DNA of 64,000 nucleotides. Origin: Persicimonas caeni. Its GTDB lineage: Bacteria > Myxococcota_A > Bradymonadia > Bradymonadales > Bradymonadaceae. Location: NCBI RefSeq assembly GCF_006517175.1, contig NZ_CP041186.1, positions 310,001 to 374,000 on the forward strand, in the 5' to 3' direction. The notes under the pieces are model-generated. The model made no database searches. It saw nothing but the letters and a program-made list of their open reading frames with translations, and had not been told where the DNA came from. Numbering within the stretch: position 1 is the stretch's first letter; every line of letters starts with the position of its first letter. This document shows, one piece after another, positions 1 through 64,000 of the stretch. The translations under genes and the position numbers were made by a program.

Positions 1-474
1 CGCGTCCCCGATGGTGTCATAGTCCAGGTCGTATTGAATCGGGTTTGGCGCATGGGGGCAGTTGTCGCAGGCGTCGCCATGCCCGTCCGTGTCGGTGTCG
101 GTCTGGGAGGGATTAGGCGTGAGCCAACAATTGTCATTGGTGTTCAGCCACCCGTCGTTGTCGACGTCCGGGTCCTTTCGCCCCCCGTCGTAATAGCCAC
201 TCGACCGGCAGGTGCTCCGCAGGTAAGGGCCCTCGCAGCAATACCCCGACGTACCAGGATACGGCTCGCTCATGTCACAGTGCAGCGAACAGTCCACGGC
301 CAAGCAGGGTTCTGGCTCCTCGTCATCGGGGGGCGGCTCGGACTCGAGCGCGCCATGGAGCTTGGAGGATGGCGAGTCTCCATCGGTCGCCTCGCCGCAG
401 CCGAAGAGGCCGGCCGCCACGAGGCCCAACAGGAGGCAAGTTTGGAGTGTGAGTCGATATACCGAGTGGTGCAT
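1..474 (-). CDS. Lipoprotein with thrombospondin type 3-like repeats (3' end outside window)
   Basis: The minus-strand reading frame opens at ATG 474 and runs off the left edge without a stop, giving 158 residues. It begins with a signal peptide ending in a lipobox-like LFGC at about residue 26, so the mature protein is probably a lipid-anchored envelope protein. An acidic, Pro/Glu-rich linker and a Cys-rich stretch follow. The last visible part has the DNDGW / DTDTDGHGDACDNC pattern of calcium-binding thrombospondin type 3 repeats, common in surface proteins of Myxococcota. Function beyond calcium-dependent surface structure cannot be stated. Confidence 0.85.
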   Translation of the reverse strand, partial: MHHSVYRLTLQTCLLLGLVAAGLFGCGEATDGDSPSSKLHGALESEPPPDDEEPEPCLAVDCSLHCDMSEPYPGTSGYCCEGPYLRSTCRSSGYYDGGRKDPDVDNDGWLNTNDNCWLTPNPSQTDTDTDGHGDACDNCPHAPNPIQYDLDYDTIGDA

Positions 475-979
475 GATTCTCCCGTCGCGCTGAATGAGCA
501 AGTCGCGCCCCCTTGATGAGCCGCGCCCGTATCGTCGACATATGTCGACACATTTATGATCCGTGAGACACTGATTAGCGCGCGGGTGGGAGAAGCGGAA
601 TGGTCAGATTGTCTAAGGGTTCCGATGTGAAGGCGCTGCAGGGATCACACGCCTTCTATTGAGGTGGAACTACTATTGATGGGCGGACGGTCAGAGGCGT
701 TTGCGCGTGGCGGTCGTCTTGCTGATAAGCCACGTGGCTATGGGCGCATCGCACCGCCTCGCGCAAACGCTGCGCATCGTCCGCCCTTCAATAATAAATC
801 CTTCAATAGCAGGCGCTGCTCGCCTGCAAGGCGTACGAATCGAACGCCCTGCAGGGGGCAGACGCCTGCTATTGAGGTGGAACTACTATTGATGGGCGGA
901 CGGTCAGAGGCGTTTGCGCGTGGCGGTCGTCTTGCCGATAAGCCACGTGGCTATTGGCGCATCGCACCGCCTTAGACGC
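475..979. other. Intergenic region, 505 bp, mostly repeat
   Basis: No credible gene is seen here. The region lies between the start of the left-edge lipoprotein gene and the stop of the next minus-strand gene. It is filled from about 650 to 972 by a composite direct and inverted repeat that is listed separately. The promoter of the left-edge gene should lie in 475-640. Confidence 0.7.
650..972. repeat. Composite REP/MITE-like repeat: two 104-bp direct copies plus inverted arms
   Basis: A 104-bp block at 656-759 is repeated almost exactly at 869-972, with only a couple of substitutions. Between them, 761-815 is an imperfect reverse complement of 650-706; the pairing includes GGGCGGACGG against CCGTCCGCCC-like arms and GCGTTTGCGC against GCGCAAACGC. 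The whole can fold into a large hairpin followed by a second copy of the left half. It encodes no transposase, so it is best read as a non-autonomous dispersed element. Confidence 0.8.
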
Positions 980-1990
980 TCAGTTCGTCCACTGCCAATC
1001 GCAGCCGAAGGCCTTGCACTCCTGGCTGAAGTTGCCTTCCTGACCGGGATACTCGCCGGTCAGGTCTTCGCAACGGAGCGGCGTGCGTCCCTGGCAGTAC
1101 TCCTGCCCATTGTTGTTGCCCAGTGAGCAGCCTTCGCGCGACTCGCATTCATCGACGGGTATGCTCAAGCAGTTGAGCTCCATTGCTGGTCCCGGCCCGC
1201 AGAACTCAACTCCGGACCCGACCGCGTTTTGAGGCCCGCACAGACTTCCAAGCGAGCTGTTGGCCCAGTACGCACAGCAACTGGGGTCGGTGCTCTCGCA
1301 ACCGGTCTGGGACTGAACGTCAAACTGGCCGCAGTCGAGCATGTAGTCTTGCGAGGGAGCCGAGCACTCGCCTTCGGTGGGCCCGTTGTAGGCGCAGCCA
1401 TACAACGTGCAGGCGACGCGCGCGTCGGGCGAAGTGAACCACTCGCATTGAATCGGCGGGTTCGTCGCCGGCTGAGCGCAGGTAAAGCTGTCGCCCTGAC
1501 CCGAGGCCTCGCAGCCCCTGTCGGTGCAGACAGTCTCGTCTTTGATCGACGCGCAGTCAGTGTACTCGGGCGTGCCCTGACACTCTTGCGTGGCGTTGTC
1601 GTACGAGCAGCCGGGCGTGTTGTTGCACACCTGCGGGACGCTGGTCCCCATATTCTCGATGCCTCGGCAGCTCGAGTTGCCCGTGCAATACGACGGGGTC
1701 GTGCCGGTGTCTTCCTCCACGTCCTGGCCTACATCGGCGGTGCCGGTGTCCTCGCCGCCGGTATCCTGGGCTTCGCCCGTATCCCGAGCTTCGCCGGTGT
1801 CGTCGGTCCCGCCGGTATCCTGGGCTTCGCCGGTGTCTTCGCCCACGCTCGTGTCGTTGGCGGTGGAGGTGTCCGACGTCGCGTCGGCCAGCGTGTTGTT
1901 TTGGGTGGTGTCTTTGTTGTCGTCGTCATCGCTGCAGGCGCCCAGCACGAATGCCAGGGCGACCAAAAACATCAGGGTGTAGCGTTTCAT
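980..1990 (-). CDS. Cys-rich lipoprotein with Asp/Thr/Gly linker
   Basis: Predicted 336-residue lipoprotein. The start at 1990 (ATG) is preferred over an upstream in-frame GTG because an AAGGAG ribosome binding site sits 5 to 6 bases before it. A signal peptide ends in the lipobox LGAC at about residue 18. About 75 residues of low-complexity DTGEA/DTGG linker follow, then a domain with more than 20 cysteines likely held by disulfides (motifs such as CSYDNATQEC and CTLYGCAYNG). The neighbours on the same strand are also lipoproteins. No enzymatic motif was recognised; a secreted or surface structural or binding role is inferred. Confidence 0.85.
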   Translation of the reverse strand: MKRYTLMFLVALAFVLGACSDDDDNKDTTQNNTLADATSDTSTANDTSVGEDTGEAQDTGGTDDTGEARDTGEAQDTGGEDTGTADVGQDVEEDTGTTPSYCTGNSSCRGIENMGTSVPQVCNNTPGCSYDNATQECQGTPEYTDCASIKDETVCTDRGCEASGQGDSFTCAQPATNPPIQCEWFTSPDARVACTLYGCAYNGPTEGECSAPSQDYMLDCGQFDVQSQTGCESTDPSCCAYWANSSLGSLCGPQNAVGSGVEFCGPGPAMELNCLSIPVDECESREGCSLGNNNGQEYCQGRTPLRCEDLTGEYPGQEGNFSQECKAFGCDWQWTN

Positions 1991-2043
1991 CGTCACTCCT
2001 TGTCGAATTGGTTGATTGAGATTTCCATTCGCTGGTGTTGGAA

Positions 2044-2263
2044 TCCCTTGCTTTTTGGCAGGGCCCCTCCGTCGGCCTTCGCTTCGCTACGGCCGACACC
2101 TCCCCTCGCGCTGCAAAGCGCGCGGGGGAGGGGGATTGCATCTCTGGATCACATGTCTTTCCTGCAGTCCCCTTCCCCAGCGCGCCTTCCAGCGCATGGG
2201 GAAGTGCCGAGCGCCTTCTGCGAGGCGAAGGGGCCCTCTGAGCCGGCAAGGGACTGCACTTCT
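2044..2263. repeat. Intergenic hairpin repeat sharing a core with the element at 5300
   Basis: The segment between two lipoprotein genes begins with TCCCTTGCTTTTTGGCAGGG, followed by CCCCTCCGTCGGC, and ends with GGCAAGGGACT, which complements the first bases. The same opening occurs at 5300-5332. The interior holds GC-rich self-complementary stretches. It is probably a dispersed extragenic palindrome; a role in transcription termination after the gene ending at 2269 is possible. Confidence 0.6.
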
Positions 2264-2268
2264 CGACC

Positions 2269-5265
2269 TCACAGCAACTCGATATGCTGCTGCTGATGGA
2301 TATGCGCCGCCTTGCGCGTCCCCTTGCCGTTGCCGCTGACCGACGCATTCGCACCCGAAGGCCACACGATCGTCGGCCCGCCGGAGACGGGCATCACCGT
2401 GGGCAAGAAGCCGCCCATGCCGTCGCCGAACACGACCGTCGAGCCGCTGGAGCCCTTAGAAGTGACCACGAGGTCTTCGAGGCCGTCGCCGTTGAAGTCG
2501 CCGCTGTCCAAGATCAGTACCTCGTCGCCAGCGATTTCGGCCGGGAACGCGGCCTGCACCACACTGACGCCGAAGCCCGATGTGCTTCCGCTCTCGTCAG
2601 ACGACGAGCGCGAGTGGGTTCCCATGGCGTAATGGTCGTATTTGATGCCGTTGAACGTGGTGAAATGGGGGCCGTCCTGGCGGGACGAGTCGCCGAGCAC
2701 GTTCGTCTCCGGGACGCTCCCGCCCGCGACGAAGATCGGGTTTTCGTGCGAGACCGGCTCCGCGTCGATGAGCACGTCCAGCGGCGGGTCGCCGTCGCCG
2801 GTGCGCACTTGCAAGCCGCCGTCGGTGTGGACGAGGACCAGCGGCTGAGCGGCCTGCTCGGCGGTCAAATCAGCGAGGGCGTTGGCGCTGTCGCTATCAC
2901 CTTGGTCGGAGAAGTCCGGGACCACGGTTCGAGCCGGAGGCAGGATCACAGTCTGGGAGGCGGTCGGAGAGATGTCGAACTCGGGACCTTCCGTCGCAAA
3001 GCTCACCGGCTCGGCGCCGATGGCCGCGGCGAGTTGGCTCGCGGTGACCGTGAACGTGCCGGCGCCCTGTTTGTTTCCGGAGCCGGAGTCGCCCTCGGCG
3101 CCGAAGTCGATGATCACCGTGGCGATGGTCAGCGTCATGTCTTGGGCTTCATCGTCGTCACCCTTGTCCTCGCCCTCGGCCGAGGTGAGCACCACGCCGG
3201 TGTTGGGGTCGCCGGTGTCGAGGTTCAGCAGGCCGGGCTCGGAGATGGCACCTCGAGCGCTGACCTTCCACACCGCGTGGGTCGCCGAGTCGTGGTCGAT
3301 GCCGGCGAGGATCATCGCGGCGTCGTCCTGAGCCGTGGCGCCCGGCGCGTCGACGATGATGGGCGGTTGGGTTAGGTCGAAGACGAGGGGCACCCCGTCG
3401 ATGAGGATGTCGCCGTATTTGTCGACCGCCCAGGTCGCGCCGGTCTCGCCGGGGACGAGGTTCACGCCCCAGCCATTGCGGGTGGGACGACTCATCGGGA
3501 GAGCGCAGGCAGTGGCGTCGGAGCACTCACCGGTGAGCGCTTCGAGCTTTTGAATCTGCAAGGTTCCGTCGGAGAAGACGCTGGTGAGCACTCTATCACC
3601 CATGCCGGCGCCCACTGCCTGGGAGGTATCTTCGGCGACGAGCGGTCGCACCCGCGTGACCGGCGCGGCGGCGTCAGCTTCGACCGTAATCCCTATCCAC
3701 TCGACCTCGCACGGGTCGCCCGACGTGTCGATGCTTCTCTTCTCGCGGCGGTATTTGGTCCGATTCGGCCCCGACCCCTTGCGGCGTCCGAGGTGCACGT
3801 AGCGTCCCTCGCTACTATGCAAGGTGGAGCCGGCTCCGGGTACTAGCTCGACGCCGTCGGGCATGGCCAGTTGGGTGACTGCGCCGGTCAGGTTGCCTTC
3901 ACTGTCGACGGCGAGCAGATGCAGCGCGTCGCCGTCTGCCTCGGAGTTCGTCTGGACGACCACCCGGCCGGAGACCTGGGCGGCGTGCTCCAACGTAAAG
4001 GGCCACTGCACGCTGGTCAGGGTGGCGGTCAAGGTCTCCGCCGTCCCGGAGAGCGGAATCAACGAAAAATTGCCCCGCTGGTCGACGGTCCATGCTCTGC
4101 CGCGGTTGGCGTCGAGGTCACCCACTGGGCCATCGTTGACGAGCAACCCGGCGAGGCCGGCTTTGACGTCGGTGGCGGGCGTGCCGCCGAGCACGTCGAG
4201 TTCGGTTTCCAGCGAGACTCGCTCGGCGCCGGCGGCGTCGGCGAGGCGGACGACGGCGATGGTGTTGCGATTGGTCTTCGCCAGGGCGCGGGCCGACATT
4301 CTGATTTGACCGCCCACTTCGGCCGTGCCGACCTGCACGCCGAGCATCTCGGTCAGCCACGGGCCTTCGTACGTGCTGCTGTCGAGCGTGACGGTCTCCG
4401 AGACCACGATGGTTTCGGTGTAGACGGTCTGGCCACCCAAGAAAATGCCCTCATCGTCGTCGTAAGCCCACCACATCGCGCCGAAGCCGGTGCCGAGTCT
4501 CGCGATTTCGATGCCGCTCATCGCCACAGCGTCAGGGCTGACGTTGAAGGTCTGGTCGACCGACACTGACCCATCGGGTGATACCGTGAACATCTCGACC
4601 GCGGTGCCATCCTCGCTCGCCATCACACCGGCGACGAAACGCCCGTTGGCCGATTGCTTGACCGCGTAGCCCATGCCGCGCGCGGTGTATCCGGCGGGGA
4701 GCGCGACTGTATCGCGCGCTTCCTGCATGTCGGTGAGTTGCGAGACCGGCAGGTGCCAGTGGATACGCGCCTCGAGCTGCTGGCCGGTGTTGTCCTCGAG
4801 GATCAGGTCCTCCGGGCCGACCTGCTCGTCGTAGGTACCGTCGGGCTTGGTCAGCCCGCTCAGGGTCAGCTCACACAACTCCCCTTCCCCGTCGGTCGTG
4901 CAATTGAGGCCGTCGACGGCGAGCTCCGGCGTGCCGGCGTGGGTGCGCCCACGGCGCATGGCGACGCGGTCGCCGAATTGGTCGACGGCGGGTGTGTCGT
5001 CGCAGCGCAGCTGCATGGTGAGCGAGCTGGGATCGACGTCGGTCGGGAAGGTGCGCGGCGAGACGGAGTCGACGACGCAATTGGCGGCGACTTCGCCGCC
5101 GGTGTCCCGGTCGCCTGTGTCCGTGCCGGCGTCTCGATCGCCGACGTCCTGTTCGCCGGCGTCGACCAGTTGGCCAGCGTCGGTCTTGGGGTCTTCATCG
5201 TTTTCGAATGGGCAGCCTGTGGTGAGCAGGCCGATGGCGAGGATGGTGGTGAGTTTGGTTTTCAT
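2269..5265 (-). CDS. Large lipoprotein with C-terminal FG-GAP-like repeat
   Basis: Predicted 998-residue lipoprotein. The start chosen is ATG 5265, giving a signal peptide with lipobox TTGC at about residue 18; the frame stays open upstream only through a noncoding repeat. An acidic DAG/DTGDRDTGG linker follows, then a long beta-rich body of repeated units containing calls such as GSVSVDQTFN and DALHLLAVD. Near the C terminus the segment DSGDFNGDGLEDLVV is a calcium-binding FG-GAP/VCBS-type repeat. This suggests an outer-membrane-anchored beta-propeller-like surface protein. The natural C terminus could be slightly earlier, since the last residues (HIHQQQHIELL) are atypical and lie next to the intergenic repeat. 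Confidence 0.85.
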   Translation of the reverse strand: MKTKLTTILAIGLLTTGCPFENDEDPKTDAGQLVDAGEQDVGDRDAGTDTGDRDTGGEVAANCVVDSVSPRTFPTDVDPSSLTMQLRCDDTPAVDQFGDRVAMRRGRTHAGTPELAVDGLNCTTDGEGELCELTLSGLTKPDGTYDEQVGPEDLILEDNTGQQLEARIHWHLPVSQLTDMQEARDTVALPAGYTARGMGYAVKQSANGRFVAGVMASEDGTAVEMFTVSPDGSVSVDQTFNVSPDAVAMSGIEIARLGTGFGAMWWAYDDDEGIFLGGQTVYTETIVVSETVTLDSSTYEGPWLTEMLGVQVGTAEVGGQIRMSARALAKTNRNTIAVVRLADAAGAERVSLETELDVLGGTPATDVKAGLAGLLVNDGPVGDLDANRGRAWTVDQRGNFSLIPLSGTAETLTATLTSVQWPFTLEHAAQVSGRVVVQTNSEADGDALHLLAVDSEGNLTGAVTQLAMPDGVELVPGAGSTLHSSEGRYVHLGRRKGSGPNRTKYRREKRSIDTSGDPCEVEWIGITVEADAAAPVTRVRPLVAEDTSQAVGAGMGDRVLTSVFSDGTLQIQKLEALTGECSDATACALPMSRPTRNGWGVNLVPGETGATWAVDKYGDILIDGVPLVFDLTQPPIIVDAPGATAQDDAAMILAGIDHDSATHAVWKVSARGAISEPGLLNLDTGDPNTGVVLTSAEGEDKGDDDEAQDMTLTIATVIIDFGAEGDSGSGNKQGAGTFTVTASQLAAAIGAEPVSFATEGPEFDISPTASQTVILPPARTVVPDFSDQGDSDSANALADLTAEQAAQPLVLVHTDGGLQVRTGDGDPPLDVLIDAEPVSHENPIFVAGGSVPETNVLGDSSRQDGPHFTTFNGIKYDHYAMGTHSRSSSDESGSTSGFGVSVVQAAFPAEIAGDEVLILDSGDFNGDGLEDLVVTSKGSSGSTVVFGDGMGGFLPTVMPVSGGPTIVWPSGANASVSGNGKGTRKAAHIHQQQHIELL

Positions 5266-5299
5266 GGGTGTGTTTCTCTTGTGTGTTTCTAAGTTGAAA

Positions 5300-5378
5300 T
5301 CCCTTGCTTTCTGGCAGGGCCCCTCCGTCGGCTCAGCTACGCTTCGCCGACGGAGGGGACCCCGCAAAAAGCAAGGGA
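5300..5378. repeat. Long hairpin between lipoprotein genes
   Basis: Outer arms TCCCTTGCTTT (5300) and AAAGCAAGGGA (5368-5378) and inner arms CCCCTCCGTCGGC and GCCGACGGAGGGG form a stem of roughly 30 pairs around a short loop. The sequence shares its core with 2044-2076. It follows the stop codon of the minus-strand gene at 5400 and could act as a terminator or mRNA stabiliser, but the copy elsewhere makes a dispersed palindrome the simpler reading. Confidence 0.7.
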
Positions 5379-5399
5379 CTCCGAATCGAACAAGCCCTA

Positions 5400-7205
5400 T
5401 CAACGCGCAATCCGCTGCATATACACCGCCCCCGCCTTACCGGCGCTGGTGTCGGTCATATCGCCGTTGATTCCGCCCGAGCCGCCACTCTCGTGGTGTG
5501 CGCCCACGACCAAACGGTCCGCGTCGGCGCTGATCGCCAACGACTGACCAAAGCGCTGCAGCCCGTAGGAGTTGGGCGCTTTGATATACAGGTCGTGCGT
5601 CCAGGTGCCGGCGTTGCGGGTGAACGTGTAAGCCGCGCCCGAGTCGGTGTGGCTCTGCTGGAAGTTGGTCATATTGCCATTGAGCCCGGCGGCGTCGCTC
5701 CCCTCGAGCACCGCGCCCACGGCGAGGGTATCGCCGCTGGCGCTCAGGTCGATCGACTGGCCGAAGACGGGGTTGTAGGAGGACACGTTGTTGGGCGCCT
5801 TGATGTAGACCTGCTGGCTCCAACTCGTGCCGGCGCGGGTGAAGACGTAGACCGCGCCGGTGCGCAAATCGTCCAGGTTCTGATCCGCGCCAACACCGCT
5901 GTCACCGCTCTTCTCGCCAGGGGCGCTCACCGCAAGGGTGTCGCCGGCCAAGGCGAGCTTGTAGCCGAACGAATCGTTGCGTCCGGCGTTCGACGCCTTG
6001 ATATAGGCCTGCTGCGCCCAGCTCTGCCCGTCGCGGGTGTAGACGAAGACCGAGCCGGCGTCCTCGAGGTTGTTGTTGGAGGCGTCAGCGTCGACCCCGG
6101 TCGAGTCGCTGTCGTCCTGGCGCACACCGACGGCGATGGTGTCGCCGTCGATGGCCACGGAGGCGCCGTACCAGTCCTCGTGGCCCGCGTTCGCGGCCTT
6201 CAAATAGGTGCTCTGGGCCCACGCGCCCTGCGCGTCGCGCTCGAAGACGTAGGCCGCCCCGGAGTCGGGAGCTTCGTCGTTGGTCCCGTCGCCATCAATG
6301 GTGCGTGTCTTGCTGTCCTCTTTGAACGCGCCCACCACGATCGTGTCGCCGTCGATGTCCACGGCGTTGCCGAACTCGTCTTCGGTGCCGGCGTTGGAGG
6401 CCTGCAACATGGTGGTTTGGATCCAGTCGCCCTGGGCGTCGCGGTCGAAGACGTACGCCGCCCCGGTGGAGCTGGCCACGCCGGTCGCGCCCACTACGAT
6501 CGTGGCGCCCGAGATGGCCACCGAGGTGCCGAACTTGTGTCCTTCGTCGTAATTGTCGGCGACGAGCGCCGCCTGCTGCGTCCACGTGGTGCCGTCGCGC
6601 TCGAAGACGTAGGCCATGCCCGAGCGGAAATTCGGGATCTCCGTGGCGGGCTCGTCCCAGAACGCCCCGACGACCAGCGTCTTGCCGTCGGCGCTCAGGT
6701 CGACGGCGTTGCCGAAGAAGTCTTGGGCGTAGGGGGAGTCGGCCTTGATATAGGCTTCTTGATAAGCCTCACAATCGACGCCCAGCACGGCGTAGCAATC
6801 ATCGTCGGTGAAGCACTCGGTGTCGGGGCCAGTCGGGTCGTCGCCCGCTGCGTTGACCGTGCCGCTGTCGCACGCCACGCAGGCGCCGGCTTCCACGCGC
6901 TCGTTTTCGGCGCACAGGGCCGGACCGGTGTCTTCTGGACCGGTGTCTTCGCCGCCCGTATCGACTGCCCCGGTGTCCTCGGTGCCCGCGTCGTCGGCTG
7001 CGGCATCTTCGCTGCCCGTATCTTCGGCCCCCGTATCGTTCGAACCGGTATCTTCGGCGCCGGCGTCCGAGCCGCCGGTGTCGGCGAGCGTGTTGTTGGT
7101 TTGCTTCTTGTCGTCGTCGTCACCTCCACAGCCGACGACCGGGGCGGCCGCCAGGGTCAACGCAGCGACGAGGGTGATCGGACGGATTGCACTCCTAAAC
7201 TTCAT
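5400..7205 (-). CDS. FG-GAP repeat lipoprotein (predicted beta-propeller)
   Basis: Predicted 601-residue lipoprotein. ATG 7205 is the start that gives a signal peptide ending in VVGC and follows a GGAGA ribosome binding site. After a DTG/DAG-rich acidic linker and a short Cys-containing segment (CVACDSG), at least seven FG-GAP-type units follow, each with the pattern YIKA..., FG.....SADGDTLAVGA and GAAYVF.RD. Such repeats usually build a seven-bladed propeller and bind metal or partner proteins at the surface. It lies in a run of minus-strand lipoprotein genes. Confidence 0.9.
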   Translation of the reverse strand: MKFRSAIRPITLVAALTLAAAPVVGCGGDDDDKKQTNNTLADTGGSDAGAEDTGSNDTGAEDTGSEDAAADDAGTEDTGAVDTGGEDTGPEDTGPALCAENERVEAGACVACDSGTVNAAGDDPTGPDTECFTDDDCYAVLGVDCEAYQEAYIKADSPYAQDFFGNAVDLSADGKTLVVGAFWDEPATEIPNFRSGMAYVFERDGTTWTQQAALVADNYDEGHKFGTSVAISGATIVVGATGVASSTGAAYVFDRDAQGDWIQTTMLQASNAGTEDEFGNAVDIDGDTIVVGAFKEDSKTRTIDGDGTNDEAPDSGAAYVFERDAQGAWAQSTYLKAANAGHEDWYGASVAIDGDTIAVGVRQDDSDSTGVDADASNNNLEDAGSVFVYTRDGQSWAQQAYIKASNAGRNDSFGYKLALAGDTLAVSAPGEKSGDSGVGADQNLDDLRTGAVYVFTRAGTSWSQQVYIKAPNNVSSYNPVFGQSIDLSASGDTLAVGAVLEGSDAAGLNGNMTNFQQSHTDSGAAYTFTRNAGTWTHDLYIKAPNSYGLQRFGQSLAISADADRLVVGAHHESGGSGGINGDMTDTSAGKAGAVYMQRIAR

Positions 7206-7343
7206 TTCATTCTCCGAATGTAAACGAGTCCCACAACATGATTCGTATTGAAAATGATGTGACCACATCGGGGGCACGCATCGGAATAGTCATTTCGTCT
7301 ACCGAGACAAAACAATGGAATTGCCAACACTTACACACCTCGC

Positions 7344-7380
7344 AAAAAGCCCTCACCGGCATCAACCAGTGAGGGCTTTG
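7344..7380 (-). terminator. Rho-independent terminator
   Basis: The stem AAAGCCCTCAC / GTGAGGGCTTT (11 pairs, 12-base loop) is followed on the minus strand by a run of five T. It lies about 80 bases after the stop of the minus-strand lipoprotein gene at 7463 and is correctly oriented for it. Confidence 0.9.
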
Positions 7381-7462
7381 GGCGTGGCCGAGCTAAGAAC
7401 TGCCTCGCGAGGAGTGTGAGCACGAGACGTTCGAGCAGGGCTGGCCAACTTGAACTCGCAGT

Positions 7463-8308
7463 TTACAGGTTGCTCGTCTCCAGACGCTGCTGCCAGCCGA
7501 ACAGGGCCTTGCCGCTGGTCGAGTTGAAGTACTGGCAATACAGGTAGCGGCCCTTGGGGAAGTCCTTATCCTCGTAGTCCGTCTCCTGGTACAGCTTGCG
7601 GTTGACGCAGAAGCCAAGCTGGGTCTTGCCCTCGGCCTCCAGCTTGTCGCGCCACTTGCCGCCGCGCATCGAATTGCTCCCCTCGGCGCACTCGTAGCCC
7701 TCGCCCTGGTCGTGGTTGCACATGAGCATGAAGTAGTATGGCTTCATGCGGTCCATGCTGTACGGGTACATATTCGGGTTCTTGATCATGCCCGCGCTCG
7801 GGTCGTCGGCGTAGACGCACTGGACTTCCCATTTGTTGGAGTTGCCGAGCTCCTTGTATTTGGCCGTGTCGACGGTCAGCGCCACGCATTGCTCGGGCTC
7901 CATGGCGCCCAGATAGCAGCCATTGGTCATCTCGACCGGCTCGCGCTCGAGGAAGCCGGTGCGATCGTCGGTCTTCATGCCCTGGGTGAACTTGTACTTG
8001 GCGACCTTGCCGTACTGGACATCCTGGGGCTTCAGGTCTGGGATGCACGACAGCATCTTGTTGGGAAGCTCGGGGTTGGGCTCCGGGTCGGGGACATTAG
8101 AGGCTTCGGCCGCCTCGCCCTCGGACGCGCTCTCGCCATCGGACGCGCTCTCGCCATCGGATGAGGTCTCACCACCGGACGCGCTCTCGGCGCTCCCCGA
8201 AGCGCCACCGGAAGTCATCTGCTTGAGCACCGACGAGCAACCCGCCGTCGACAAGGCGACTGTGGCCACCAACAAAACCAGACCAGCTTGTTTACGCACG
8301 TTCATCAT
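7463..8308 (-). CDS. Lipoprotein of unknown function with Ser/Glu/Gly linker
   Basis: Predicted 281-residue lipoprotein starting at ATG 8308 (a second ATG follows directly) behind AGAGGTAGGA. The lipobox is STAGC at about residue 24. A low-complexity SASGGETSSDGESASDGE linker comes next, partly encoded by an 18-bp tandem duplication near 8124-8160. The folded part, about 200 residues, has six well-spaced cysteines and motifs such as CYLGAMEPEQC, CNHDQGEGYEC and YLYCQYF. No family was recognised. A terminator follows at 7344-7380, and a tandem 17-bp array lies about 140 bases upstream. Confidence 0.85.
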   Translation of the reverse strand: MMNVRKQAGLVLLVATVALSTAGCSSVLKQMTSGGASGSAESASGGETSSDGESASDGESASEGEAAEASNVPDPEPNPELPNKMLSCIPDLKPQDVQYGKVAKYKFTQGMKTDDRTGFLEREPVEMTNGCYLGAMEPEQCVALTVDTAKYKELGNSNKWEVQCVYADDPSAGMIKNPNMYPYSMDRMKPYYFMLMCNHDQGEGYECAEGSNSMRGGKWRDKLEAEGKTQLGFCVNRKLYQETDYEDKDFPKGRYLYCQYFNSTSGKALFGWQQRLETSNL

Positions 8309-8621
8309 TCCTACCTCTGAAGTTTGCGGTCGCCGAACCGGCAGTCACCGTCGCCCGGCATTGACGTTCTCGAATCTTCCTTGGCGAGGAGGACGAACGA
8401 TGCCGCCCGCTCTCGCGACGGCACGGACTAGACCACGGCATCGCGTCGAATCGGAATGGTCAATGCGTCCATCTGGTTAAGGCGTCTATTTGGTCAAAAT
8501 GTCTATCTAGTTAATCCGTCTAACTTCAACGGATGGAACTGGGCTCTGCCGACGCTCCCCCGTTAAATGAAGGTAGTGTAAATAGTGATAGCACTGTTCC
8601 GTCCGAGAGCTGACAAAAACC
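8309..8621. other. Divergent promoter region, 313 bp
   Basis: The region separates the minus-strand lipoprotein gene at 8308 from the plus-strand regulator gene at 8622. It carries no gene. Its main feature is the 17-bp tandem array at 8449-8533. Confidence 0.7.
8449..8533 (-). repeat. Array of about five degenerate 17-bp direct repeats
   Basis: Read on the minus strand, successive 17-bp units are TCCGTTGAAGTTAGACG, GATTAACTAGATAGACA, TTTTGACCAAATAGACG, CCTTAACCAGATGGACG and CATTGACCATTCCGATT. The conserved core is TTGACCA or TTAACCA, followed by AGACG. A second array with the same period and a TTGACCAA core lies at 25420-25487. This one sits about 140 bases upstream of the minus-strand lipoprotein gene, with the core pointing towards it. 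Tandem binding sites for a regulator or multiple -35 elements are possible readings. Confidence 0.75.
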
Positions 8622-9887
8622 ATGAGCAACGTCGTACGCGCAGCACACGCAGCTTATATCCTCGAGGGCAACGAGGAGGAATGGCTCGAGAATCTGACTG
8701 GCGTCATGGCCCCCCTATTGGACCGGGGCCGTGGCTTTGTGGGATTTCGCTGGAGGAACATGCCTTCGGGCGGAGTACGCGCAGACAATTTCGCGCTGGT
8801 CGGCGGGCGCCCCGGGGACCACGAGATGCTGCACAGCCTGCACGCCAATCTCGACCGCACGCGCGCCTCGCTGGCTTATCGAGCGCCTTACACGTTTCGG
8901 TCGCTCTCCGAAATCGCCACGGAGCACCCAACTCTCGTCGAACTCGGCGAAGACCGAGACATGCAGCAGATCGCCCATGCGCGCGAGTTGCTCGACTTCG
9001 AGATGCTGCGCGTCGACGACGCCGATGGACAGGGCTGGATGTTTTCGGTGCTGCGCAAGGACTTCTGCACGATTCCCGCGCGCCGCCGTGATGTTTGGGA
9101 GCGGGTCGGCGCGCACATCGCAGCGGGCGCACGGCTTCGGATGAAGCTGTCGAAGCCCGATCTCGACGGGGCGGCGGCGGTATACGACGGCGCGGCGAAG
9201 ACGTTGAATATCAACGAGCCGAGCCTGCAGCGAAAAGACCGCCGGCATCGGCTCATGGAGCTCATCGAGGCGCGTCAGCACGCTGAAGACATTGCAGGCA
9301 ACTCGCCCCTCGAGGCGCTGGATCTGTGGGGAGGTCTCGTCGATGGCCAATGGTCGCTGCTCGACGTCGTCGACTCGGACGGGCGCACCTACACGGTGCT
9401 GCGCGAAAATCCGTTGAGGGTACGCAGCAGCGTCTCGCTGACCGAGCGGGAGCGCCAGGTCGCCTGGCTCGTCGGCCGCGGCCACCACGTCAAATTGGTC
9501 GCCTACGAGCTGGGGCTGTCGGCGTCGACCATTCGATCGCAGCTTCGCTCGGCGCTGCGCAAACTCAACCTCGACGACCGCAGTTCCCTCTGCCGACTGG
9601 TCGCCAACATCACGGCGCCGGACACGGTGACCTCGCTCGACGGGCTCGGCGTGCTCGCCCTCGCCGAGGCGCCGGTGCATATCCCCGAGTCACTCACCGA
9701 CGCCGAGCGCGAGGTGGCCCGCCTCCTGTACGAGGGGCTCTCCAACCGCGAGATCGCCGAGCACCGCGGCACGGCTACGCGCACCGTGGCCAACCAACTC
9801 GCCTCCATCTACGCCAAACTCGGGGTCGCCTCGCGAGACGACCTTGTTCAACACCTCGCCGGCGGCCCGGCGCACGAGCCGGCGTAG
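8622..9887 (+). CDS. Transcriptional regulator with two LuxR-type HTH domains (paralog 1)
   Basis: 421 residues. The N-terminal two thirds, about residues 1-265, is an unrecognised sensor-like region. Two LuxR/GerE-type DNA-binding domains follow: residues about 270-330 (LTERERQVAWLVGRG ... SASTIRSQLRSALRKL) and about 355-415 (LTDAEREVARLLYEGLSNRE ... RTVANQLASIYAKLGV). Both keep the opening L-T-x-x-E-R/A-E-x-x-V/E-A signature. No receiver domain or ATPase is visible. A paralog of identical length follows at 10009 on the same strand. The ribosome binding site is weak. The ligand or signal is unknown. Confidence 0.9.
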   Translation: MSNVVRAAHAAYILEGNEEEWLENLTGVMAPLLDRGRGFVGFRWRNMPSGGVRADNFALVGGRPGDHEMLHSLHANLDRTRASLAYRAPYTFRSLSEIATEHPTLVELGEDRDMQQIAHARELLDFEMLRVDDADGQGWMFSVLRKDFCTIPARRRDVWERVGAHIAAGARLRMKLSKPDLDGAAAVYDGAAKTLNINEPSLQRKDRRHRLMELIEARQHAEDIAGNSPLEALDLWGGLVDGQWSLLDVVDSDGRTYTVLRENPLRVRSSVSLTERERQVAWLVGRGHHVKLVAYELGLSASTIRSQLRSALRKLNLDDRSSLCRLVANITAPDTVTSLDGLGVLALAEAPVHIPESLTDAEREVARLLYEGLSNREIAEHRGTATRTVANQLASIYAKLGVASRDDLVQHLAGGPAHEPA

Positions 9888-9938
9888 GCCCTCATCTCCG
9901 GTGTTGGTGATGCTTGAGTCTCCCGCCCTCCCCTGTTA

Positions 9939-9977
9939 ACTTCGCGGAACATTATCAAAATAATGTTAATGCGAAGT
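9939..9977. promoter_or_regulatory. 39-bp AT-rich interrupted palindrome upstream of second LuxR-type gene
   Basis: The arms ACTTCGC + AACATTAT and ATAATGTT + GCGAAGT pair perfectly, with a two-base versus three-base bulge and a CAAA centre. The element lies 31 bases upstream of the start at 10009 and is far more AT-rich than its surroundings. It has no T run, so an operator or promoter-overlapping site is more likely than a terminator. Confidence 0.6.
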
Positions 9978-10008
9978 CAAAGTTATAGCAGGTAGAGGAA
10001 ATTCGAAG

Positions 10009-11274
10009 ATGAGCAACGCAGTCACCGCGGCTCACACGGCGTACATGCTCGACGGGAACGACGGGGAGTGGCTGGAGCGGCTGACGGAGTTGATGGGGCC
10101 CATGTTGAGCCGTGGGCGAGGTCTTCTGGGGTATCGCTGGCGCCGTTCTGCCGACGGCGGAGTGCGTGTCGGCGAGTTGTATGTGGCCGGAGGCAAGCCC
10201 GGTGATGAAGAGATGCTGCGCGAGCTCATCGCGAACCTCGATACCACCCGTGCCTCGCTCGCCTACGGCGCTCCGTATAGCTTCCGTTCCTTGTCGGAAA
10301 TTGCGCAGGAACACCCAACTCTGAGCGACCTGACTGACGACCGCGACATGCAGCGTATCGCTCACGATCGTGAGGTGGTCGACTTCGAAATGCTGCGGGT
10401 CGACGAATCGGATGGACGCGGCTGGATGTTTACGGTGTTGCGCACCGAGGTGGGCGGGATTGTCGCGCCGCGGCGTGCACTTTGGGACCGCGTACGCGCC
10501 CATATCGCCGCCGGTGCCAGGCTTCGGATGCGTCTGGCCAAGCCGGATCTCGACGGCGCCGGGGCCGTGTACGACCCGACGTCGGGAAGGCTCGACGTCA
10601 ACTCCAGCGAGATGAGGACCAAAGCACGTCGCCGCCGGCTGTTGGAGCTCATCGAAGCCAGGCGGCACGCCGAAGAGCTTGCCGAGAAGAACCCGTTAGA
10701 AGCAATGGATCTGTGGCAGGGGTTGGTCGATGGGCGCTGGTCGCTGCTCGACGTAGTCGACACCGATGGACGTGCGTTCACGGTGCTCAAGGAGAACCCG
10801 CTGCAGGTGCGAAGCCGCGCCGCGTTGAGCGAGCGCGAACGCCAGGTCGCTTTTCTGGTCGGTCGCGGCCATCACGTCAAACTAGTCGCCTACGAACTGG
10901 GCCTGACGGCATCGACGGTGCGCTCGCAGCTGCGCTCGGCGCTTCGCAAACTCAACCTCGAGGACCGCAGCGCACTGTGTCGTCTCGTCGCAGATATGTC
11001 CCAGGCCGGCGCGGCGACTCGTGTCGAAGATGTTGGCGTATTGGCCCTCGCCAAAGCACCTTTGAAGATCCCCGAGTCGCTGACCGACGCCGAGCGCGAG
11101 GTCGCTCAATTGGTCTACAAAGGGCTAACCAACGGTGACATCGCCCGGACACGAAGCACAACTACCCACACTGTGGCAAACCAGCTCGCCACGATTTACC
11201 GCAAACTCGATATCAGCTCGCGCGACGAGTTGATGCAGTGTTTGGCAGGCAGCGGCGAGTCATTCATGAGTTGA
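10009..11274 (+). CDS. Transcriptional regulator with two LuxR-type HTH domains (paralog 2)
   Basis: 421 residues, the same length and layout as the gene at 8622, and clearly similar along the whole sequence (shared blocks include RASLAYRAPY/RASLAYGAPY, FRSLSEIA and GRGHHVKLVAYELGL). Tandem LuxR/GerE HTH domains occupy about residues 270-330 and 355-415. The second HTH has diverged (LTNGDIARTRSTTTHTVANQL), which may change its target. A tandem duplication is the simplest origin. The 3' end overlaps the convergent hydroxylase gene by 11 bases. An interrupted palindrome lies directly upstream. Confidence 0.9.
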   Translation: MSNAVTAAHTAYMLDGNDGEWLERLTELMGPMLSRGRGLLGYRWRRSADGGVRVGELYVAGGKPGDEEMLRELIANLDTTRASLAYGAPYSFRSLSEIAQEHPTLSDLTDDRDMQRIAHDREVVDFEMLRVDESDGRGWMFTVLRTEVGGIVAPRRALWDRVRAHIAAGARLRMRLAKPDLDGAGAVYDPTSGRLDVNSSEMRTKARRRRLLELIEARRHAEELAEKNPLEAMDLWQGLVDGRWSLLDVVDTDGRAFTVLKENPLQVRSRAALSERERQVAFLVGRGHHVKLVAYELGLTASTVRSQLRSALRKLNLEDRSALCRLVADMSQAGAATRVEDVGVLALAKAPLKIPESLTDAEREVAQLVYKGLTNGDIARTRSTTTHTVANQLATIYRKLDISSRDELMQCLAGSGESFMS

Positions 11275-12511
11275 GAGCGCCGGTCGCTCTCGCCTCGGGG
11301 TGGGCACGCGGAAGTCGGTTGAGCCATACGAGCATGACGCCGAAGAGCCCCGCCGCGGCTGCGGAGGCAGGCATCGTCCACGGTGTCGACCAGGTCAGCC
11401 AAGCGATGATGGGCACGCCCAGCACGAGGCGGGTGGCCTCGAGCGCGAAGGCCCACCGCTTGAGTTCGAGCAACCCGCCGACGCTCGTCACGGCCACCAG
11501 CAACAAGACGCCCAGCGCGGCGGTCTTCGGCCAGGCCAACTGCCCTTCGAACATCAGAAAGGCGGAGGTTCCGGCGGCGATGAGCACGAAATTCGCCCCC
11601 ACATACCAATCGATGATTCGCGGCAGCGTTGTCTCGTACTTGGGCCGAGCGCCTGCCTTTACATCGGGCACCTCGACCGAGCCGCCGAGGTCCTCGGGGC
11701 GCCACTCGGGCGGGCCGAAGACGAGCTTGAGCTTGTCGCGAAGACGGCGCGCACCGCGCACCAGGTGGAACATCTCGACCCATTTGACCACGTTGACCCA
11801 CAACGGGTTCCAGCTGGCCACCGGCTTGACGGTGCCGTAGACGACCGCGTCCTCCTCGGGCTCGAAGGTGCCGAAGAGCCGGTCCCAGATGATGAAGATG
11901 CCTGCGTAGTTCTTGTCGATGTACTGCGGGTTGACCCCGTGGTGGGCGCGGTGGTGTGAGGGCGTGTTGAGCACCCACTCGAGCGGGCCGAGGCGGCCGA
12001 CCGACTCGGTGTGAATCCAGAATTGATACAGCGTGTTGGCTGTCGTCGAGGTCAGATACATCACCGGAGGAAAGCCGAGCAACGCCAGCGGGATGTAGAA
12101 CACCCAGGAGACCAGCGGGATGTACCAGCTTTGGCGAAGCGCGACGGCCAGATTGTAGTCCTCGCTCTGATGGTGGACGGCGTGGCCCGCCCAGATGAGG
12201 TTCATGCGGTGCCCGGCGCGGTGAAACCAGTAGTAGCAAAAGTCGACCCCCACGATGACGCCGACCCAGCCGAGCACCGACGAAGTGCTCACCTCCCAGA
12301 AGCGCCCGTACTCCCAGACGAGCGCATACGCCCCCAGCCCCAACAACTTGGCAGCCGCACCGGTCACGAGGCTGCCCACCCCGCAGCTCAAGTCGGTGAT
12401 GGCGTCGTGGAAGCGATAGCTGTCCTTCCCTTGAAGGCGAGTCGCCACAAGGTCGATGCCGATGAGCACGAAAAAGACCGGCATCGACAAAGCGATGAGT
12501 ATGGCATCCAT
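11264..12511 (-). CDS. Sterol desaturase / fatty acid hydroxylase family membrane protein, AGMO-like
   Basis: 415-residue polytopic membrane protein. It has the three His clusters of the fatty acid hydroxylase superfamily: HRAGH (about residue 96), HAVHH (about 109) and HRAHH (about 192), which bind a di-iron centre. The opening part (RFHDAITDLSCGVGS), the block HHQSEDYNLAVALRQS and the segment YIDKNYAGIFIIWDRLFGTF are typical of the alkylglycerol monooxygenase branch. The extra C-terminal membrane segments, which make it longer than ordinary sterol desaturases of about 280 residues, fit that too. The likely reaction is hydroxylation or ether-lipid cleavage in the inner membrane; the substrate is unproven. 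The start has GAGG nine bases upstream. Confidence 0.88.
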   Translation of the reverse strand: MDAILIALSMPVFFVLIGIDLVATRLQGKDSYRFHDAITDLSCGVGSLVTGAAAKLLGLGAYALVWEYGRFWEVSTSSVLGWVGVIVGVDFCYYWFHRAGHRMNLIWAGHAVHHQSEDYNLAVALRQSWYIPLVSWVFYIPLALLGFPPVMYLTSTTANTLYQFWIHTESVGRLGPLEWVLNTPSHHRAHHGVNPQYIDKNYAGIFIIWDRLFGTFEPEEDAVVYGTVKPVASWNPLWVNVVKWVEMFHLVRGARRLRDKLKLVFGPPEWRPEDLGGSVEVPDVKAGARPKYETTLPRIIDWYVGANFVLIAAGTSAFLMFEGQLAWPKTAALGVLLLVAVTSVGGLLELKRWAFALEATRLVLGVPIIAWLTWSTPWTMPASAAAAGLFGVMLVWLNRLPRAHPEARATGALNS

Positions 12512-12850
12512 GGTTGCCTCGGTTGGTGATTGGCGCGTCAGTTCACCACTCTACCAGATAAACCCGATTGGCGACGAGTCCACCACCGGCCGCAGGTGTC
12601 AGACACCATGTCACCCAGCATTTATGGGCATCACAGGGCGTCCTAAGGAAGATTCAGCGCGATTCCTCTATCGTAATGGGGTCACTTTCGGTCGCCGCGC
12701 GATACACCCACGCACATTTCCGCACAACAACGGCCCATTTCCAGGTAGAAGAGCAGCGACAGTGAGGCCGAAGACGCACTTCGGCAGACTCGCAGCGCGG
12801 AAAGCTCGAGTAGTCGGGGGGCAATGGCTTGGACAGCGAATTGGGGGGCC
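12512..12850. other. Intergenic region, 339 bp, with one REP palindrome
   Basis: No gene is credible here. The region contains a GGTGTCAGACACC palindrome at 12595 and otherwise unremarkable sequence between the hydroxylase start and the RAYT stop codon. Confidence 0.6.
12595..12607. repeat. REP-like palindrome GGTGTCAGACACC
   Basis: Perfect 13-bp palindrome around a single central base. It lies about 245 bases past the stop codon of the RAYT gene and belongs to a family found at 13977, 14037, 18665, 18699, 39277, 39431, 39551 and 39618. Confidence 0.8.
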
Positions 12851-13813
12851 TCAGTTGAGGTGAGACGGTGGCTCGCGGCGGATATCGCAGCTGCCGCCCA
12901 CGCAGAACTGGCGGCCCGGCGGAATGGTGCCGTCGGGAAATTCGACCTCCGACTTGCCCTCGCGCCACTTTCCGACCGCCGTCCGGTATCGGTCGACGAG
13001 AAGGCGTCGGTCTTCGCGGTACTCCTGGCGCTGCTTGAAATCGCCGCCGTGGCACAGCGGGCGCGGCGCCTTTTTCGACTTCCTGGGAGAATCGCTCCAC
13101 TTCACGCTGAGCACCTTCTTTGGCCCAGGGCACGGCACGGTGCGCAGTTTGGCGAGTTCGCCAGCGTGTGTGTGACACTCGTCGACGATCTTTTGGTGGT
13201 AGGCGTCGTCGTCGAGGTTCTGCCACTGCGGCAGCTTGGCCATTTCGAGGGCGTACCGCTCGGTGGCCATCTCGATGAGCTCGGCTTCGGTCTTGTCTTT
13301 GTTCTTCCGTTTGCGCTTCTCCGCCCAGTACGTCTTGCGGTTGACCACCTCGCCGACCATTGGCTCGCCAGACTTGTGGATATCCCACGAGCACAGCCCC
13401 GGCCACTGCTTCGGGTGGTGCACGAGGTTCGATTCACTTGGGTTGCACACGATGTAGCGTAGACGCTGGAGCATCGCCTCGTCGGTCAGGACCTTGGTTG
13501 CGGTGTAGCGACGCTCCCAGAAGGTGCCGGTGCGGTTGCGTAACTTGTTGATCTTTCTGGCCAGCTGGCTCTGGAAGTCGCGCATGAACAGATGCATCTG
13601 CAGCGAGCGACAGCGCGCCAGGATGTGGAAGTGGTTGGACATGAAGCAAAAGGCGAAGATTTCGACCCCGTACATCCAGGCGTATTTGGACAGCAGCCCC
13701 AGGATGATGGCGTTGACCTGCTCTTCGGGCAAAAGCGCATAGATCTGGTGCAGCGTGCGGTTGCCGAGTTCGTAAATGGCGTCTTTTTCTTGGTTACGCA
13801 GCGGGTGTCCCAT
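12851..13813 (-). CDS. REP-associated tyrosine transposase (RAYT, Y1/HUH family)
   Basis: 320 residues from ATG 13813, chosen because GGAG lies eight bases upstream. The N-terminal 140 residues match the Y1 transposase fold: the HUH motif is H61-F-H63 within MSNHFHILAR, GTFWERRYTA follows near residue 97, and the catalytic tyrosine is probably Y120 in LRYIVCNPSES. The C-terminal 180 residues are Lys/Arg-rich and family-specific. RAYTs are single-copy, IS200/IS605-related enzymes thought to spread short palindromes (REPs). Palindromes of the GGTGYCTGACACC family flank this gene on both sides (12595; 13977 and 14037), the classic REPtron layout. No catalytic residue appears missing. Confidence 0.92.
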   Translation of the reverse strand: MGHPLRNQEKDAIYELGNRTLHQIYALLPEEQVNAIILGLLSKYAWMYGVEIFAFCFMSNHFHILARCRSLQMHLFMRDFQSQLARKINKLRNRTGTFWERRYTATKVLTDEAMLQRLRYIVCNPSESNLVHHPKQWPGLCSWDIHKSGEPMVGEVVNRKTYWAEKRKRKNKDKTEAELIEMATERYALEMAKLPQWQNLDDDAYHQKIVDECHTHAGELAKLRTVPCPGPKKVLSVKWSDSPRKSKKAPRPLCHGGDFKQRQEYREDRRLLVDRYRTAVGKWREGKSEVEFPDGTIPPGRQFCVGGSCDIRREPPSHLN

Positions 13814-13976
13814 GTGCCGTGCTCCGTGAGTGGATGAAGGTTCATCTACAGCCCTCATTACGGTTTTCGGCAAAAGGGGGCGATTCGTTGCGTGATTGGG
13901 CGAAATTTCTTGGGAAGACCCGAGAGGCGATCGCGCACAAGATCGTGCTCCCAGGCGCATGAAACCTCACCCACAC

Positions 13977-13989
13977 GGTGTCTGACACC
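13977..13989. repeat. REP-like palindrome GGTGTCTGACACC
   Basis: Perfect palindrome around one base, preceded by CACAC. It lies 164 bases upstream of the RAYT start codon and 145 bases upstream of the kinase start. Confidence 0.85.
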
Positions 13990-14036
13990 GTCTCGAGGGT
14001 GGGGCGAGTTCGGGGTGGATTTTCTGTTTCGAACAC

Positions 14037-14049
14037 GGTGCCTGATACC
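14037..14049. repeat. REP-like palindrome, degenerate copy GGTGCCTGATACC
   Basis: Preceded by GAACAC as in the 18699 copy. Same family as 13977, with two substitutions relative to the perfect palindrome. Confidence 0.75.
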
Positions 14050-14133
14050 GGTGCGTGTGCCGGTGCGTTTGCCGGAATTGCGGGCAGGTTCAAAATTGAC
14101 AATGCGTGGGCGATTTCGGACATTAACGGAGTC

Positions 14134-17100
14134 ATGTCTGCTTCTCCCCCTGACATCGTGTTTTCCATCGGTCCGTTCAACCTCTATGAGCGAATCGGTC
14201 GCGGCGGCATGGGGGAAGTGTGGCGCGCGGTGCACCGGTCCAGCGGCACACCGGCCGCGCTCAAGGTTGTGACCGCTGAATACGCCCGCGACGAGGCCTT
14301 TCGCGAGAGCTTCCACCGCGAGGTCCGCGCGATGGCCCGCCTCGACCACCCCTCCATCGTTCGCGTCTTCGACTACGGGCGCATCGACGCGCACTCCGCC
14401 GGCGCTTGCGACGGCGCGCTTGTCCAAGGAAGTCCCTACGTCGCCATCGAATTGGCCCCGGATGGCTCGCTCGCCGACATCATGCAGCGGGGCTACGCTT
14501 GGAGCGATGTGCGCCAGATCTTGTTGTCGGTGCTCGACGCGCTCGCCCACTCCCATGCCCGCGGCCTGCTCCACCGCGACATCAAACCCGACAACGTCCT
14601 CGCGGCGCGCCACGGCGGCGAACGTCACTGGAAGCTGACCGACTTCGGCATTGCCCAATCGATCGATGCCATCGACGTCGACCAGCCCGACGCCCTGGTC
14701 GGCACGCCCGTCTACATGGCCCCCGAGCAGTTCTCGGGCACCTGGCGCGACTTCGGTCCGGCCACCGACCTGTATGCGCTAGGCTGCATGGCCTACCAAC
14801 TCGTCTGCGGCCACCTCCCCTTCGACGCATCCACGCCGCTGAAGGTCGCCTTCATGCACCTGAACGACCCCCCCGCGCCCCTCGATCCCCGGTTCGAGGT
14901 TCCCACGGGGCTCGACGACTGGATCGGAAGGCTCCTGCAAAAGGACCCCTCGGCTCGATTTGAAAAGGCCGCCGATGCTGCACGCGCGCTGGCCGAATTG
15001 AGCGGGGGCTCGAGCGACACCCTCAAGACCATCGCCACGCAGGCAGCGCCCACCGTAGTCGCCCCCGGTATCCCCACACTGCCGACCCCACCGCCGATGA
15101 CAGGCTCGGGGCCCACGCGCATCTCGAACCCGGAGCTTCAGGAGCTATTAGCCGACGCCGACCGCCACGCCCACCGGGCCAACCAGGTGCCACCGGGGTC
15201 GAGCCACCCCTACGAGCCCGACTGCGTCCCCCTCAATTGGCGGCCCAGTTCGACCCCGCAGCCCCATTCTCTCGTCGGCGTCAGCCCACGCCTGTACGGG
15301 CTTCGCGCCATCCCGGTGGTCGGCCGTGAACCGCAACGCGACCAACTCTGGGAGGCGTTGCGCAGCGTAGCGAAAGAGCGACGCCCGCGCCTCGTAGTCC
15401 TCGACGGCCCCAGCGGCTGCGGCAAGTCGTGCTTGGCCCAATGGCTCTGCGAGCGCGCCGATGAGGTGGGCGCCGCGAACACCCTGCGCGCTACCCACAG
15501 CCCAGAATGGAGCCCCAATGACGGCCTGCGTGGAATGGTGACGCGCTGGGCGAATTCGAGCGGTCTTTCGGACGAAGAGACCCGTTCTCGACTCACCAAG
15601 CTCTTGGACGTGGCCGACGACGAGCATTACCGCTGGCTCGTCGACGACTTGACCGGCCTGGTGTGCGGTGCAGATGCCGAGACGGTCAACCTGGCCGACC
15701 AGATTCAAGCAGTCTTCGAGGTGTTGCGACGCCTCGCCAGCCCTCGCCCGCTGGTTGTCTGGCTCGATGATCTGCAGTGGGCGGAGTCCTCCATGCGCCT
15801 ACTCGAACACATTGGCGCCCACGCAGACACCCAGATGCCCGTTCTCTTCTGCGCGACGGTTCAATCCGAGGCCCTCGCCGAGCGCGACGTCATGGCCGAC
15901 CGACTCGCGGCGCAACTCGAGGCTTCGCACGCGCAGCTTATCGAACTCGAGGCGCTGAGCTCCTCGGAGAACCGCGCGCTGATCGACGAGTTGCTCCAGC
16001 TCGACGAAGCCCTCGCCCAACGCGTGGCACGCCGCGTGGCCGGCAACCCGCTCTTCGCGGTGCAACTGGTCGGGGATTGGGTCGAGCGCGGCTGGCTCGT
16101 CGCCGACCAGCGCGGGTTTCGACTTCGCGAGGGAGTGCACGCCGAGCTTCCCGACGATTTGCACACCGTGTGGGTCGAGCGTATCGAGCGCGTGCTCGCA
16201 GGTCGCCCCTCCGACGACACCACCGCGCTGTGGCTGGCCGCCCTGCTCGGCCGCGACGTCGACGCCCAAGAATGGGGGAAAGCCTGCTGGCGCGCCGGCG
16301 TGCCTGCTCGCGCGACCCTCTTCGAGCGCCTCGTCGAGCTCAAGCTCGCCGAACGCCTCGACTCGGGCTGGCGCTTCGTCCACGGCATGCTCCGCGAAAG
16401 CCTGCTCCGCCAAGCCCGCGCTGCCGACGGCTGGGCGAAGCTCAATCGCCAAACTGCCGCGGCACTCGAAACCCTCGCCGACCAGGCCAACCGCCCCGAC
16501 CTGGCTCCACGCATCGGCCGCCTGCTGCTTCGGGGCGGCGACACCGAACGCGCCATCTCTTTCTTGAGCGCCGGAGCCAAGTTCTTGCTCTCCCGCGATG
16601 ACTTCGTGGCCGCTGAGGAGCTGGTCGACCTCCTATTCAGCGCGTGCGACGACGTCGGTGATGCGGCGCTCGCCGCGCGCCTCGAAGGAGAGTTGGTACG
16701 CGGGAAGCTCCTCTCGGCCACCCGACGCATCGAGCAAGCGGTGGCGCTCTCGGAGCGAGTGTACGCTCTGGCCATCCAACAAGGTTGGAAGCGGATTGCC
16801 GCCGACGCCCTCGCGCTTCGCTGCAAAATCGAGCAAGTCGCCGGCCGTCTGCGCGGCGCGGCGTTGTACGCACGTCGCGCCCTCGATATCTACAAAGACA
16901 TCGGCGACCGCGAAGGCGAGGTCCGCGCTCTGCTTCGCCTCGGTGACAATGGCTCCTATGTCGGCGAACACGAAGAGGCCGTCGAGTACTACCGGGCGGC
17001 GCTGCAACTGGCCGACGAACTCGGACTCGTGCAGCTCCAAGCGTGGTGCCGGTGGGGCATTGGGTACTGCCTGCAACAGACGATGCGCCTGGACGAGGCG

Positions 17101-17673
17101 CGCGAGCATCTCGAAGTTGCCCGTGAACTCTTCGAAGCCGCCGGTCAGCCTCGCAACGAGATGAGCGTGGTGGCCGGACTCTCCGATCTGGACCGACACA
17201 CAGGTCACTACGCCCGCGCCAAGGAGCGTGCGCTGCGCGTCTACCGATTCATGGAGGCCCGAGGTGGCTCGCTGATGATCCCCTCGCTCAATGTCGCGAT
17301 GATCTACTTTTACGAAGGGGATGTCGCCCACGCCATCGAGTGGACGAGGCGCGCCGAAGACCTCGCCCCATCGATGGACCGAGGCTGGACGATGCTCCAT
17401 CTGCTCCGGCTCGCGATTGCGACCTACCAGGGCGACATAAACCCGTGGGAGACGCGCTTCGCGATGTTGACCGCCACGCTCGAAGAGTCCGGCTTTGTCG
17501 ACATCGACCTGCCCCTGATGCTCGAGCGCGTCGCCCAGGAGGCCGTCAGACATCATCATGGAGCGCACGCGGCTCAGGCGCTGACCTTGGCGGCCGACCT
17601 TTGGGAGCAGACGCATATCCTCGAACGCGCCCACCAAGCCCGCCAACGCGCTGCCTCGCTGGCGCCTGCCTGA
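14134..17673 (+). CDS. Ser/Thr protein kinase with ATPase and TPR modules (PknK-like)
   Basis: 1179 residues from ATG 14134, next to GGAG; this start puts the kinase domain at the N terminus. Kinase (about 10-280): glycine loop IGRGGMGEVW, Lys44, catalytic HRDIKPDN at 147-154 and DFG at 170-172, all intact. Next is an AAA/STAND-type ATPase with Walker A GPSGCGKS at 425-432 and a Walker B-like LVVWLDDLQW further on. A winged-helix-like segment (AALLGRDVDAQEW ... GWRFVHGMLRESLL) leads into a long TPR array to the C terminus. Such proteins couple signal-dependent oligomerisation to phosphorylation. The winged-helix plus TPR part resembles the kinase-less genes at 59576 and 61041. Confidence 0.93.
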   Translation: MSASPPDIVFSIGPFNLYERIGRGGMGEVWRAVHRSSGTPAALKVVTAEYARDEAFRESFHREVRAMARLDHPSIVRVFDYGRIDAHSAGACDGALVQGSPYVAIELAPDGSLADIMQRGYAWSDVRQILLSVLDALAHSHARGLLHRDIKPDNVLAARHGGERHWKLTDFGIAQSIDAIDVDQPDALVGTPVYMAPEQFSGTWRDFGPATDLYALGCMAYQLVCGHLPFDASTPLKVAFMHLNDPPAPLDPRFEVPTGLDDWIGRLLQKDPSARFEKAADAARALAELSGGSSDTLKTIATQAAPTVVAPGIPTLPTPPPMTGSGPTRISNPELQELLADADRHAHRANQVPPGSSHPYEPDCVPLNWRPSSTPQPHSLVGVSPRLYGLRAIPVVGREPQRDQLWEALRSVAKERRPRLVVLDGPSGCGKSCLAQWLCERADEVGAANTLRATHSPEWSPNDGLRGMVTRWANSSGLSDEETRSRLTKLLDVADDEHYRWLVDDLTGLVCGADAETVNLADQIQAVFEVLRRLASPRPLVVWLDDLQWAESSMRLLEHIGAHADTQMPVLFCATVQSEALAERDVMADRLAAQLEASHAQLIELEALSSSENRALIDELLQLDEALAQRVARRVAGNPLFAVQLVGDWVERGWLVADQRGFRLREGVHAELPDDLHTVWVERIERVLAGRPSDDTTALWLAALLGRDVDAQEWGKACWRAGVPARATLFERLVELKLAERLDSGWRFVHGMLRESLLRQARAADGWAKLNRQTAAALETLADQANRPDLAPRIGRLLLRGGDTERAISFLSAGAKFLLSRDDFVAAEELVDLLFSACDDVGDAALAARLEGELVRGKLLSATRRIEQAVALSERVYALAIQQGWKRIAADALALRCKIEQVAGRLRGAALYARRALDIYKDIGDREGEVRALLRLGDNGSYVGEHEEAVEYYRAALQLADELGLVQLQAWCRWGIGYCLQQTMRLDEAREHLEVARELFEAAGQPRNEMSVVAGLSDLDRHTGHYARAKERALRVYRFMEARGGSLMIPSLNVAMIYFYEGDVAHAIEWTRRAEDLAPSMDRGWTMLHLLRLAIATYQGDINPWETRFAMLTATLEESGFVDIDLPLMLERVAQEAVRHHHGAHAAQALTLAADLWEQTHILERAHQARQRAASLAPA

Positions 17674-17730
17674 GCTTTTTTCACGCTATCTACCAAGAAA
17701 ATACTTGCCGTCGGTCGACCGGTGTACACG

Positions 17731-17777
17731 CTTATGACGCGGTGCGTCAGACCACTTGTGACGCACCGCGTCATAAG
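17731..17777. terminator. Perfect 19-bp inverted repeat after the kinase gene
   Basis: Arms CTTATGACGCGGTGCGTCA and TGACGCACCGCGTCATAAG pair without mismatch around a 9-base loop. The hairpin lies 57 bases past the kinase stop codon. It lacks an immediate T run (CTAAGCTTTT follows), so termination is likely but not certain; an operator or mobile palindrome is the alternative. Confidence 0.6.
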
Positions 17778-17862
17778 CTAAGCTTTTCGTGTTGCTGCAC
17801 GAATTGCGGCACACATAGCGGCGCAGCAGCGCCCTAGAGTTGTTCCTGACAAGGAGTACGAG

Positions 17863-18330
17863 ATGACGCAGTTACGTCTGTCGAAGTTCGAATTCTCGAA
17901 GAAAGGTCTGGCCGAATTGCAGGAAACCCTGCAGGCCAAAGGCGAAGAGGTCAGCGACCAGAGCACCCGGCTGCGCAAGCAGTTCGAGCAGCGCTCTTCG
18001 ATGGTCGCCGGACGGCTGCTCGACGTTTCGCTGGAGCGTTTGTACGACGCTGGCGCCACTACTTTGTCGACCGCTGCCAATTGGCTCGACAAGGTCGCCG
18101 TGGCCCGTGAGGGTGCCGAGCAGTTGCGCGAGAGCGCCAAAGCGGCCGAAAAGGCCAAGACCGCAATTACGCTGCCGCCAATCGAAAACTACGACGACCT
18201 GAATGTCAAAGAGGTCAACGAGGCTCTCGGTGGGCTGTCGGCCTATGAACTCTTCAAAGTTCGGCGCTACGAAGAGGCGAACAAGAATCGCGTGACGGTG
18301 CTTCGCGAGATCGAGCGCCTCACCAACTGA
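17863..18330 (+). CDS. Small helical protein of unknown function
   Basis: 155 residues, with AAGGAG six bases before ATG. The N-terminal 100 residues are predicted helical and charged (KKGLAELQETLQAKGEEV ... AREGAEQLRESAKAAEKAK), recalling phasin-like or coiled-coil proteins. The C-terminal 50 residues (PPIENYDDLNVKEVNEALGG, then LSAYELFKVRRYEEANKNR) look like a short helical domain common at the C terminus of actinobacterial and proteobacterial small proteins. No membrane segment or signal peptide. The function is not known; association with DNA, lipid bodies or an envelope protein cannot be distinguished. Confidence 0.8.
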   Translation: MTQLRLSKFEFSKKGLAELQETLQAKGEEVSDQSTRLRKQFEQRSSMVAGRLLDVSLERLYDAGATTLSTAANWLDKVAVAREGAEQLRESAKAAEKAKTAITLPPIENYDDLNVKEVNEALGGLSAYELFKVRRYEEANKNRVTVLREIERLTN

Positions 18331-18394
18331 GATCGCGCCACTTACAGCGCACACTAAGGTCAGAAATGCTCACGCGGGGTGCATGACCGGGGGC

Positions 18395-18427
18395 GGCGCC
18401 CGTCGCAGCATTGTTGCGACGGGCGCC
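18395..18427. terminator. GC-rich hairpin between convergent transcripts
   Basis: GGCGCCCGTCGCA pairs with TGCGACGGGCGCC around a 7-base loop. It lies between the plus-strand gene ending at 18330 and the minus-strand gene remnant ending at 18469. There is no clear T run, so the terminator call is tentative. Confidence 0.5.
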
Positions 18428-18468
18428 GCAGCTTCTTGTGGCCGCGACCGACCGGACAAGTTGTTTGT

Positions 18469-18654
18469 CTATTCGGCAGCAGGGTGCCACTCGAGCAGCC
18501 GCACCTCGACCGACGATTCGTCGCCGAGCAACTGCTCGAGCTTGCTCGGATCTTGGCCACGATAGTGGAACGGATAAACCACGTCCGGCTCGAACGCACG
18601 GATGCACTCGGTGGCCTCTTCGACAGGCATGGTGTACGGCAGGTTCATGGTCAC
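18469..18654 (-). pseudogene. C-terminal remnant of a metallo-beta-lactamase-fold hydrolase (UlaG/UPF0173-like)
   Basis: Only about 60 codons remain, from MNLPYTMPVEEATECIRAFE to a stop at 18469. They match the C-terminal end of MBL-fold hydrolases, including VVYPFHYRGQDPSK with a histidine of the metal-site region. The family is normally 200-260 residues; the N-terminal three quarters with the HxHxDH motif is absent. Similarity begins right after a pair of REP-like palindromes (18665-18677 and 18699-18711). The simplest explanation is loss of the 5' part in a deletion or insertion event at those palindromes. A short expressed peptide cannot be excluded, but no ribosome binding site is evident. 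Confidence 0.72.
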
Positions 18655-18664
18655 GGTCCAACAT

Positions 18665-18677
18665 GGTGTCTGACACC
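18665..18677. repeat. REP-like palindrome GGTGTCTGACACC
   Basis: Perfect copy, flanked by CAT...ATT. It directly abuts the truncated MBL-fold gene remnant. Confidence 0.85.
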
Positions 18678-18691
18678 ATTTCGGCACGCCG

Positions 18692-18719
18692 CGAACACGG
18701 TGTCTGACACCATGTTCGC
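18692..18719. repeat. REP-like palindrome with extended arms
   Basis: The core GGTGTCTGACACC (18699-18711) lies inside a longer inverted repeat, CGAACA ... TGTTCG. It overlaps the region just past the stop codon of the citrate synthase gene at 18729. Confidence 0.85.
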
Positions 18720-18728
18720 GGCGACACT

Positions 18729-19850
18729 TTAGCCATAGATCTCGCCCACATATGCAGACCGAGGCCTAATCAGACGGTCCTCGGCGGCCTGCTCCATGAC
18801 GTGCGCCGACCAGCCGAGTATGCGACCGGCGGCGAACGCGGGCGTAAAGAGTTCGCGCGGCAGCCCCACCGCCTCGAGCAACACGGCCGTGTAGAATTCG
18901 ACGTTGGCCTTGAGGTTGCGCTCCGGGTAGCGCTCGGCGAGCACGCGCTCGGCGGTCCGCTCGACCGCGCGGGCCACCTCCAAGCGCGCTGCTGTCTCGC
19001 CGGTGACCGACAGTTCGCTCAGTGCCCCCTCGAAGACCGCCGCGCGGGGATCGCGGACGCGGTAGACGCGATGGCCCATGCCCATGATCCGCCGGCCCGC
19101 CGCGAGCTCGGCGCGGATCCACTCTTCGGCGCGCTCGGGCGAGCCGATCTCGTCGAGCATGTCGAGCACCGGCCCAGGCGCCCCGCCGTGCAGGGGGCCT
19201 TTGAGGGCGCCGACCGCGCCCACCACCGCCGAGACGAGGTCTGATCGCGTCGAGGCGATGACCCGCGCGGTGAACGTCGAGGCGTTCATCCCGTGGTCGG
19301 ACACCGTCACCAGATACTTCTCGAACGCGCGGGCCACCGACGGGTCGACCTCCTCTCCGACGACCATGGCAATGGCATCGGCGACATGACCACGTGAGGC
19401 GCTCGGCGCAAATGGAGCCTCTCCGGTCTGCTGCCTCCACCACAACGCGTTGATCACCGGCACCGCCGCCGTGACGGTCAGTGCATCCTCGACAAGCTCA
19501 CCGCTCGCCTCCAGCCCGGCGAGGCCGGCCCGCAGGGCATCCATCGGCTCAGATAGTCTGACCGCCGGCGAGCCTTCGAGCCGGTCGAATAGCTCGACGC
19601 GCAACCGCCCCAACTCCTCCTGAACCTCCTGGGACGACAAGTCCGTCCCCCACAGCAGCCCGGCGACCGCTTCGAAGCCGCGCTCGCCGGCGAGGCGCTC
19701 GACCGGGTAGCCTCCGATGATCAACTCGCCTGCTCGACCGTCGACCTTGCTCAATCGAGTCGCCACGGCGACCACATCGGCCAGGCCACGCGCGACCATC
19801 TCTTCGTTCGTCTTCGTCTCGTTCGTCTTCGTCATTTTTCCAGTACTCAT
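18729..19850 (-). CDS. Citrate synthase family protein
   Basis: 373 residues from ATG 19850, preceded by a strong GGAGGAAACA. Citrate synthase signatures are present: GPLHGGAPGPV with a catalytic His, GMGHRVYRVRDPRA with the second His, and GWSAHVMEQ near the C terminus. At the usual catalytic Asp position (NVDFY in most bacterial enzymes) this protein has Glu (NVEFYTAVLLEAVGLP), as I recall from myxobacterial and streptomycete homologues. The N terminus carries a KTNETKTNEE duplication. It is divergent from a second, HTH-containing citrate synthase at 20029, with a shared 178-bp control region. Citrate or 2-methylcitrate synthesis is likely; which one is not decidable here. Confidence 0.92.
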   Translation of the reverse strand: MSTGKMTKTNETKTNEEMVARGLADVVAVATRLSKVDGRAGELIIGGYPVERLAGERGFEAVAGLLWGTDLSSQEVQEELGRLRVELFDRLEGSPAVRLSEPMDALRAGLAGLEASGELVEDALTVTAAVPVINALWWRQQTGEAPFAPSASRGHVADAIAMVVGEEVDPSVARAFEKYLVTVSDHGMNASTFTARVIASTRSDLVSAVVGAVGALKGPLHGGAPGPVLDMLDEIGSPERAEEWIRAELAAGRRIMGMGHRVYRVRDPRAAVFEGALSELSVTGETAARLEVARAVERTAERVLAERYPERNLKANVEFYTAVLLEAVGLPRELFTPAFAAGRILGWSAHVMEQAAEDRLIRPRSAYVGEIYG

Positions 19851-19917
19851 TGTTTCCTCCTCAAAGTGAAGGCTTGGCGTCAATCGCGAAGCCATCTTCG
19901 AGCGGGAAGTTATGTGC

Positions 19918-19941
19918 ATCAACGTTGATTGACGAATCAAC
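19918..19941. promoter_or_regulatory. Overlapping palindromes in the divergent citrate synthase promoter region
   Basis: ATCAACGTTGAT (19918-19929) is a perfect 12-bp palindrome. It overlaps GTTGATT-GACG-AATCAAC (19924-19941), a perfect 7-bp inverted repeat. Imperfect ACGAAG repeats follow at 19972, 19989 and 20007. The site lies between two divergent starts and is a good operator candidate, perhaps for the HTH domain of the adjacent gene. Confidence 0.6.
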
Positions 19942-20028
19942 ACACTGTGCGGACGATAGGCGTCGGCATCTACGAAGCCACCGAATTTACGAAGTCATCG
20001 ATATTGACGAAACAGGCGGAGAGAACGC

Positions 20029-21258
20029 GTGAAGCTATTCGACTCGAAGGAAGCAGCGGCCTACCTGGGAGTGAAGACGTCGACCTTGTACGCCTACGTA
20101 AGCCGCGGCTTGCTCGATAGCGTGCAGGCAACCGACGACTCGAGGCGCAGGCAGTACCGCAAGGCCGACCTCGACCGCCTCAAGCAGCGAAGCGACGCTC
20201 ACGCGGGTGAGTCGGCGGCGGCCGCCGGGGCGTTGCGTTGGGGGGCACCGAGTCTCGACACAGCCATCAGCGAGATCACCCCGGCCGGCCCCAGCTACCG
20301 TGGCCGCACGGCCCGGGGGTTGGTTCGTGAGGGCTATGCATTCGAGCAGGTCGCCGAGTTGCTTTGGACCGGGACTCTCCCCGAGTCGCCCCCGACTTGG
20401 CCGATGGCCGACGTCCGACCCAGTCAAAGGCATGAGGAGCCCGTGGCCGACGAAGAGCGCCCGCTCGATCGGATGCGCCTGGCGCTCATGCACACAGAAA
20501 TGGCCGACCTGGCCCGCTTTGGGACTACGAAGGAGGCCAGACTCGAGTGCAGTCGGCGAATCATCATGGCGCTCGGCGCGGCGTTGGTCTCCGCCGCCCC
20601 GTCACCTCGAGACTCGCACGATGAGGAGAGTGTCGCCGCACGCCTCGCCCGCCATCTGGCCACGCCCGAAGAGGCAGTCATCCGGGCTTTCGACACGGCG
20701 TTGATCGCCGTCGCCGACCACGAACTCAACGCCTCGACCTTCGCAACGCGCGTAGCCGCCTCGACCGGCGCCGGGCTCTATCCGTGCGTCGCAGCAGGCC
20801 TGGCGACCGCCACTGGGCCGCGCCACGGCGGCGCCTGCGATCGCGGCGAAGCCCTGATCGACGAAGTGCTGCGCGAGGGTTCGGCGCGCAAAGTCATGCT
20901 CGCCCGGCTGCGTCGCGGAGAGCAGACGCCCGGCTTCGGTCACCCGCTGTACCCACACGGCGACCCTCGTTGGAAGATGGTCGTCTCTCGACTTGGACCC
21001 ACCGCCGCCCCAGAAGTGCTCGACGCCGTCGACGAATTGGTCGACGTCGCCGACCAGATGCGCCTCGGTCCCCCCACCGTCGACCTGGCTCTGGCGACTC
21101 TGTGCCGCGCGCTCGGACTGCCCAGCGGCGCCGCCGCGGCGCTCTTCGCGCTGGGCCGCACGGCAGGCTGGATCGCCCATATCTTCGAGCAGCAAGAACA
21201 GGGCTTTCTCCTGCGACCACGCGCGCACTACGTCGGCGTGCGGCCTCTACCGCAGTGA
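20029..21258 (+). CDS. Citrate synthase-like protein with N-terminal DNA-binding HTH domain
   Basis: 409 residues from GTG 20029, with GGAG seven bases upstream. Residues 1-55 form a MerR/excisionase-type helix-turn-helix (SKEAAAYLGVKTSTLYAYVS, then RRRQYRKADLDRLK). The rest is a citrate synthase fold with conserved GPRHGGACDRGEAL, GFGHPLYPHGDPR, TVDLALATL (Asp retained) and GWIAHIFEQ. HTH-citrate synthase fusions are known in several bacterial groups but their role is unsettled: enzyme, metabolite-sensing regulator or both. Here it is divergent from an ordinary citrate synthase, which suggests cross-regulation. The 3' end overlaps the convergent gene by 12 bases. Confidence 0.92.
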   Translation: MKLFDSKEAAAYLGVKTSTLYAYVSRGLLDSVQATDDSRRRQYRKADLDRLKQRSDAHAGESAAAAGALRWGAPSLDTAISEITPAGPSYRGRTARGLVREGYAFEQVAELLWTGTLPESPPTWPMADVRPSQRHEEPVADEERPLDRMRLALMHTEMADLARFGTTKEARLECSRRIIMALGAALVSAAPSPRDSHDEESVAARLARHLATPEEAVIRAFDTALIAVADHELNASTFATRVAASTGAGLYPCVAAGLATATGPRHGGACDRGEALIDEVLREGSARKVMLARLRRGEQTPGFGHPLYPHGDPRWKMVVSRLGPTAAPEVLDAVDELVDVADQMRLGPPTVDLALATLCRALGLPSGAAAALFALGRTAGWIAHIFEQQEQGFLLRPRAHYVGVRPLPQ

Positions 21259-23202
21259 ATATCGCGACGTGTGATATGGCACGAACCACTCCCACGGCTG
21301 GCGAATCAACCGTTTGAGCAAGATGAACGCCAGACTCCGCGTCTGTCGGAAGGTCACCTGGCGGGACTCGAGGCCCATCGACATGGTCAGCAGGAAGCTG
21401 ATGAGGAAGTTGAAAAACCCGATGCCGATGACGCCCAGCGCCGCGACAGTGGCGACCTCGGCGGTGATCAGTTGTGGCGCGGCGTAAATCGCCATACCCA
21501 CGTTTGCCGACGAAAAAGCGATGTGTCGAATGTCGAACGGCAGGCCCAAGATGATGCCGATGGAGCCGGCGCAGCCCAGAAAAAAGCCGAGCGCGACATT
21601 GCCGTTGATCATCGCCAAGTTCTTGGCCACGAAGGCGGCGAGCTTCTGGCGGCGGTCGCCCAGAAACGCCAGCCCGGGATGGTTCGCCAGTCGCTGCTCG
21701 ATATCCGCATAGATCACATGGTTCTGGGTGGCGCCGGCGATGACTCCGGCCAGGAACAAAAAGACGCCGGCCACGCCGGCATAATAGAACGCCCCGGACT
21801 CCCACGGGTGCACCGAACCGAGCAACTGGGCCGCCTTCGCGGTATCCGCAGCCGGCATGCTCAGCCAGTGGTCGAGCCCGTAGCCGATGAGCCAGGCGAC
21901 CGGCACCGCACAAATCAAGTTCCCCAAAAACGAGACGAATTGGCTGCGCCACGCCAAGATGATGACGTCGGCGACGCCCTCCAAAGCCCCCTGCTCGCTC
22001 GCCGCCTCGTCCATTTTGCGGGCGATGGCCGGAGCGAGCACCGCCGGCTGCTTGGTCGCCAAGATCGAGCCGGTCAGGTACAGCAGCACAAAACAGACTG
22101 AATAATTGATGCTGAAAGCGAGCGCTTCGGCCGCCAATGACAGGGGCAACTTGTCCAAGAAGACCTTGATGAACGCGAACACCGCCACGATCGCGCCGCC
22201 CTGCATCGACGCACGCAAGAACGCCCAATAACCGCGCTTGGAGTCGGTGATATATTTCTGACCTTTGCGCGCGCTCTCCTCGGTGATCTGGAAGGCGAGC
22301 AGGTCGGCGCTCTCCTTGACGAGCCGGCTGACGCTGTTGGCGGTCTGCGTCGATTCGACCAGCGAACGGAACAGACGCACCGAGCACTGCACGAAGTCAC
22401 GCTTGCTCTGCGGATGGACCAGATGCGCGAGCAATTCGAGGCGGTCGAGTTGCTGGAGCAGGCGTCGCGACAGCGCCGTCAACCGCAAGCTCGTGCCATA
22501 AATCGCCTTGTTGTCGCGCAGATACAGCACAATATCGCGGCACTGGCGAATCTTGGCGAGCAGTTTCCGAAAACTGTCGTCACTTCCCGGCCCGGCGCGG
22601 TGGTCCTCCAAGAACTCGTGCGCCTCGATGCTCAGGTCCAGAAAGGGAGACTCGTAGTCCTCGACCTCGTAGAGCTTGGCGTTGAGCTCCTCGTCGATAC
22701 CGAGCGCGCCGATTCGCTGCGCGAGCCCCAGCACCGCGCCGAGCAGCTCACGGTCGGCGTGGCCGGCCGCGTCGTGCTCGTCGACCAGGAGCGCCAAGAC
22801 CGCGGCCCACGACTCCTCCGAGGCGTCCAAAACCCACTCCCAATCATCGGAGCGGTAAAAGATCGCTCGGATATGGCCGCGTACATCGTCGGGATGCTCC
22901 CTCGCCGGCAACGCCCGACGCGCCAGCCGGTTGCGCAGCTCCTTAAAAACGCTGACATCCGCCAAGATCCCACTCTCGGCCAGCGCGTGAACCAGCCGGC
23001 TTTCGCGCAAAACCTGGCGCACGGCCACTTCTAAGGCTGCTCTTTCGGGCTGAGCATTTTGCAGAACATCAACGAGTTCGCGAAGCGCCCCATCGGTCCC
23101 TTCTTCGGACTCCGCGGCCGCTTCTCGCAACACATCGACCACTCCTCGAAGCGCCTCGGTACCGCTAGACACCTCGAAAACGTGTCGAATCTCGTCATAC
23201 AT
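21247..23202 (-). CDS. Gcr-family 'site-specific recombinase' membrane protein
   Basis: 651 residues from ATG 23202, preceded by GGAG five bases upstream. The N-terminal 320 residues are soluble and helical. The C-terminal half has about six or seven membrane segments (for example INYSVCFVLLYLTGSILA and FYYAGVAGVFLFLAGVIAG) and the conserved stretch KNLAMINGNVALGFFLGC, then GIILGLPFDIRHIAFSSANVG. This matches the family named site-specific recombinase after the Neisseria Gcr protein. The name is historical: the membrane topology and lack of any recombinase catalytic motif argue against DNA recombination. Its real function is unknown. Confidence 0.88.
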   Translation of the reverse strand: MYDEIRHVFEVSSGTEALRGVVDVLREAAAESEEGTDGALRELVDVLQNAQPERAALEVAVRQVLRESRLVHALAESGILADVSVFKELRNRLARRALPAREHPDDVRGHIRAIFYRSDDWEWVLDASEESWAAVLALLVDEHDAAGHADRELLGAVLGLAQRIGALGIDEELNAKLYEVEDYESPFLDLSIEAHEFLEDHRAGPGSDDSFRKLLAKIRQCRDIVLYLRDNKAIYGTSLRLTALSRRLLQQLDRLELLAHLVHPQSKRDFVQCSVRLFRSLVESTQTANSVSRLVKESADLLAFQITEESARKGQKYITDSKRGYWAFLRASMQGGAIVAVFAFIKVFLDKLPLSLAAEALAFSINYSVCFVLLYLTGSILATKQPAVLAPAIARKMDEAASEQGALEGVADVIILAWRSQFVSFLGNLICAVPVAWLIGYGLDHWLSMPAADTAKAAQLLGSVHPWESGAFYYAGVAGVFLFLAGVIAGATQNHVIYADIEQRLANHPGLAFLGDRRQKLAAFVAKNLAMINGNVALGFFLGCAGSIGIILGLPFDIRHIAFSSANVGMAIYAAPQLITAEVATVAALGVIGIGFFNFLISFLLTMSMGLESRQVTFRQTRSLAFILLKRLIRQPWEWFVPYHTSRYSLR

Positions 23203-23358
23203 GCAGTCTCCAGTAGCCAACTCAACAACTCTTCACGACCTCGCAGGTCGACGACACTCCCATGATGTCGTCGACCACCATGTAGAAGTTACCCAAGAAA
23301 CTGATGCTATCCACCATGGTCGAGGTGCAGAGCGGCGCTTCGACTGCTCGGCCCGGCC

Positions 23359-23595
23359 TCAGATCTCGGCGACCGGGCGCACCGTCCAGACCTCGCGGCC
23401 CGTCTTGAGCCGCTTTTTGTCGATGACGACCTCGGCCCCCTCTTGCATGGCCTGCTCGTGGATCTCGTTTTCGTCGGCGGGCTCTCCGTCGCAAAACCCG
23501 ATGGGGCGGTCGGAAGCCGGGGATTTGATCATGACCTGGAACTCACCGTGGTCCCACTTGGTCTGCGTCTCGTTGCTGTGCGGCTCGATTGTCAT
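23359..23595 (-). CDS. Small hypothetical protein
   Basis: 78 residues from ATG 23595, with GGAG six bases upstream. The sequence is acidic and hydrophilic (HSNETQTKWDHGEFQVMIK, then FCDGEPADENEIHEQAMQEG), ending in RLKTGREVWTVRPVAEI. A single Cys, no membrane segment, no recognised family. It lies upstream of the Gcr-family gene on the same strand. Confidence 0.7.
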   Translation of the reverse strand: MTIEPHSNETQTKWDHGEFQVMIKSPASDRPIGFCDGEPADENEIHEQAMQEGAEVVIDKKRLKTGREVWTVRPVAEI

Positions 23596-23856
23596 GCCAT
23601 TCTCCTGGAGGTCCAAAGGGGTCGCTCCGACACCGTCTCGCGGCGTGCATCGACCCAGAGTTTACAAAAGAACACTTATCAAGGCGCCCCGAACGGGCAT
23701 TCTGCAGCTCGGCCTTTTATACCTGAACAAATATTCACATCAACCCTCGAACGCAAGTCGACTTGCGGCGGTGGACATCTGAGGCGTCGCTGCCCATACT
23801 GCGCGCCTCGATTGGCCCGTTCGTCGTATTTGTCGACTGTTTGCCCCAGCTTTTTT

Positions 23857-24534
<678 letters not shown>

Positions 24535-24625
24535 GAAAACCGGCTGCTTACTTTGACCCCGCCGTGTCGAGGTTGTTAGTCTGGGGGAGCACCATCAAAT
24601 GCACTTCATTTACACATAGGACTCC

Positions 24626-24949
24626 ATGGAAAGCCTCGAGGAAATCGAAGCCGCACTCGAAGATGACCCGGTTGACATCGAGACCTTCAAAGAAGGCGCC
24701 GTCCTGCTGACCCAAGACGGAGACTGGCAGGCGGTCGAAGCCTATTACATCCGCCAGCTCCGCCGGATCAACGACCTGGACGAAGACGAGATCAAGTTTC
24801 ACCTGTGGTACCAGCTCGGCCAGATTTACGAATTCAGGCTCGACGCCCTCGAGAAGGCCGAGCAGGCCTACCAGGTCGCCTTGGCGACCGAGCCGGACAA
24901 CCACGAAGTCGAGCAACGGCTCATCCACGTGCAGAACCAGCTCGACTGA
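24626..24949 (+). CDS. Small TPR-like protein
   Basis: 107 acidic residues. The C-terminal half has a tetratricopeptide pattern (WYQLGQIYEFRLDALEKAEQ, then AYQVALATEPDNHEVEQRL), preceded by a partial repeat (WQAVEAYYIRQLRRIND). Probably a cytosolic protein-binding adaptor with two or three TPR hairpins. AGGA lies a few bases before the ATG. Its neighbours are not clearly related. Confidence 0.78.
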   Translation: MESLEEIEAALEDDPVDIETFKEGAVLLTQDGDWQAVEAYYIRQLRRINDLDEDEIKFHLWYQLGQIYEFRLDALEKAEQAYQVALATEPDNHEVEQRLIHVQNQLD

Positions 24950-24987
24950 GTAACCTCGCCAGCTGACTCCCGCCTCAAACTGCCCCG

Positions 24988-25218
24988 TCAGGCCCGGTCG
25001 CGGATTTCGCCGTGGCCGGCCTGCGCGGCACAATTCGCACAGCAATACATCTCCCCGTCGACCTCATTGCCGTGGCCGATGATGCGCACGCCGCACGTGC
25101 CGCAATCGGGCGCCAGCTCGTCGACAGCGCACTCGAAGCAGTCGAAGACGTACTCGTCGCCTTCGTATTCGATGATCAACGGCTTGTCGTAGTCGTTTCC
25201 GCAGACTTGGCATTCCAT
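24988..25218 (-). CDS. Small zinc-ribbon-like protein
   Basis: 76 residues from ATG 25218, behind GGGGAGG. Paired cysteines CQVCGNDY (C3, C6), CFEC, CGTC and CCANC suggest two zinc-binding sites, and His in IIGHGNEVDG may contribute. Small Cys-rich proteins of this type are widespread in bacteria and of unknown role, possibly metal handling or protein interaction. Confidence 0.8.
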   Translation of the reverse strand: MECQVCGNDYDKPLIIEYEGDEYVFDCFECAVDELAPDCGTCGVRIIGHGNEVDGEMYCCANCAAQAGHGEIRDRA

Positions 25219-25419
25219 GCGCAACCTCCCCTGATTGAGTCTGTTTTCCAGTCGCGTTCGATCGGTCGCTCGAAACCCAAAGATGGGTACGAGAGCCGAG
25301 AGCGCAACACTCTTCCCTCGCCAGCTCAACAACTTGCAGCGAGCCCGTCGGGTTGAACCGATCGGTGGTAGCACTACCTTCGTACAAGAGGCTGCACCCT
25401 TCGCATCACGGCTCGACTG

Positions 25420-25487
25420 TTTGACAAAGCCAATTAGTTGACAAAGCCACTTATTTGACCAAGCCAGTTATTTGACCAAGCAGGGGA
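25420..25487 (+). repeat. Four 17-bp tandem repeats abutting a start codon
   Basis: The units are TTTGACAAAGCCAATTA, GTTGACAAAGCCACTTA, TTTGACCAAGCCAGTTA and TTTGACCAAGCAGGGGA, in perfect 17-bp register. The last unit runs into the GGGGAAG ribosome binding site, four bases before ATG 25492. The TTGACCAA core and the 17-bp period match the array at 8449-8533. TTGACA is also the sigma-70 -35 consensus. Confidence 0.88.
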
Positions 25488-25491
25488 AGTC

Positions 25492-27051
25492 ATGTCCGAC
25501 GACAATCATGGCGGCATGGGAGAACGCGGTGTGTCACGACCGATGGCACACGGCTCCGGCGACCACGACGGCGGCGACGGCGGCGACGGCTCGATGAGCC
25601 CGGGCCAGCGCGAGAAGATGCTCCACATGCACCACAAAAAGACGCTGTGGTGCTACTGGACCGTCATCCTGCTCGGCCTGTGGACCATGAGCGCCCCGTT
25701 TACCTTCGGGTATCTGGGCGAGGCGGCCGATCTCGGCCGCGAGGTCTGGATGAGCGACAACGTGCGCATCTGGGGCATGGTCGCCAGCGAGATCATCAGC
25801 GGCCTCGTTCTGGTCGTCTTCGGCTGGCGCTCCCTCAAGCCCGGTCGGCCCATCAGCCAGTGGATCTGCTGCTTTGCGGGCATCTGGCTGAGCGCCGCCC
25901 CCCTGCTGCTATGGTCCCCCAACGCCGCGGCCTACCTCAACGCCACCGTCGTCGGCGCCCTGGTCATCGCCCTGACCATTCTCATCCCGGGCATGCCCAA
26001 CATGATCATGTACATGAAGATGGGCGGCGACCTCCCCAAGGGCTGGTCGTACAACCCGTCGAGCTGGGCGCAGCGCTCGGTCATGATCGGCCTGGGGTTC
26101 CTCGGCTGGCTCGTCTCACGCTACCTGGGCGCCTTCCAACTCGGCTATATCGACCACATGTGGGACCCCTTCTTCGGCGAGGGCTCGCGCAAGGTGCTCA
26201 TGTCCAATATGAGCCACATGTGGCCCATCTCCGACGCCGGCCTGGGCGCCTTCTCGTACACCTTCGAGTTTCTGATGGGTTGGATGGGCGCGCCCAGCCG
26301 CTGGCGCACGATGCCCTGGATGGTCACCTTCTTCGGCATTCTGGTCATCCCGCTGGGCCTCACCCACATCCTGCTGGTCATCTCCCAGCCGGTCATCGTC
26401 GGCTATTGGTGCACCATGTGCCTGCTCGCCGCGGCCATCATGCTGCCGATGATCCCGCTCGAGGTCGACGAGGTCATCGCCATGGGCCAGCACGTCAAGC
26501 GCCGCGTCGACGCCGGTGAGCCGTTCTGGAGAGTCTTCTGGAAGGGTGGCGACGCCAGTGAGGCGGGCCAAGACGAGCGCAGCCCCGAGTTCATCGAGTT
26601 TCACGACCGTCCCCTCGAGGTGACCAAGGCCGCCTTCTGGGGCATGAGCTGGTCGTGGTGGCTCGCCGCCTGCACCGCCATCGGCATCTGGCTGATGTTC
26701 GCGCCCACCGTCTTCGGCTTCGAGAAGACCATCCCGGCCGACATCCACCACCTGGGCGGCGCCCTCATCGTGACCACCAGCGTCATCAGCATGGGCGAAG
26801 TGATCCGCCGCGGGCGCTACGTCAACCTGCTGCTCGGATTGATCGTGGGTGTGGGGCCGTGGCTCTTCAGCGGCATCGGCGTGACCGCCAGCATCCTGGC
26901 GAGTGTGGCCGGCGCGCTGGTCATCGGCCTGTCACTGCCGCTGGGGCCGATTCGCGAGAGCTACGGAAGTTGGAACAAGCGCATCAGCAACGATCCCACC
27001 GACACGCCCAGCCCGTCACGCCATGCCGGGGCCGAGCCCCAGCACGCGTGA
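25492..27051 (+). CDS. Polytopic membrane protein with VKOR-like CxxC segment and SPW repeat
   Basis: 519 residues with about twelve membrane segments. The N-terminal 45 residues are Gly/Asp/His-rich (HGSGDHDGGDGGDG). A central segment, ISQPVIVGYWCTMCLLAA at about residue 300, carries the CxxC of vitamin K epoxide reductase-like proteins, which make or transfer disulfides in the periplasm. Downstream, SWSWWLAACTAIGIWLMFAP matches the SPW repeat family, and the first membrane pair (YWTVILLGLWTMSAPFTFGY) looks like another SPW unit. The combination suggests a redox membrane protein, but no activity is known. A 17-bp tandem array sits directly upstream. Confidence 0.82.
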   Translation: MSDDNHGGMGERGVSRPMAHGSGDHDGGDGGDGSMSPGQREKMLHMHHKKTLWCYWTVILLGLWTMSAPFTFGYLGEAADLGREVWMSDNVRIWGMVASEIISGLVLVVFGWRSLKPGRPISQWICCFAGIWLSAAPLLLWSPNAAAYLNATVVGALVIALTILIPGMPNMIMYMKMGGDLPKGWSYNPSSWAQRSVMIGLGFLGWLVSRYLGAFQLGYIDHMWDPFFGEGSRKVLMSNMSHMWPISDAGLGAFSYTFEFLMGWMGAPSRWRTMPWMVTFFGILVIPLGLTHILLVISQPVIVGYWCTMCLLAAAIMLPMIPLEVDEVIAMGQHVKRRVDAGEPFWRVFWKGGDASEAGQDERSPEFIEFHDRPLEVTKAAFWGMSWSWWLAACTAIGIWLMFAPTVFGFEKTIPADIHHLGGALIVTTSVISMGEVIRRGRYVNLLLGLIVGVGPWLFSGIGVTASILASVAGALVIGLSLPLGPIRESYGSWNKRISNDPTDTPSPSRHAGAEPQHA

Positions 27052-27073
27052 CGGACCGCAAAACTGGCGCTGA

Positions 27074-27772
27074 TCACTGCTTGGTCAGCGTCAGGATCGC
27101 CTCGTGGGTGGTCACGTCGGTGCGACGAAGCTGCAGCGTGTCGCCGTCGACGCAATACTCGAAGTTGCCGACCGCAAACCCGCCGTCGTCGGCCAGGGCG
27201 AGGATATTGCTCGTGTCGTCGACGGTGTAGGAGCCCGGGTCGCGCACGAAGACGTCGTGGCCGTAATTGAGCTCGCACGCGTCACCCGCCTCGACACCCT
27301 CGTCGTCGATCTCGTTGTCGGTGCAGCTCTCGCCTTCGTTGAGGCACGCCTTCGGAACCGTCGCGTCGAGCTCGGTGTCGAACGCGAAGTTGTTGACCGT
27401 AAAGCTACCGTCGTCGGCCAGGGTCAAATCACCCGCCGGCGACACGCTCACGGCGATATCGACCGGCTCACACTCCGTGTAGCGAGGCAGCGTGCTCGGC
27501 GTCACACACCCGCTGGACAACGTCCAGGTGCCGACCAGGTCCCCGCCGCAGGCCGTAAACTCGATCGCCTCGCAGGTATCGCCCGTCGCCGTCACACCAC
27601 CGCCACCGCCGCCGGTGTCCTCGGTCGAGGTGTCGGTGCCGACATCCGCCCCGTTATTGTTCGTGGTACCGGTATCAGAGACGTTGTTGCTGTCTCCGTT
27701 GTCGTCGTCGCCACAGGCCGCACAGGCCAAGAGAATCGCCAACACAGCCACCAAACGCGTCGCATTCTTCAT
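27074..27772 (-). CDS. Lipoprotein of unknown function
   Basis: 232 residues from ATG 27772; an in-frame GTG just upstream is less likely because GGAG is spaced eight bases from the ATG. The lipobox is CAAC at about residue 20, followed by a DDDNGDSNN / DTGTTNNNG / GGGGGG linker. The body (VGTWTLSSGC, SPAGDLTLADDGSFTVNNF, DTLQLRRTD) looks beta-rich, like the lipocalin-like META/'threshold' lipoproteins of Myxococcota, with several Cys. It is convergent with the VKOR-like gene. Confidence 0.85.
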   Translation of the reverse strand: MKNATRLVAVLAILLACAACGDDDNGDSNNVSDTGTTNNNGADVGTDTSTEDTGGGGGGVTATGDTCEAIEFTACGGDLVGTWTLSSGCVTPSTLPRYTECEPVDIAVSVSPAGDLTLADDGSFTVNNFAFDTELDATVPKACLNEGESCTDNEIDDEGVEAGDACELNYGHDVFVRDPGSYTVDDTSNILALADDGGFAVGNFEYCVDGDTLQLRRTDVTTHEAILTLTKQ

Positions 27773-27947
27773 CACACAGTCTCCTCGTCAGAGCCAAAAA
27801 TCGATCTATTGCACGTACCCAGAGGTTTAGCACAAACGCGCGCGCAGATCAGATTTTTTAAGGCCTGCGGCCGCGCCGCACGCCGTCGTCAAAATGCAAC
27901 TGTCGGTTTCGCCCTCGGTCTCGTAGGATGCGCCAAAATCGAGTCAT

Positions 27948-27990
27948 GCAAGACGTCGCAGTCCCCCAGCAAGACGTCGTAGTACCCCAG
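27948..27990. repeat. Two 21-bp tandem repeats upstream of the deaminase gene
   Basis: GCAAGACGTCGCAGTCCCCCA is followed in register by GCAAGACGTCGTAGTACCCCA. Each contains the palindrome GACGTC. The pair ends 15 bases before the start of the deaminase gene and could be an operator. Confidence 0.5.
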
Positions 27991-28004
27991 TTGGAAGTGA
28001 GTAG

Positions 28005-28487
28005 ATGAAAGAGAAGCACGTCAGTATCCGTATCGAGCAGTGCCTGGCCCTGGCCAAGGCCTCGAATTGCCCCCGACGCAAATTCGGCGCCCTGTTGCTC
28101 GACCCCGAGCGCAACGTCGTGTTGATGGACGGCTACAACGGCGGCCCGCGCGGCGGCGGCCACCTGTGCGGCGGCGAGTCGTGCCTGCGCGACGACAAGA
28201 ACGTCGAGTCGGGCACCCGCATGGAGATCGGCTGTCACCACGCCGAGATGAACGTCATCTGCAACTGCGCCGCCTCGGGCGTGTCGACCCGCGGCGCCTG
28301 GATCTTCGTGACCGGCGAGCCGTGCATGATGTGCGCCAAGCTCATCCACCACGCCGGCATCACCAAGGTGATCGTCGTCGGCGGCGGCTACGCCGGCGCC
28401 AACGGCGTGCAGTACCTGACCTCCCACGGCGTCGACGTCCAACCGGTCGACGGCCCCCAGGACCCCCGCGTCACGGTGATGACCTGA
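28005..28487 (+). CDS. Deoxycytidylate/cytidine deaminase family protein
   Basis: 160 residues. The zinc deaminase motifs are complete: H79-A-E81 (CHHAEMN) and PCMMC (106-110). Extra Cys and His in HLCGGESC resemble the second zinc site of dCMP deaminases. The likely reaction is deamination of dCMP to dUMP, or a related cytosine substrate. GGAAG lies upstream of the ATG, and the next gene follows after 7 bases, so they probably form an operon. Confidence 0.88.
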   Translation: MKEKHVSIRIEQCLALAKASNCPRRKFGALLLDPERNVVLMDGYNGGPRGGGHLCGGESCLRDDKNVESGTRMEIGCHHAEMNVICNCAASGVSTRGAWIFVTGEPCMMCAKLIHHAGITKVIVVGGGYAGANGVQYLTSHGVDVQPVDGPQDPRVTVMT

Positions 28488-28494
28488 CCTCTTT

Positions 28495-29067
28495 ATGTCC
28501 GAAGACGTCTTAAAATACTGGCGACTCGCAGCGCTGGTCGGGGTGGGCGCCGCGCTCTACTTCGCCGGCACCCACCCCGAGCTGCAGCCGTATTTCGAGC
28601 TCGATTACCTGCGCTCCCTGGCCGACCAGGCGGGGATGGCGGGCATGGCGACCTTCGTGGGAGTCTTCGTCGCCGGCTACCTCATGCAGATCCCGGGGAT
28701 GATCTTCGTGGTCGCCGCCCTCCTCGGCTGGGGACCCATCGCCGGCGGGCTCATCGCCTTCGTCGGCGCCCTCCTCGCCTCGGTCGCCAACTTCTGGGCC
28801 GTACGCGCCGTGGGCGGCTCGCTGCTCTCCGAGGTCGAGAACGACTGGGTCAAAAAGATGCTCGGCAAGCTCGACGACCACCCCGTGCGCACGGTCGTCG
28901 TGCTGCGCACCTTCTTCTTCATGAACCCGGTCATGCACCTGCCCCTGGTGCTCTCCGGGGTCCCCTTTCGCCCCTATATCATCGGCTCGCTGGTCGGTCT
29001 CATCGCGCCCATCGCGGTCATCTCGCTGTCGCTCGATACGGTGATGGCGTGGCTGAATTTGGGATGA
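28495..29067 (+). CDS. VTT/TVP38-TMEM64 family membrane protein
   Basis: 190 residues with about five membrane helices. The central block YLMQIPGMIFVVAALLGWGP, then NFWAVRAVGGSLL and RTFFFMNPVMHLPLVLSGVP, matches the VTT (SNARE-associated/DedA-like) domain. These proteins are thought to scramble or translocate lipids. Located 7 bases behind the deaminase gene. Confidence 0.88.
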   Translation: MSEDVLKYWRLAALVGVGAALYFAGTHPELQPYFELDYLRSLADQAGMAGMATFVGVFVAGYLMQIPGMIFVVAALLGWGPIAGGLIAFVGALLASVANFWAVRAVGGSLLSEVENDWVKKMLGKLDDHPVRTVVVLRTFFFMNPVMHLPLVLSGVPFRPYIIGSLVGLIAPIAVISLSLDTVMAWLNLG

Positions 29068-29202
29068 GTTCGGGAGGGTTGGGAACTAGTCGCGCGACCT
29101 CTTTTCGGTGCGAGTGCTTCCAGCTCTCGCCTTCGAGGGCAAGATGCCCACGCACCGAGCCTTCTTTCGTGTAGTTACTTCAATGCGTGCGACGCACGAT
29201 TG

Positions 29203-29341
29203 GTGGCCTTGCAGAAGAGGGGCGCTATTTAGATGGCGTGCAGTGGACCTATTGTTGGCCTTGCCGGAGAGGGGCGCCATCTAGATGGCGTGCGGTGGAC
29301 CTATTGGTAGCCTTGCAGAAGAGGGGCGCCATCTATTTGGG
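29203..29341. repeat. 52-bp tandem repeat, about 2.7 copies
   Basis: Copies start at 29203, 29255 and 29307, each with CCTTGCAGAAGAGGGGCGC or a close variant, and the first two with TAGATGGCGTGC and GTGGACCTATTG. A related fragment, GGGCGCCCTATTTAGATGGC, recurs at 29481-29500, followed by TCTGCAAGGCCA, which is the reverse complement of the unit's start. Confidence 0.85.
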
Positions 29342-29518
29342 GCGCGCTGAACAACGCGCGATAAGGACATAAGGGCTGCGAGTTGCGGCGCATTCGTAGT
29401 TGTGGACCGAGAAAACCCGGCTGCCGCAAACCCAAACGCCTCGACGGAGCTGCCCCCATGTCCTTAACGCCCGCAGTTCAGGGCGCCCTATTTAGATGGC
29501 GCACCGCCTCTGCAAGGC

Positions 29519-29837
29519 CACCTCTCCACACAACTCGAACCACCTCTCCACACAACTCGAACCGCCTCTGGGCCTCCGCAACTCACCTCTGGGCCTCCGC
29601 GAGTCACCTCTGGATCCCGGCGATCGACCTCTGGACCCGCGCAATCCATCTCTGGACCCGCGCCATCTTTCTCTGGACCCCCGTCGAGTCATCTCTGGAC
29701 TCGCGCGCGCTTTCTCTGGACCCGCGCGATCAATCTCTGGAGCCCCGTCGAGCAATCTCTGGGACTCCGCGAGTCATCTCTGGAACTCCGCGAGTCGTCT
29801 CTGGGCCACGGGGAGCAATCTCTGGGCCCCGCACAGC
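29519..29837. repeat. Degenerate tandem array of about fifteen 21-22 bp units
   Basis: Units share the core NATCTCTGGACCCGCGCGATC (variants CACCTCTGGGCCTCCGCGAGT and AATCTCTGGGCCCCGCACAGC). The first two copies carry CTCTCCACACAACTCGAAC. At least two units are 22 bp, which would break any reading frame, so the array is noncoding. It ends at the stop codon of the minus-strand lipoprotein gene at 29838. It is not CRISPR-like: there are no separate unique spacers of constant length. Confidence 0.88.
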
Positions 29838-32159
29838 TCATTCGAACTCGTTTTCGACCACCGTGGGCGACTGTCGCACGGTCCCGTCTTCCTCCACGAA
29901 GAGCTCGAGCTCGACGGTGTGCTTCTCGGGCGTCGACGGGTCGAAGTCGTGCTCGGCGCGCAGCGTGGCGCGTGCCTGCGGGCCGGTCTTGCCGTTCGTC
30001 TCGTAGGTGTACTTGAAGTACATCGGATCGGTGTGCTGCATGTTGAGCAGGCGTAGCGTCTGCTCGAGGTATTTGTCGGCGCGCGGTGCGGGCTCGATCT
30101 TGGCGCCTTCTTTGGGCACCTCTTCGCTGCTCACCAACGTCTGGTCGGTGCCGCCGGGGAAGACGTAATTGTCGAGGCTCACCGGGAAGCCGGCTGTCTT
30201 CTTACCCCCCTTTTGAGCCTCGTCGGCGCAATGCCACGGCTCGTACACATCGTCGGCCGAGCAGTCGTGGTAGCGCTGCTCGGACATGAAGTACGCTTGC
30301 GCCCCATCGGCCATCTTGCGCAAGACAAACCGCGCCTCCGTCGCCTTCGAGCGCTTGATGTACTGGAAGAATTGCCAGGGCAGATAACCCATCCAGGCGC
30401 TCGGTCGCACCTCAGTGCGCGCCACGAGCCCGTCGGCGGTCGGCTCGGCGACCACGACCATCTCGTCGGCCAAGCTCGGATCGAGCTCCATGCCCGAGAC
30501 CGCCGACACCATCGCCGCGAGTTCGAGGTGCAGGCCGAAGTCGGTCGACGCAGCTCCCGCCCGCGCGGCCATCCCGTCACCAGCGGACGGCTGTCCGACC
30601 TGACGCATCAACGTGGCCATCCGCTCTTCGGGGATCGCGCTCGTCGCCACGGCGAGGTAGGGCCCGCGCATGTAGACCTTGGGGCCGGCGCCGCCCATGT
30701 CGGCGACTTTCACGTCGTCGCCGCCCTTCTCTTCGTCGCCGCCCTTCTCTTCGTCGCCAACAGTGCGCTTCGAAAATGAGGTGGGCGACCCGGCCTGCGC
30801 GAGCGCGGTCTCCAGAAGCGCGAGCCACTTCGACGGCGTCTCGGCGTCGGTCGTCTGCACCACCGTCACGAGCCCCACCTTCCCGCGAAAGTTGAGCGGG
30901 TCGTTCGGGTTCGCCCCCGCGTCGATGCGGTAGGCCGCCAGGGCTGCGTGTCCGGTGAGCTTCGAGACGAAGTCGCGCTGCAGCTCGAAGTCCGACTGCG
31001 CCATCTGGCTGACCATCGCGTTTACGCTGCCGAGTTGGGCGCGGTATTGCGGCTTCAAGGCCTCGACGATTCTCGACCACAACTTGTCGGGATGCGCCTG
31101 GATGCGCACCAGCGCGAGGTTGTCTTTGGCTGCCTCGCCGTTACTTACCTCGCCGTTACTTACCTCGCCGTTACTTACAAGCCCCGTCCAATCGGCCTCG
31201 GCGTCGGGCGACAGCAACTCCACGATCTTGGCGCTCGTCGCCTCGTCGAAGCCGATCCACCCGGTCGCTTCGACCTTGTCGGCGTCGTAGCGCATGCCCA
31301 TGCCGAACCCCTGGAAGCTGTCGACGAGCTTCGTCTTCACTGCGGTGTCGAGCGGCCCGCGTTGGTCGAACAGCGCGCCGATGCCCGACGCGCGCAACAC
31401 CCCCTGCAAAATCTCAGTCCTCTTCTTTACGTACACGCCCACCAGCGCCTCGTTGGCCACGGCGTTACGATAATTCTTCCAGCCGGCGGTCTCGGTGAGC
31501 GCGTCCGCCTCCTCCAAACGCACGAGCTCGAGCAGCGCCTCCAAGCTTCGCTCGGGCGTTTGCGCCTTCATCTGGGCCGGGTTGACCAACACCCGGCCGC
31601 CGTCGAAAAGCCAGGTCGACTCGCCGTTGCGGTAGTAGGTCACCCCGTCCTTTTCGAGCTTGTCGGAGTCGGCGCCGGTGAGCTTGGCCACGCCCTTGTT
31701 GAACGCGTCGACGCCGGCGACTTCGGCGATGATCACCCCGGACTGGTCGCCCAAGGCGTCTTGGAGCAGCGCGATGGCCACGGGCCCGTCGGCCAGCAGG
31801 CCTTTGGCCCGCCAGGCCTCGGCGTCGAGCAGGTACTGGCCGTTCTGGCCCACGCGCATCTCTTTGCGGACCTTGTCGCCCAGCGACCGCGACGGCATCG
31901 CCTCGTCGAGCGCGGCCAACGTCGCATCGAAGCGCTCGCCGGCCTCGGCAAAATCAGTCGCGAAGGCCACCGCCAGTAGCTTCTCCTGAGGCAGGTAGGC
32001 GAGGCTCTCGGCCAGGCGCTCCGCCGACGACTTCGCCGGCTTCTCGGCCGGCACGTCCTCGTCTTTGGCCTGCTTGCAGCCCACCGACAAGGCCCCCAGC
32101 GAGACGACCATCACCGAGAACAAAAGTAGAAAAACCAGTCGAGCTTTCAGTACGCGCAT
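29838..32159 (-). CDS. Large lipoprotein of unknown function (DUF3352-like)
   Basis: 773 residues from ATG 32159, with GGGAG five bases upstream. The lipobox is LSVGC at about residue 28. The body has long regions typical of lipoproteins that score protein-level 'LAVAFATDF', 'WLFDGGRVLV' and 'YRNGESTW' segments, as in DUF3352 proteins. The C-terminal 130 residues (YFMSEQRYHDCSADDVYEPW, then FPVSLDNYVFPGG) recall the soluble tip of type IV pilin-like proteins. Two internal in-frame repeats are seen: SNGEV three times near residue 325 and GGDEEK near 470. Located downstream of the CrtI-like gene on the same strand. Confidence 0.8.
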   Translation of the reverse strand: MRVLKARLVFLLLFSVMVVSLGALSVGCKQAKDEDVPAEKPAKSSAERLAESLAYLPQEKLLAVAFATDFAEAGERFDATLAALDEAMPSRSLGDKVRKEMRVGQNGQYLLDAEAWRAKGLLADGPVAIALLQDALGDQSGVIIAEVAGVDAFNKGVAKLTGADSDKLEKDGVTYYRNGESTWLFDGGRVLVNPAQMKAQTPERSLEALLELVRLEEADALTETAGWKNYRNAVANEALVGVYVKKRTEILQGVLRASGIGALFDQRGPLDTAVKTKLVDSFQGFGMGMRYDADKVEATGWIGFDEATSAKIVELLSPDAEADWTGLVSNGEVSNGEVSNGEAAKDNLALVRIQAHPDKLWSRIVEALKPQYRAQLGSVNAMVSQMAQSDFELQRDFVSKLTGHAALAAYRIDAGANPNDPLNFRGKVGLVTVVQTTDAETPSKWLALLETALAQAGSPTSFSKRTVGDEEKGGDEEKGGDDVKVADMGGAGPKVYMRGPYLAVATSAIPEERMATLMRQVGQPSAGDGMAARAGAASTDFGLHLELAAMVSAVSGMELDPSLADEMVVVAEPTADGLVARTEVRPSAWMGYLPWQFFQYIKRSKATEARFVLRKMADGAQAYFMSEQRYHDCSADDVYEPWHCADEAQKGGKKTAGFPVSLDNYVFPGGTDQTLVSSEEVPKEGAKIEPAPRADKYLEQTLRLLNMQHTDPMYFKYTYETNGKTGPQARATLRAEHDFDPSTPEKHTVELELFVEEDGTVRQSPTVVENEFE

Positions 32160-32224
32160 TCGAACTCCCTTCACGTCAGCGTTCAATCAGTGGGAGTTTT
32201 CGTACCGCAAATGGGCCTGCGGAG

Positions 32225-33715
32225 CTACCCGCGATAGATGGTGTCGGCCACGCGCACCCCGCCGAGCGCCACCGCCAGCGTGCTCTGACCCGGAAAGACC
32301 GTGTCGCCGACCAGATACAGCCCGCCCTCGACCTCCACCGGCCACATTTGCCGGTAGTTGTGCAGCCCCGCGCGCCGGGGGATGCCGCCCACGAAGCCGT
32401 CCTTGCGGTTGGTGAAGCGCGCGAAGGTGCGCGGGCTGGCGGTCATCTCGAAGACGACCGCCTCGGCGATCTCGGGCGCGCGCCGGGCGAGCAGGTCGCG
32501 CATGCGCCCCTGGATCCAACTGATATACTCGCCGCGGCGATTGGGCTCGAGCGCCAGGAGCTTGTGCATATCCACGTGGGTCGACACGGTCGCCACGCGT
32601 TGGGCGTCGGGCGCGCGATTCGGCTCGTCGGCGCCGCCCACCGAGCAGAAGATATGGTTGCCCTCGATAAACGGCTCGCCCAAGTCGCCGACCATCTCGA
32701 CGTGGTACGACTTGGTCGGGATATCGGCGTCGCCGTCGATCCCCAGATACAGCATCGCCGCGCCCCACCCGCCGGCGACGCGCTCGGCCAACCCGGCGAG
32801 CTTGGGGTGCTCGTCGACCGGCCGCCCGAGCATCTCGGCGACGTTCTGGGGCAACAGGTTGGTCACGACCTTGTCGGCGAGAAGCTCGCGGCGCCGGCTG
32901 ACGACCTTCCAGCCCGTCCCCTCGCGCTCGAGGCGGGCGACGGCGTCGGCGAAGAAGACCTGCCCGCCGAGCGCCTCGATGGTGTCGGTCAGCGCGAACG
33001 CAAGCTCGCCGATGCCGCCGCGGATGTGGCCGGTGCCCCGGAAGAAGTAGTCGATCGCGCCCAGCGCGAACGGCGCCTCGGCCTCGTCGGCCGACGCCTG
33101 CACGGTGATCTGGCAGACCGCGTCCAAGTAGCTTCGCAGCGGGCCGAAATCCCACAGTTCCCAGCGGCGCAACACCTCGCCCACCGACTTGCCCACGATG
33201 GGAACCAGCGGCAGGTACTTCGGCGAGCGCCCCAGGTGGCGAAAGAGCGCCCCGGCGCTCAGCGGCGGCAGCAGCGTCGGGTCGTCGAACAGCTCCCACA
33301 GCGCGTCGGCGACCTTCTCTTGCCAGGCGAAGAACTTCCGCAGCCGTTCTTTGGGCGCGCCGGGCAACTTGCAGAAACGCTCGATAAACCGATCGCGATG
33401 CGGCGGCACGTCGAGCTCGAAGCGCCCGGTGCGAAGCCGGACGACCGGGTCGAGCTGCTGGAACTCGACGTCGAGATCGTAGCGATCCATCCACTCGCGA
33501 AAGAGCTGGCCCTCGCCGAACCCCGAAAAGAGCGTCGCGCCCGCCTCGAAGCGGTACCCGCGTCGCTTGAACGTACTGGCGCACCCGCCCGGGTAGGTAA
33601 GCCGCTCGAAAAGCGCCACTTTCGCGCCCGCCTCGGCCAACCGAAGGGCACAGGCGAGCCCTCCGAAACCGGCCCCGATTACTGCTACGTCGACTCGTTC
33701 CACGCTGGTTGCCAC
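32225..33715 (-). CDS. CrtI/phytoene desaturase-like FAD oxidoreductase
   Basis: 496 residues starting at GTG 33715. The N-terminal dinucleotide-binding motif VIGAGFGGLACALRLAEAG and the FAD-contact segment YPGGCASTFKRRGYRFEAGA are typical of carotenoid desaturases and isomerases (CrtI/CrtISO). The C-terminal flavin-binding block GLYLVGDTVFPGQSTLAVA is also present. A redox reaction on a carotenoid or other isoprenoid is likely; no crtB or other carotenoid gene is nearby, so the substrate is open. No ribosome binding site is visible, since a 17-bp duplication fills the upstream bases. Confidence 0.88.
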   Translation of the reverse strand: MATSVERVDVAVIGAGFGGLACALRLAEAGAKVALFERLTYPGGCASTFKRRGYRFEAGATLFSGFGEGQLFREWMDRYDLDVEFQQLDPVVRLRTGRFELDVPPHRDRFIERFCKLPGAPKERLRKFFAWQEKVADALWELFDDPTLLPPLSAGALFRHLGRSPKYLPLVPIVGKSVGEVLRRWELWDFGPLRSYLDAVCQITVQASADEAEAPFALGAIDYFFRGTGHIRGGIGELAFALTDTIEALGGQVFFADAVARLEREGTGWKVVSRRRELLADKVVTNLLPQNVAEMLGRPVDEHPKLAGLAERVAGGWGAAMLYLGIDGDADIPTKSYHVEMVGDLGEPFIEGNHIFCSVGGADEPNRAPDAQRVATVSTHVDMHKLLALEPNRRGEYISWIQGRMRDLLARRAPEIAEAVVFEMTASPRTFARFTNRKDGFVGGIPRRAGLHNYRQMWPVEVEGGLYLVGDTVFPGQSTLAVALGGVRVADTIYRG

Positions 33716-34222
33716 GTATATGGTGTCACTGAATATATGGTGTCACTGATGAGAGAGACCCAACCTTCGTCCCTGGTTGAGACGCACGAACTGAGATGCA
33801 CGAAGCCCCCGCGAGAGTGCGCACCAAATGATCGTTTCGCGGTGGAGCGAGTCACACTGTGAGCGGAATAACGCGCGGGGAGGAATAGCCTGCGGCCTTC
33901 GTTTGCTTAATCGGTGCGCACCTGCTAGACAGATGTAGCAACCGGCGAGATGGTTCTCGCCAATGATTCTCGAGGAATGCCTAAGTTGATTTATTGAGCA
34001 CCGGTTTTTTCACGCACGTCCGGAAGCACCTTGGACCGCAGTACTTGTCCGACCTTCCTCTGTAGATTTGCCTGAACAAGACTGGTCAGCTTCGATCTGA
34101 GCTGGCGCGTCTGAGAGAACCGAATGTCCGCAGTGGCGGGCGTTCCAACATCGCGATCGATTCACCGTGTTGGCGGACCGATCACTTTTTAAAACGAAGC
34201 ATCGAGCACAAGAGGACAGAGA
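33716..34222. other. Divergent intergenic region, 507 bp
   Basis: No gene is seen. The left end holds a 17-bp direct duplication (33717-33750). The right end should contain the promoter and the long 5' untranslated region usual for cold shock genes. Confidence 0.6.
33717..33750 (-). repeat. 17-bp direct duplication abutting a start codon
   Basis: TATATGGTGTCACTGAA is followed immediately by TATATGGTGTCACTGAT. The pair ends one base from GTG 33715 of the CrtI-like gene. It has the same 17-bp period and the same position relative to a start as the array at 25420. Confidence 0.8.
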
Positions 34223-34435
34223 ATGTCGAACAGAGTTCAAGGCAAAGTTAAGTGGTTCAACGAAGACAAAGGCTACGGCTTCATCGAGCGTCACGACGGT
34301 GGCGACGATGTCTTCCTCCACTTCAGCGCGCTCAACCAGAGCGGCTTCAAGACGATCGCGGAAGACGCCGAAGTCGAGTTTGAAGTCGAGCAAGGCCCGA
34401 AAGGTCCGAAGGCCGCCAACGTGATTCAGCTCTGA
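34223..34435 (+). CDS. Cold shock protein, CspA family
   Basis: 70 residues with the full cold shock domain: [13 protein letters not shown] (RNP1) and DVFLHFSAL (RNP2). It binds single-stranded RNA or DNA and acts as an RNA chaperone. The length is normal for the family. AGAGGACAGAG precedes the ATG, and a strong terminator follows at 34468. Confidence 0.97.
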
Positions 34436-34467
34436 GCTGACCACGGCGACAGCCGATAGATAGAGAG

Positions 34468-34504
34468 AAGCCCCGACCGTTCATTCGGTCGGGGCTTTTC
34501 TTTT
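34468..34504 (+). terminator. Rho-independent terminator of the cold shock gene
   Basis: The stem AAGCCCCGACCG / CGGTCGGGGCTT (12 pairs, 6-base loop) is followed by TTCTTTT, 32 bases past the stop codon. Confidence 0.95.
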
Positions 34505-34650
34505 GCCCTCCGCTCGCCCTCCCCCGCCACTTTTGCAGATCTTTGCAACATCTTCTGCGTTGATTCTCCACATGCCCGTCATCGTGCAGGCAAAGACGCC
34601 GGGCATCCTTGATTCGAATGCTGATTGGAATCATCGCACGGAGAACACAA

Positions 34651-36441
34651 GTGGCCCGCAACACCTCTAACCAACAAGAGCCGACACGCCTGGCCTCCGC
34701 CGTCCACGCCTTCAAAGTCGCCGCGGTGACGGCCCGCAGGCTCGTCCAAGACACGCTCGACCCCACGCTGACTCGCCACCAGAAGCTCGCCCACGCCGAC
34801 ACGTGGCCGGTCGTCGCCGAATCGATCAGCCCCATCTGGACGAACGAAGCCCCCGGCGAGTGGGAGTTGGAGGCGGGCAAGGTCGAGAACCTGCGCCAGG
34901 CCGCGCGCCTGCTCGACGGGCTCGTCATTCCGGCCGGCGACGTGTTCAGCTTCTGGGCCCAGATCGGGCGCCCCACCCGGCGTCGCGGATTCGTCGAAGG
35001 CCGCGAGATCTTGCAGGGCTGCGTCGTCCCCTCGGTCGGCGGCGGGCTCTGCCAGTTGTCCAACGCCCTGTACGACGCCGCCCAGCGAGCGGGCTTCGAG
35101 ATCGTCGAGCGCCATCGCCACAGCAAGATCGTCCCCGGCTCGATGGCCGAACAAGACCGCGATGCCACGGTCTTCTGGCCCCATATCGACCTGCGGTTTC
35201 GAAGCGAACGCACCTTCAAGCTCGAGGCGCGACTGACCCGCGACGCGTTCGTCATCCGGCTGCGCGCGCTCGGCACCCCGGTCTACGAGACGCCGGCGAA
35301 GACCAAACCCGAGCCGCACGAAGAGGCCGCACAAGCACGCCCCAACACCCACAAAAACTGCCTCAACTGCCATAAGGTCGAGTGCTTTCGCTACTGGAAG
35401 CACCGCAAGCTCGCCCGCAAGCCCGGCGCGCGTACTGCATTCTTGCTCGACAGCCATTGGCCCGAATTCGACGCGTATATCTCGCAGTCGGCGCAGCGAT
35501 CTGACTTCGCCTGCATCCCGCTGCCTGGCCGCGCGCTGCGAAACCCGCGCTACGCCTGGCGCCTCGACGGCGTGCACGACGTGCGCCACGTGCTGGGCCT
35601 GACGGCGCTTCGCGGCCTGCACACCCGCGCGCTGCGAGCCCAGGGCGCCGAGCGCCAACAGGCGCTGCTCGACTGGGACCGCGCCCTGGCGCAAGTCTAC
35701 GCGCAGCACCTCGACCCACGCGTCACGCGCGTCGTCGTCTCGCAAAATCTGCTGCCGTTTTTGTGGCAGGCCGGCCACCTGCAGGGCCGGCACGTCGACG
35801 TGCTCGTGACTCGTTTCCCGGTGGCCGAACTGCATCGCCGCCTCGACGCGGCCGCCAAGATCCACCCGCAGAGCCCGACGCTCGGCGACTTCCGCGCCCC
35901 CGAAGCGCTCGCCGAGGCCGAAGACGCCGCGCTGGCCTACGCCGACAAGCTCATTACGCCCCACAGCGCCATCGCCGAGCTCTTCCCGCGCAAGTCCGTC
36001 CACCTCGCCTGGCATCTCCCGCAGGCGCAACCACGCTCGCGGCGGTCCCAAGGCCGCCCCACGATCGTCTTCGCGGCGAGCACCGTCGGCAGAAAGGGCG
36101 CCTACGAGCTTCGCGAGGCGCTCCGCGGCCTCGACGTCGACCTGCGCATCCTGGGCCGGGAACTCGAAGGCGACGGCTTCTGGGCAGGTCATCGCACCAG
36201 CAAGTGCGGCGAGGACTGGCTCCGAGACGCCGACGCGGTCGTGCTCCCGGCGCACGTCGAGCACCAGCCGCGAGTTTTGCTCGAGGCGGCCGCGGCCAAT
36301 ATCCCGGTGTTCGCCAGCCGCGCCTGCGGGCTCGGAGGCGTCGACGGCGTCGAAGAAGTCCCGGTCGGCGACGCCGACGCGCTCCGCGCTGCGATCGTCG
36401 CGCACCTCGAGCTGCTACGAGCCTCATCCTCGGCTGCGTGA
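34651..36441 (+). CDS. VanW-domain / glycosyltransferase fusion protein
   Basis: 596 residues from GTG 34651, chosen for GGAG seven bases upstream; an ATG at 34618 is the alternative. A VanW domain covers about residues 60-180 (VENLRQAARLLDGLVIPAGD, GRPTRRRGFVEGREI, SVGGGLCQLSNALYDAA). A Cys cluster NCLNCHKVECFRYWKH follows. The C-terminal 320 residues look like a glycosyltransferase of the GT-B fold (VLLEAAAANIPVFASRACG; DLRILGREL). VanW proteins are linked to peptidoglycan or envelope glycan processing. The MFS exporter gene follows after about 100 bases. Confidence 0.85.
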   Translation: MARNTSNQQEPTRLASAVHAFKVAAVTARRLVQDTLDPTLTRHQKLAHADTWPVVAESISPIWTNEAPGEWELEAGKVENLRQAARLLDGLVIPAGDVFSFWAQIGRPTRRRGFVEGREILQGCVVPSVGGGLCQLSNALYDAAQRAGFEIVERHRHSKIVPGSMAEQDRDATVFWPHIDLRFRSERTFKLEARLTRDAFVIRLRALGTPVYETPAKTKPEPHEEAAQARPNTHKNCLNCHKVECFRYWKHRKLARKPGARTAFLLDSHWPEFDAYISQSAQRSDFACIPLPGRALRNPRYAWRLDGVHDVRHVLGLTALRGLHTRALRAQGAERQQALLDWDRALAQVYAQHLDPRVTRVVVSQNLLPFLWQAGHLQGRHVDVLVTRFPVAELHRRLDAAAKIHPQSPTLGDFRAPEALAEAEDAALAYADKLITPHSAIAELFPRKSVHLAWHLPQAQPRSRRSQGRPTIVFAASTVGRKGAYELREALRGLDVDLRILGRELEGDGFWAGHRTSKCGEDWLRDADAVVLPAHVEHQPRVLLEAAAANIPVFASRACGLGGVDGVEEVPVGDADALRAAIVAHLELLRASSSAA

Positions 36442-36538
36442 CGGGACGGTTGAGCATTTGACCGATCGGAAATATGCTGCGGCTCGCGCTGGTTTGGTTG
36501 TCGCACCAGTGTTTGTTTCCAGCCGCAGAGCCGCCTCA

Positions 36539-38002
36539 ATGAGTCGTTCCGATCGCACGCCCGTCTCGCCTTCCGACAGATCCGCTTACTCCGAACAGGT
36601 GAGCCCGTTCACCGTGCTCGCCATCGCCATCGCCTCGGCGTTCATGGCGATTCTGGCTGCAAGCAGCGCCAACGTCGCCTTGCCCGCCATCGGCGACGCG
36701 CTCGGCCTGAAGGTCACGGTGCTGCACTGGATCGTGACCGCCTACATGATCGCGTTCATGGTCGCCATCCCGGCCGCTGGCTGGCTGGCCGACCGGCGCG
36801 GCGCACGCCCGGTGATGCTCGGAAGCCTCGGATTATTCGGGATCGGCTCGCTCATCTGCGCGCTCGCCCCCACCTCCGAAATGCTCATCGCCGGTCGTAT
36901 CGTGCAGGGCTTCGGCGCCAGCGCCATCATGCCGGTGTCGATGATCTTGGTGACCGCGGCGTTCCCGCCCGAGCGGCGCGGCCGCGCGCTAGGAATCTGG
37001 CTCGTCGGCGCCGTCGTCGGCCCCATCCTCGGCCCCACCGTCGGCGGCCTGCTCGTCGAGTACGCCACCTGGCATTGGGTCTTCGGCATGAACGTGCCCC
37101 TGGCCGCCCTCGTGCTCGCCTACGCCGCCATGAAGCTTCCGGCAAAGGCCGAACGGGACACCTCCAGCAAATTCGACGCGCTCGGATTCGGCTTGCTCGC
37201 CGGCGGCGGTATCGCCTCGGTGGTCGCCCTGGCTGAACTTCGCGGCGAGAGCCTCCCGCCGGCCGTGCACGTAGCCATCGGCGTGGCCGGCGTCGTCCTC
37301 CTCGCCCTGTTCGCCTGGCGTCAGATGAACGCCGAAAACCCACTCTTCCCGCGCGAAGTGCTCCAAGACGGTAAGATCCGCGCCGCCCTCACGCTGACTG
37401 TGGTCCGCTCGGTCGCCATGTTCGGGCCGATCTTCTTGCTCCCGGTGATGCTCCAAGAGGTCATGGGCTACGGCGCCAAGGACACTGGCCTGCTCATCGC
37501 CGTGGGCGCCATCGCCGTGGGCGTCTGCTCGCCTGTCGCCGGCCGCGCCATCGACAAGATGGGCCCCCGAAAGCCCGCCATGGTGGGCGTCGTCCTGCTC
37601 GCCATCTCGATGTGGGCCTGGCACGACCTCGGCCCCCAGAGCACGATCTGGACGATCGTGTGGCCGCAGATCATTCGCGGCTTCGGCCTCAGCCTGCTCA
37701 TCAACGCGCTCACCGTCACCGTGCTCAACCGCTCGCCGGAAGGCCGCTCGGGCGGCGGCGCCTCGGTCCTGTCGCTGACCAACCAACTCTCCGGCGCCGT
37801 CGCCATCGCCGCGCTCAACGCGCTCGTCGCGCTGGGCCTGCACCAGGCCGGCCTGGTCGACACGGATTTGACCGGTTCGATCGCCGCCGCCAAGGCTTTC
37901 GATGCCGCGTTCGTGGTATCGGGCGTGATCTGCGCGTTTGGATTAGTACCGGCATTTTGGCTACCGTCGCGGCTCGAGACGGCGACGTCCCACGAGTCGT
38001 AA
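36539..38002 (+). CDS. MFS drug/proton antiporter, DHA2 (14-TM) family
   Basis: 487 residues with about 14 membrane helices. Signatures include LPAIGDALGLKVTVLHWIVT, GWLADRRGARPVML (motif A) and GPILGPTVGGLL (motif C), as in EmrB/QacA transporters. It should export hydrophobic compounds across the inner membrane in exchange for protons. The start is uncertain: ATG 36539 gives a compact N terminus, but the ribosome binding site is weak and 36458 is possible. Confidence 0.9.
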   Translation: MSRSDRTPVSPSDRSAYSEQVSPFTVLAIAIASAFMAILAASSANVALPAIGDALGLKVTVLHWIVTAYMIAFMVAIPAAGWLADRRGARPVMLGSLGLFGIGSLICALAPTSEMLIAGRIVQGFGASAIMPVSMILVTAAFPPERRGRALGIWLVGAVVGPILGPTVGGLLVEYATWHWVFGMNVPLAALVLAYAAMKLPAKAERDTSSKFDALGFGLLAGGGIASVVALAELRGESLPPAVHVAIGVAGVVLLALFAWRQMNAENPLFPREVLQDGKIRAALTLTVVRSVAMFGPIFLLPVMLQEVMGYGAKDTGLLIAVGAIAVGVCSPVAGRAIDKMGPRKPAMVGVVLLAISMWAWHDLGPQSTIWTIVWPQIIRGFGLSLLINALTVTVLNRSPEGRSGGGASVLSLTNQLSGAVAIAALNALVALGLHQAGLVDTDLTGSIAAAKAFDAAFVVSGVICAFGLVPAFWLPSRLETATSHES

Positions 38003-38085
38003 GTCGGCCGCCAGGCAAGCTGGCAGCCGGCGTCGCCTCATATCGAACGCTGACTTCAACGCCCCTAATGTTGCGAGAACACACG

Positions 38086-38928
38086 ATGCTGAAAGTCTGC
38101 CCCCTCCGCTTTGCGTCGGTCAGTCTTCTCGCGTTCATCGCCGCTGGATGCAGCACTCCCAAGCATACCGAGCAATCGGCCCGGCAGACTCCCCCAGTAC
38201 GCGTCATCCCCTTCGAAACGGGATTCTTCCACACCAAGCTCCCGCGCTTCGAATTATCGGACGGCGCCGACCCCACTCGCTACCGACCCTGCCGAGTGAC
38301 CATGCACGGGGGCCGCGTGTTCGAGTTTAGCTACGACGAACGCAACCGATTGAGGCGCATCGAGCGCATCGACGAGAACGTGCCGAAGAGCGCGCGCTTG
38401 AGGTTCGACTTCATCTACGGCGCAAGTGGCCATTTAACGAAGCAGAGCGTCGACGTGGGATTGGATGGAACCGAGGAAGACTACGTCCTCATCGACGACG
38501 AGCGCGCCGCGAACGGTGAATTGAAGCGGCGTCGATTCGACACCGACGACGATGGGAGCCCCGACGCCAGCGCGGAGTACGAGTACGACGATGCGGGCCG
38601 CCTCACTCTGTTCGCCTTCGACAGCGATCTCGACGGCCACGTCGACACCGTCCATCGTCACCAATACGCCGCCCACGGCAGCCTCACGCGCAGCGAAATC
38701 GACAAAGACGCCGATGGAGACGCCGACGAGGTCGTCACCTATCGCTACGATGCGCAGGGACGGCTCGAATCGCAGCTCAACGTCGACCTGCGCGCGCTCG
38801 AAGAGGAGCAGCAACGCGCCGAGGATGCTGCAGACTCGTCGGACCGCGCCGGAGAGACCAGAATTGTGGCCGTCACGAAGCCTGCGCGCATCGAGTATCA
38901 GTACGTGTACGATTGTCCCAACAAGTAA
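38086..38928 (+). CDS. YD-repeat lipoprotein
   Basis: 280 residues. The signal peptide ends in the lipobox AAGC at about residue 21. The body contains RHS/YD-type units: FEFSYDERNRLRRIERID, YEYDDAGRLTLFAFDSDLDG, VTYRYDAQGRLESQ, together with EF-hand-like DTDDDGSPD and DKDADGDADE segments. Such repeats form beta-shell or beta-helical surfaces. It is lipid-anchored in the envelope; no toxin domain is attached. Confidence 0.85.
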   Translation: MLKVCPLRFASVSLLAFIAAGCSTPKHTEQSARQTPPVRVIPFETGFFHTKLPRFELSDGADPTRYRPCRVTMHGGRVFEFSYDERNRLRRIERIDENVPKSARLRFDFIYGASGHLTKQSVDVGLDGTEEDYVLIDDERAANGELKRRRFDTDDDGSPDASAEYEYDDAGRLTLFAFDSDLDGHVDTVHRHQYAAHGSLTRSEIDKDADGDADEVVTYRYDAQGRLESQLNVDLRALEEEQQRAEDAADSSDRAGETRIVAVTKPARIEYQYVYDCPNK

Positions 38929-39276
38929 GAGCAACCAAGACGCCCGGTCGCCTGGCTGAACGTCGCCGCGGCCTGCTCGAAGGCGGTGTACGAGTTTCGC
39001 CGCGGCAACTTCGCCCCCCAGATCGACGGTTCCAAACAGGATGTTCGGCCGGCTCCGTGACCGTGACCGGACACCGGCTCCGTGAACGTGACCGTGAACG
39101 TCTGATCATCCCACACATCTCATTTGCCGATGCGGAGCCGGGGCTTGCCCACTTGTTTTGCTAAGCAGGGGTTGGTCGGCGTTCAGGAATCGCACGCCCG
39201 ACCCCAAGGCGAGCCTTGGGGCTGCACCGGCGAGGGCTCCGCGGGCAGCAAGCAGCCGCTCCGCGTGCCGCAACAC

Positions 39277-39289
39277 GGTGCCTGACACC
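39277..39289. repeat. REP-like palindrome GGTGCCTGACACC
   Basis: Preceded by CAACAC, as in its three neighbours. One substitution from a perfect palindrome. Confidence 0.82.
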
Positions 39290-39362
39290 TCGTCGACGCC
39301 ATCCCGCACATCTTTGTTGATGCGCTGCGTTGACGGTCGGGGCGCGGTCGTCCCCGGCCGCC

Positions 39363-39423
39363 GGGGTCCGTCTCGGGCCCCGCACGTGTTTGAGCAAGGC
39401 GTGTGCCTTGCCTCAGACACGCG
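39363..39423. repeat. 60-bp direct repeat, copy 1
   Basis: GGGGTCCGTCTCGGGCCCCG, then CACGTGTTTGAGCAAGGCGT, then GTGCCTTGC; recurs at 39641-39700 with a few changes. The part AGCAAGGCGTGTGCCTTGC is itself an inverted repeat. Confidence 0.8.
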
Positions 39424-39430
39424 ACAACAC

Positions 39431-39443
39431 GGCGCCTGACACC
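39431..39443. repeat. REP-like palindrome, degenerate copy GGCGCCTGACACC
   Basis: Preceded by ACAACAC. Same family, two substitutions from the perfect palindrome. Confidence 0.72.
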
Positions 39444-39455
39444 GCGTCGACGGCT

Positions 39456-39539
39456 CCGTGATCGTGATCGTCGTCGTGATCGGCGGTTGTTGTTCGCGGC
39501 GAGACAAACGGCCGATCACGATCACGACGACGATCACGG
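39456..39539. repeat. Long inverted repeat of GATCGTGATCGTCGTC type
   Basis: The left arm (39456-39484, CCGTGATCGTGATCGTCGTC...) and right arm (39511-39539, ...CACGACGACGATCACGG) are near-complementary with a one-unit shift, around a 26-base loop. A large cruciform or hairpin is possible. Confidence 0.75.
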
Positions 39540-39550
39540 CCGCACAACAC

Positions 39551-39563
39551 GGTGCCTGACACC
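39551..39563. repeat. REP-like palindrome GGTGCCTGACACC
   Basis: Preceded by CACAACAC. It directly follows the long inverted repeat. Confidence 0.82.
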
Positions 39564-39617
39564 TCACCGTCAACCCACTTCGTGGGCCTCGATGGACGGG
39601 TTCGCCGACCACAACAC

Positions 39618-39630
39618 GGTGTCTGGCACC
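39618..39630. repeat. REP-like palindrome, degenerate copy GGTGTCTGGCACC
   Basis: Preceded by CACAACAC. One arm substitution. It precedes copy 2 of the 60-bp direct repeat. Confidence 0.78.
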
Positions 39631-39640
39631 TCGTCGTCGC

Positions 39641-39700
39641 GGGGTCCGTCTCGGGCCCCGCACGTGTTCGGGCAAGGCGTGTGCCTTGCAAAAGACACGC
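39641..39700. repeat. 60-bp direct repeat, copy 2
   Basis: Second copy of the block at 39363-39423, differing at a few positions (CGTGTTCGGGCAAGGC). Confidence 0.8.
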
Positions 39701-39845
39701 AAGCTGGGGCGGGGACGCCCCAGGGCGGGCGGGGACGCCGCGCGCCCCGACCCGGTTGTTCACCTCCGCCATTTGTGTTGGATGGTGAGCCGTGAACGTG
39801 ACCGTAACCGACTCCGTGACCGCAACCTGTCGTTCCTTCCCGCCT

Positions 39846-40406
39846 CTACTCCACCTCCAAACCGTACTTGTAGAGCAGCCCCTCCAACGCCCCACGCGAA
39901 AACTTCGCCCCTTCGACGCGGTTGCCCTCCGGATCGATCGAAAACCCGTACGCCCCACGCAAATCCGCCTCCTCGAGCACCGTGCGCTCGAAGCTCGCCC
40001 CGCTCAGGTCGCACTCGGTGAGCGCGGCCTCGCGAAGGTCCGCCTCGACGAAGTTCACCTCCACGAGAGAGCACCCCGCAAAGCTCGTCTTCGGCAGCTT
40101 CATGCGCCAGAACGACGCGTAGTTCAGCAAGCACTCTTCGAAGCCCACCGCCAACGCGAACTCGCTGCACTTGCTGAAGTCGACGCCCATCAGCTTGCAG
40201 TGGGCGAACTCGACGCCCTGCAGGCGGGTGCCGTCGAGGTCGACCATGCTCAGGTTGCAGCCTTCGAAGGTGCAGTCGACGAAGGCGACGCCGCCCAGGT
40301 CACTCTCGGTGAAGTCGCAGCCTTCGAAGGTGCACTCGTAGCACTCGCCGTCGAAGGGGCGTTGGCCGCTGTAATCTTGTTGCTCGTAGGTTTCGCGGGT
40401 GGGCAT
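39846..40406 (-). CDS. Pentapeptide repeat protein (Qnr/McbG-like)
   Basis: 186 residues with the A(D/N)LxF-type quadrilateral helix pattern: CTFEGCDFTESDLGGVAFVD, CNLSMVDLDGTRLQGVEFAH, ADLREAALTECDLSGASFER. A break near residue 85-105 resembles the helix interruption of Qnr-like proteins. These proteins mimic DNA in gyrase protection, or have other unknown roles. AAAGGACCC precedes the ATG. Resistance activity is not proven. Confidence 0.9.
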   Translation of the reverse strand: MPTRETYEQQDYSGQRPFDGECYECTFEGCDFTESDLGGVAFVDCTFEGCNLSMVDLDGTRLQGVEFAHCKLMGVDFSKCSEFALAVGFEECLLNYASFWRMKLPKTSFAGCSLVEVNFVEADLREAALTECDLSGASFERTVLEEADLRGAYGFSIDPEGNRVEGAKFSRGALEGLLYKYGLEVE

Positions 40407-40536
40407 TTTCGGGTCCTTTGGATTGGGAATGTCGTGCGGGAACGTAGCGAATCAGCCCTCTCTATGCGACTATAGTCGGGAATGTCTTCGCACCATTTCT
40501 GTCATCTGGCTTTGTAATTTGGGGAGAAGTCCCACC

Positions 40537-41976
40537 ATGGCTCGACGCATCTCGTTTTCGACCATCTGCATTCTCGTGCTCGTGCTGGCCGGCTGCGCGA
40601 CCACGCCGCAGAGCGCCGACGAGGCTACGGCGCTCCAGGCCGATCCCGCCGCCAAAGACTACCGCCATTTCCAATGCGACCACTCGTTCCAGTCGTGTGG
40701 CCACGTGCCGTACGAAGAGCTTCTCGCGAACTGCAAGTTCGAAGACGCCGAGGCGTGTCGCGTGCTCGGAATGGCGTATCTCGACGGTCCCTTGGCCACC
40801 GACGCCACGCGGGCACGTACCTTCTTGCGGCGAGCCTGTGAGTTCGACAGCCCCCAAGCGTGCCATAACCTCGGCGAGGTGCTCGTCGGGCAGAATGCGC
40901 CCGATGAAGCAGCAAAGCTCCTCACGCGTGCCTGCAAGGCCGACGTCGCCCCAGCCTGCGCGAGCCTTGCCGATTTGCTTCGCGACCGAAAGAGCGTCGA
41001 CGGCTGGCAGGCCACTGCGCTGTTGCACTACCGAGACGCATGTCAGGCGGGCGTGGAACCCGCGTGCACCGCACTCCTCGAGTTCATGGAGAAAGACACG
41101 GCACAAGTGATAGAGCAACTGCAACAGCGCTGCGACAGCGGCCAACTGCGCGAGTGTGCGGTACTTGGCGCCCTCTACCACAACGGCGTGGCAGTCGAAG
41201 CCGACAAGGAGCGCGGGTTGGCGTTGCTCGAGAAGGCATGCAACCGGGGCGAACAACTCGCCTGCCAAGAGCTGGGCGTTATCGAGTTCAACGCCCCTTT
41301 CAAAGGCGGCGACGCCGACTCGGTAGACGTCAGCGGCTTGATTCCGCCGCTCAAACGCGCCTGCGAGGCTGGTTCGGGATGGGCCTGCTTTCGCCTCGGG
41401 CTCTTCCACCATCGAGGCATGGGCGTGAGCGCCGACGTCGACAGGGCACTCGAGCTGTACGAGGCCGCGTGTCAGGCCGATCACACGCAAGCCTGCAATA
41501 CGCTCACCGAACTCCTCCTTCAGGGCGGACACGGGGTGACCGCTGCTCCCAAACGCGCCGCGAAGCTCTACCTCGACCGCTGCCACGGCGGCGATCTCGA
41601 CGCTTGCTACTCCTTTGGCGCGCTCTACCTGCACGGGCAGCATCTACCCAAAGACCTCGACCACGCCTATAACGTCTTCCGCGCGACGTGCGGACGCGGC
41701 CACGGCGACTCGTGCACCAGCCTCGGCGTGATGCACGCGGTGGGCCAAGGCGTGCCCCAAGACTTCGAGAAGTCTCACAAGTTCTACAAAATGGCCTGCG
41801 ACGAAAACCACGCGATGGCGTGCGCCAACCTCGGCAGCCTCTACATGCTCGGCGATGGGACCGAACAGGATCTGGACGAAGCCAAGCGGCTGTTCGAGTT
41901 CGCCTGCGAGCGTGGTGAGAGCCAGGGATGCATGCGGCTGCAAATGATCGAGCAGATGAAGGCGAGTCAACAGTAA
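40537..41976 (+). CDS. Sel1-repeat lipoprotein
   Basis: 479 residues from ATG 40537 behind GGGGAG. The lipobox is LAGC at about residue 19. About ten Sel1-type helical repeats follow with Cys pairs at conserved positions (ACRVLGMAYLDGPLA, ACHNLGEVLVG, ACFRLGLFHHRGMGVSADVD, SCTSLGVMHAVGQGVPQDFE, ACANLGSLYMLGDGTEQDLD). The Cys at each repeat probably form disulfides. It is a periplasmic or surface scaffold for protein binding. Confidence 0.92.
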   Translation: MARRISFSTICILVLVLAGCATTPQSADEATALQADPAAKDYRHFQCDHSFQSCGHVPYEELLANCKFEDAEACRVLGMAYLDGPLATDATRARTFLRRACEFDSPQACHNLGEVLVGQNAPDEAAKLLTRACKADVAPACASLADLLRDRKSVDGWQATALLHYRDACQAGVEPACTALLEFMEKDTAQVIEQLQQRCDSGQLRECAVLGALYHNGVAVEADKERGLALLEKACNRGEQLACQELGVIEFNAPFKGGDADSVDVSGLIPPLKRACEAGSGWACFRLGLFHHRGMGVSADVDRALELYEAACQADHTQACNTLTELLLQGGHGVTAAPKRAAKLYLDRCHGGDLDACYSFGALYLHGQHLPKDLDHAYNVFRATCGRGHGDSCTSLGVMHAVGQGVPQDFEKSHKFYKMACDENHAMACANLGSLYMLGDGTEQDLDEAKRLFEFACERGESQGCMRLQMIEQMKASQQ

Positions 41977-41988
41977 GCGAGCTTAGCG

Positions 41989-44025
41989 TCAGCGCCCGCG
42001 CTTCTTCACCACCACCGAGCCACGCTCGATTTCGGTCGAGAAGCGCCCCTCGCCCTCCCGGTCGATCTCGAGTTCGACGGGCACGCCCTGCTGGCCGCGG
42101 ATCTTTTCGACGACCTCGTCGAGGCGCAGGCCGTCGACCGGCTCGCCGTCGACGGCGAGGATGACGTCGCGGGCTTGGAGGCCGAACTCGGCGGCCGGGT
42201 GGCCGTCCATCGTGTTGCGGATGACTACGCCCTTGTCGGTCTTCATCAGGACCGCACCGATGCCGTGGAATTGCATCGCCTCGCCGGGCTTCTGCTTGCG
42301 GATCTGGACGTCGCGCGTCGTCGCGCCGCCGGGGCCGACCGACACGCCTGCCGAGACGGTCGACAGGTAGCCCTTTTTGGCGACGCGAAGGCTTCGCCGG
42401 CCGGGGGCGACGCCGTCGATGTCGTAGCGCCCCCGGGCGTCGGTACGCGTGCTGTTGGCTTGGAAAGGCGAGGTGGGGTCGAAGATCATGACGCTCGCGC
42501 CGGCGACGGGCGCGCCGGTCTTGGCGTCGGTGACTTGGCCGGTGACGCGTCCGGCCTCACCCACGCGGATGGTCACCCCGGAGGTCTCCGATCCGGCGCG
42601 CACGACCACCGGCTCGGAGCTCGCCGAGGCGTAGCGGTTGGTCTGTACGCGGAACCAATAGGTGCCGGGCCGCAGCGAGTCGAAGCGAAAGCGACCGGAC
42701 GAGTCGTTGACCTTCTCGAGGCCGGCGCTACGCGGCCGGTAGGGGCGCGGGCCCTTCGTCTCGATGGCCTCCACGCCCACCGTAAAGCTGTTGACGGGCC
42801 GGCCGTCGGGGCCGACGACGCGGCCGCTGACCGCGCCGCCGGCGCGTAGCTCGAGGGTCGATTCGGCGCCCACGGTCACGTGGGTGGGCCGCGAAAGCTC
42901 GTAGTGCTGGGAGATGGCGGTGGCGGTGTAGCTGTCGTGCTGCGGGTTATCCCACTGGAAGCGCCCGTCGTCGTCGGTGCGCAGGAACTTCCAGCGGCCC
43001 TGCGGGGGCCGAAGCCGTACAAATGACGAGGCGACCGGCTCGCCGTTCGGGTCGACGACGCGGCCGAAGATGCCCTTGGCAGCCTCCATGACTACGTCGA
43101 CCGAGGTCGGCTCGTCGGCGGCGGCTTCGACGGCGTCGATCTTCTCGGTGCGGTAGCCCGAGGCGGTCGCCTCGAGGATGAACGTGCCCGCCGGGACGTT
43201 GTGGAAAGCGTAGGTGCCGGACGTATCGGCGGTGACCTTGCGGCTCCTGGCGAGCGGGCCGCCTCGCAGGACGAGTTCGGCGCGCACCGGATTGCCCGCC
43301 GTGTCAACCACCTCACCGTAGACGGTCGCACTCGGGGCGAGGTCGATGACCAGGTCCTCGAGGGTCTCGCCGGGCTCGAGGTAGAGCTCGCGGCTCTCCG
43401 CCAGCGCGTGCTCCTTGGCCTCGACGAGCAGGCGCAGGCGACCCGGGGCGACCTTGTCGAGGGCGAAGCTGCCGTCCGCCCCCGACTTGGCGACGCCGTC
43501 GGTCACGAACGGGTCGAGCCGGCCGTCGAGGCCGTCGGCGGACAGGTAGTAGATGCTGATATTGGCGTCGGAAACGGCCCGACCGGAGGCGACGATGCGC
43601 CCGCTGACTTCTGCCGGACGCCGCAAGACGAGCTCGAGGCCGGCGACGCCGGCGTCGCTGTCGTCGGAGAGCACCACCTCGACACGTCGCACGGCTTCGG
43701 GCCCGGCGCTCACGAAGTCGTCGGCGCGCGCGTCGAGCCGGTAAGCCCCCGGCTCGAGCTCCTCGAGGCGGAACTCGCCGGCCGCGTCGGTCACCGCGCT
43801 CGCGCCGTCGGTGGTGTCGACGGTGGCGCCCTCGATGGGCCGCCCGGTGGAGTCAACGACCCGCCCGGCGATGAACGGCGTCCCCGGCGCCTCGGCGGGG
43901 GCTTGTTGGGCGTTGTCGAGCTGATTCGAATCGGCGTTTGGAGCGTCGGCGCTCCACAGCCAGTAGAACGTCAATGCAGCGACCGTGCTGAGCAGCAAGG
44001 CGGCGATAATGTGCGTCTTTTTCAC
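41989..44025 (-). CDS. Carboxypeptidase-regulatory-like repeat protein with C-terminal PDZ domain
   Basis: 678 residues from GTG 44025. An N-terminal membrane anchor or signal peptide (IIAALLLSTVAALTFYWLW) is followed by about seven beta-sandwich repeats of the carboxypeptidase regulatory type (IAGRVVDSTGRPIEGATVDT; VSGRVVGPDGRPVNSFTVGV; VTGQVTDAKTGAPVAGASVM). The C-terminal 90 residues are a PDZ domain (GVVIRNTMDGHPAAEFGLQA, then RDVILAVDGEPVDGLRLDEV). No protease domain is attached. A periplasmic or surface adhesion or scaffold role is inferred. Confidence 0.88.
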   Translation of the reverse strand: MKKTHIIAALLLSTVAALTFYWLWSADAPNADSNQLDNAQQAPAEAPGTPFIAGRVVDSTGRPIEGATVDTTDGASAVTDAAGEFRLEELEPGAYRLDARADDFVSAGPEAVRRVEVVLSDDSDAGVAGLELVLRRPAEVSGRIVASGRAVSDANISIYYLSADGLDGRLDPFVTDGVAKSGADGSFALDKVAPGRLRLLVEAKEHALAESRELYLEPGETLEDLVIDLAPSATVYGEVVDTAGNPVRAELVLRGGPLARSRKVTADTSGTYAFHNVPAGTFILEATASGYRTEKIDAVEAAADEPTSVDVVMEAAKGIFGRVVDPNGEPVASSFVRLRPPQGRWKFLRTDDDGRFQWDNPQHDSYTATAISQHYELSRPTHVTVGAESTLELRAGGAVSGRVVGPDGRPVNSFTVGVEAIETKGPRPYRPRSAGLEKVNDSSGRFRFDSLRPGTYWFRVQTNRYASASSEPVVVRAGSETSGVTIRVGEAGRVTGQVTDAKTGAPVAGASVMIFDPTSPFQANSTRTDARGRYDIDGVAPGRRSLRVAKKGYLSTVSAGVSVGPGGATTRDVQIRKQKPGEAMQFHGIGAVLMKTDKGVVIRNTMDGHPAAEFGLQARDVILAVDGEPVDGLRLDEVVEKIRGQQGVPVELEIDREGEGRFSTEIERGSVVVKKRGR

Positions 44026-44113
44026 GTCGGATCCCGCAGGATTTGCAGTGCTTTACCCGCGGACACGATAGCAGGCAGGGAGCCTGCGGCAAGCCACAAA
44101 AGCTCGCTCGGCT

Positions 44114-45214
44114 CTACCAAGGCCGCTGCTCGTTCACTTCGAGCCACACGTCCGGATGGAACGCGGCGAGTTGCAAGATCCGGTCGAGGTCGTCGTGCAG
44201 CGAGCGCCAGGGGCTCCAGCCGAGCCGTTCGCGGGTATGTGACAGGTCGAACTCGAAATGCTCGCCGGCAAATTCGATCATCCACGGTTGGATAAAGCGC
44301 CGCTTTCCCACCTGACGGGCCCCGGCCCCGAGCACCTTGGCCCCCAGGTAGGCGAGCGCCCGCGGGATGCGCTGCAGGGGCAGGTCCTTGCCGTAGAACG
44401 CCTGCGCCGACCGGTCGTGAATCTCGCGATAGGTCACCGGGCTCTCCTGGCCGATTAGAAAGCGCTCGATTCCGCGCCCCCCGAAAAACTCCTCGAGCGC
44501 CATCTCGAAGGCACGGCTGACCTCTTCGACGTGCACGTAAGTAAGCCCGCGGTCGGTCGGACCGGGATAGAAGTACTTCTCGAACGAGCGACTTCGCACC
44601 AACTCGATCTGTTTGAAGAGCGGCACGAGCTCGCACAGGTTCGAGTAGACCCCGGCGAGCACGAGCTCGACCGTCGCTCGCTCCAGGTTCGCATCGCGAA
44701 TCACGTCCTCGGCCTTGATCTTGAACGCGGGGTAAGCCCACGCGCCCAGCCGCGGGCTGTGCTCGGTGAGCGCCATGCCCGGCTCGGTGGGCGCCATCGA
44801 CGCCATGCTCGACGCGTACAGAAGCGGCACACCAGCGGGCACACGCTCGTCGATGCGCTGCAAGAGGTGCTCGAGCGCGTGATGGAGCCTGTCGTAACGT
44901 CTGTCGGGTTTGTTCTTGAAGTCGTAGTGCGCGGCCAGGTGGATCACGCCGCGCAGCCTCGAAAACTCCGCGTCGGGAATGGCGTCCCACAGCTCGTCGA
45001 TCTGGCGCGTGTCGCCCAGGTCGGCCTGGAAGAGCTTCTCGCGGCATAGGTCGTCGTCGCCCATATGGCTTCGGATCGGGTCACCCGGGCGCAAGTCGAC
45101 GCTCAGCAGGCGATAATTCGGGGCGAGGCGACGCCGGAGTTCGGTGCCGATGAAGCCCTGCGCCCCCAGGATGAGCACGGTGTCTGCGTCTTGCTGCGAT
45201 GTGGTTTCAGCCAT
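44114..45214 (-). CDS. Extended SDR / NAD-dependent epimerase-like protein
   Basis: 366 residues. The Rossmann motif GAQGFIG lies near the N terminus, VIHLAAHYDF follows and YPAFK is the YxxxK-type catalytic pair. The length is normal for extended SDRs, which act on nucleotide sugars, steroids or long-chain substrates. The start codon overlaps the stop of the upstream SDR gene (TAATG), so the two are translationally coupled. Confidence 0.88.
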   Translation of the reverse strand: MAETTSQQDADTVLILGAQGFIGTELRRRLAPNYRLLSVDLRPGDPIRSHMGDDDLCREKLFQADLGDTRQIDELWDAIPDAEFSRLRGVIHLAAHYDFKNKPDRRYDRLHHALEHLLQRIDERVPAGVPLLYASSMASMAPTEPGMALTEHSPRLGAWAYPAFKIKAEDVIRDANLERATVELVLAGVYSNLCELVPLFKQIELVRSRSFEKYFYPGPTDRGLTYVHVEEVSRAFEMALEEFFGGRGIERFLIGQESPVTYREIHDRSAQAFYGKDLPLQRIPRALAYLGAKVLGAGARQVGKRRFIQPWMIEFAGEHFEFDLSHTRERLGWSPWRSLHDDLDRILQLAAFHPDVWLEVNEQRPW

Positions 45215-45999
45215 TACGATTTGGAGTATCCGTCAAAACCAGGAATCAATTTCGTCTTCAGCGGTTTGAGCAACTTCTCGGACAGCTCGGGAAACTCTTG
45301 GAAGAACGTGGCAGCGAGCCGATTGCCTAACCCCGGGATGATGACGCCCTCGCGATTGTCGAGGCAGCGCTCGATCGCCTTGGCGACCTTGTCGGCCGAC
45401 ATATGCGGCACGATGGACGACTTGCCGGCGGTCGCTTCGGTCTCGGTGGCGCCCGGCAACACGATGCCAAAATGCACCCCGCTCTCGTCCATCTCGACGC
45501 GCAAGCTTCGCACCAGCGCTAAGAGCGCGGCCTTCGACGCCGCGTAGGTCGCGTTGGACGGAAAGGGCATCAACGCTGTGAGCGAGCCGACGAACACAGC
45601 GCTGCCGCCGCTCGCTTCGAGCAGGGGCATCAGGCTGTGCAAAAGCGTGACCGGCGCCATGTAATTGACGCCCAGCTCGTACTCGATGTCGTCCATCGTC
45701 GAGTTGTCGAACAACTTGTCGTTGGACATGCCGGCATTGAGCACCAACGCGTCGACGTGCTCGGTGCGCTCGACGAGCGTCGAAGCCGCCTCGGCGGCCA
45801 GCTCGACGCTCGACAGGTCCGCCCCGAGGTGCTCGGCGGTGGCCCCCTGCGCGTTGATCTCGTCACACAGCGCAGCGAGCTTGTCCTCCGAGCGCGCCAA
45901 GAGAATTAGACGGCGGTTCGGACCGGCGAGTCGACGTGCGGTCGCCGCGCCGATGCCGCGCGAGGCGCCGGTGATGATGATCGTTTCGAGTGTGTCCAA
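45214..45999 (-). CDS. Classical SDR oxidoreductase
   Basis: 261 residues from a TTG at 45999, chosen because GGAG lies eight bases upstream; longer ATG starts have no ribosome binding site and add unlike sequence. Motifs: TGASRGIG cofactor loop, NAG (LVLNAGMS), Ser in VGSLTA and catalytic YAASK. Fits a dehydrogenase or reductase of the fatty-acyl, ketone or sterol type. Coupled to the next gene by a one-base overlap. Confidence 0.9.
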   Translation of the reverse strand: MDTLETIIITGASRGIGAATARRLAGPNRRLILLARSEDKLAALCDEINAQGATAEHLGADLSSVELAAEAASTLVERTEHVDALVLNAGMSNDKLFDNSTMDDIEYELGVNYMAPVTLLHSLMPLLEASGGSAVFVGSLTALMPFPSNATYAASKAALLALVRSLRVEMDESGVHFGIVLPGATETEATAGKSSIVPHMSADKVAKAIERCLDNREGVIIPGLGNRLAATFFQEFPELSEKLLKPLKTKLIPGFDGYSKS

Positions 46000-46188
46000 G
46001 GTGTCTACTCCAGTGGCTGGCGATCGCCATAGTTCGACCAACACCACCAACATAAACACGACTACCGTGGAGGGCTTGGAGGCTTGGAGGACATTTGTGC
46101 CTTCCTGCTCAAACGTCAAAAAATTGCGCCTGGCGGCGTGCGGTGGTAGTTCGGGAGATCATTGCGTTTATCCGGCCCGAGCTGCTCC

Positions 46189-48873
46189 ATGACGTCGCGT
46201 CTCTTCATCCTGCTCGCCCTCTTGGCGACTCTCCTGGCGGGCCCCTCTGCAGGCTTCGCCCAGGGAATTGAAGGCCCCGCGGCCGAGATCACCCGCGAGA
46301 CGCAACGCCAACTGCGGTCGTTCTCCGAGCAGAAAGCGAATGTCCTCGAGCGAATCGACGCGCTGGCCGAGCAGCCCACGGAAAAGGAGCGCCGCTCGGA
46401 GGTCGACCCCGTCTTCGACGATCTAGTCGAGCTGCGAGCACGTGTGCACGAGGAGTTTCGCGAGGCGCTCGTCGAGGCGAAGGCGGCCGACGAGCCGGTC
46501 CGCGAGGCCCGCGCCGCGCTCGAGGCGGCCCGCGCCGACCTCGAGGTGGAGCGCTCGCGCGAGGAACAACTCGGCGGCTCGCCGGTCTGGAAGGAGCGCG
46601 TCGCAGCGGCGAAGGCCGAGGTCGCCGAGAGCGAACGTGAGCTCGAGCGCGCCAGAGCCGTTCACGAGGCGCGTCAGGAGCGCGTGCGGGAGTACCGCTC
46701 GCATATCACCTTCTTTCCCGAGACCATCTCGCCGCTGCTCGAAAAGATCAGCGCGCCCAAACGCGCCGAATTCTTCGCGATCGACGACGAAGATAACTGG
46801 CGTGAGGCCACCCTCGGCGTCAAAAACGGGCTTCGCACCATCACGGCACGCGCTCACGGGCGCTGGGAGCAACTCACCAGCGTCGACACGACGTCGACCG
46901 ACGTGTGGAGCTGGCTGTGGGGGCTCGTGTGGCGCCTGGCGGTGTGGCTGGCGCTCGCCAAGCTCTTGGTGCCGCTCATCCCGGCGATCACCGAGGGGTT
47001 GCTGCGGCGACGCTGGCTTCGGCGTCACGCCACTTTTACGATCAATATCGCCGAGCTGTTGCGCGCCCTGGCCCGTCCCCTGGCATTCTTTTTGGGCATG
47101 GAGTACGTGGCGGCCTACGTCGCCCAGAGCTTCGCCGAGTTCGAGGGGCTCGTCTGGATCATCGACGCGGTGGTCATCTACTGGGTCGTGGTGGCGGCGG
47201 CCAAAGTGCTCGTCTTGCCCCGGTCGCATCGACGCCAGCAGGGTCACGCTTCGGCCAGCGCGTTCGACAACCTCGACGAAGACGAGGCCGCGGCGATCTC
47301 CGACCTGCTCGTCATCGAACTCGACCGTGCCAAGAAACTCGTACGCAGTGTGCGCGTGGTGGTCGTCTTCTGGCTCTTGTCGGCGTATATCCCCGACTTC
47401 GTCGAGCCGCTGACCGGCATCACCGTCATCTGGTGGCTCGTCGACAAGGTCGCCGTGTGGGGCTTTGTGGGCGTGGTCTACTGGGTGCTGTCGCAGTGGA
47501 AGGACGATATCGCCTCGGTCTTCGAGCGACTGGCCGGCGACGGCTTGCGGCGGCCCGTCGAGTTTGTCCACGAGCACAAGGACCGGCCGTGGGGCGTGCT
47601 CGTCATCGCGGTCGCCTCGCTGTACGTGCTCTTCAAGGAAGTTGGCATCATCGCGCGTCGCTTCGTGCTCAACACCCAATGGTTCAAGCGGGCGAGCGCG
47701 TTTGCCTTTCGCACCAAGATCGAGCTGCGCAACCGCGAGCGCGTCCAAAATGACGGCGGCCAGCCGCTCGACGCGAAGAGACTCCCCCAGGACTACCGCG
47801 AGGTGTTTGAAGACCGTGCGCTCGTCGACGAGGCCTACCGAATCGACCGTGGCACCTACACCGCAGACGTCCTCGCGCGCTTCGAGCGCTGGAAGGCGGC
47901 GCGCCGCCAAGGCTCGGTCATCGTGTCGGGCGAGCCGGGTGTGGGCAAGACGACGTTTCTGAACGGCGTGAGCGCGAAGCTCGCCGAGGCCACCGAGTGG
48001 CCGATGGTCCGGGGTCGCATCGACGAGAAGCTCGAGAGCCGCGAGGGCGTGCTGGACTTTGTCGCCGAGCTCTTCGAACTCGACACCACGCCGAGTAGCT
48101 CCGACGAGCTCATCGCGCAGCTGAACGAGCTCGAGCCGCGCGTGGCGCTCGTCGACGACTGCCACCACGCGTTCACCCGTCAAATCGAGGGCTTCGACAG
48201 CCTCGAGACGCTCCTCGACATCGTCAACCTGTGCGACGAAGCGCACTTCTTCGTGCTCACCTTCAACGGGTTCACCTGGAGCTATATCAACCGCATCGAG
48301 GCGCGCGAGCACTACTTCGGCCAGGTGCTCACGCTCGAGCCGTGGTCCGAAGAGGACCTCGAGCGCATGATCGAGACGCGCACCGCGCACACCGACTACC
48401 TGCCGAGCTTCGCCGACCTCGTCCACGACCAAGTCGACCACGCCGACTACTTCTTCGAAGTGGTCAAGACCGCCAATGGGTACTTTCGCTACCTGCACGA
48501 GTTTAGCGGGGGCAACCCGCGCGTTGCGATGCTCTATTGGCTGCGAAGCTTGCGGCCGACGGGCGACGCGAAGACGCTGCAGGTGAGCCTGTTTCGCCGG
48601 CCGTCGACCGCCGAGTTTTCGAGCTATACCGACGACCATTGGTTCGTGCTCGGCGCGCTCGCCCAGCACGGCGAGCTCGACGTCGACGAGCTAGCCACCG
48701 TGGTGAACGTACCTCGAGGCTTCTGCAACCTTGCGGTCGACTACTTCGCCGAAGCCGGCGTGGTCGACCTCGACCCGGAGAGTCGACGGGCGCGGCTCAC
48801 CCCGCTCTTCTTGCGCCAGGTGCTCCGCCAGTTGTCGAACTCGAATTTTCTGTATGGGTACGGGAACGGGTGA
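46189..48873 (+). CDS. Membrane P-loop NTPase with N-terminal periplasmic coiled coil
   Basis: 894 residues from ATG 46189, which gives a signal peptide (FILLALLATLLAGPSAGFA). Residues about 30-190 are a Glu/Arg-rich coiled coil, followed by roughly six membrane segments between 240 and 475. A cytoplasmic NTPase follows with Walker A GEPGVGKTTF at 581-590 and a Walker B-like VALVDDCHH. The C-terminal 100 residues look like a winged helix (LDVDELATVVNVPRGFCNLA). The first half recalls the periplasmic sensor of MscK/MscM channels. Two MscS genes follow directly, so the three are probably one operon and perhaps one complex. Confidence 0.85.
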   Translation: MTSRLFILLALLATLLAGPSAGFAQGIEGPAAEITRETQRQLRSFSEQKANVLERIDALAEQPTEKERRSEVDPVFDDLVELRARVHEEFREALVEAKAADEPVREARAALEAARADLEVERSREEQLGGSPVWKERVAAAKAEVAESERELERARAVHEARQERVREYRSHITFFPETISPLLEKISAPKRAEFFAIDDEDNWREATLGVKNGLRTITARAHGRWEQLTSVDTTSTDVWSWLWGLVWRLAVWLALAKLLVPLIPAITEGLLRRRWLRRHATFTINIAELLRALARPLAFFLGMEYVAAYVAQSFAEFEGLVWIIDAVVIYWVVVAAAKVLVLPRSHRRQQGHASASAFDNLDEDEAAAISDLLVIELDRAKKLVRSVRVVVVFWLLSAYIPDFVEPLTGITVIWWLVDKVAVWGFVGVVYWVLSQWKDDIASVFERLAGDGLRRPVEFVHEHKDRPWGVLVIAVASLYVLFKEVGIIARRFVLNTQWFKRASAFAFRTKIELRNRERVQNDGGQPLDAKRLPQDYREVFEDRALVDEAYRIDRGTYTADVLARFERWKAARRQGSVIVSGEPGVGKTTFLNGVSAKLAEATEWPMVRGRIDEKLESREGVLDFVAELFELDTTPSSSDELIAQLNELEPRVALVDDCHHAFTRQIEGFDSLETLLDIVNLCDEAHFFVLTFNGFTWSYINRIEAREHYFGQVLTLEPWSEEDLERMIETRTAHTDYLPSFADLVHDQVDHADYFFEVVKTANGYFRYLHEFSGGNPRVAMLYWLRSLRPTGDAKTLQVSLFRRPSTAEFSSYTDDHWFVLGALAQHGELDVDELATVVNVPRGFCNLAVDYFAEAGVVDLDPESRRARLTPLFLRQVLRQLSNSNFLYGYGNG

Positions 48874-48877
48874 CGCG

Positions 48878-49750
48878 ATGTTCACGCACATGACGGCATA
48901 CGCCCTGCTCGCGCAGGCGACGCCCGAGGCCCAGGCGGTCATCCAGACGCTGCAGATGATCAACCTCGGCAAGGTGTTGACCGCGGCGGTGATCATCGCG
49001 CTCGCCTACGGCCTCAACCACCTCGTTGACAACACCATCGAGCGCTTCAGCGAGGGCGTGGCCCGACGCAGGCTCGTGCTCAAGAAGCTGTCGAGCTTCG
49101 CCAAGCTGAGCATCTTCGTGGCCGCGTCGTTTCTGGTGGTCGTCACGTTTTTGGCCGGCAAGGAAGAGGTGCTCCTGGGCGTGATGGGCACCCTGGGCCT
49201 GGCGGTGGGTTTTGCGCTCAAAGACACCGCCTCGTCGATCATGGCGGGCATCTTGATTCTGGTGGACCGCCCGTTCGGCGTCGGCGACCGCATCTACTTT
49301 GGCGAGGTCTACGGCGAGGTCAAAGAGATCGGCCTTCGCGCGGTGCGCGTCCGCACGCCCGGCGACGAGATGGTCTCCATCCCGAACAACAAGTTTCTGA
49401 CCGAAGCGGTCGCCTCGGCCAACGCCGGCAGCCTCGACATGCTCGTGGGCATGCAGTTCTACATCGCGGTGACCGAAGACTTCCAACTCGCCAAAAAGCT
49501 CGTCTACGAGGCGTGCGTTACCTCCAAATACGTCTTCTTGGAGCGCCCGGTGAATATCCTCATCGAGGACGTCGCCCGCGACTCGGCGTTCACCACCGTG
49601 ATCACCTGCAAGGCCTACGTCATCGACACGCGCTTCGAAAAGGACTTCATCACCGACGTCACCGAGCGGGTCAAACGCATGTTCCGAAAGCACGACATCC
49701 AGGCGCCCTACGCCCGCGAGATGATGGTCGAGGAGCCCGAGCGATGCTGA
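48878..49750 (+). CDS. MscS-family small-conductance channel (paralog 1)
   Basis: 290 residues from ATG 48878, five bases past the NTPase stop. Two or three N-terminal membrane helices precede the pore helix (EEVLLGVMGTLGLAVGFALKD), with the family's Gly/Ala packing, then the beta domain (VGDRIYFGEVYGEVKEIGLR; SIPNNKFLTEAVASAN). The ending contains a K/R-rich tail. It should form a heptameric tension-gated pore. The sequence is strongly similar to the next gene. Confidence 0.93.
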   Translation: MFTHMTAYALLAQATPEAQAVIQTLQMINLGKVLTAAVIIALAYGLNHLVDNTIERFSEGVARRRLVLKKLSSFAKLSIFVAASFLVVVTFLAGKEEVLLGVMGTLGLAVGFALKDTASSIMAGILILVDRPFGVGDRIYFGEVYGEVKEIGLRAVRVRTPGDEMVSIPNNKFLTEAVASANAGSLDMLVGMQFYIAVTEDFQLAKKLVYEACVTSKYVFLERPVNILIEDVARDSAFTTVITCKAYVIDTRFEKDFITDVTERVKRMFRKHDIQAPYAREMMVEEPERC

Positions 49751-50604
49751 CCCTACTGCCGACCGTGCTGGCACAAGCGACCCCCGACGCCACGGCTTTG
49801 GCCCAGGCACTGCAGTCGATCGAGTTCGACAAGCTCCTGCACGCGCTGGCCATCGTAGCGGTCGGCTACACGCTCAACCGCCTCATCGAGACGAGCCTGG
49901 AGCGTCTGGGCAAGCAGGTTCCCAAGCGGCGGCTGTTGCTCGAGCAGGTCTCGAGCTTCACCCGGCTGAGCATCTTTGTGCTGGGGACGTATCTGGCGGC
50001 AGCGACCGTGCTCGAAAACCAGAAGAGCGCCGCGCTCGGCGTGATGGGCACACTGGCGGTGGCGCTGGGCTTCGCGCTCAAGGACACCGTCTCGTCGGTC
50101 ATGGCGGGTATCTTCATCCTCGTCGACCAGCCCTTCCAAGTCGGCGACCGCGTGCGCTTCGAGGGGTACTACGGCGAGATTAAAGAGATCGGGCTTCGCT
50201 CGGTGCGCCTGCAGACCCTCGACGACCACAGGGTCTCCATCCCGAACAACAAGTTTTTGACCGAAGCGGTCGCCTCGGCCAACGACGGCGACCTCGACAT
50301 GATGGTCGAGATGAAGTTCCACGTGGCGATGAGCGAGGACGCCGACCTGGTCAAAAAGCTCGTCCACCGCGCCTGCGTGACCTCCAAATATGTCTACCTC
50401 GACAAGCCGGTGGCGATGCGGGTGCGCGACGAGGAGGTCAGCTACACGTTCGTGACGACGGTGACCTGCAAGGCCTACGTCATCGACGCGCGCTTCGAGA
50501 AGGCCTACGTCAGCGACGTGACCGAGCGCGTGAAGCTTGCCTTTCGGCGCCACGGCGTGCAGTCGCCGTATGCGCGCACCGCCGAAGTCATGGCTGAATC
50601 CTAA
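49744..50604 (+). CDS. MscS-family small-conductance channel (paralog 2)
   Basis: 286 residues from ATG 49744, overlapping the previous gene by 7 bases (ATGCTGA), which indicates translational coupling. Shares with paralog 1 the pore block (GVMGTLAVALGFALKDTVSS) and the beta domain (VGDRVRFEGYYGEIKEIGLR, SIPNNKFLTEAVASAN). The pair could form hetero-heptamers or two channels with different thresholds. The 3' end overlaps the convergent lipoprotein gene by 4 bases. Confidence 0.93.
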   Translation: MLTLLPTVLAQATPDATALAQALQSIEFDKLLHALAIVAVGYTLNRLIETSLERLGKQVPKRRLLLEQVSSFTRLSIFVLGTYLAAATVLENQKSAALGVMGTLAVALGFALKDTVSSVMAGIFILVDQPFQVGDRVRFEGYYGEIKEIGLRSVRLQTLDDHRVSIPNNKFLTEAVASANDGDLDMMVEMKFHVAMSEDADLVKKLVHRACVTSKYVYLDKPVAMRVRDEEVSYTFVTTVTCKAYVIDARFEKAYVSDVTERVKLAFRRHGVQSPYARTAEVMAES

Positions 50605-51401
50605 CCGGCGTCCGCCTCGGCATCGCCGGCGTCGGCCTCGTCGTCGGACGAATCATCATCGACATCGCCGTCTGCTAGCTCGTCGGTCTCGTCGGCTTGC
50701 AACTCACCGTCTTCGTTGGCGTCGCGGAACAGCGCGGCCGAGCGCTTCATGTTTTCGCGGAAGCTGTCGAGCAGGTCGCTGTTGTTGTCGGCGTCGATCA
50801 GGATCTCGGCGTCGCCGTCGGCTCCGTCGAGCTCTTCGGCCGCGAGCCATTCGTCGAGGGCGAAGGCGACGAGCAGCGGCTCGCGGCTGGCCGACAGGGT
50901 GAAGTCGCCATCCATGCGGAAGGTGTCTTTGTAGTCGTCGCGGACCACGAAGGGCGTGCCGTCGTAGGAGCCGCGCACGAGCACCGACAGGCCGTCGAGC
51001 TCGGCGGGCACGCCCGCGGGCAGGCTGTCGAGGTCGGACTCGGCGAAGCGAAGCTCCATGCGGCAGTAGCGCGTCGCCTCGCTGCTGAGCATGTCGAGCG
51101 CGGGGAACTCGCGGCCCGAGATGAGCTCGACGGCGAAGGCCTGGTCGTAGTCGGTCTCGTCGCTCCCCGAGCAGTTGGCCGCCTCGCGCAAGCGAAGCTC
51201 GTCGAAGACCAGCCATGCCTCGGTGATCTCGATGCCGCTGGCGAGCGTCAGTGCCCCGCGCTGCTGGCCGTCGTAGCCGGAGAACTCCACGGTGACGTCG
51301 GACGTCTGCGGGTTTCCAACTTCGGTGCCCACGCAGGCGCCGATGAGGCTCAGTGCGCCGATCACCGCTAGCAGATTGACAAGATTTGGTGCTGCTCGCA
51401 T
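50601..51401 (-). CDS. Lipoprotein with C-terminal EF-hand-like acidic tail
   Basis: 266 residues starting at ATG 51401 directly after the stop of the TIGR02147 gene. The lipobox is IGAC at about residue 23. The body has GIEITEAWLVFDELRLREA and ALDEWLAAEE, a pattern common in DUF4382-like lipoproteins. The C-terminal 60 residues are very acidic, with an EF-hand-like loop DANEDGELQADE and a run of DDD/DE. It probably sits at the cell surface and binds calcium. Co-transcription with the upstream gene is likely. Confidence 0.82.
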   Translation of the reverse strand: MRAAPNLVNLLAVIGALSLIGACVGTEVGNPQTSDVTVEFSGYDGQQRGALTLASGIEITEAWLVFDELRLREAANCSGSDETDYDQAFAVELISGREFPALDMLSSEATRYCRMELRFAESDLDSLPAGVPAELDGLSVLVRGSYDGTPFVVRDDYKDTFRMDGDFTLSASREPLLVAFALDEWLAAEELDGADGDAEILIDADNNSDLLDSFRENMKRSAALFRDANEDGELQADETDELADGDVDDDSSDDEADAGDAEADAG

Positions 51402-52253
51402 TCAGTCGTCTCCAGATACGTCGTCAGGCAAAGAACTCAGGGGGAAGAGCTGGGTGTTGATCTGGAAGACCACCTGCGGCTCCTCGTCGCTGTCGCACAG
51501 CTCGAAGACCAGCTCGCGAAACGCGTGCACGCGCTCTTTGAGTTCGCCGATGGTCTCCGGCGAAATGCACACCGTCATCGCCGCCAGGTCGCGGTACTCA
51601 CGCGGGATGATCTCGATGGACTCGCCGGCGCGCTCGAGCATCTGGCGGTGGTAGTTGGCGATGGCCAGCGAGCGCACCTCGTGCTCGGTCGTCACGCTCG
51701 CCTCGCCGCGCACGAGCGTTCCCGAATCCTCGCGGACCACAAGCCCCAGATCCAGCAGGACTTCGAGGGCCGTCTCGGCCTGCTCCGGCTCGATGTTGGG
51801 GGTCAACTGACCGGCAATCCAGGCTGGATCCTCGTCGAAATCGGGCCGCGCGACCATCTCGCGAATCGCCGGGTAGTACCAGTGCGAGAGGTAGTCGAAC
51901 ATCGCCTGGTCGATGCGCCGCGCGGTGCGAAATCGGCGGCTGGCGGCCAGCTTCTCGAAGGCGCGGTTGCGCTCGCGGTCGGTCTCGGCCTGGTCGAAGT
52001 CGATGAGCAACCGAAAGAACTGCGTCTCCTCGGCATTGAGCTCGAGCGCCTTGGCGAAGTTTTCGACCGTGTCGCCGATATTGCGCTCCCCGCGCATCAC
52101 GTGGCGCAAAAAGCTCGGAGACGACAACCCTGCCTTGCGCGCGAAGTAGCGGTACGAAAAGGCCGAGGTATTCGCCTTGGCCGCCTCGTAGTACGCACGC
52201 AAAAACGCGCGGTAGTCGAGGAAGTCGAAGATGTTGGGTTTCCAGTCACTCAT
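51402..52253 (-). CDS. TIGR02147 family protein (DUF4423)
   Basis: 283 residues. The N-terminal half begins with DFLDYRAFLRAYYEAAK and SYRYFARKAGLSSPSFLRHV, a helix-turn-helix-like segment, then continues with ETQFFRLLIDFDQAET and the DUF4423 region. This family is abundant in Fibrobacteres, Bdellovibrio and Myxococcota and is suspected to be regulatory. It abuts the lipoprotein gene at 51401 and has a palindrome just upstream (52258), suggesting autoregulation. Confidence 0.88.
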   Translation of the reverse strand: MSDWKPNIFDFLDYRAFLRAYYEAAKANTSAFSYRYFARKAGLSSPSFLRHVMRGERNIGDTVENFAKALELNAEETQFFRLLIDFDQAETDRERNRAFEKLAASRRFRTARRIDQAMFDYLSHWYYPAIREMVARPDFDEDPAWIAGQLTPNIEPEQAETALEVLLDLGLVVREDSGTLVRGEASVTTEHEVRSLAIANYHRQMLERAGESIEIIPREYRDLAAMTVCISPETIGELKERVHAFRELVFELCDSDEEPQVVFQINTQLFPLSSLPDDVSGDD

Positions 52254-52257
52254 GGGC

Positions 52258-52283
52258 GTACTCTCAGTTCTTCGTCAGAGTAC
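52258..52283. promoter_or_regulatory. Inverted repeat upstream of TIGR02147 gene
   Basis: Arms GTACTCT and AGAGTAC are separated by 12 bases. The element begins 5 bases upstream of the start codon at 52253, where a dimeric repressor could block initiation. Operator is the favoured reading. Confidence 0.55.
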
Positions 52284-52291
52284 GTAGAAAA

Positions 52292-52317
52292 CCGCCGCCG
52301 AACAACCTCGGCGGCGG
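52292..52317 (-). terminator. Rho-independent terminator
   Basis: Stem CCGCCGCCGA / TCGGCGGCGG with a 6-base loop, followed on the minus strand by TTTTC. It lies 56 bases past the stop of the minus-strand gene at 52373. Confidence 0.85.
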
Positions 52318-52372
52318 CTTTCTGTACTCGGGGCGAGTACGAGTGCGTGCTCAGTGAATGGAGGAGGAGCGG

Positions 52373-53434
52373 TCAGCCCTCGATGCACACCGGCGTTTCA
52401 CCTCCGCCGGCCTGATTGTCCTTGGTGTCGCAGGCGTACCCGTCGCGGCAAGAGCCGTCGGCGCCGCAGCGAAGCAGGCAGGTCCCGCCGGCTTCGTCGA
52501 CACAGGCGCTGCCGGCCGGACAGTCGGCGTTCGACGAGCAGCTCGTGCTGCAGGTGCCGTCGGGGAAGTCGCCTCCCTGCAAGCAAACGGAGCCGTCAGC
52601 ACAGTCGGCGTCGTCCGCACACGAGCCACCGACCACGTCGCCCGTATTGCTCACCGCGTCGCACTGGGCGTTGCCCTCGGGGCAGACGCACTGGCCGGAG
52701 GTGCACTGCTCGCCGGGGAAGCAGTTGAGGCCGCATTCGCCGCAGTTGGCGACGTCCGACGAGAGGTCGACGCACTGGCCATCACAGGCGACCTGGCTGC
52801 CCGAGCACGTCAGGGGCTGGCAGGAGCCCGAGACGCACTGCTCGTCGCCGGCGCAATCGTTGCCGCATTGCCCGCAGTTGTTGACGTCGCTCGACAGGTC
52901 GACGCAGGTGTCGCCGCAGCTGACTGTGCTGCCCGGACACACACACGCGCCCGACTCACACGCGGCGTCGGCCGCGCAGTCGTTGCCACACTGGCCGCAA
53001 TGCTGCGGGTCGCTGCTCACGTCGACGCACGTGTCGCCACACTGGGTCGCCCCATCGGGGCACTGACACGCCCCCGAGACGCACTCGCCGGCGCTTCCGC
53101 ACGACTCGCCACAGCTTCCGCAGTTGTTCGGATCTGCCGACAGGTCGACGCACGTGTCGCCGCACAGCACCAGGTTTTCGGGGCAGCTGCACGTCCCGCC
53201 GGTGCAATCGGGCTCGGTGACGTCTTCGCCGGCACCCGTGTCGGCGCTCGTATCGGCGGTCGCGCCTGTGTCGTCGGCGTCGGTTCCGCCGGTGGCGTCC
53301 TGTGTCAGGCTTCCGTTATTCGTGCCTTGGCCTCCGGTGGCTACCTCCTCGGTGCAACTGACCGACATCATCAATACGACCGACCAAACGAGCGCCGAAA
53401 TCATCGACGTTGCGCGACTCTTGCTCAGAAACAT
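52373..53434 (-). CDS. Stig1-repeat Cys-rich lipoprotein
   Basis: 353 residues from ATG 53434 behind AGGTGGAGAG. The lipobox is SVSC at about residue 27. A TGG/DTGADT linker is followed by five repeats of the stigma-specific (Stig1)-like type: CGDTCVDLSADPNNCGSCGE, then CGDTCVDVSSDPQHCGQCGN and similar units. The C-terminal domain has CADDADCADGSVC and CSSNADCPAGSAC repeats. Roughly 50 Cys form disulfides. It is a typical surface lipoprotein of Myxococcota of unknown function. Confidence 0.9.
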   Translation of the reverse strand: MFLSKSRATSMISALVWSVVLMMSVSCTEEVATGGQGTNNGSLTQDATGGTDADDTGATADTSADTGAGEDVTEPDCTGGTCSCPENLVLCGDTCVDLSADPNNCGSCGESCGSAGECVSGACQCPDGATQCGDTCVDVSSDPQHCGQCGNDCAADAACESGACVCPGSTVSCGDTCVDLSSDVNNCGQCGNDCAGDEQCVSGSCQPLTCSGSQVACDGQCVDLSSDVANCGECGLNCFPGEQCTSGQCVCPEGNAQCDAVSNTGDVVGGSCADDADCADGSVCLQGGDFPDGTCSTSCSSNADCPAGSACVDEAGGTCLLRCGADGSCRDGYACDTKDNQAGGGETPVCIEG

Positions 53435-53585
53435 GGCTCTCTCCACCTCTCAAAAAAAATCAATCAAGCTCTCACGTTAGGATACGAAGCCATCAGGCAA
53501 GCTTCAAAGGTTTAGGCCCCCAATTCAGGAATCTCCGTACTCGGGTTGTGTACGGATTCACCGGATGCACTTCGACCTCCAAACA

Positions 53586-53626
53586 AGAGAACGGCCGGCG
53601 GAGACAATCTTCGCCGGCCGATTCTC
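53586..53626 (-). terminator. Terminator hairpin of the PilZ gene
   Basis: CGGCCGGCG pairs with CGCCGGCCG around an 11-base loop, with AGAGA and TCTCT flanks extending the stem. It lies 21 to 60 bases past the stop at 53647. Confidence 0.75.
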
Positions 53627-53646
53627 TGTGGTACATGTATCGACGC

Positions 53647-54045
53647 TCACTCGGGATGGAAGATCGGCTCGCGATTCTCGAGGAATTGCTCGAGGCGGTC
53701 GCGGTCGGCGTCGTCGAGATCGACGAAGCGCGCGCCAAAGCCCGGAAGCGTGCCGTTTTGCAAGTCGGAGACCGCGCGCTGCCAGCACACCTCGGCTTTG
53801 ACCTCGACCAAATCCTCCTCGCCGGGCAATTCGAAGACCAGCTCGATCGTTTCGCCAATCGATAGAAGCTCGTGGGTCGCCACGAAGAGGCCGCCTTCGC
53901 TCATATTGTCGGCGAAGCCCACGTAGAGGTTGGAGTCCGAGTGCATCGACACCGCCACCCTCACGCGCTTGCGGTCGCTCTCGCGACGATTGATAATGAC
54001 CTCGCTTTCCTCACCACCTAAACCAGCAGCCCATGAATCTGACAT
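53647..54045 (-). CDS. PilZ-domain protein
   Basis: 132 residues from ATG 54045 behind GAGG. The PilZ signature is present: RRESDRKR (RxxxR) at about residue 20 and NMSEGGLFVAT (NxSxxG), which bind c-di-GMP. The rest of the beta-barrel fold is seen (IELVFELPGEEDL; GFGARFVDLDD). A small stand-alone adaptor, possibly controlling motility or gliding. Confidence 0.9.
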   Translation of the reverse strand: MSDSWAAGLGGEESEVIINRRESDRKRVRVAVSMHSDSNLYVGFADNMSEGGLFVATHELLSIGETIELVFELPGEEDLVEVKAEVCWQRAVSDLQNGTLPGFGARFVDLDDADRDRLEQFLENREPIFHPE

Positions 54046-54208
54046 TGGCGCCTCACGCAATCGGTTGAATACAGCTCATCCATGTTCGAGCCACCACAAA
54101 AAGGCAGCAAGACCACCCTAAGAGTGCCATTTTTCGAGCCCCACCTCAAGCACGACAACCGAGCCATAAGACACTACGAGAATACAGCCAACTGCGCAGG
54201 ATAACACA

Positions 54209-55354
54209 ATGAGTTTCTACGAAAACTTTCTATCTGAAACCCACAAAATGTTCCGCCAGACGGCCAAGCGATTTGCGCTCGACGAGATTCGACCGAACGC
54301 TCACGCGTGGGAGGAGGCCGGCGAGTTTCCGCGCGATCTCTATAAGAAGGCGGCTGACGCCGGCATCCTGGGCGTGGGCTTTCCGGAGGAACTCGGCGGC
54401 AGCGGAGGCGGCCCCATGGCGGGGGTGATGGTCATCGAAGGGCTGATGCACGGCGGGTCGACGGGCGTGGCCGCGGGCCTCGGCTCCCTGGGCATCGGCT
54501 TGCCGCCGGTCGTGCAGAGCGAGGACGAGCGGCTCATCGACGAGTTCGCCCGCCCTGCCCTGGCGGGCGACAAGATTTGTGGCTTGGCGATCACCGAGCC
54601 GAATACAGGCAGCGACGTGGCCGGAGTGACCACCCGCGCCGAGCTCGACGGCGACGAATACGTGGTCAGCGGCGCCAAGATGTTCATCACGTCGGGCGTG
54701 CGCGCCGACTTTTTGACCACGCTCGTGCGCACTGCCGAAGACAAGCACGGCGGCTTGAGCTTTCTGGTGGTCGAGACCGACCGTGAGGGCGTGACCCTCT
54801 CCGAGCCGCTCGCGAAGCACGGCTGGTGGGCGAGCGACACCGCCGAGATCGGCTTCGACGAGGTGCGCGTACCCAAGGAGAACTTGGTGGGCAGCGAGGG
54901 CGGCGGGTTCGTAACGCTCATGCGCAACTTCCAAAACGAGCGCCTCGCCCTGGCCGCCTACGGCGTGGCCACCGCCGAGCTCGCCTACGAGGAGTCGATG
55001 AAGTACGTGAAGGAGCGCGAGGCCTTCGGCCGCCCCATCGTCGGCTTCCAAGTCACCCGCCATAAGCTCGTCGACATGCACACGCGGATCACCGCCGCGA
55101 AGACGTTCCTGTACCAGGTCGCCAGCCGCATGGAGGCCGGCGAGTACATCGTCAAAGAGGTGTCGATGGCCAAGAATATCGCAGCCGAGCTCGCCGTCGA
55201 CGTCTGCTACGAGGCGGTCCAGCTACACGGCGGCATGGGATATATGCGCGAGTCGCTCGTCGAGCGTCTGAGCCGCGACGCGCGTCTGTTGCCGATTGGT
55301 GGGGGGACTCAGGAGATTATGAAGGAGATTATTGCGAAGCAGATGGGGATCTAG
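54209..55354 (+). CDS. Acyl-CoA dehydrogenase
   Basis: 381 residues, normal length. Motifs: GLAITEPNTGSDVAG and FITSGVRADF (flavin and substrate loops), AFGRPIVGFQVTRHKLVDMH and LHGGMGYMRE. The usual C-terminal catalytic Glu (E-G-T) is replaced by IGGGTQEI. The base is likely the Glu in NERLALAAYG, as in long-chain and isovaleryl-CoA dehydrogenases. FAD-dependent alpha,beta-desaturation of an acyl-CoA. It stands alone. Confidence 0.93.
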   Translation: MSFYENFLSETHKMFRQTAKRFALDEIRPNAHAWEEAGEFPRDLYKKAADAGILGVGFPEELGGSGGGPMAGVMVIEGLMHGGSTGVAAGLGSLGIGLPPVVQSEDERLIDEFARPALAGDKICGLAITEPNTGSDVAGVTTRAELDGDEYVVSGAKMFITSGVRADFLTTLVRTAEDKHGGLSFLVVETDREGVTLSEPLAKHGWWASDTAEIGFDEVRVPKENLVGSEGGGFVTLMRNFQNERLALAAYGVATAELAYEESMKYVKEREAFGRPIVGFQVTRHKLVDMHTRITAAKTFLYQVASRMEAGEYIVKEVSMAKNIAAELAVDVCYEAVQLHGGMGYMRESLVERLSRDARLLPIGGGTQEIMKEIIAKQMGI

Positions 55355-55381
55355 GGGTTTGGGGGTTTGGGAACTGCGTGA

Positions 55382-55621
55382 CTACTCGGGAGGTTGGGGT
55401 TCGGTGCCTTCGTAGCGTGTGTTCAGGAGGCGCACTTCGTCGAAGCGGAACAGCTCCTTGAGCACGCGGTCGGCCTGACGGTCGCTCTCGAACTCGCGGG
55501 CGAAGAACTCCTCGCCCGCGGCGTTATAAAAACGCAGCACCGCCTCGTCACGCTCGATGAGCGAGACCTGTGCCATGTTGACGCGGAAAGTACCAAACTT
55601 CGCCCAGGCAGCAGCGGTCAT
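55382..55621 (-). CDS. Small hypothetical protein
   Basis: 79 residues from ATG 55621, with GGAG six bases upstream; the longer open frame is antisense to the upstream gene's low-complexity region. A beta-strand-rich core (FGTFRVNMAQVSLIERDEAV, then LRFYNAAGEEFFAREFESD) ends in an acidic tail. No family was recognised. It lies 10 bases downstream of the gene at 55632 and should be co-transcribed with it. Confidence 0.72.
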   Translation of the reverse strand: MTAAAWAKFGTFRVNMAQVSLIERDEAVLRFYNAAGEEFFAREFESDRQADRVLKELFRFDEVRLLNTRYEGTEPQPPE

Positions 55622-55631
55622 CGGCGGCTCC

Positions 55632-55838
55632 TCAGGTGTCGGAGTCGTCTTGTTCGTCGTCTTGCTGCGCTTGTTGAGCCTGCGCTTGTTCAGCCTGCTC
55701 CTTCTCGGCCTCCTCGAGCATCTCCTCGACCTCGTCGACGTGCTCGGGCTCGAGACCCTCGACCATCTCGCCCAGCGCGCGGCGCGCTTCAAAGGTGGTC
55801 ATTCGCTGCTTCTGAAACTCGACACAAATCAGGCACAT
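55632..55838 (-). CDS. Small Cys-containing coiled-coil protein
   Basis: 68 residues. GGAG lies six bases before the ATG. It begins MCLICVEFQKQRMTTFEARR, with a CxxC pair, and continues as a Glu/Gln-rich helix (EEMLEEAEKEQAEQAQAQQA). No family was recognised. First gene of a two-gene operon. Confidence 0.75.
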   Translation of the reverse strand: MCLICVEFQKQRMTTFEARRALGEMVEGLEPEHVDEVEEMLEEAEKEQAEQAQAQQAQQDDEQDDSDT

Positions 55839-55967
55839 ACGGTGCTCCTGGCTAGAAACGTTGCTTCGTGCGGGTCTGAGGCCTCACTCGTGCCCCTGCT
55901 GCTAACCGCACGTGTGTACTTATATCATCGACGCCTGCGCGAGTCGATCAACTGCGGTGGAGAGGCG

Positions 55968-55998
55968 AGGACGGTGACGGGGACGGTCACCGTCCCTC
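55968..55998. repeat. GACGGTGACGGGGACGGTCACCGTC palindromic motif
   Basis: GGACGGTGAC ... GTCACCGTCC is an interrupted palindrome, located in the 249-base divergent region between the small-protein operon and the MATE gene. Similar GGTGAC/GGGGAC motifs are common in Myxococcota; significance unclear. Confidence 0.5.
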
Positions 55999-56087
55999 CC
56001 CAAATCCCCGCTTGCAGTCCCCCATGATTTGATTCATACCGCCAACCGGAAGCAACCACGCCTCACCCCAGCCGCACGAGCAGCACC

Positions 56088-57536
56088 GTGGCCAACCCCC
56101 GAAATATCGACGCAACCGAAGGCGACCTGGTCAAAAAGAGCCTTTTGATCGCCTGGCCGGCGGTCTTGCAGGCCATCTTGGTCAACTTCTACGCGTTCAA
56201 CGATTTCTTCTTCATCGGCCTGCTCGACAACCCGGCGGCGACCGCGGCGCTGTCGGCGTGTTTTGCGATCTTGGTGGTCAACTACACGCTGCTCAACATG
56301 ATCGCGACCGGGTCGACCACGCTGATTGCGCAGTATTTCGGCCGGCGCCAGAAGGACAAGCTCGCCTCCATTTTGAGGCAGGCGATCACCAGCGAGATCT
56401 TGTGGGGCGCGCTCATCGGGCTGCTGGGGCTGGCGCTGTTGCCGCTCATCATCTCGATGTCGAACGTGACCCCGGCGGTGGGCGCCGAGATCGACGGCTA
56501 CCTGTCGGTCATCTACTGGACCTCGCCGTTCTTCGCGCTGATGCTGGTGGTCATCGGGGCGTTCCGGGCCTGCGGGAACACGCGCGTGCCGCTAGTTTTG
56601 GAGGTGGCGAGCCTGCTCATCAACGTGCTGCTCAACTACCTGCTCGTGCTCGGCCCCGGCCCCCTGCCCTCCCTGGGCGTCGCCGGCGCGGCGGTGGCGA
56701 CCGGCGTGAGTCGCGGCATCCCCGGCGTTATCGGGCTATGGCTCATCTTTCGCGGCGGCCTCGACGTCGACCTGCACCGCGCCGAGGACGGCGAGCGCAG
56801 TTGGCTGCCCACGCCGAAGGTGCTCGGGGCGATGTTTCGCATCGGCATCTTCTCGTCCATCTCGGGGGCGATCTACGGCACGGTCTACTTCATCCTCAAT
56901 CGCATGGCCGGCGAGATTGGGCCAGCGGCGCAGGGGGGCCTGGGCGCAGGTCTTCGGGGCATCGAGTGGATCGGCTTTGCCTTCGGCGACGGCTTCTTTG
57001 CGGCGAGCATCGCCATGGTCGGCCAGAACCTGGGGGCCGACAAACCCAAGCGCGCGTTCAAGGGCGCGCTGCTCAACGCCGGGTTGAGCGCGCTGAGTTG
57101 CCAGCTCGTCGGCTTTGGCTTTCTGCTCGCCCCCGAGCAGCTCACCGCCATCGTCACCGGCGACCCGCAGACCTTGGCCTACGGCGCCGAATACGTGCGC
57201 ACCATCGGCTGGGTGATGTGGGCGGTCGGCTTCGAGATGGCGATGTACGGCGCATTCGTAGGCGCCGGGCAGACCCGCGTGACGATGGCCATTTCGGGCA
57301 CCGCCAACCTGCTGCGCGTGCCGCTGGTGGCTTGGTTCTTGTTCGGCCCAGAGATGTTCGGTGAGGGAGTGCTGTGGAGCTTCACGGGGCTTGCGGACGC
57401 TCCACCCATCGTGGGCACCTTCTCGGCGATCGCCAACGCGATTGCGATCACTGCGGTGCTCAAGGCGATCGTGTTCACGATCTATCTGCTCTGGCGGCGC
57501 GGCTTTGCCGAGCGCGTCGATGTTTTCGCAAATTAG
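56088..57536 (+). CDS. MATE family efflux transporter
   Basis: 482 residues from a GTG at 56088, with about 12 membrane helices. Motifs: FYAFNDFFFIGLLDNPAATA, FRACGNTRVPLVLEVASLL, NVLLNYLLVLGPGPLP, FVGAGQTRVTMAISGTANLL. It should export cationic compounds in exchange for Na+ or H+. The 3' end overlaps the helicase gene by 4 bases. Confidence 0.93.
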   Translation: MANPRNIDATEGDLVKKSLLIAWPAVLQAILVNFYAFNDFFFIGLLDNPAATAALSACFAILVVNYTLLNMIATGSTTLIAQYFGRRQKDKLASILRQAITSEILWGALIGLLGLALLPLIISMSNVTPAVGAEIDGYLSVIYWTSPFFALMLVVIGAFRACGNTRVPLVLEVASLLINVLLNYLLVLGPGPLPSLGVAGAAVATGVSRGIPGVIGLWLIFRGGLDVDLHRAEDGERSWLPTPKVLGAMFRIGIFSSISGAIYGTVYFILNRMAGEIGPAAQGGLGAGLRGIEWIGFAFGDGFFAASIAMVGQNLGADKPKRAFKGALLNAGLSALSCQLVGFGFLLAPEQLTAIVTGDPQTLAYGAEYVRTIGWVMWAVGFEMAMYGAFVGAGQTRVTMAISGTANLLRVPLVAWFLFGPEMFGEGVLWSFTGLADAPPIVGTFSAIANAIAITAVLKAIVFTIYLLWRRGFAERVDVFAN

Positions 57537-59458
57537 AGCGGCTCGGCCTCGTCGGCCCACGCGCTCACCCAGGTGCCGCGCTGCTCGACGGCCTCCAAAA
57601 AAGCTGCGTAATACGGGTGGGTGCTCAGCGTGGCGCTGTCGCCGATGACCAGCAAGAAGCGCCGGGCGCGCGTCAGGGCGACGTTCATGCGCCGGGTGTC
57701 CTTCAAGAAACCGAGCTGCCCGTCCGGGTTGCTGCGCACCAAGTCGACCACCACGGCCTCCTTCTCGCGCCCTTGAAACCCGTCCACCGTGTCGATCTCG
57801 ACACCGGGAACGTCGTCCAAGAGCTTGCGAAGCCGGCGCACCTGCGCGAAATACGGCGAGATCACGGCGATATCGTCGGGGGAGACGCAGCGGCTGACCA
57901 ACCGGCGCACCTCGGCGGCGGTGCGCTCGGCCTGGGCGGGGTTCGAGCTGCTCGGATCTTCTTCGCTGCGCTCTTCGTCCCAGCCCTTGCCGGCGGTGTC
58001 GACGAAGACGAGCGGCCCGGTGCGCACCGGGTCGGCGACCACGCCGTCGAGCTCGTCGAGGGTGTGCTCGACGACCGCGTCGGCGGCGACGAGTTGGCCG
58101 TCGTATTTGGTCTCGGAGGGAAAGGTCATCAGGCATTCGTGCATGCGGTGCTGCACTTCGAGCATCACCGCCTCGTCGCTGAGCCGCTCGAAGAGCGTCA
58201 CGCCCAGCCCCTCGCGCTCGGCCTCCAGGTCGATGACCGTGGGGGCGAGTTGGTGCGGGTCGCCGGCCATGACCACCTTGGGCGCGCGCAAGAGCGCGAC
58301 CAGCGCGATGGGGTCGGCGGCCTGGGTCGCCTCGTCGAGTACGACCAGGTCGAACTCCTCGTCGTCGAGCAACTTCGAGTCGGCGCCGGCGGCGGTCGCG
58401 CAGATGACCGGCGTGCGATCGATGATGGCACCCTGCACCCGGCGCAGGTGGCCGCGCGCATCGCCCCACAGGTTTCGCATCTCGCGGTACATGCCGGCGC
58501 GCTCGGCGCGGCTCAAACTCCCGCGCGAGCTCTTGCCTCGTGAGCTTCGAGCGTCGATGCGTCGGCGAATCTCGCGCGCCTCGTCCATCCACTTCTGGGC
58601 GAGCTTGTAGTCGTGGGTTGCCTCCAAGAGCGCGTCGAGCGAGCGCGCCTCGACCGACGGGGCAACGCGCGCCGGATGGCCCAGGCGCACCACCTCCACA
58701 CCCGCCTCGATGAGGCGCTCGGCGAGGTTGTCGACGGCGGCGTTGCTCGCCGCGGTCACCAGCACGCGCTCGCCGCGGGCGACGGCCTGGCGCACTACTT
58801 CGACGAGGGTGCGCGTCTTGCCGGTGCCCGGCGGGCCGTGCACGAGGGCGACGTCCTCGGCAGACAGCGCCTGCTCGACCGCGCGTCGCTGCGCCTCGTT
58901 GAGCTCTTCGTCGAAGACGCTCCACTCCGGCGAGCGACGCCTCTTGGGCTCGTGGGCCCCGAAGAGCACCTTGCGAAGCTGGCCTTGATCGGAGACCTTC
59001 GCGGCTTGTCGAAACGCGGCCACCGCGCGCTCGCCGCGGTCGAAGGTCGTCTGAGGGGCCTCTTGGTCGAGGTGGAAGGTGTCGCCAAAGAGTCGGTCGG
59101 GCACGTCGCCGTCGACCATGACGCCGAGGCGGCCGCCTTTGCGCCGGGCGATGACCGCCTGGACCGCGTCTCGCTCGGTGGGCGACTCACGCCACAGGAC
59201 CACGGGCGAGCCTGGTCCTGCCCGGAAGCCGTCGAGCGCGTCGGGCTTGCGCGGCGCCAGCCAGAGCATCATGCGCTCTCCGGGGGCCGCGGCGGTCTCC
59301 TCGACCTCGAGGTTCGCCAGGGCGATGCCCTGCTCGACGCGCTCGTCGAGGGTCGTCTCGGCGCGCTCCTCGAGGTGGCGTCGGCGACACGTCTCGCGCT
59401 CCTTTCGCCAGAGTTCGGCGAGCTTTTCGAGCTGCTTGTCTTCGTGTGGGTCGCTCAT
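57533..59458 (-). CDS. UPF1/DNA2-like SF1B helicase
   Basis: 641 residues. Motifs: Walker A GPPGTGKTRTLVEV at about residue 208, motif II-type DEATQAADPI, GDPHQLAPTV, RMHECLM, and the C-terminal IDTVDGFQGREKEAVVVDLV and NVALTRARRFLLVIGD. It fits 5'-to-3' RNA or DNA helicases of the IGHMBP2 type, shorter than eukaryotic ones and with no zinc module visible. The upstream gene on the same strand is a TPR protein; the gap is 117 bases. Confidence 0.92.
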   Translation of the reverse strand: MSDPHEDKQLEKLAELWRKERETCRRRHLEERAETTLDERVEQGIALANLEVEETAAAPGERMMLWLAPRKPDALDGFRAGPGSPVVLWRESPTERDAVQAVIARRKGGRLGVMVDGDVPDRLFGDTFHLDQEAPQTTFDRGERAVAAFRQAAKVSDQGQLRKVLFGAHEPKRRRSPEWSVFDEELNEAQRRAVEQALSAEDVALVHGPPGTGKTRTLVEVVRQAVARGERVLVTAASNAAVDNLAERLIEAGVEVVRLGHPARVAPSVEARSLDALLEATHDYKLAQKWMDEAREIRRRIDARSSRGKSSRGSLSRAERAGMYREMRNLWGDARGHLRRVQGAIIDRTPVICATAAGADSKLLDDEEFDLVVLDEATQAADPIALVALLRAPKVVMAGDPHQLAPTVIDLEAEREGLGVTLFERLSDEAVMLEVQHRMHECLMTFPSETKYDGQLVAADAVVEHTLDELDGVVADPVRTGPLVFVDTAGKGWDEERSEEDPSSSNPAQAERTAAEVRRLVSRCVSPDDIAVISPYFAQVRRLRKLLDDVPGVEIDTVDGFQGREKEAVVVDLVRSNPDGQLGFLKDTRRMNVALTRARRFLLVIGDSATLSTHPYYAAFLEAVEQRGTWVSAWADEAEPL

Positions 59459-59529
59459 GGAAATGAAGATCAGAGAGGAAGGTTCGCTGCACCAGCATCA
59501 ACACCGGCGGACGATCCTAAGGGCGAGGC

Positions 59530-59586
59530 GGCTGGGCTCAACGCAACTGGCTGGGCTCCACGGAACTGGCCGGGCTCAACGCAACT
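59530..59586. repeat. 19-bp tandem repeat, three copies, overlapping a stop codon
   Basis: GGCTGGGCTCAACGCAACT, GGCTGGGCTCCACGGAACT and GGCCGGGCTCAACGCAACT lie in register. The third copy contains the stop codon of the TPR gene at 59576. Confidence 0.85.
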
Positions 59587-61048
59587 TCATGAGGAGCTCG
59601 CGCGCGGCCGCCTTGGCCGCCGGCGTCCCGCGCTCGCCGACGAGCACGCTCGCTTTGTGGACCATCCAGATCAGGTCATCGTCGCCCAGACCGAGCTTCT
59701 CGACCGTCTCGAGCACCCGCGCCTGATGATGCTCGAACGCCTCCCAGTCCTCCTCGGCGGCGCTGCAGGTCATCAGCCCGGCGTGAACCAGCGGCTCGCG
59801 CGGGCCGAAGCCCATCTCGGCAAATCGCTCGGCCACGTCCAGAAAGAGCCGCTTCGCCGCGGTATAATTGCCGACACCGATCTCGACGAGCGCCAAGTTG
59901 AACCGCGCAATGTGCAGGTTGCGATCGTAGGCGGGCAGCCACAGGATGATGGCCTGCTCGAAGAAACGACGCGCGTCGTCCCAATCCTGCCGGTCACGAG
60001 CGATCTCGCCCAGCGAGTTCAGCGCGGCGGCTTCGGTGGTCTTGTGGCCCGCCTCCTGGGAGATGTCGCGCGCCCGGGCGGCACAACTCTCCGCCTCGGC
60101 ATGATCGCCTTGCATCAACCAGGCATAGGACATCTGCGACAAGACCACCGCCATCATGAACGCGTCGCCGATCTGCTCGAAGCTGCGCAGCGACGCCTCG
60201 AAAAACTCGAGCGCCTCTCGAAGGTTGCCCTGCTCCATTTCGAGATGGCCGCGATGCATGCGGCTGGAGGCCAGCCCGGAGTCGTCGGCCGCGAGCGCGT
60301 ATTGGGCCGTGGCGTCCTCGAAGGACTCACGGGCCTCCTCGAGGCGGCCTTCGTCACGGAGCATCTGACCATGGATGAGGGCGGCGTTGCCGCGCTCGGA
60401 GGCCCAGTCGGTCCGCTCGAGCACCTGCCGACTGCCGTCGAGGAGGCGCAGCGCGCGTCTGCGCTGCCCCTGGATCTGCAACAGACGTGCGCTGCGCCAA
60501 TCGTTCTGTGCGCGGCGGGGGTCGTCAGAGGGGAGTTCGAGCTCGTCCATCAATCGCTGACGTTCGTCGAGCACGGCGTGCGCCTGCTCGTAGGCGCCGT
60601 CGGCGTACGCCTCCTTCTCGACCATCAACAGCGGCTCGAGCGCCTCCTCGGAGCTTCCGGCGGCGAGCAGGTGGTCCGCGCGACGCCGTGCGACGCCTGC
60701 GGACGAGTCGCCGGCCACGCTGAAGAGCGCGTTGGCGCACATCGTGTGGTACTTCTTCCAAGCAGGCGTCCCGCGCACCTTGTCGACCAGCGCGTCGACC
60801 AACTCGCGATCGACGAAACGCCAGCCGTCGGCCACGCGCTCGGCGAGGCCGTGGCTGACCAGGGCATCGACGAGCCGGTCGCTGGCGTCGAATCCGGCCA
60901 GACGGCAGGCAGCCTCCCACTCACGGGTGCGCACCATCGGGCCCAGCAGCGCCGCGATCTTCAAGCTCGGCAACGCCTGGCGCGACCCCTCCTCGGGGAG
61001 CTTCGCTGCAGAGATGACCCCTTCGAGTTTTTCGACGTTCTCAGACAC
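59576..61048 (-). CDS. TPR protein resembling a kinase-less PknK C-terminal module (paralog B)
   Basis: 490 residues starting at GTG 61048, overlapping the upstream gene by 8 bases. Residues 25-130 form a winged-helix-like part (IAALLGPMVRTREWEAACRL, then GLAERVADGWRFVDRELVDA), followed by about nine TPR units (RALRLLDGSRQVLERTDW; EALEFFEASLRSFEQIGD). The same order occurs in the C-terminal half of the kinase at 14134 and in the gene at 61041. No kinase or P-loop NTPase domain is present. A protein-interaction role in signalling is inferred. Confidence 0.85.
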   Translation of the reverse strand: MSENVEKLEGVISAAKLPEEGSRQALPSLKIAALLGPMVRTREWEAACRLAGFDASDRLVDALVSHGLAERVADGWRFVDRELVDALVDKVRGTPAWKKYHTMCANALFSVAGDSSAGVARRRADHLLAAGSSEEALEPLLMVEKEAYADGAYEQAHAVLDERQRLMDELELPSDDPRRAQNDWRSARLLQIQGQRRRALRLLDGSRQVLERTDWASERGNAALIHGQMLRDEGRLEEARESFEDATAQYALAADDSGLASSRMHRGHLEMEQGNLREALEFFEASLRSFEQIGDAFMMAVVLSQMSYAWLMQGDHAEAESCAARARDISQEAGHKTTEAAALNSLGEIARDRQDWDDARRFFEQAIILWLPAYDRNLHIARFNLALVEIGVGNYTAAKRLFLDVAERFAEMGFGPREPLVHAGLMTCSAAEEDWEAFEHHQARVLETVEKLGLGDDDLIWMVHKASVLVGERGTPAAKAAARELLMKLR

Positions 61049-62558
61049 TCGTCACCTGTCGGTCACGCAACTCATTCGCCTCATCGTCTCGGTCGAGGCG
61101 CTCGAGTTGTTCACATGCAAAGTCGACCATCTGCTGATGGGCTTCGGGACGTTCTCGGGCATCGACGAGCTCCAAGGCGCGCTGGGCCATCCACGCCAGG
61201 TCGGCGTGGGCGGCGTCCGTCTCGTCGACCATCTCCAACGTCTTGGCGTGCAGCTTCTCGAAACCACTCCAGTCACCCTCGCCAATCGCACAGGTCATCA
61301 GCCCGGCGTAGACCAAGGGGAGCCGCGCGTCGAACCCGACAGCCGGATATCGTTCGAGCAACTCCGCCAGAATCGGACGCGCCTCGGAGAAATGGCCCGC
61401 GCCGATCTCCACCAGCGAAATATTGTAGCGCGCAATATGGACCGTGCGAAGCTCGGCGGCCTCCAAGATGGCGGCCGCGCGCGCATAATGCTGCTTGGCG
61501 GCGTCGAACTTATCCTCACTGCGCGCGATTTCACCGAGGGTGATCAACGCCGACGCCTGAACGGGCTTGTGCGACGATCGCCGAGAGGCCTCGAGCGCTT
61601 CCGCCACCGTCTCCTTGGCTTGTTCGATATCTCCGGACGAGCGCCAAATGGTGGCCAGCAACAATAAGATGCTGCTGATCATGAAATCGTCACCCAGCCT
61701 TCGAAACGTCTGCAGCGCCTTGGTGAAGTAGCCTTTCGCCGAGTCGTGATGCCCCGCCGCCAACTCCAGATAGGCGAGGCTCGCCCTGCTGGTCGCCAAC
61801 CCGCGGTCATCGCCACTGGCTCCGAAGCTTGTCATCGCCTCCTCGAAGCACTGGCGAGCTTCATCTTGGCGCCCCGTATCGCGCAGGATACGACCGTATA
61901 GCTGCGCGGCACTGCCATGCTCGGAAGGCCACTCGGTCTGAATCAGGATCTCACGACATTCCTCGATGAGTCGCTGGGCCCGTTCGACATCCCCGTTGTT
62001 GTAGACGAGTTCGGCACGACGTCGAGTATTCTGAGCTCGGCGGGGATCTCGCGCGTCGGCACCGAGATGATCGAGCAGGCGTTCGCGCCGATCGAGCAGC
62101 CGATGCGCCTCGTCGGCGTCACCGTCGAGAAACGCCTCCTCTTCGGCGAGGAGAAGCGGCTCGAGCGCCTCTTCGTATTTGCCGGCTCGCTCGAGGTGGT
62201 CGGCTCGCCGCCGGGCCACCCCGGCGTGCCGGGCCGAATAACGTTCGAAGAGCATTTGCGCGCAGGCGGCGTGGTGCGCCTCCCAGCGGCCCTGCCGACG
62301 GGCGATCTGCTCGAGATCGTCGAGCAGTTCGTCGTCGAGAACCAGGCATTCGCCGTCACGACGCAGCAATTGACCCTCAGTGAACCTTGTCGTCCACGTC
62401 TCCGACCACGGCACGCCGGCCACCTCACAGACGGCGCGCCACTCCGAGATCTCGACCGGAGATCCCAGAGCGGCGGCCACCTCGAGGCCGAGCTGCATCT
62501 GCTGCGTACTCTGTTCGTCGGCGTCTATCGTCGCTGCAAGTCGGGAAATGAAGTTCAT
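61041..62558 (-). CDS. TPR protein resembling a kinase-less PknK C-terminal module (paralog A)
   Basis: 505 residues, with GGAG four bases before ATG 62558. The layout is the same as the next gene: winged-helix-like N-terminal part (AALGSPVEISEWRAVCEVAG, then LLRRDGECLVLDDELLDDLE), a shared AGVARRRADHL block and a TPR array (AQRLIEECREILIQTEWPSE; GYFTKALQTFRRLGDDFMIS). The two probably arose by duplication. 15 bases separate it from the DUF2059 gene, suggesting a three-gene operon. Confidence 0.85.
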   Translation of the reverse strand: MNFISRLAATIDADEQSTQQMQLGLEVAAALGSPVEISEWRAVCEVAGVPWSETWTTRFTEGQLLRRDGECLVLDDELLDDLEQIARRQGRWEAHHAACAQMLFERYSARHAGVARRRADHLERAGKYEEALEPLLLAEEEAFLDGDADEAHRLLDRRERLLDHLGADARDPRRAQNTRRRAELVYNNGDVERAQRLIEECREILIQTEWPSEHGSAAQLYGRILRDTGRQDEARQCFEEAMTSFGASGDDRGLATSRASLAYLELAAGHHDSAKGYFTKALQTFRRLGDDFMISSILLLLATIWRSSGDIEQAKETVAEALEASRRSSHKPVQASALITLGEIARSEDKFDAAKQHYARAAAILEAAELRTVHIARYNISLVEIGAGHFSEARPILAELLERYPAVGFDARLPLVYAGLMTCAIGEGDWSGFEKLHAKTLEMVDETDAAHADLAWMAQRALELVDARERPEAHQQMVDFACEQLERLDRDDEANELRDRQVTSV

Positions 62559-62573
62559 CGGGCTCCGTGGACG

Positions 62574-63224
62574 TTACTTGTAGCCCTTTTCCTGCAGGCG
62601 CTTCTGGACCTTTTGGGCGATCTCGCGGCCCCACTTCTGGCCGGCCATCTGCGACTCGCGCGTGATGATGGGGAGCTTTTTGACGTAGCTCTTGCCCGCG
62701 GGCGACTCGAAGAACTTGATGAGGGCCTTGATTTCGTCGTGGGTCAGGTGCTTGTCGTAGATCGGCACGATGATCTCGACGAGGCCGTCTTTGTTGATGT
62801 CCTTTCGGAACTCGTCCCAGAACTCCGAAGGCACGTTCGGCGCCGACATCTTGAACTGGGCGATCATTTGGTCGACGACCTGCAGGCCGAGCTCGGCCGA
62901 GCCGGTGATTTCGAGGAGCTTGCGAATGTCCTTGCGTTTGGCCGACTCACCTTTGCCGCCCGACTCGCCCGACTCTGCGGCCTCGGCCGCTTCAGCAGAT
63001 TCTGCCTCCGAGTCAGCCTTCTCGCCCTCTTCGTCGGCCGAAGCTTCTTCCTCTTGTGCTTTTTCCCCTTCAGCCGACGCCTCCTCTTCGACCGCGGGAC
63101 TCGACTCGGCCGTCGCCTCACCGCCCGATTCGCTCTTCGACGAATCGCACGCCACACCTGCCAGGCTCAGCGCCAAAACCATTAACGTGACAACCACTTT
63201 TGACTTACACAGCAAAGCACTCAT
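62574..63224 (-). CDS. DUF2059 lipoprotein
   Basis: 216 residues from ATG 63224, with GGGAG ten bases upstream. The lipobox is GVAC at about residue 26. A Glu/Ala/Ser-rich linker (AVEEEASAEGEKAQEEEASA and similar) precedes the DUF2059 domain (KLLEITGSAELGLQVVDQMI; YDKHLTHDEIKALIKFFESP; SPAGKSYVKKLPIIT). The family is secreted or envelope-bound and has no known activity. Confidence 0.9.
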   Translation of the reverse strand: MSALLCKSKVVVTLMVLALSLAGVACDSSKSESGGEATAESSPAVEEEASAEGEKAQEEEASADEEGEKADSEAESAEAAEAAESGESGGKGESAKRKDIRKLLEITGSAELGLQVVDQMIAQFKMSAPNVPSEFWDEFRKDINKDGLVEIIVPIYDKHLTHDEIKALIKFFESPAGKSYVKKLPIITRESQMAGQKWGREIAQKVQKRLQEKGYK

Positions 63225-63536
63225 TTCGCTCTCACTCCCACGGGGCAAAAGTACAGACGCCAGTTTTTCGTGTTTGGGTCTTTCGGTTTCGGGCACTTTA
63301 AAGGGATCGGCTGTAATTGTCGAAGGTCAGTGACATTTTCGTCACATGAAGTGCGCGCCCCCTTTGGATTTTTGGGGAGGTTTGGCTATGCTGTGGCGCA
63401 CGCAGCCAAAAGTATTCGACTGCCGTCGTGATCGAGGTGGTCCTCTGGTATCTGAGAGGACGACTCTATCCACCACCGCAGCCTGCGACATATCTGTAGA
63501 GCCCCCCATCTTCTTTTGCCACGGTAAGGACAAAGT
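63225..63536. other. Divergent intergenic region, 312 bp
   Basis: No gene is seen. GTGAC-ATTTTC-GTCAC at 63330-63345 is a short inverted repeat. Promoters of both flanking genes should lie here. Confidence 0.5.
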
Positions 63537-64000
63537 ATGAGCAACGACTGGTCAGACGAGCCCGGGTCCAACGACGGATTCGGCCACGAACAATCCCCCT
63601 GGGAGAGCCCCAACACCACCGACCCCGGCGAGCCGAGCGCGAGCTGGGAGACCGATCCGAACAACTACGACCCGGTGCCGATGGGCCCGGCAAGCATCAC
63701 CGACGTGTTCAACAACCTGGGCACGGTGATGAGCCGCTCGCTCAACTCGGGCGTCGTCGGCGCCTTCGCCGCCCTGATGATCGGTCAATTCGTCATCTCC
63801 ATTGGCGGCATGATCGCCGTCTTTGCGACGACGGTGGGAATCGGGGCCTTGACGGGCGGCGACTCCGACTTGGCCGCCGCCAGCATGGGCACCGGAATGT
63901 TCGTCGGCTTTGGCGCCATCGCGCTGTTCTCCATGGCCGTCCAACTGGTCCTGGTGGGGCTCTTCAACCCCATGCGCACGGCCCTGTTCGAAGGCCCGCA
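63537..64000 (+). CDS. Membrane protein, start of gene (3' end outside window)
   Basis: The frame opens at ATG 63537 behind AAGGA and runs to the right edge for 154 codons. The first 50 residues are hydrophilic and acidic (SNDWSDEPGSNDGFGHEQSP). They are followed by two hydrophobic segments (VVGAFAALMIGQFVISIGGM; MFVGFGAIALFSMAVQLVLV) and the start of a third region, as in DUF4013- or YciC-like membrane proteins. The family cannot be fixed from the visible part. Confidence 0.72.
   Translation, partial: MSNDWSDEPGSNDGFGHEQSPWESPNTTDPGEPSASWETDPNNYDPVPMGPASITDVFNNLGTVMSRSLNSGVVGAFAALMIGQFVISIGGMIAVFATTVGIGALTGGDSDLAAASMGTGMFVGFGAIALFSMAVQLVLVGLFNPMRTALFEGP

Follow-up and report, generated by a model that had tools for sequence, protein, structure and literature searches.

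Does a short tandem array upstream of a gene take part in its control, or is it a duplication without a task? We asked this of array 1, which lies in a 64,000-nt stretch of Persicimonas caeni DNA (the window, to which plain positions refer) directly ahead of the gene for a membrane protein with an SPW repeat and a VKOR domain (SPW/VKOR), and of array 2, a second array in the same window (Table 1). A reading made from the sequence alone had described array 1 as four units in exact 17-bp register with a common core, and had interpreted it as either a multi-site operator or a promoter ladder of variable copy number. The register was borne out: units start at 25420, 25437, 25454 and 25471, and the last enters GGGGAAGTCATG ahead of the SPW/VKOR reading frame, keeping its first 11 bases and half-diverging over the rest into the ribosome-binding site. 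Tandem Repeats Finder (TRF) recovered 3.6 copies with 88% matches (score 89), and the best 51-base score at lag 17 had a binomial −log10 p of 16.1, compared to a maximum of 7.5 among 20 order-1 Markov resamples of the window scanned over all periods from 8 to 30. The description of the core stood in part, as TTGACCAA is found in units 3 and 4 only, while units 1 and 2 read TTGACAAA; common to all four units is TTGACNAAGC, and positions 1, 7 and 13 vary.

Table 1 Features of the window considered in this analysis.
Feature	Position	Strand	Description
Weaker single site	599..617	-	CTTAGACAATCTGACCATT; 116 bp before a predicted lipoprotein of 1253 aa that extends past the window
Single site	7285..7303	-	GGTAGACGAAATGACTATT; 98 bp before a predicted lipoprotein (likely start MKFRSAIRP in ORF 5400-7277)
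281-aa predicted lipoprotein gene	7463..8308	-	divergent from luxR; no Pfam domain
Array 2	8457..8524	-	four abutting 17-bp units, minus-strand GTTAGACGGATTAACTA, GATAGACATTTTGACCA, AATAGACGCCTTAACCA, GATGGACGCATTGACCA
LuxR-type protein (luxR)	8622..9887	+	two GerE helix-turn-helix (HTH) stretches; Pfam PF00196, E 1.8e-24
LuxR-type paralogue	10009..11274	+	67% identity to the 8622-9887 protein; two GerE stretches
Array 1	25420..25487	+	four 17-bp units, TTTGACAAAGCCAATTA / GTTGACAAAGCCACTTA / TTTGACCAAGCCAGTTA / TTTGACCAAGCAGGGGA
SPW/VKOR gene	25492..27051	+	519-aa membrane protein with SPW repeat domain (Pfam PF03779, E 4.1e-16) and VKOR domain (PF07884, E 1.6e-18)

In a promoter ladder, each TTGACA or TTGACC would be a −35 element and the copy number of the array would set the number of promoters. 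TTGACA is exact in units 1 and 2, but AAGCCA, which is not a −10 element, stands 17 bp past each TTGACA, no −10 hexamer occurs 16–18 bp past it, and the number of sigma-70-type pairs in 25200–25520 was zero. The array also reaches the ribosome-binding site, such that little space is left for start sites belonging to the later units. We regard a ladder as very improbable, and this part of the sequence-only reading found no support. The predicted RNA fold of 25400–25540 was no more stable than those of shuffled sequences (z 0.86).

The genome-wide search that had been suggested revealed no other array like array 1 in the single 8,047,206-bp contig (C1), of which the window is positions 310001–374000. 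Elsewhere in the genome, TTGAC is never repeated three times at 17-bp steps, and all four whole-genome matches to a degenerate three-unit pattern with 3 mismatches fall inside the two arrays (one match to the reversed control). No further copy of the array 1 unit was found at up to 2 mismatches, and an 18-base unit with up to 3 mismatches matched three of the array's own copies and eight other places, all at 3 mismatches, compared to four for the reversed control. A search of 95 genomes for array-1-like arrays matched, besides the own genome, only G049, whose two arrays (L012, L013) are unlike array 1. One of these (L013, 1501–1560) is a 17-bp TTGACTGCCCCTGAGAC tandem repeat that differs from array 1 outside TTGAC.

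The expectation that period and core would be kept in orthologous promoters also failed. SPW/VKOR relatives at E 1e-20 or better were present in 6 of 377 genomes sampled from the phylum, own genome included. Neither a 17-bp array nor a TTGAC series was found within the 600 bases ahead of the match in five homologues (L008, L087, L088, L089, L090) or in the own paralogue (L010); the best of these upstream regions agreed at 13 of 21 core positions, compared to 21 of 21 in each of the two arrays. These homologues are distant (39–60% identity), which makes for a weaker comparison than one within a genus. The 20 other family genomes searched include none of the genus, and array 1 is most probably a tandem duplication private to its lineage. 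The duplicated segment would be a 17-bp AT-rich stretch ending in the SPW/VKOR ribosome-binding site, and the array may either lack a function or act as a minor group of binding sites for some regulator.

The first of these options, a functionless minisatellite produced by replication slippage and one of many short non-coding repeats in this genome, falls somewhat short of an even chance in our judgment. A census of non-coding arrays (period no longer than 30, three copies or more) in some 0.84 Mb of own sequence counted 27, mostly with unrelated units and periods, which would fit a slippage origin. Three repeats of TTGACNAA at period 17 were found in 28 stretches among 84,980 species genomes from many unrelated phyla, most with near-identical units and without a common gene context, as one would expect if ordinary tandem duplications chanced to include the word. 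Against a functionless repeat, the differences among units 1–3 while TTGAC stays suggest that the array is not brand-new, and array 1 also lies at a start codon. The same period-17 pattern had zero occurrences in the viral contigs scanned. Three further ideas were rejected. A genome-wide habit of period 17 is not apparent, with 3 of 27 census arrays at this period (both studied arrays and an unrelated third); for a plasmid iteron, 72,556 plasmid records were searched and none matched at E 1 or below; and TAT ahead of TTGAC, seen at two of three array 1 junctions, occurred at both inner junctions in 2 of 28 foreign stretches and at one or more in 3 of 28, a post hoc comparison that was dropped.

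The second option is that array 1 works as a multi-site operator, on which a putative regulator that binds TTGACMAAG units 17 bp apart would block or activate SPW/VKOR expression at the ribosome-binding site. We consider this possible but lean against it. A repeat in fixed register does stand directly upstream of the start codon, TTGACNAAGC is retained in four of four units while three positions vary, and an unrelated array in a Pirellula metagenome-assembled genome (three copies of TTGACTAA at 17-bp steps; L172, 5427–5477) likewise enters a ribosome-binding site, there of a dehydrogenase-like gene, with the geometry of array 1. On the other hand, the site was not found to be kept at SPW/VKOR homologues or before other own genes, and solitary copies of the unit in the rest of the genome are not beyond chance. 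Moreover, 17 bp is about 1.6 helical turns of DNA, such that successive units would lie on different faces of the helix, which is an argument from geometry and not a test. On its own, array 1 would matter only once binding were demonstrated.

Array 2 had been placed near 8449 with the same period and core as array 1. The array is real (TRF: 3.9 copies, 71% matches; −log10 p 9.5) and shares period 17 with array 1, from which it lies 17 kb away, but sharing of the core was not above chance in column shuffles. When the unit profiles were aligned in every rotation and on both strands, 33% of shuffles were at least as similar, and 39% had an equally long or longer stretch of agreeing columns; the idea of a common reader thus gains little support from the shared word. 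On the minus strand, TTGACCAA occurs in one of four array 2 units, the other three reading TTAACCAG, TTGACCAT and TTAACTAG, and the rest of the unit is unlike array 1. Nothing beyond the period and a short word ties array 1 to array 2 in these comparisons, though the equal period and the 17-kb distance make a link possible. Such a link might mean that one LuxR-type protein binds both arrays, array 1 being a degenerate or half-site version, a proposal for which one can cite that TTGAC points to the downstream gene in both arrays and that TCGAC precedes unit 1 of array 1, eight bases ahead of its TTGAC, as in the array 2 motif. We find it improbable, since the array 2 motif matrix scores at most 3.8 on array 1, a value reached at 4 to 9 per 10,000 background positions and not unusual for a two-strand search, and the profile similarity is matched by a third of shuffles.

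We assessed the conservation of the array 2 unit in relatives. Its units begin 165–216 bp upstream of the start of the 281-aa lipoprotein, and luxR is 98 bp from the array. Among 55 genomes searched, four relatives encode LuxR-type orthologues (56–57% identity), each next to a divergent acidic lipoprotein gene with one good array 2 unit between that gene and luxR. A matrix built from the four own units had its best upstream match in this intergenic region at each of the four orthologous loci, two of which are almost identical (L055, L057), such that the four amount to about three independent observations. Scores were 21.4 at L055 and L057 (reached by 0 of 301,594 null positions), 16.1 at L058 (1 of 301,594) and 14.4 at L056 (2 of 301,594). 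The consensus of the site is TAGACGAATTGACTAT, and at every orthologous locus its TTGAC end faces the lipoprotein gene. Weak dyad symmetry was measured over 17 aligned sites (4.18 of 8 pairs; 0.86% of column shuffles were at least as symmetric). None of the four relatives has a recognisable homologue of the own 281-aa lipoprotein. In L055 and L057, array-2-like units occur at 1292 and 1360 (gene orientation), one of them weaker; they are 68 bp apart, equal to four 17-bp steps, with no clear units between them, and possibly represent a decayed array or a coincidence.

The array 2 unit also recurs before other genes. The consensus TRGACGNNTTRACYAT, derived from array 2 together with the sites in relatives, matched the own genome 14 times with at most one mismatch, compared to three matches for the reversed control. 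Seven of the 14 lie within 26 kb around luxR, and after removal of three array units, 4 of the remaining 11 fall in 0.3% of the genome. Single sites 75–180 bp ahead of acidic lipoprotein genes were found at 7285 and 599 in the window and at C1:306236, as well as at the distant C1:3856870 and C1:6702755. Other own sites of this type neighbour a protein kinase gene, an HU-like gene and an exporter operon; strong sites at C1:292764 and C1:299492 (12764 and 19492 in L028) flank this HlyD-like and peptidase/ABC exporter operon, named by eye from translations.

In the relatives' luxR regions, 10 of 14 matrix matches scoring at least 13.9 stand no more than 300 bp ahead of a predicted lipoprotein, compared to 81 of 3000 random positions; the 10 represent about six distinct sites, as two genomes (G016, G018) hardly differ in this region. 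Outside array 2, 4 of 24 matrix matches in the own genome precede a lipoprotein gene, of which two are within 13 kb of array 2 and two are in stretches chosen for TRGACGNNTTRACYAT matches; in unselected own stretches the count was 0 of 13, and the matrix alone therefore predicts poorly. All of these counts rest on a lipoprotein detector that was loosened after a first, strict version missed evident lipoproteins, and under the strict version they become 0 of 14 in the relatives and 3 of 24 in the own genome. A genome-wide model of the site, run on 21 family genomes with a cut-off of E 10, had matches in 10 of them, with 12 in the own genome, though E-values are weak for a 19-bp model and many of its 17 training sites are among the matches. 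These patterns suggest a local regulon with a few distant members, and not a clean genome-wide rule.

The multi-site operator reading thus fared differently in the two arrays. For array 2 it fits well with a unit that is single at orthologous places and recurs near several lipoprotein genes, among others, whereas for array 1 the findings that had been named as speaking against it, namely a lack of further arrays and of conservation at orthologous promoters, are largely what was observed. We therefore consider it fairly probable that array 2 is an operator multiplied in place and that array 1 is a separate private tandem duplication, with or without a role. The sequence of array 2, its conservation and the grouping of its sites around luxR are observations, from which we infer what binds the array and with which sign it acts. 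The neighbouring LuxR-type protein with two HTH stretches probably binds array 2, as judged by adjacency, with a GerE-type dimer or a tandem-HTH monomer on each 17-bp unit, and would set expression of neighbouring lipoprotein genes and of its own gene. Where relatives have a single site between the luxR-type and divergent lipoprotein genes, the four sites here, without spacers, may allow cooperative or graded binding, or higher occupancy, at the lipoprotein and luxR promoters. A more extensive version, in which the multiplied operator tunes a dispersed regulon of acidic surface lipoproteins and array 1 is an independent operator multiplication for another regulator, seems unlikely.

Multi-site operators with direct-repeat binding sites are known from bacterial promoters. 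Array 2 resembles them in having several copies of a short site in fixed register upstream of a gene, with a single copy in relatives, but differs in that its four 17-bp sites abut without a spacer and its binder is putative; array 1 lacks a single-copy relative. The dyad operators of LuxR/NarL (GerE) regulators are about as long as the array 2 site, which is weakly dyad and neighbours a GerE-type gene, yet the protein has two GerE stretches per chain and the site is no classical lux box. Copy-number-variable, phase-variable tandem repeats, as described for M. tuberculosis (PMC12817950), are likewise short bacterial tandem repeats, whereas the present analysis covers a single strain. P. caeni is reported to be a predatory bradymonad (PMC7188933), and the terms LuxR and lipoprotein are absent from the main texts of PMC7188933 and PMC7460792. 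Searches of the literature on 17-bp direct repeats, two-HTH LuxR proteins with lipoproteins, and repeat copy number returned, as judged from listings, nothing on the array locus. If the proposed operator is correct, it would provide a defined motif together with its candidate regulator and a set of target lipoprotein genes for Bradymonadales, a group of predators whose regulation is little described, and the relatives would offer a natural comparison of one site and four sites of the same operator.

Other repeats and possible sites were observed in these sequences. The array 2 unit was not found in the short upstream region of the LuxR paralogue; this region (9888–10008) contains an inverted pair, GTTAACTTCGC ... 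GCGAAGTCAAAG, around the palindrome AACATTATCAAAATAATGTT, a possible separate operator. The window has a 52-bp tandem array of 2.6 copies at 29199–29335 and a degenerate 21-bp array of 12 copies, outside predicted genes, at 29566–29826. Arrays of a 28–30 bp repeat that have a core in common lie far apart at three places of the genome, in both orientations (L026 14624–14818, L047 11270–11519, L035 19014–19146). Non-coding 8-bp repeats of AAAAGAGT, with up to 20 copies, occur at L040 8464–8625 and L050 10276–10346, and several more 8-bp arrays are present in the own-sequence sample used for the census.

Follow-up and report, generated by a model that had tools for sequence, protein, structure and literature searches.

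An AAA+/STAND-like membrane protein encoded next to MscS-type channels suggests a two-part, nucleotide-controlled osmotic valve in Myxococcota

In a window of the Persicimonas caeni genome (the whole stretch of 64,000 nucleotides that was analysed; positions refer to it unless a contig or locus is named) we found a gene for an exported, membrane-anchored NTPase directly in front of two genes for MscS-type channels, and the homologues of this NTPase sampled from Myxococcota are nearly all followed by an mscS gene. We consider it fairly probable (roughly 60%) that such a gene pair encodes a two-component MscS channel, in which the NTPase would be a regulatory subunit acting in trans and its nucleotide state would tune the opening. 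The parts are each known; what is new is their joining into a variant of the MscS/MscK channels, and possibly into more than that. In the literature (subscription papers and preprints being outside the scope of the search) no description of the NTPase-MscS pairing was found.

The operon and the anatomy of its products

All three genes lie on the forward strand. Gene 1 (46189..48873; ATG at 46189, stop at 48873) encodes an NTPase-bearing membrane protein of 894 aa, the proposed regulatory or sensor subunit; it is followed by gene 2, mscS-a (48878..49750; 290 aa), and gene 3, mscS-b (49744..50604; 286 aa). The tight packing described in an earlier note on this DNA is borne out by the 7-base overlap of genes 2 and 3, but the gap between genes 1 and 2 measures 4 bases (48874-48877) instead of the 5 given there. 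A promoter scan did not find a sigma-70-like site and is uninformative. The window lies on a single contig of 8.05 Mb, and its kin are Bradymonadales such as Lujinxingia.

By domain content genes 2 and 3 encode MscS-type channels, with tension-gated conductance and a heptameric state predicted. In line with their earlier description as similar MscS proteins, both carry MS_channel_2nd (PF00924; E 1e-19 and 4e-19; 70.6 and 69.0 bits at a Pfam cut-off of 20.2) and are 58% identical to each other. The mscS-a product also matches solved MscS structures (E ~1e-14), and a profile of the NTPase-linked MscS proteins aligns with the pore half of MscK over 243 columns, the pore helix being followed by the beta and then the C-terminal domain (E 7e-23, pairwise profile E-values being uncalibrated). 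From the sequence and this alignment to the MscK pore, the pore helix TM3 region of mscS-a is placed at residues ~96-128 (49163..49261), the exact limits being approximate. Both window channels thus share the MscS beta domain and the pore region with E. coli MscS (YggB); unlike it, they belong to a clade that is confined to NTPase operons and stands apart from the other MscS proteins of the same genomes.

The product of gene 1 starts with a Sec signal peptide (residues 1-26, ending ...SAGFAQ; 46189..46266; boundary approximate), which is plain in the sequence and recurs in relatives. An exported helical coiled-coil bundle follows (residues 30-231; 46276..46881; from AlphaFold2 models and alignment), then a membrane region of six hydrophobic helices (residues ~237-495; 46897..47673; AlphaFold2 and profile comparison), the first part of which matches TM1-4 of MscK. 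The C-terminal half consists of an AAA+ domain of ORC/Cdc6/TnsC-like fold (residues 530-805; 47776..48603; Pfam and structure search) and a winged helix (residues ~815-884; 48631..48840; Pfam, AlphaFold2 and structure search). The AlphaFold2 model has a high confidence (pLDDT 88.9) and comprises the helical hairpin bundle, the membrane helices, the AAA+ domain and the winged helix, so that the coiled coil, membrane segments and winged-helix-like C-terminus of the earlier description are all recovered. Pfam finds AAA_22 at residues 573-685 (E 1.2e-7, above the cut-off) and a MarR_2-like winged helix at 814-868 (E 5e-4, below the cut-off). In the alignment, the exported helical domain of the window member is shorter at its N-terminus than that of most relatives, by ~200 residues. 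A missed longer N-terminus can be ruled out, the first start codon past the upstream stop lying only 9 codons earlier, and a chimeric or frameshifted gene is excluded by the open frame and the confident model.

In the relatives, too, six hydrophobic helices separate the exported bundle from the NTPase, and the charge pattern favours an out-in orientation of the first. An even number of crossings would put the NTPase outside, hence either one helix does not cross or one was misjudged. Probably one of the six is non-spanning, and perhaps it is the last (469-495).

In a structure search, residues 530-890 show an AAA+ fold of the ORC/Cdc6 and TnsC type together with a winged helix (Z ~15), e.g. 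with archaeal Orc1 (2qby_B; Z 15.7, 279 residues, rmsd 7.2) and 7jgr_G (Z 15.6, 245 residues, rmsd 3.4); a helical lid is present as well. Walker A (GEPGVGKT, residues 581-588; 47929..47952) and Walker B (VALVDD, residues 652-657; 48142..48159) are both found, and Walker A, reported earlier as GEPGVGKTTF at 581-590, is indeed intact. Among 80 family members G586 never varies, 71 retain K587, and 59 have Ser/Thr at position 588. In 21 of the 80 the Ser/Thr after the lysine is replaced, and in 8 the lysine itself is an Arg. At position 656 of Walker B, 53 members carry D and 21 carry E. The GNP motif (residues 775-777; 48511..48519; G775 in 80 of 80, P777 in 76 of 80) is a GxP motif, and GxP, here G-N-P instead of the sensor-2 arginine, is a trait of STAND NTPases. 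AAA_16, NACHT and nSTAND matches occur in the relatives (Pfam).

The C-terminal half of gene 1 is therefore an AAA+ NTPase of ORC/Cdc6/TnsC fold with a winged helix and STAND-like traits, for which nucleotide binding is predicted. The family shares with ORC/Cdc6, TnsC and STAND proteins the fold of residues 530-890, Walker A and B, the GNP motif and the winged helix, but differs from all of them in that the NTPase is fused to an exported bundle and a membrane domain, or to an antiporter, and in the altered Walker A of part of the family. It differs from STAND proteins further in the C-terminus: the gene 1 chain stops after the winged helix, and Pfam finds none of the superstructure-forming repeats typical of STAND. 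As judged from the motif, the nucleotide site of the window protein is intact; given the changes in Walker A, some members of the family may no longer hydrolyse nucleotide and only bind it, or may not bind it. Antiporter-fused and some other members have GxxGxGKR or GKG in place of GKT/S, a hint in the same direction.

Conservation and specificity of the gene pair

A search with gene 1 gave matches in 101 of 284 Myxococcota genomes, i.e. a patchy presence in about a third. For the better matches we inspected the flanks of 79 NTPase genes, which were chosen by NTPase similarity alone with neighbours ignored, and MscS proteins in these flanks were detected with a profile built up from both MscS proteins of the window. 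In 75 of the 79 an mscS gene lies directly downstream on the same strand. In two of the remaining four it lies 2.2 and 3.7 kb downstream, one NTPase gene is at a contig end, and one (L029) has no mscS. The earlier note had named NTPase homologues found mostly without neighbouring mscS genes as evidence against its proposal, and this is not what we observe. As the genomes of the window's order contain only 3-11 MscS_2nd matches each, chance adjacency would be expected in well under 1% of cases, and the recurrence of the gene pair rules it out. The exception L029 (G242:C100) shows no mscS in the 0.7 kb left of its 3.3-kb contig and could be a misassembly or a true orphan. No recurrent third partner gene was seen among the flanking genes of the coiled-coil NTPase branch.

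The coupling of the NTPase to two MscS proteins, as noted before, is kept only in part: the NTPase-mscS pairing is general, but two linked MscS in a row are particular to the window and its relatives have one. The window genome itself holds three NTPase copies. The one in the window and a second one (C1:7936340-7938928), which has a single MscS, stand immediately in front of mscS; in the third a single gene intervenes.

In a tree of 98 MscS domains, including 20 unlinked MscS of five genomes, the coiled-coil-NTPase-linked, the antiporter-NTPase-linked and the unlinked proteins form separate groups (supports 0.975, 0.985 and 0.999). Distance matrices of NTPase and MscS are correlated (r 0.80 for 76 pairs, permuted maximum 0.20; r 0.79 for the 65 coiled-coil pairs only, permuted maximum 0.08), a result that is supporting and not decisive, since shared species history feeds the correlation.

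Scanning genome contigs with the whole single NTPase protein gave no match, and a tighter NTPase alignment as query returned 11 loci, each of them in Myxococcota or in an unplaced bacterial MAG. Beyond this phylum the record is limited to plasmids, in which tblastn found three relatives, all in Alphaproteobacteria: Caulobacter sp. NIBR2454 pNIBR24541, a plasmid with conjugation genes (L148, NZ_CP114872.1:71243-84448; NTPase-MscS-MscS), Novosphingobium pentaromativorans pLA3 and Novosphingobium sp. PP1Y Mpl (both NTPase-MscS). The first MscS of each of the three is nested within the linked clade (support 1.0), and the NTPase-MscS pair seems to travel as a unit. The second Caulobacter MscS clusters with ordinary MscS, so this doublet and that of the window have separate origins.

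Relation to MscK and the antiporter-fused sister branch

Modelled alone, residues 1-530 reach a pLDDT of 88.7. The first Foldseek match of this half is E. coli MscK, though a weak one (E 0.1), and MscK also takes ranks 1 and 2 in the structural re-alignment, with Z-scores of 10.6 and 10.2 over 300 and 295 residues (rmsd 9.9), values that we do not use alone because a Z of ~10 can be reached by common helix arrangements in helical models. The alignment places residues 28-448 of the model on MscK 305-682; other structures with similar Z match a helical hairpin only or superpose very poorly. Profile comparison (hhalign) against the aligned sequences of MscK, MscM and six homologues from Myxococcota puts residues 251-393 on MscK 514-637, i.e. 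its first membrane helices, with a score of 94.7 (96.7% over 124 columns), compared to at most 33.8 for decoys (reversed, locally shuffled, antiporter). With the membrane part alone as query the same place in MscK is found with a score of 36 (decoys at most 19), and four subfamilies tested separately each pick MscK 514-649 with scores of 57-80 (decoys at most 41).

The Pfam models for the N-terminal part of MscK/MscM (MscS_porin, MscS_TM) matched none of 40 relatives at E 0.01, and we therefore do not claim membership of MscK. The reading of the operon as a split MscK with an added NTPase, put forward in the earlier note, gains partial, weak support from MscK as the top match among solved structures and from profile scores above all decoys, and none from Pfam. 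Taken together, the N-terminal half of gene 1 shows a consistent yet remote likeness to the periplasmic domain and outer helices of MscK. In MscK, these two parts move as one unit and pull the pore open (PMC9653487). In E. coli, the MscS-type channels MscK and MscM (KefA/YjeP) carry a periplasmic domain together with eleven membrane helices. The window system resembles them in having an exported helical domain and then an outer bundle of membrane helices next to an MscS pore; whereas periplasmic domain, outer helices and pore form one chain in MscK/MscM, here the pore is encoded separately, and an NTPase with winged helix is added.

The NTPase also occurs on a different membrane protein. Eleven homologues of 1350-1676 aa are without the exported bundle. 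Where the N-terminus is intact, the scanned members have a Na+/H+ exchanger domain instead (PF00999; E 3e-15 to 5e-22 in three), followed by an extended helical stretch and the NTPase found in gene 1. In one member of 1350 aa (L111) the Pfam scan gave no antiporter match. The NTPases of this sister branch are monophyletic (support 0.978), and a divergent mscS gene lies directly behind in 10 of the 11 loci. The remaining one is the copy of the window genome, which encodes a 1605-aa protein with Na+/H+ antiporter and NTPase-winged-helix parts (G000:C1 ~2216841-2221655; L040:4842-9656); its divergent mscS lies ~2 kb downstream, past one inserted POTRA-domain gene on the other strand. While the N-terminus of the sister branch is that of a CPA-type Na+/H+ antiporter (PF00999), the branch differs from these antiporters in having the gene 1-type NTPase as its presumed regulatory part, no Kef-type nucleotide-binding domain, and an mscS-like gene behind it. 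The presence of the same NTPase on an antiporter with an adjacent mscS-like gene fits a control of ion flux. Directly upstream of the antiporter-NTPase gene, 7 of the 11 loci (L098:1137-2651, L040:3529-4905, L104, L110, L112, L113 and L116) contain a conserved membrane protein without Pfam match, which looks like another transporter.

Proposed mechanism, alternatives and meaning

We propose that the product of gene 1 would be a dedicated membrane subunit, made up of the exported bundle, an MscK-like peripheral membrane domain and a cytoplasmic AAA+/STAND-like NTPase with winged helix. It would join the MscS heptamer of the next gene or genes in trans to form a putative physical complex, sitting around the heptamer where the additional N-terminal half of MscK sits in cis. 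Control would presumably run from the NTPase to the pore: its nucleotide state, given the predicted binding of ATP, would determine the ease with which the pore opens under tension, or decide if it opens at all. Ion and solute release, and with it a probable osmotic role, would then depend not on turgor alone but also on the energy of the cell or a cytoplasmic signal.

The single dedicated partner at each locus and the NSF-like and ORC-like matches of the AAA+ fold could also be expected of an assembly or quality-control ATPase that inserts, assembles or disassembles the MscS heptamer without gating it. However, other MscS proteins do not need such a helper, a large exported bundle with an MscK-like membrane half is unexpected for a chaperone, and the antiporter-fused branch exists; we regard this explanation as improbable. 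We find it similarly unlikely that NTPase and MscS are only co-expressed and act separately in one stress response, e.g. with the winged helix on nucleic acid as in ORC-type proteins: a winged helix with an ORC/Cdc6/TnsC fold is common among DNA-binding ATPases, but the gene 1 protein is membrane-anchored, its MscS clade is partner-specific, and the adjacency is near-obligatory over large distances and across phyla. About as unlikely in our view is a defence or cell-death switch, in which a STAND-like sensor of infection or damage opens the MscS pore and depolarises or kills the cell, since the STAND-like traits (AAA_16/NACHT/nSTAND matches in relatives, the GNP motif), the plasmid copies and the patchy presence that would suit it are set against the lack of a meaningful PADLOC match (only coiled-coil and P-loop background), of a C-terminal repeat sensor and of recurrent defence neighbours among the flanking genes, against gene pairs and distances that are coherent across the whole phylum, and against the antiporter-fused branch.

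Beyond the two-component channel, the system could represent a new two-chain class of MscS channels gated in trans by a separate MscK-type AAA+/STAND sensor, with a module that, being found on an antiporter as well, would serve as a nucleotide-dependent control of osmotic ion flux in general; we hold this wider reading tentatively and put it somewhat below even odds. As the antiporter-fused branch hints, slow and fast ion efflux may both be under the control of one NTPase module.

The accepted picture of MscS-type channels is that of passive valves which membrane tension opens; the further inputs known are ions, voltage or cyclic nucleotides. If the proposed mechanism is true, a conserved AAA+ partner would tie this emergency valve to ATP or a cytoplasmic signal, and the split MscK would be evidence that the MscS family can work with sensor and pore on separate chains. 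The system further allows a natural test of the puzzling N-terminal half of MscK, which can here be added or removed as a separate protein. The conserved pairing thus suggests a two-part, nucleotide-controlled osmotic valve, for which we found no earlier description.
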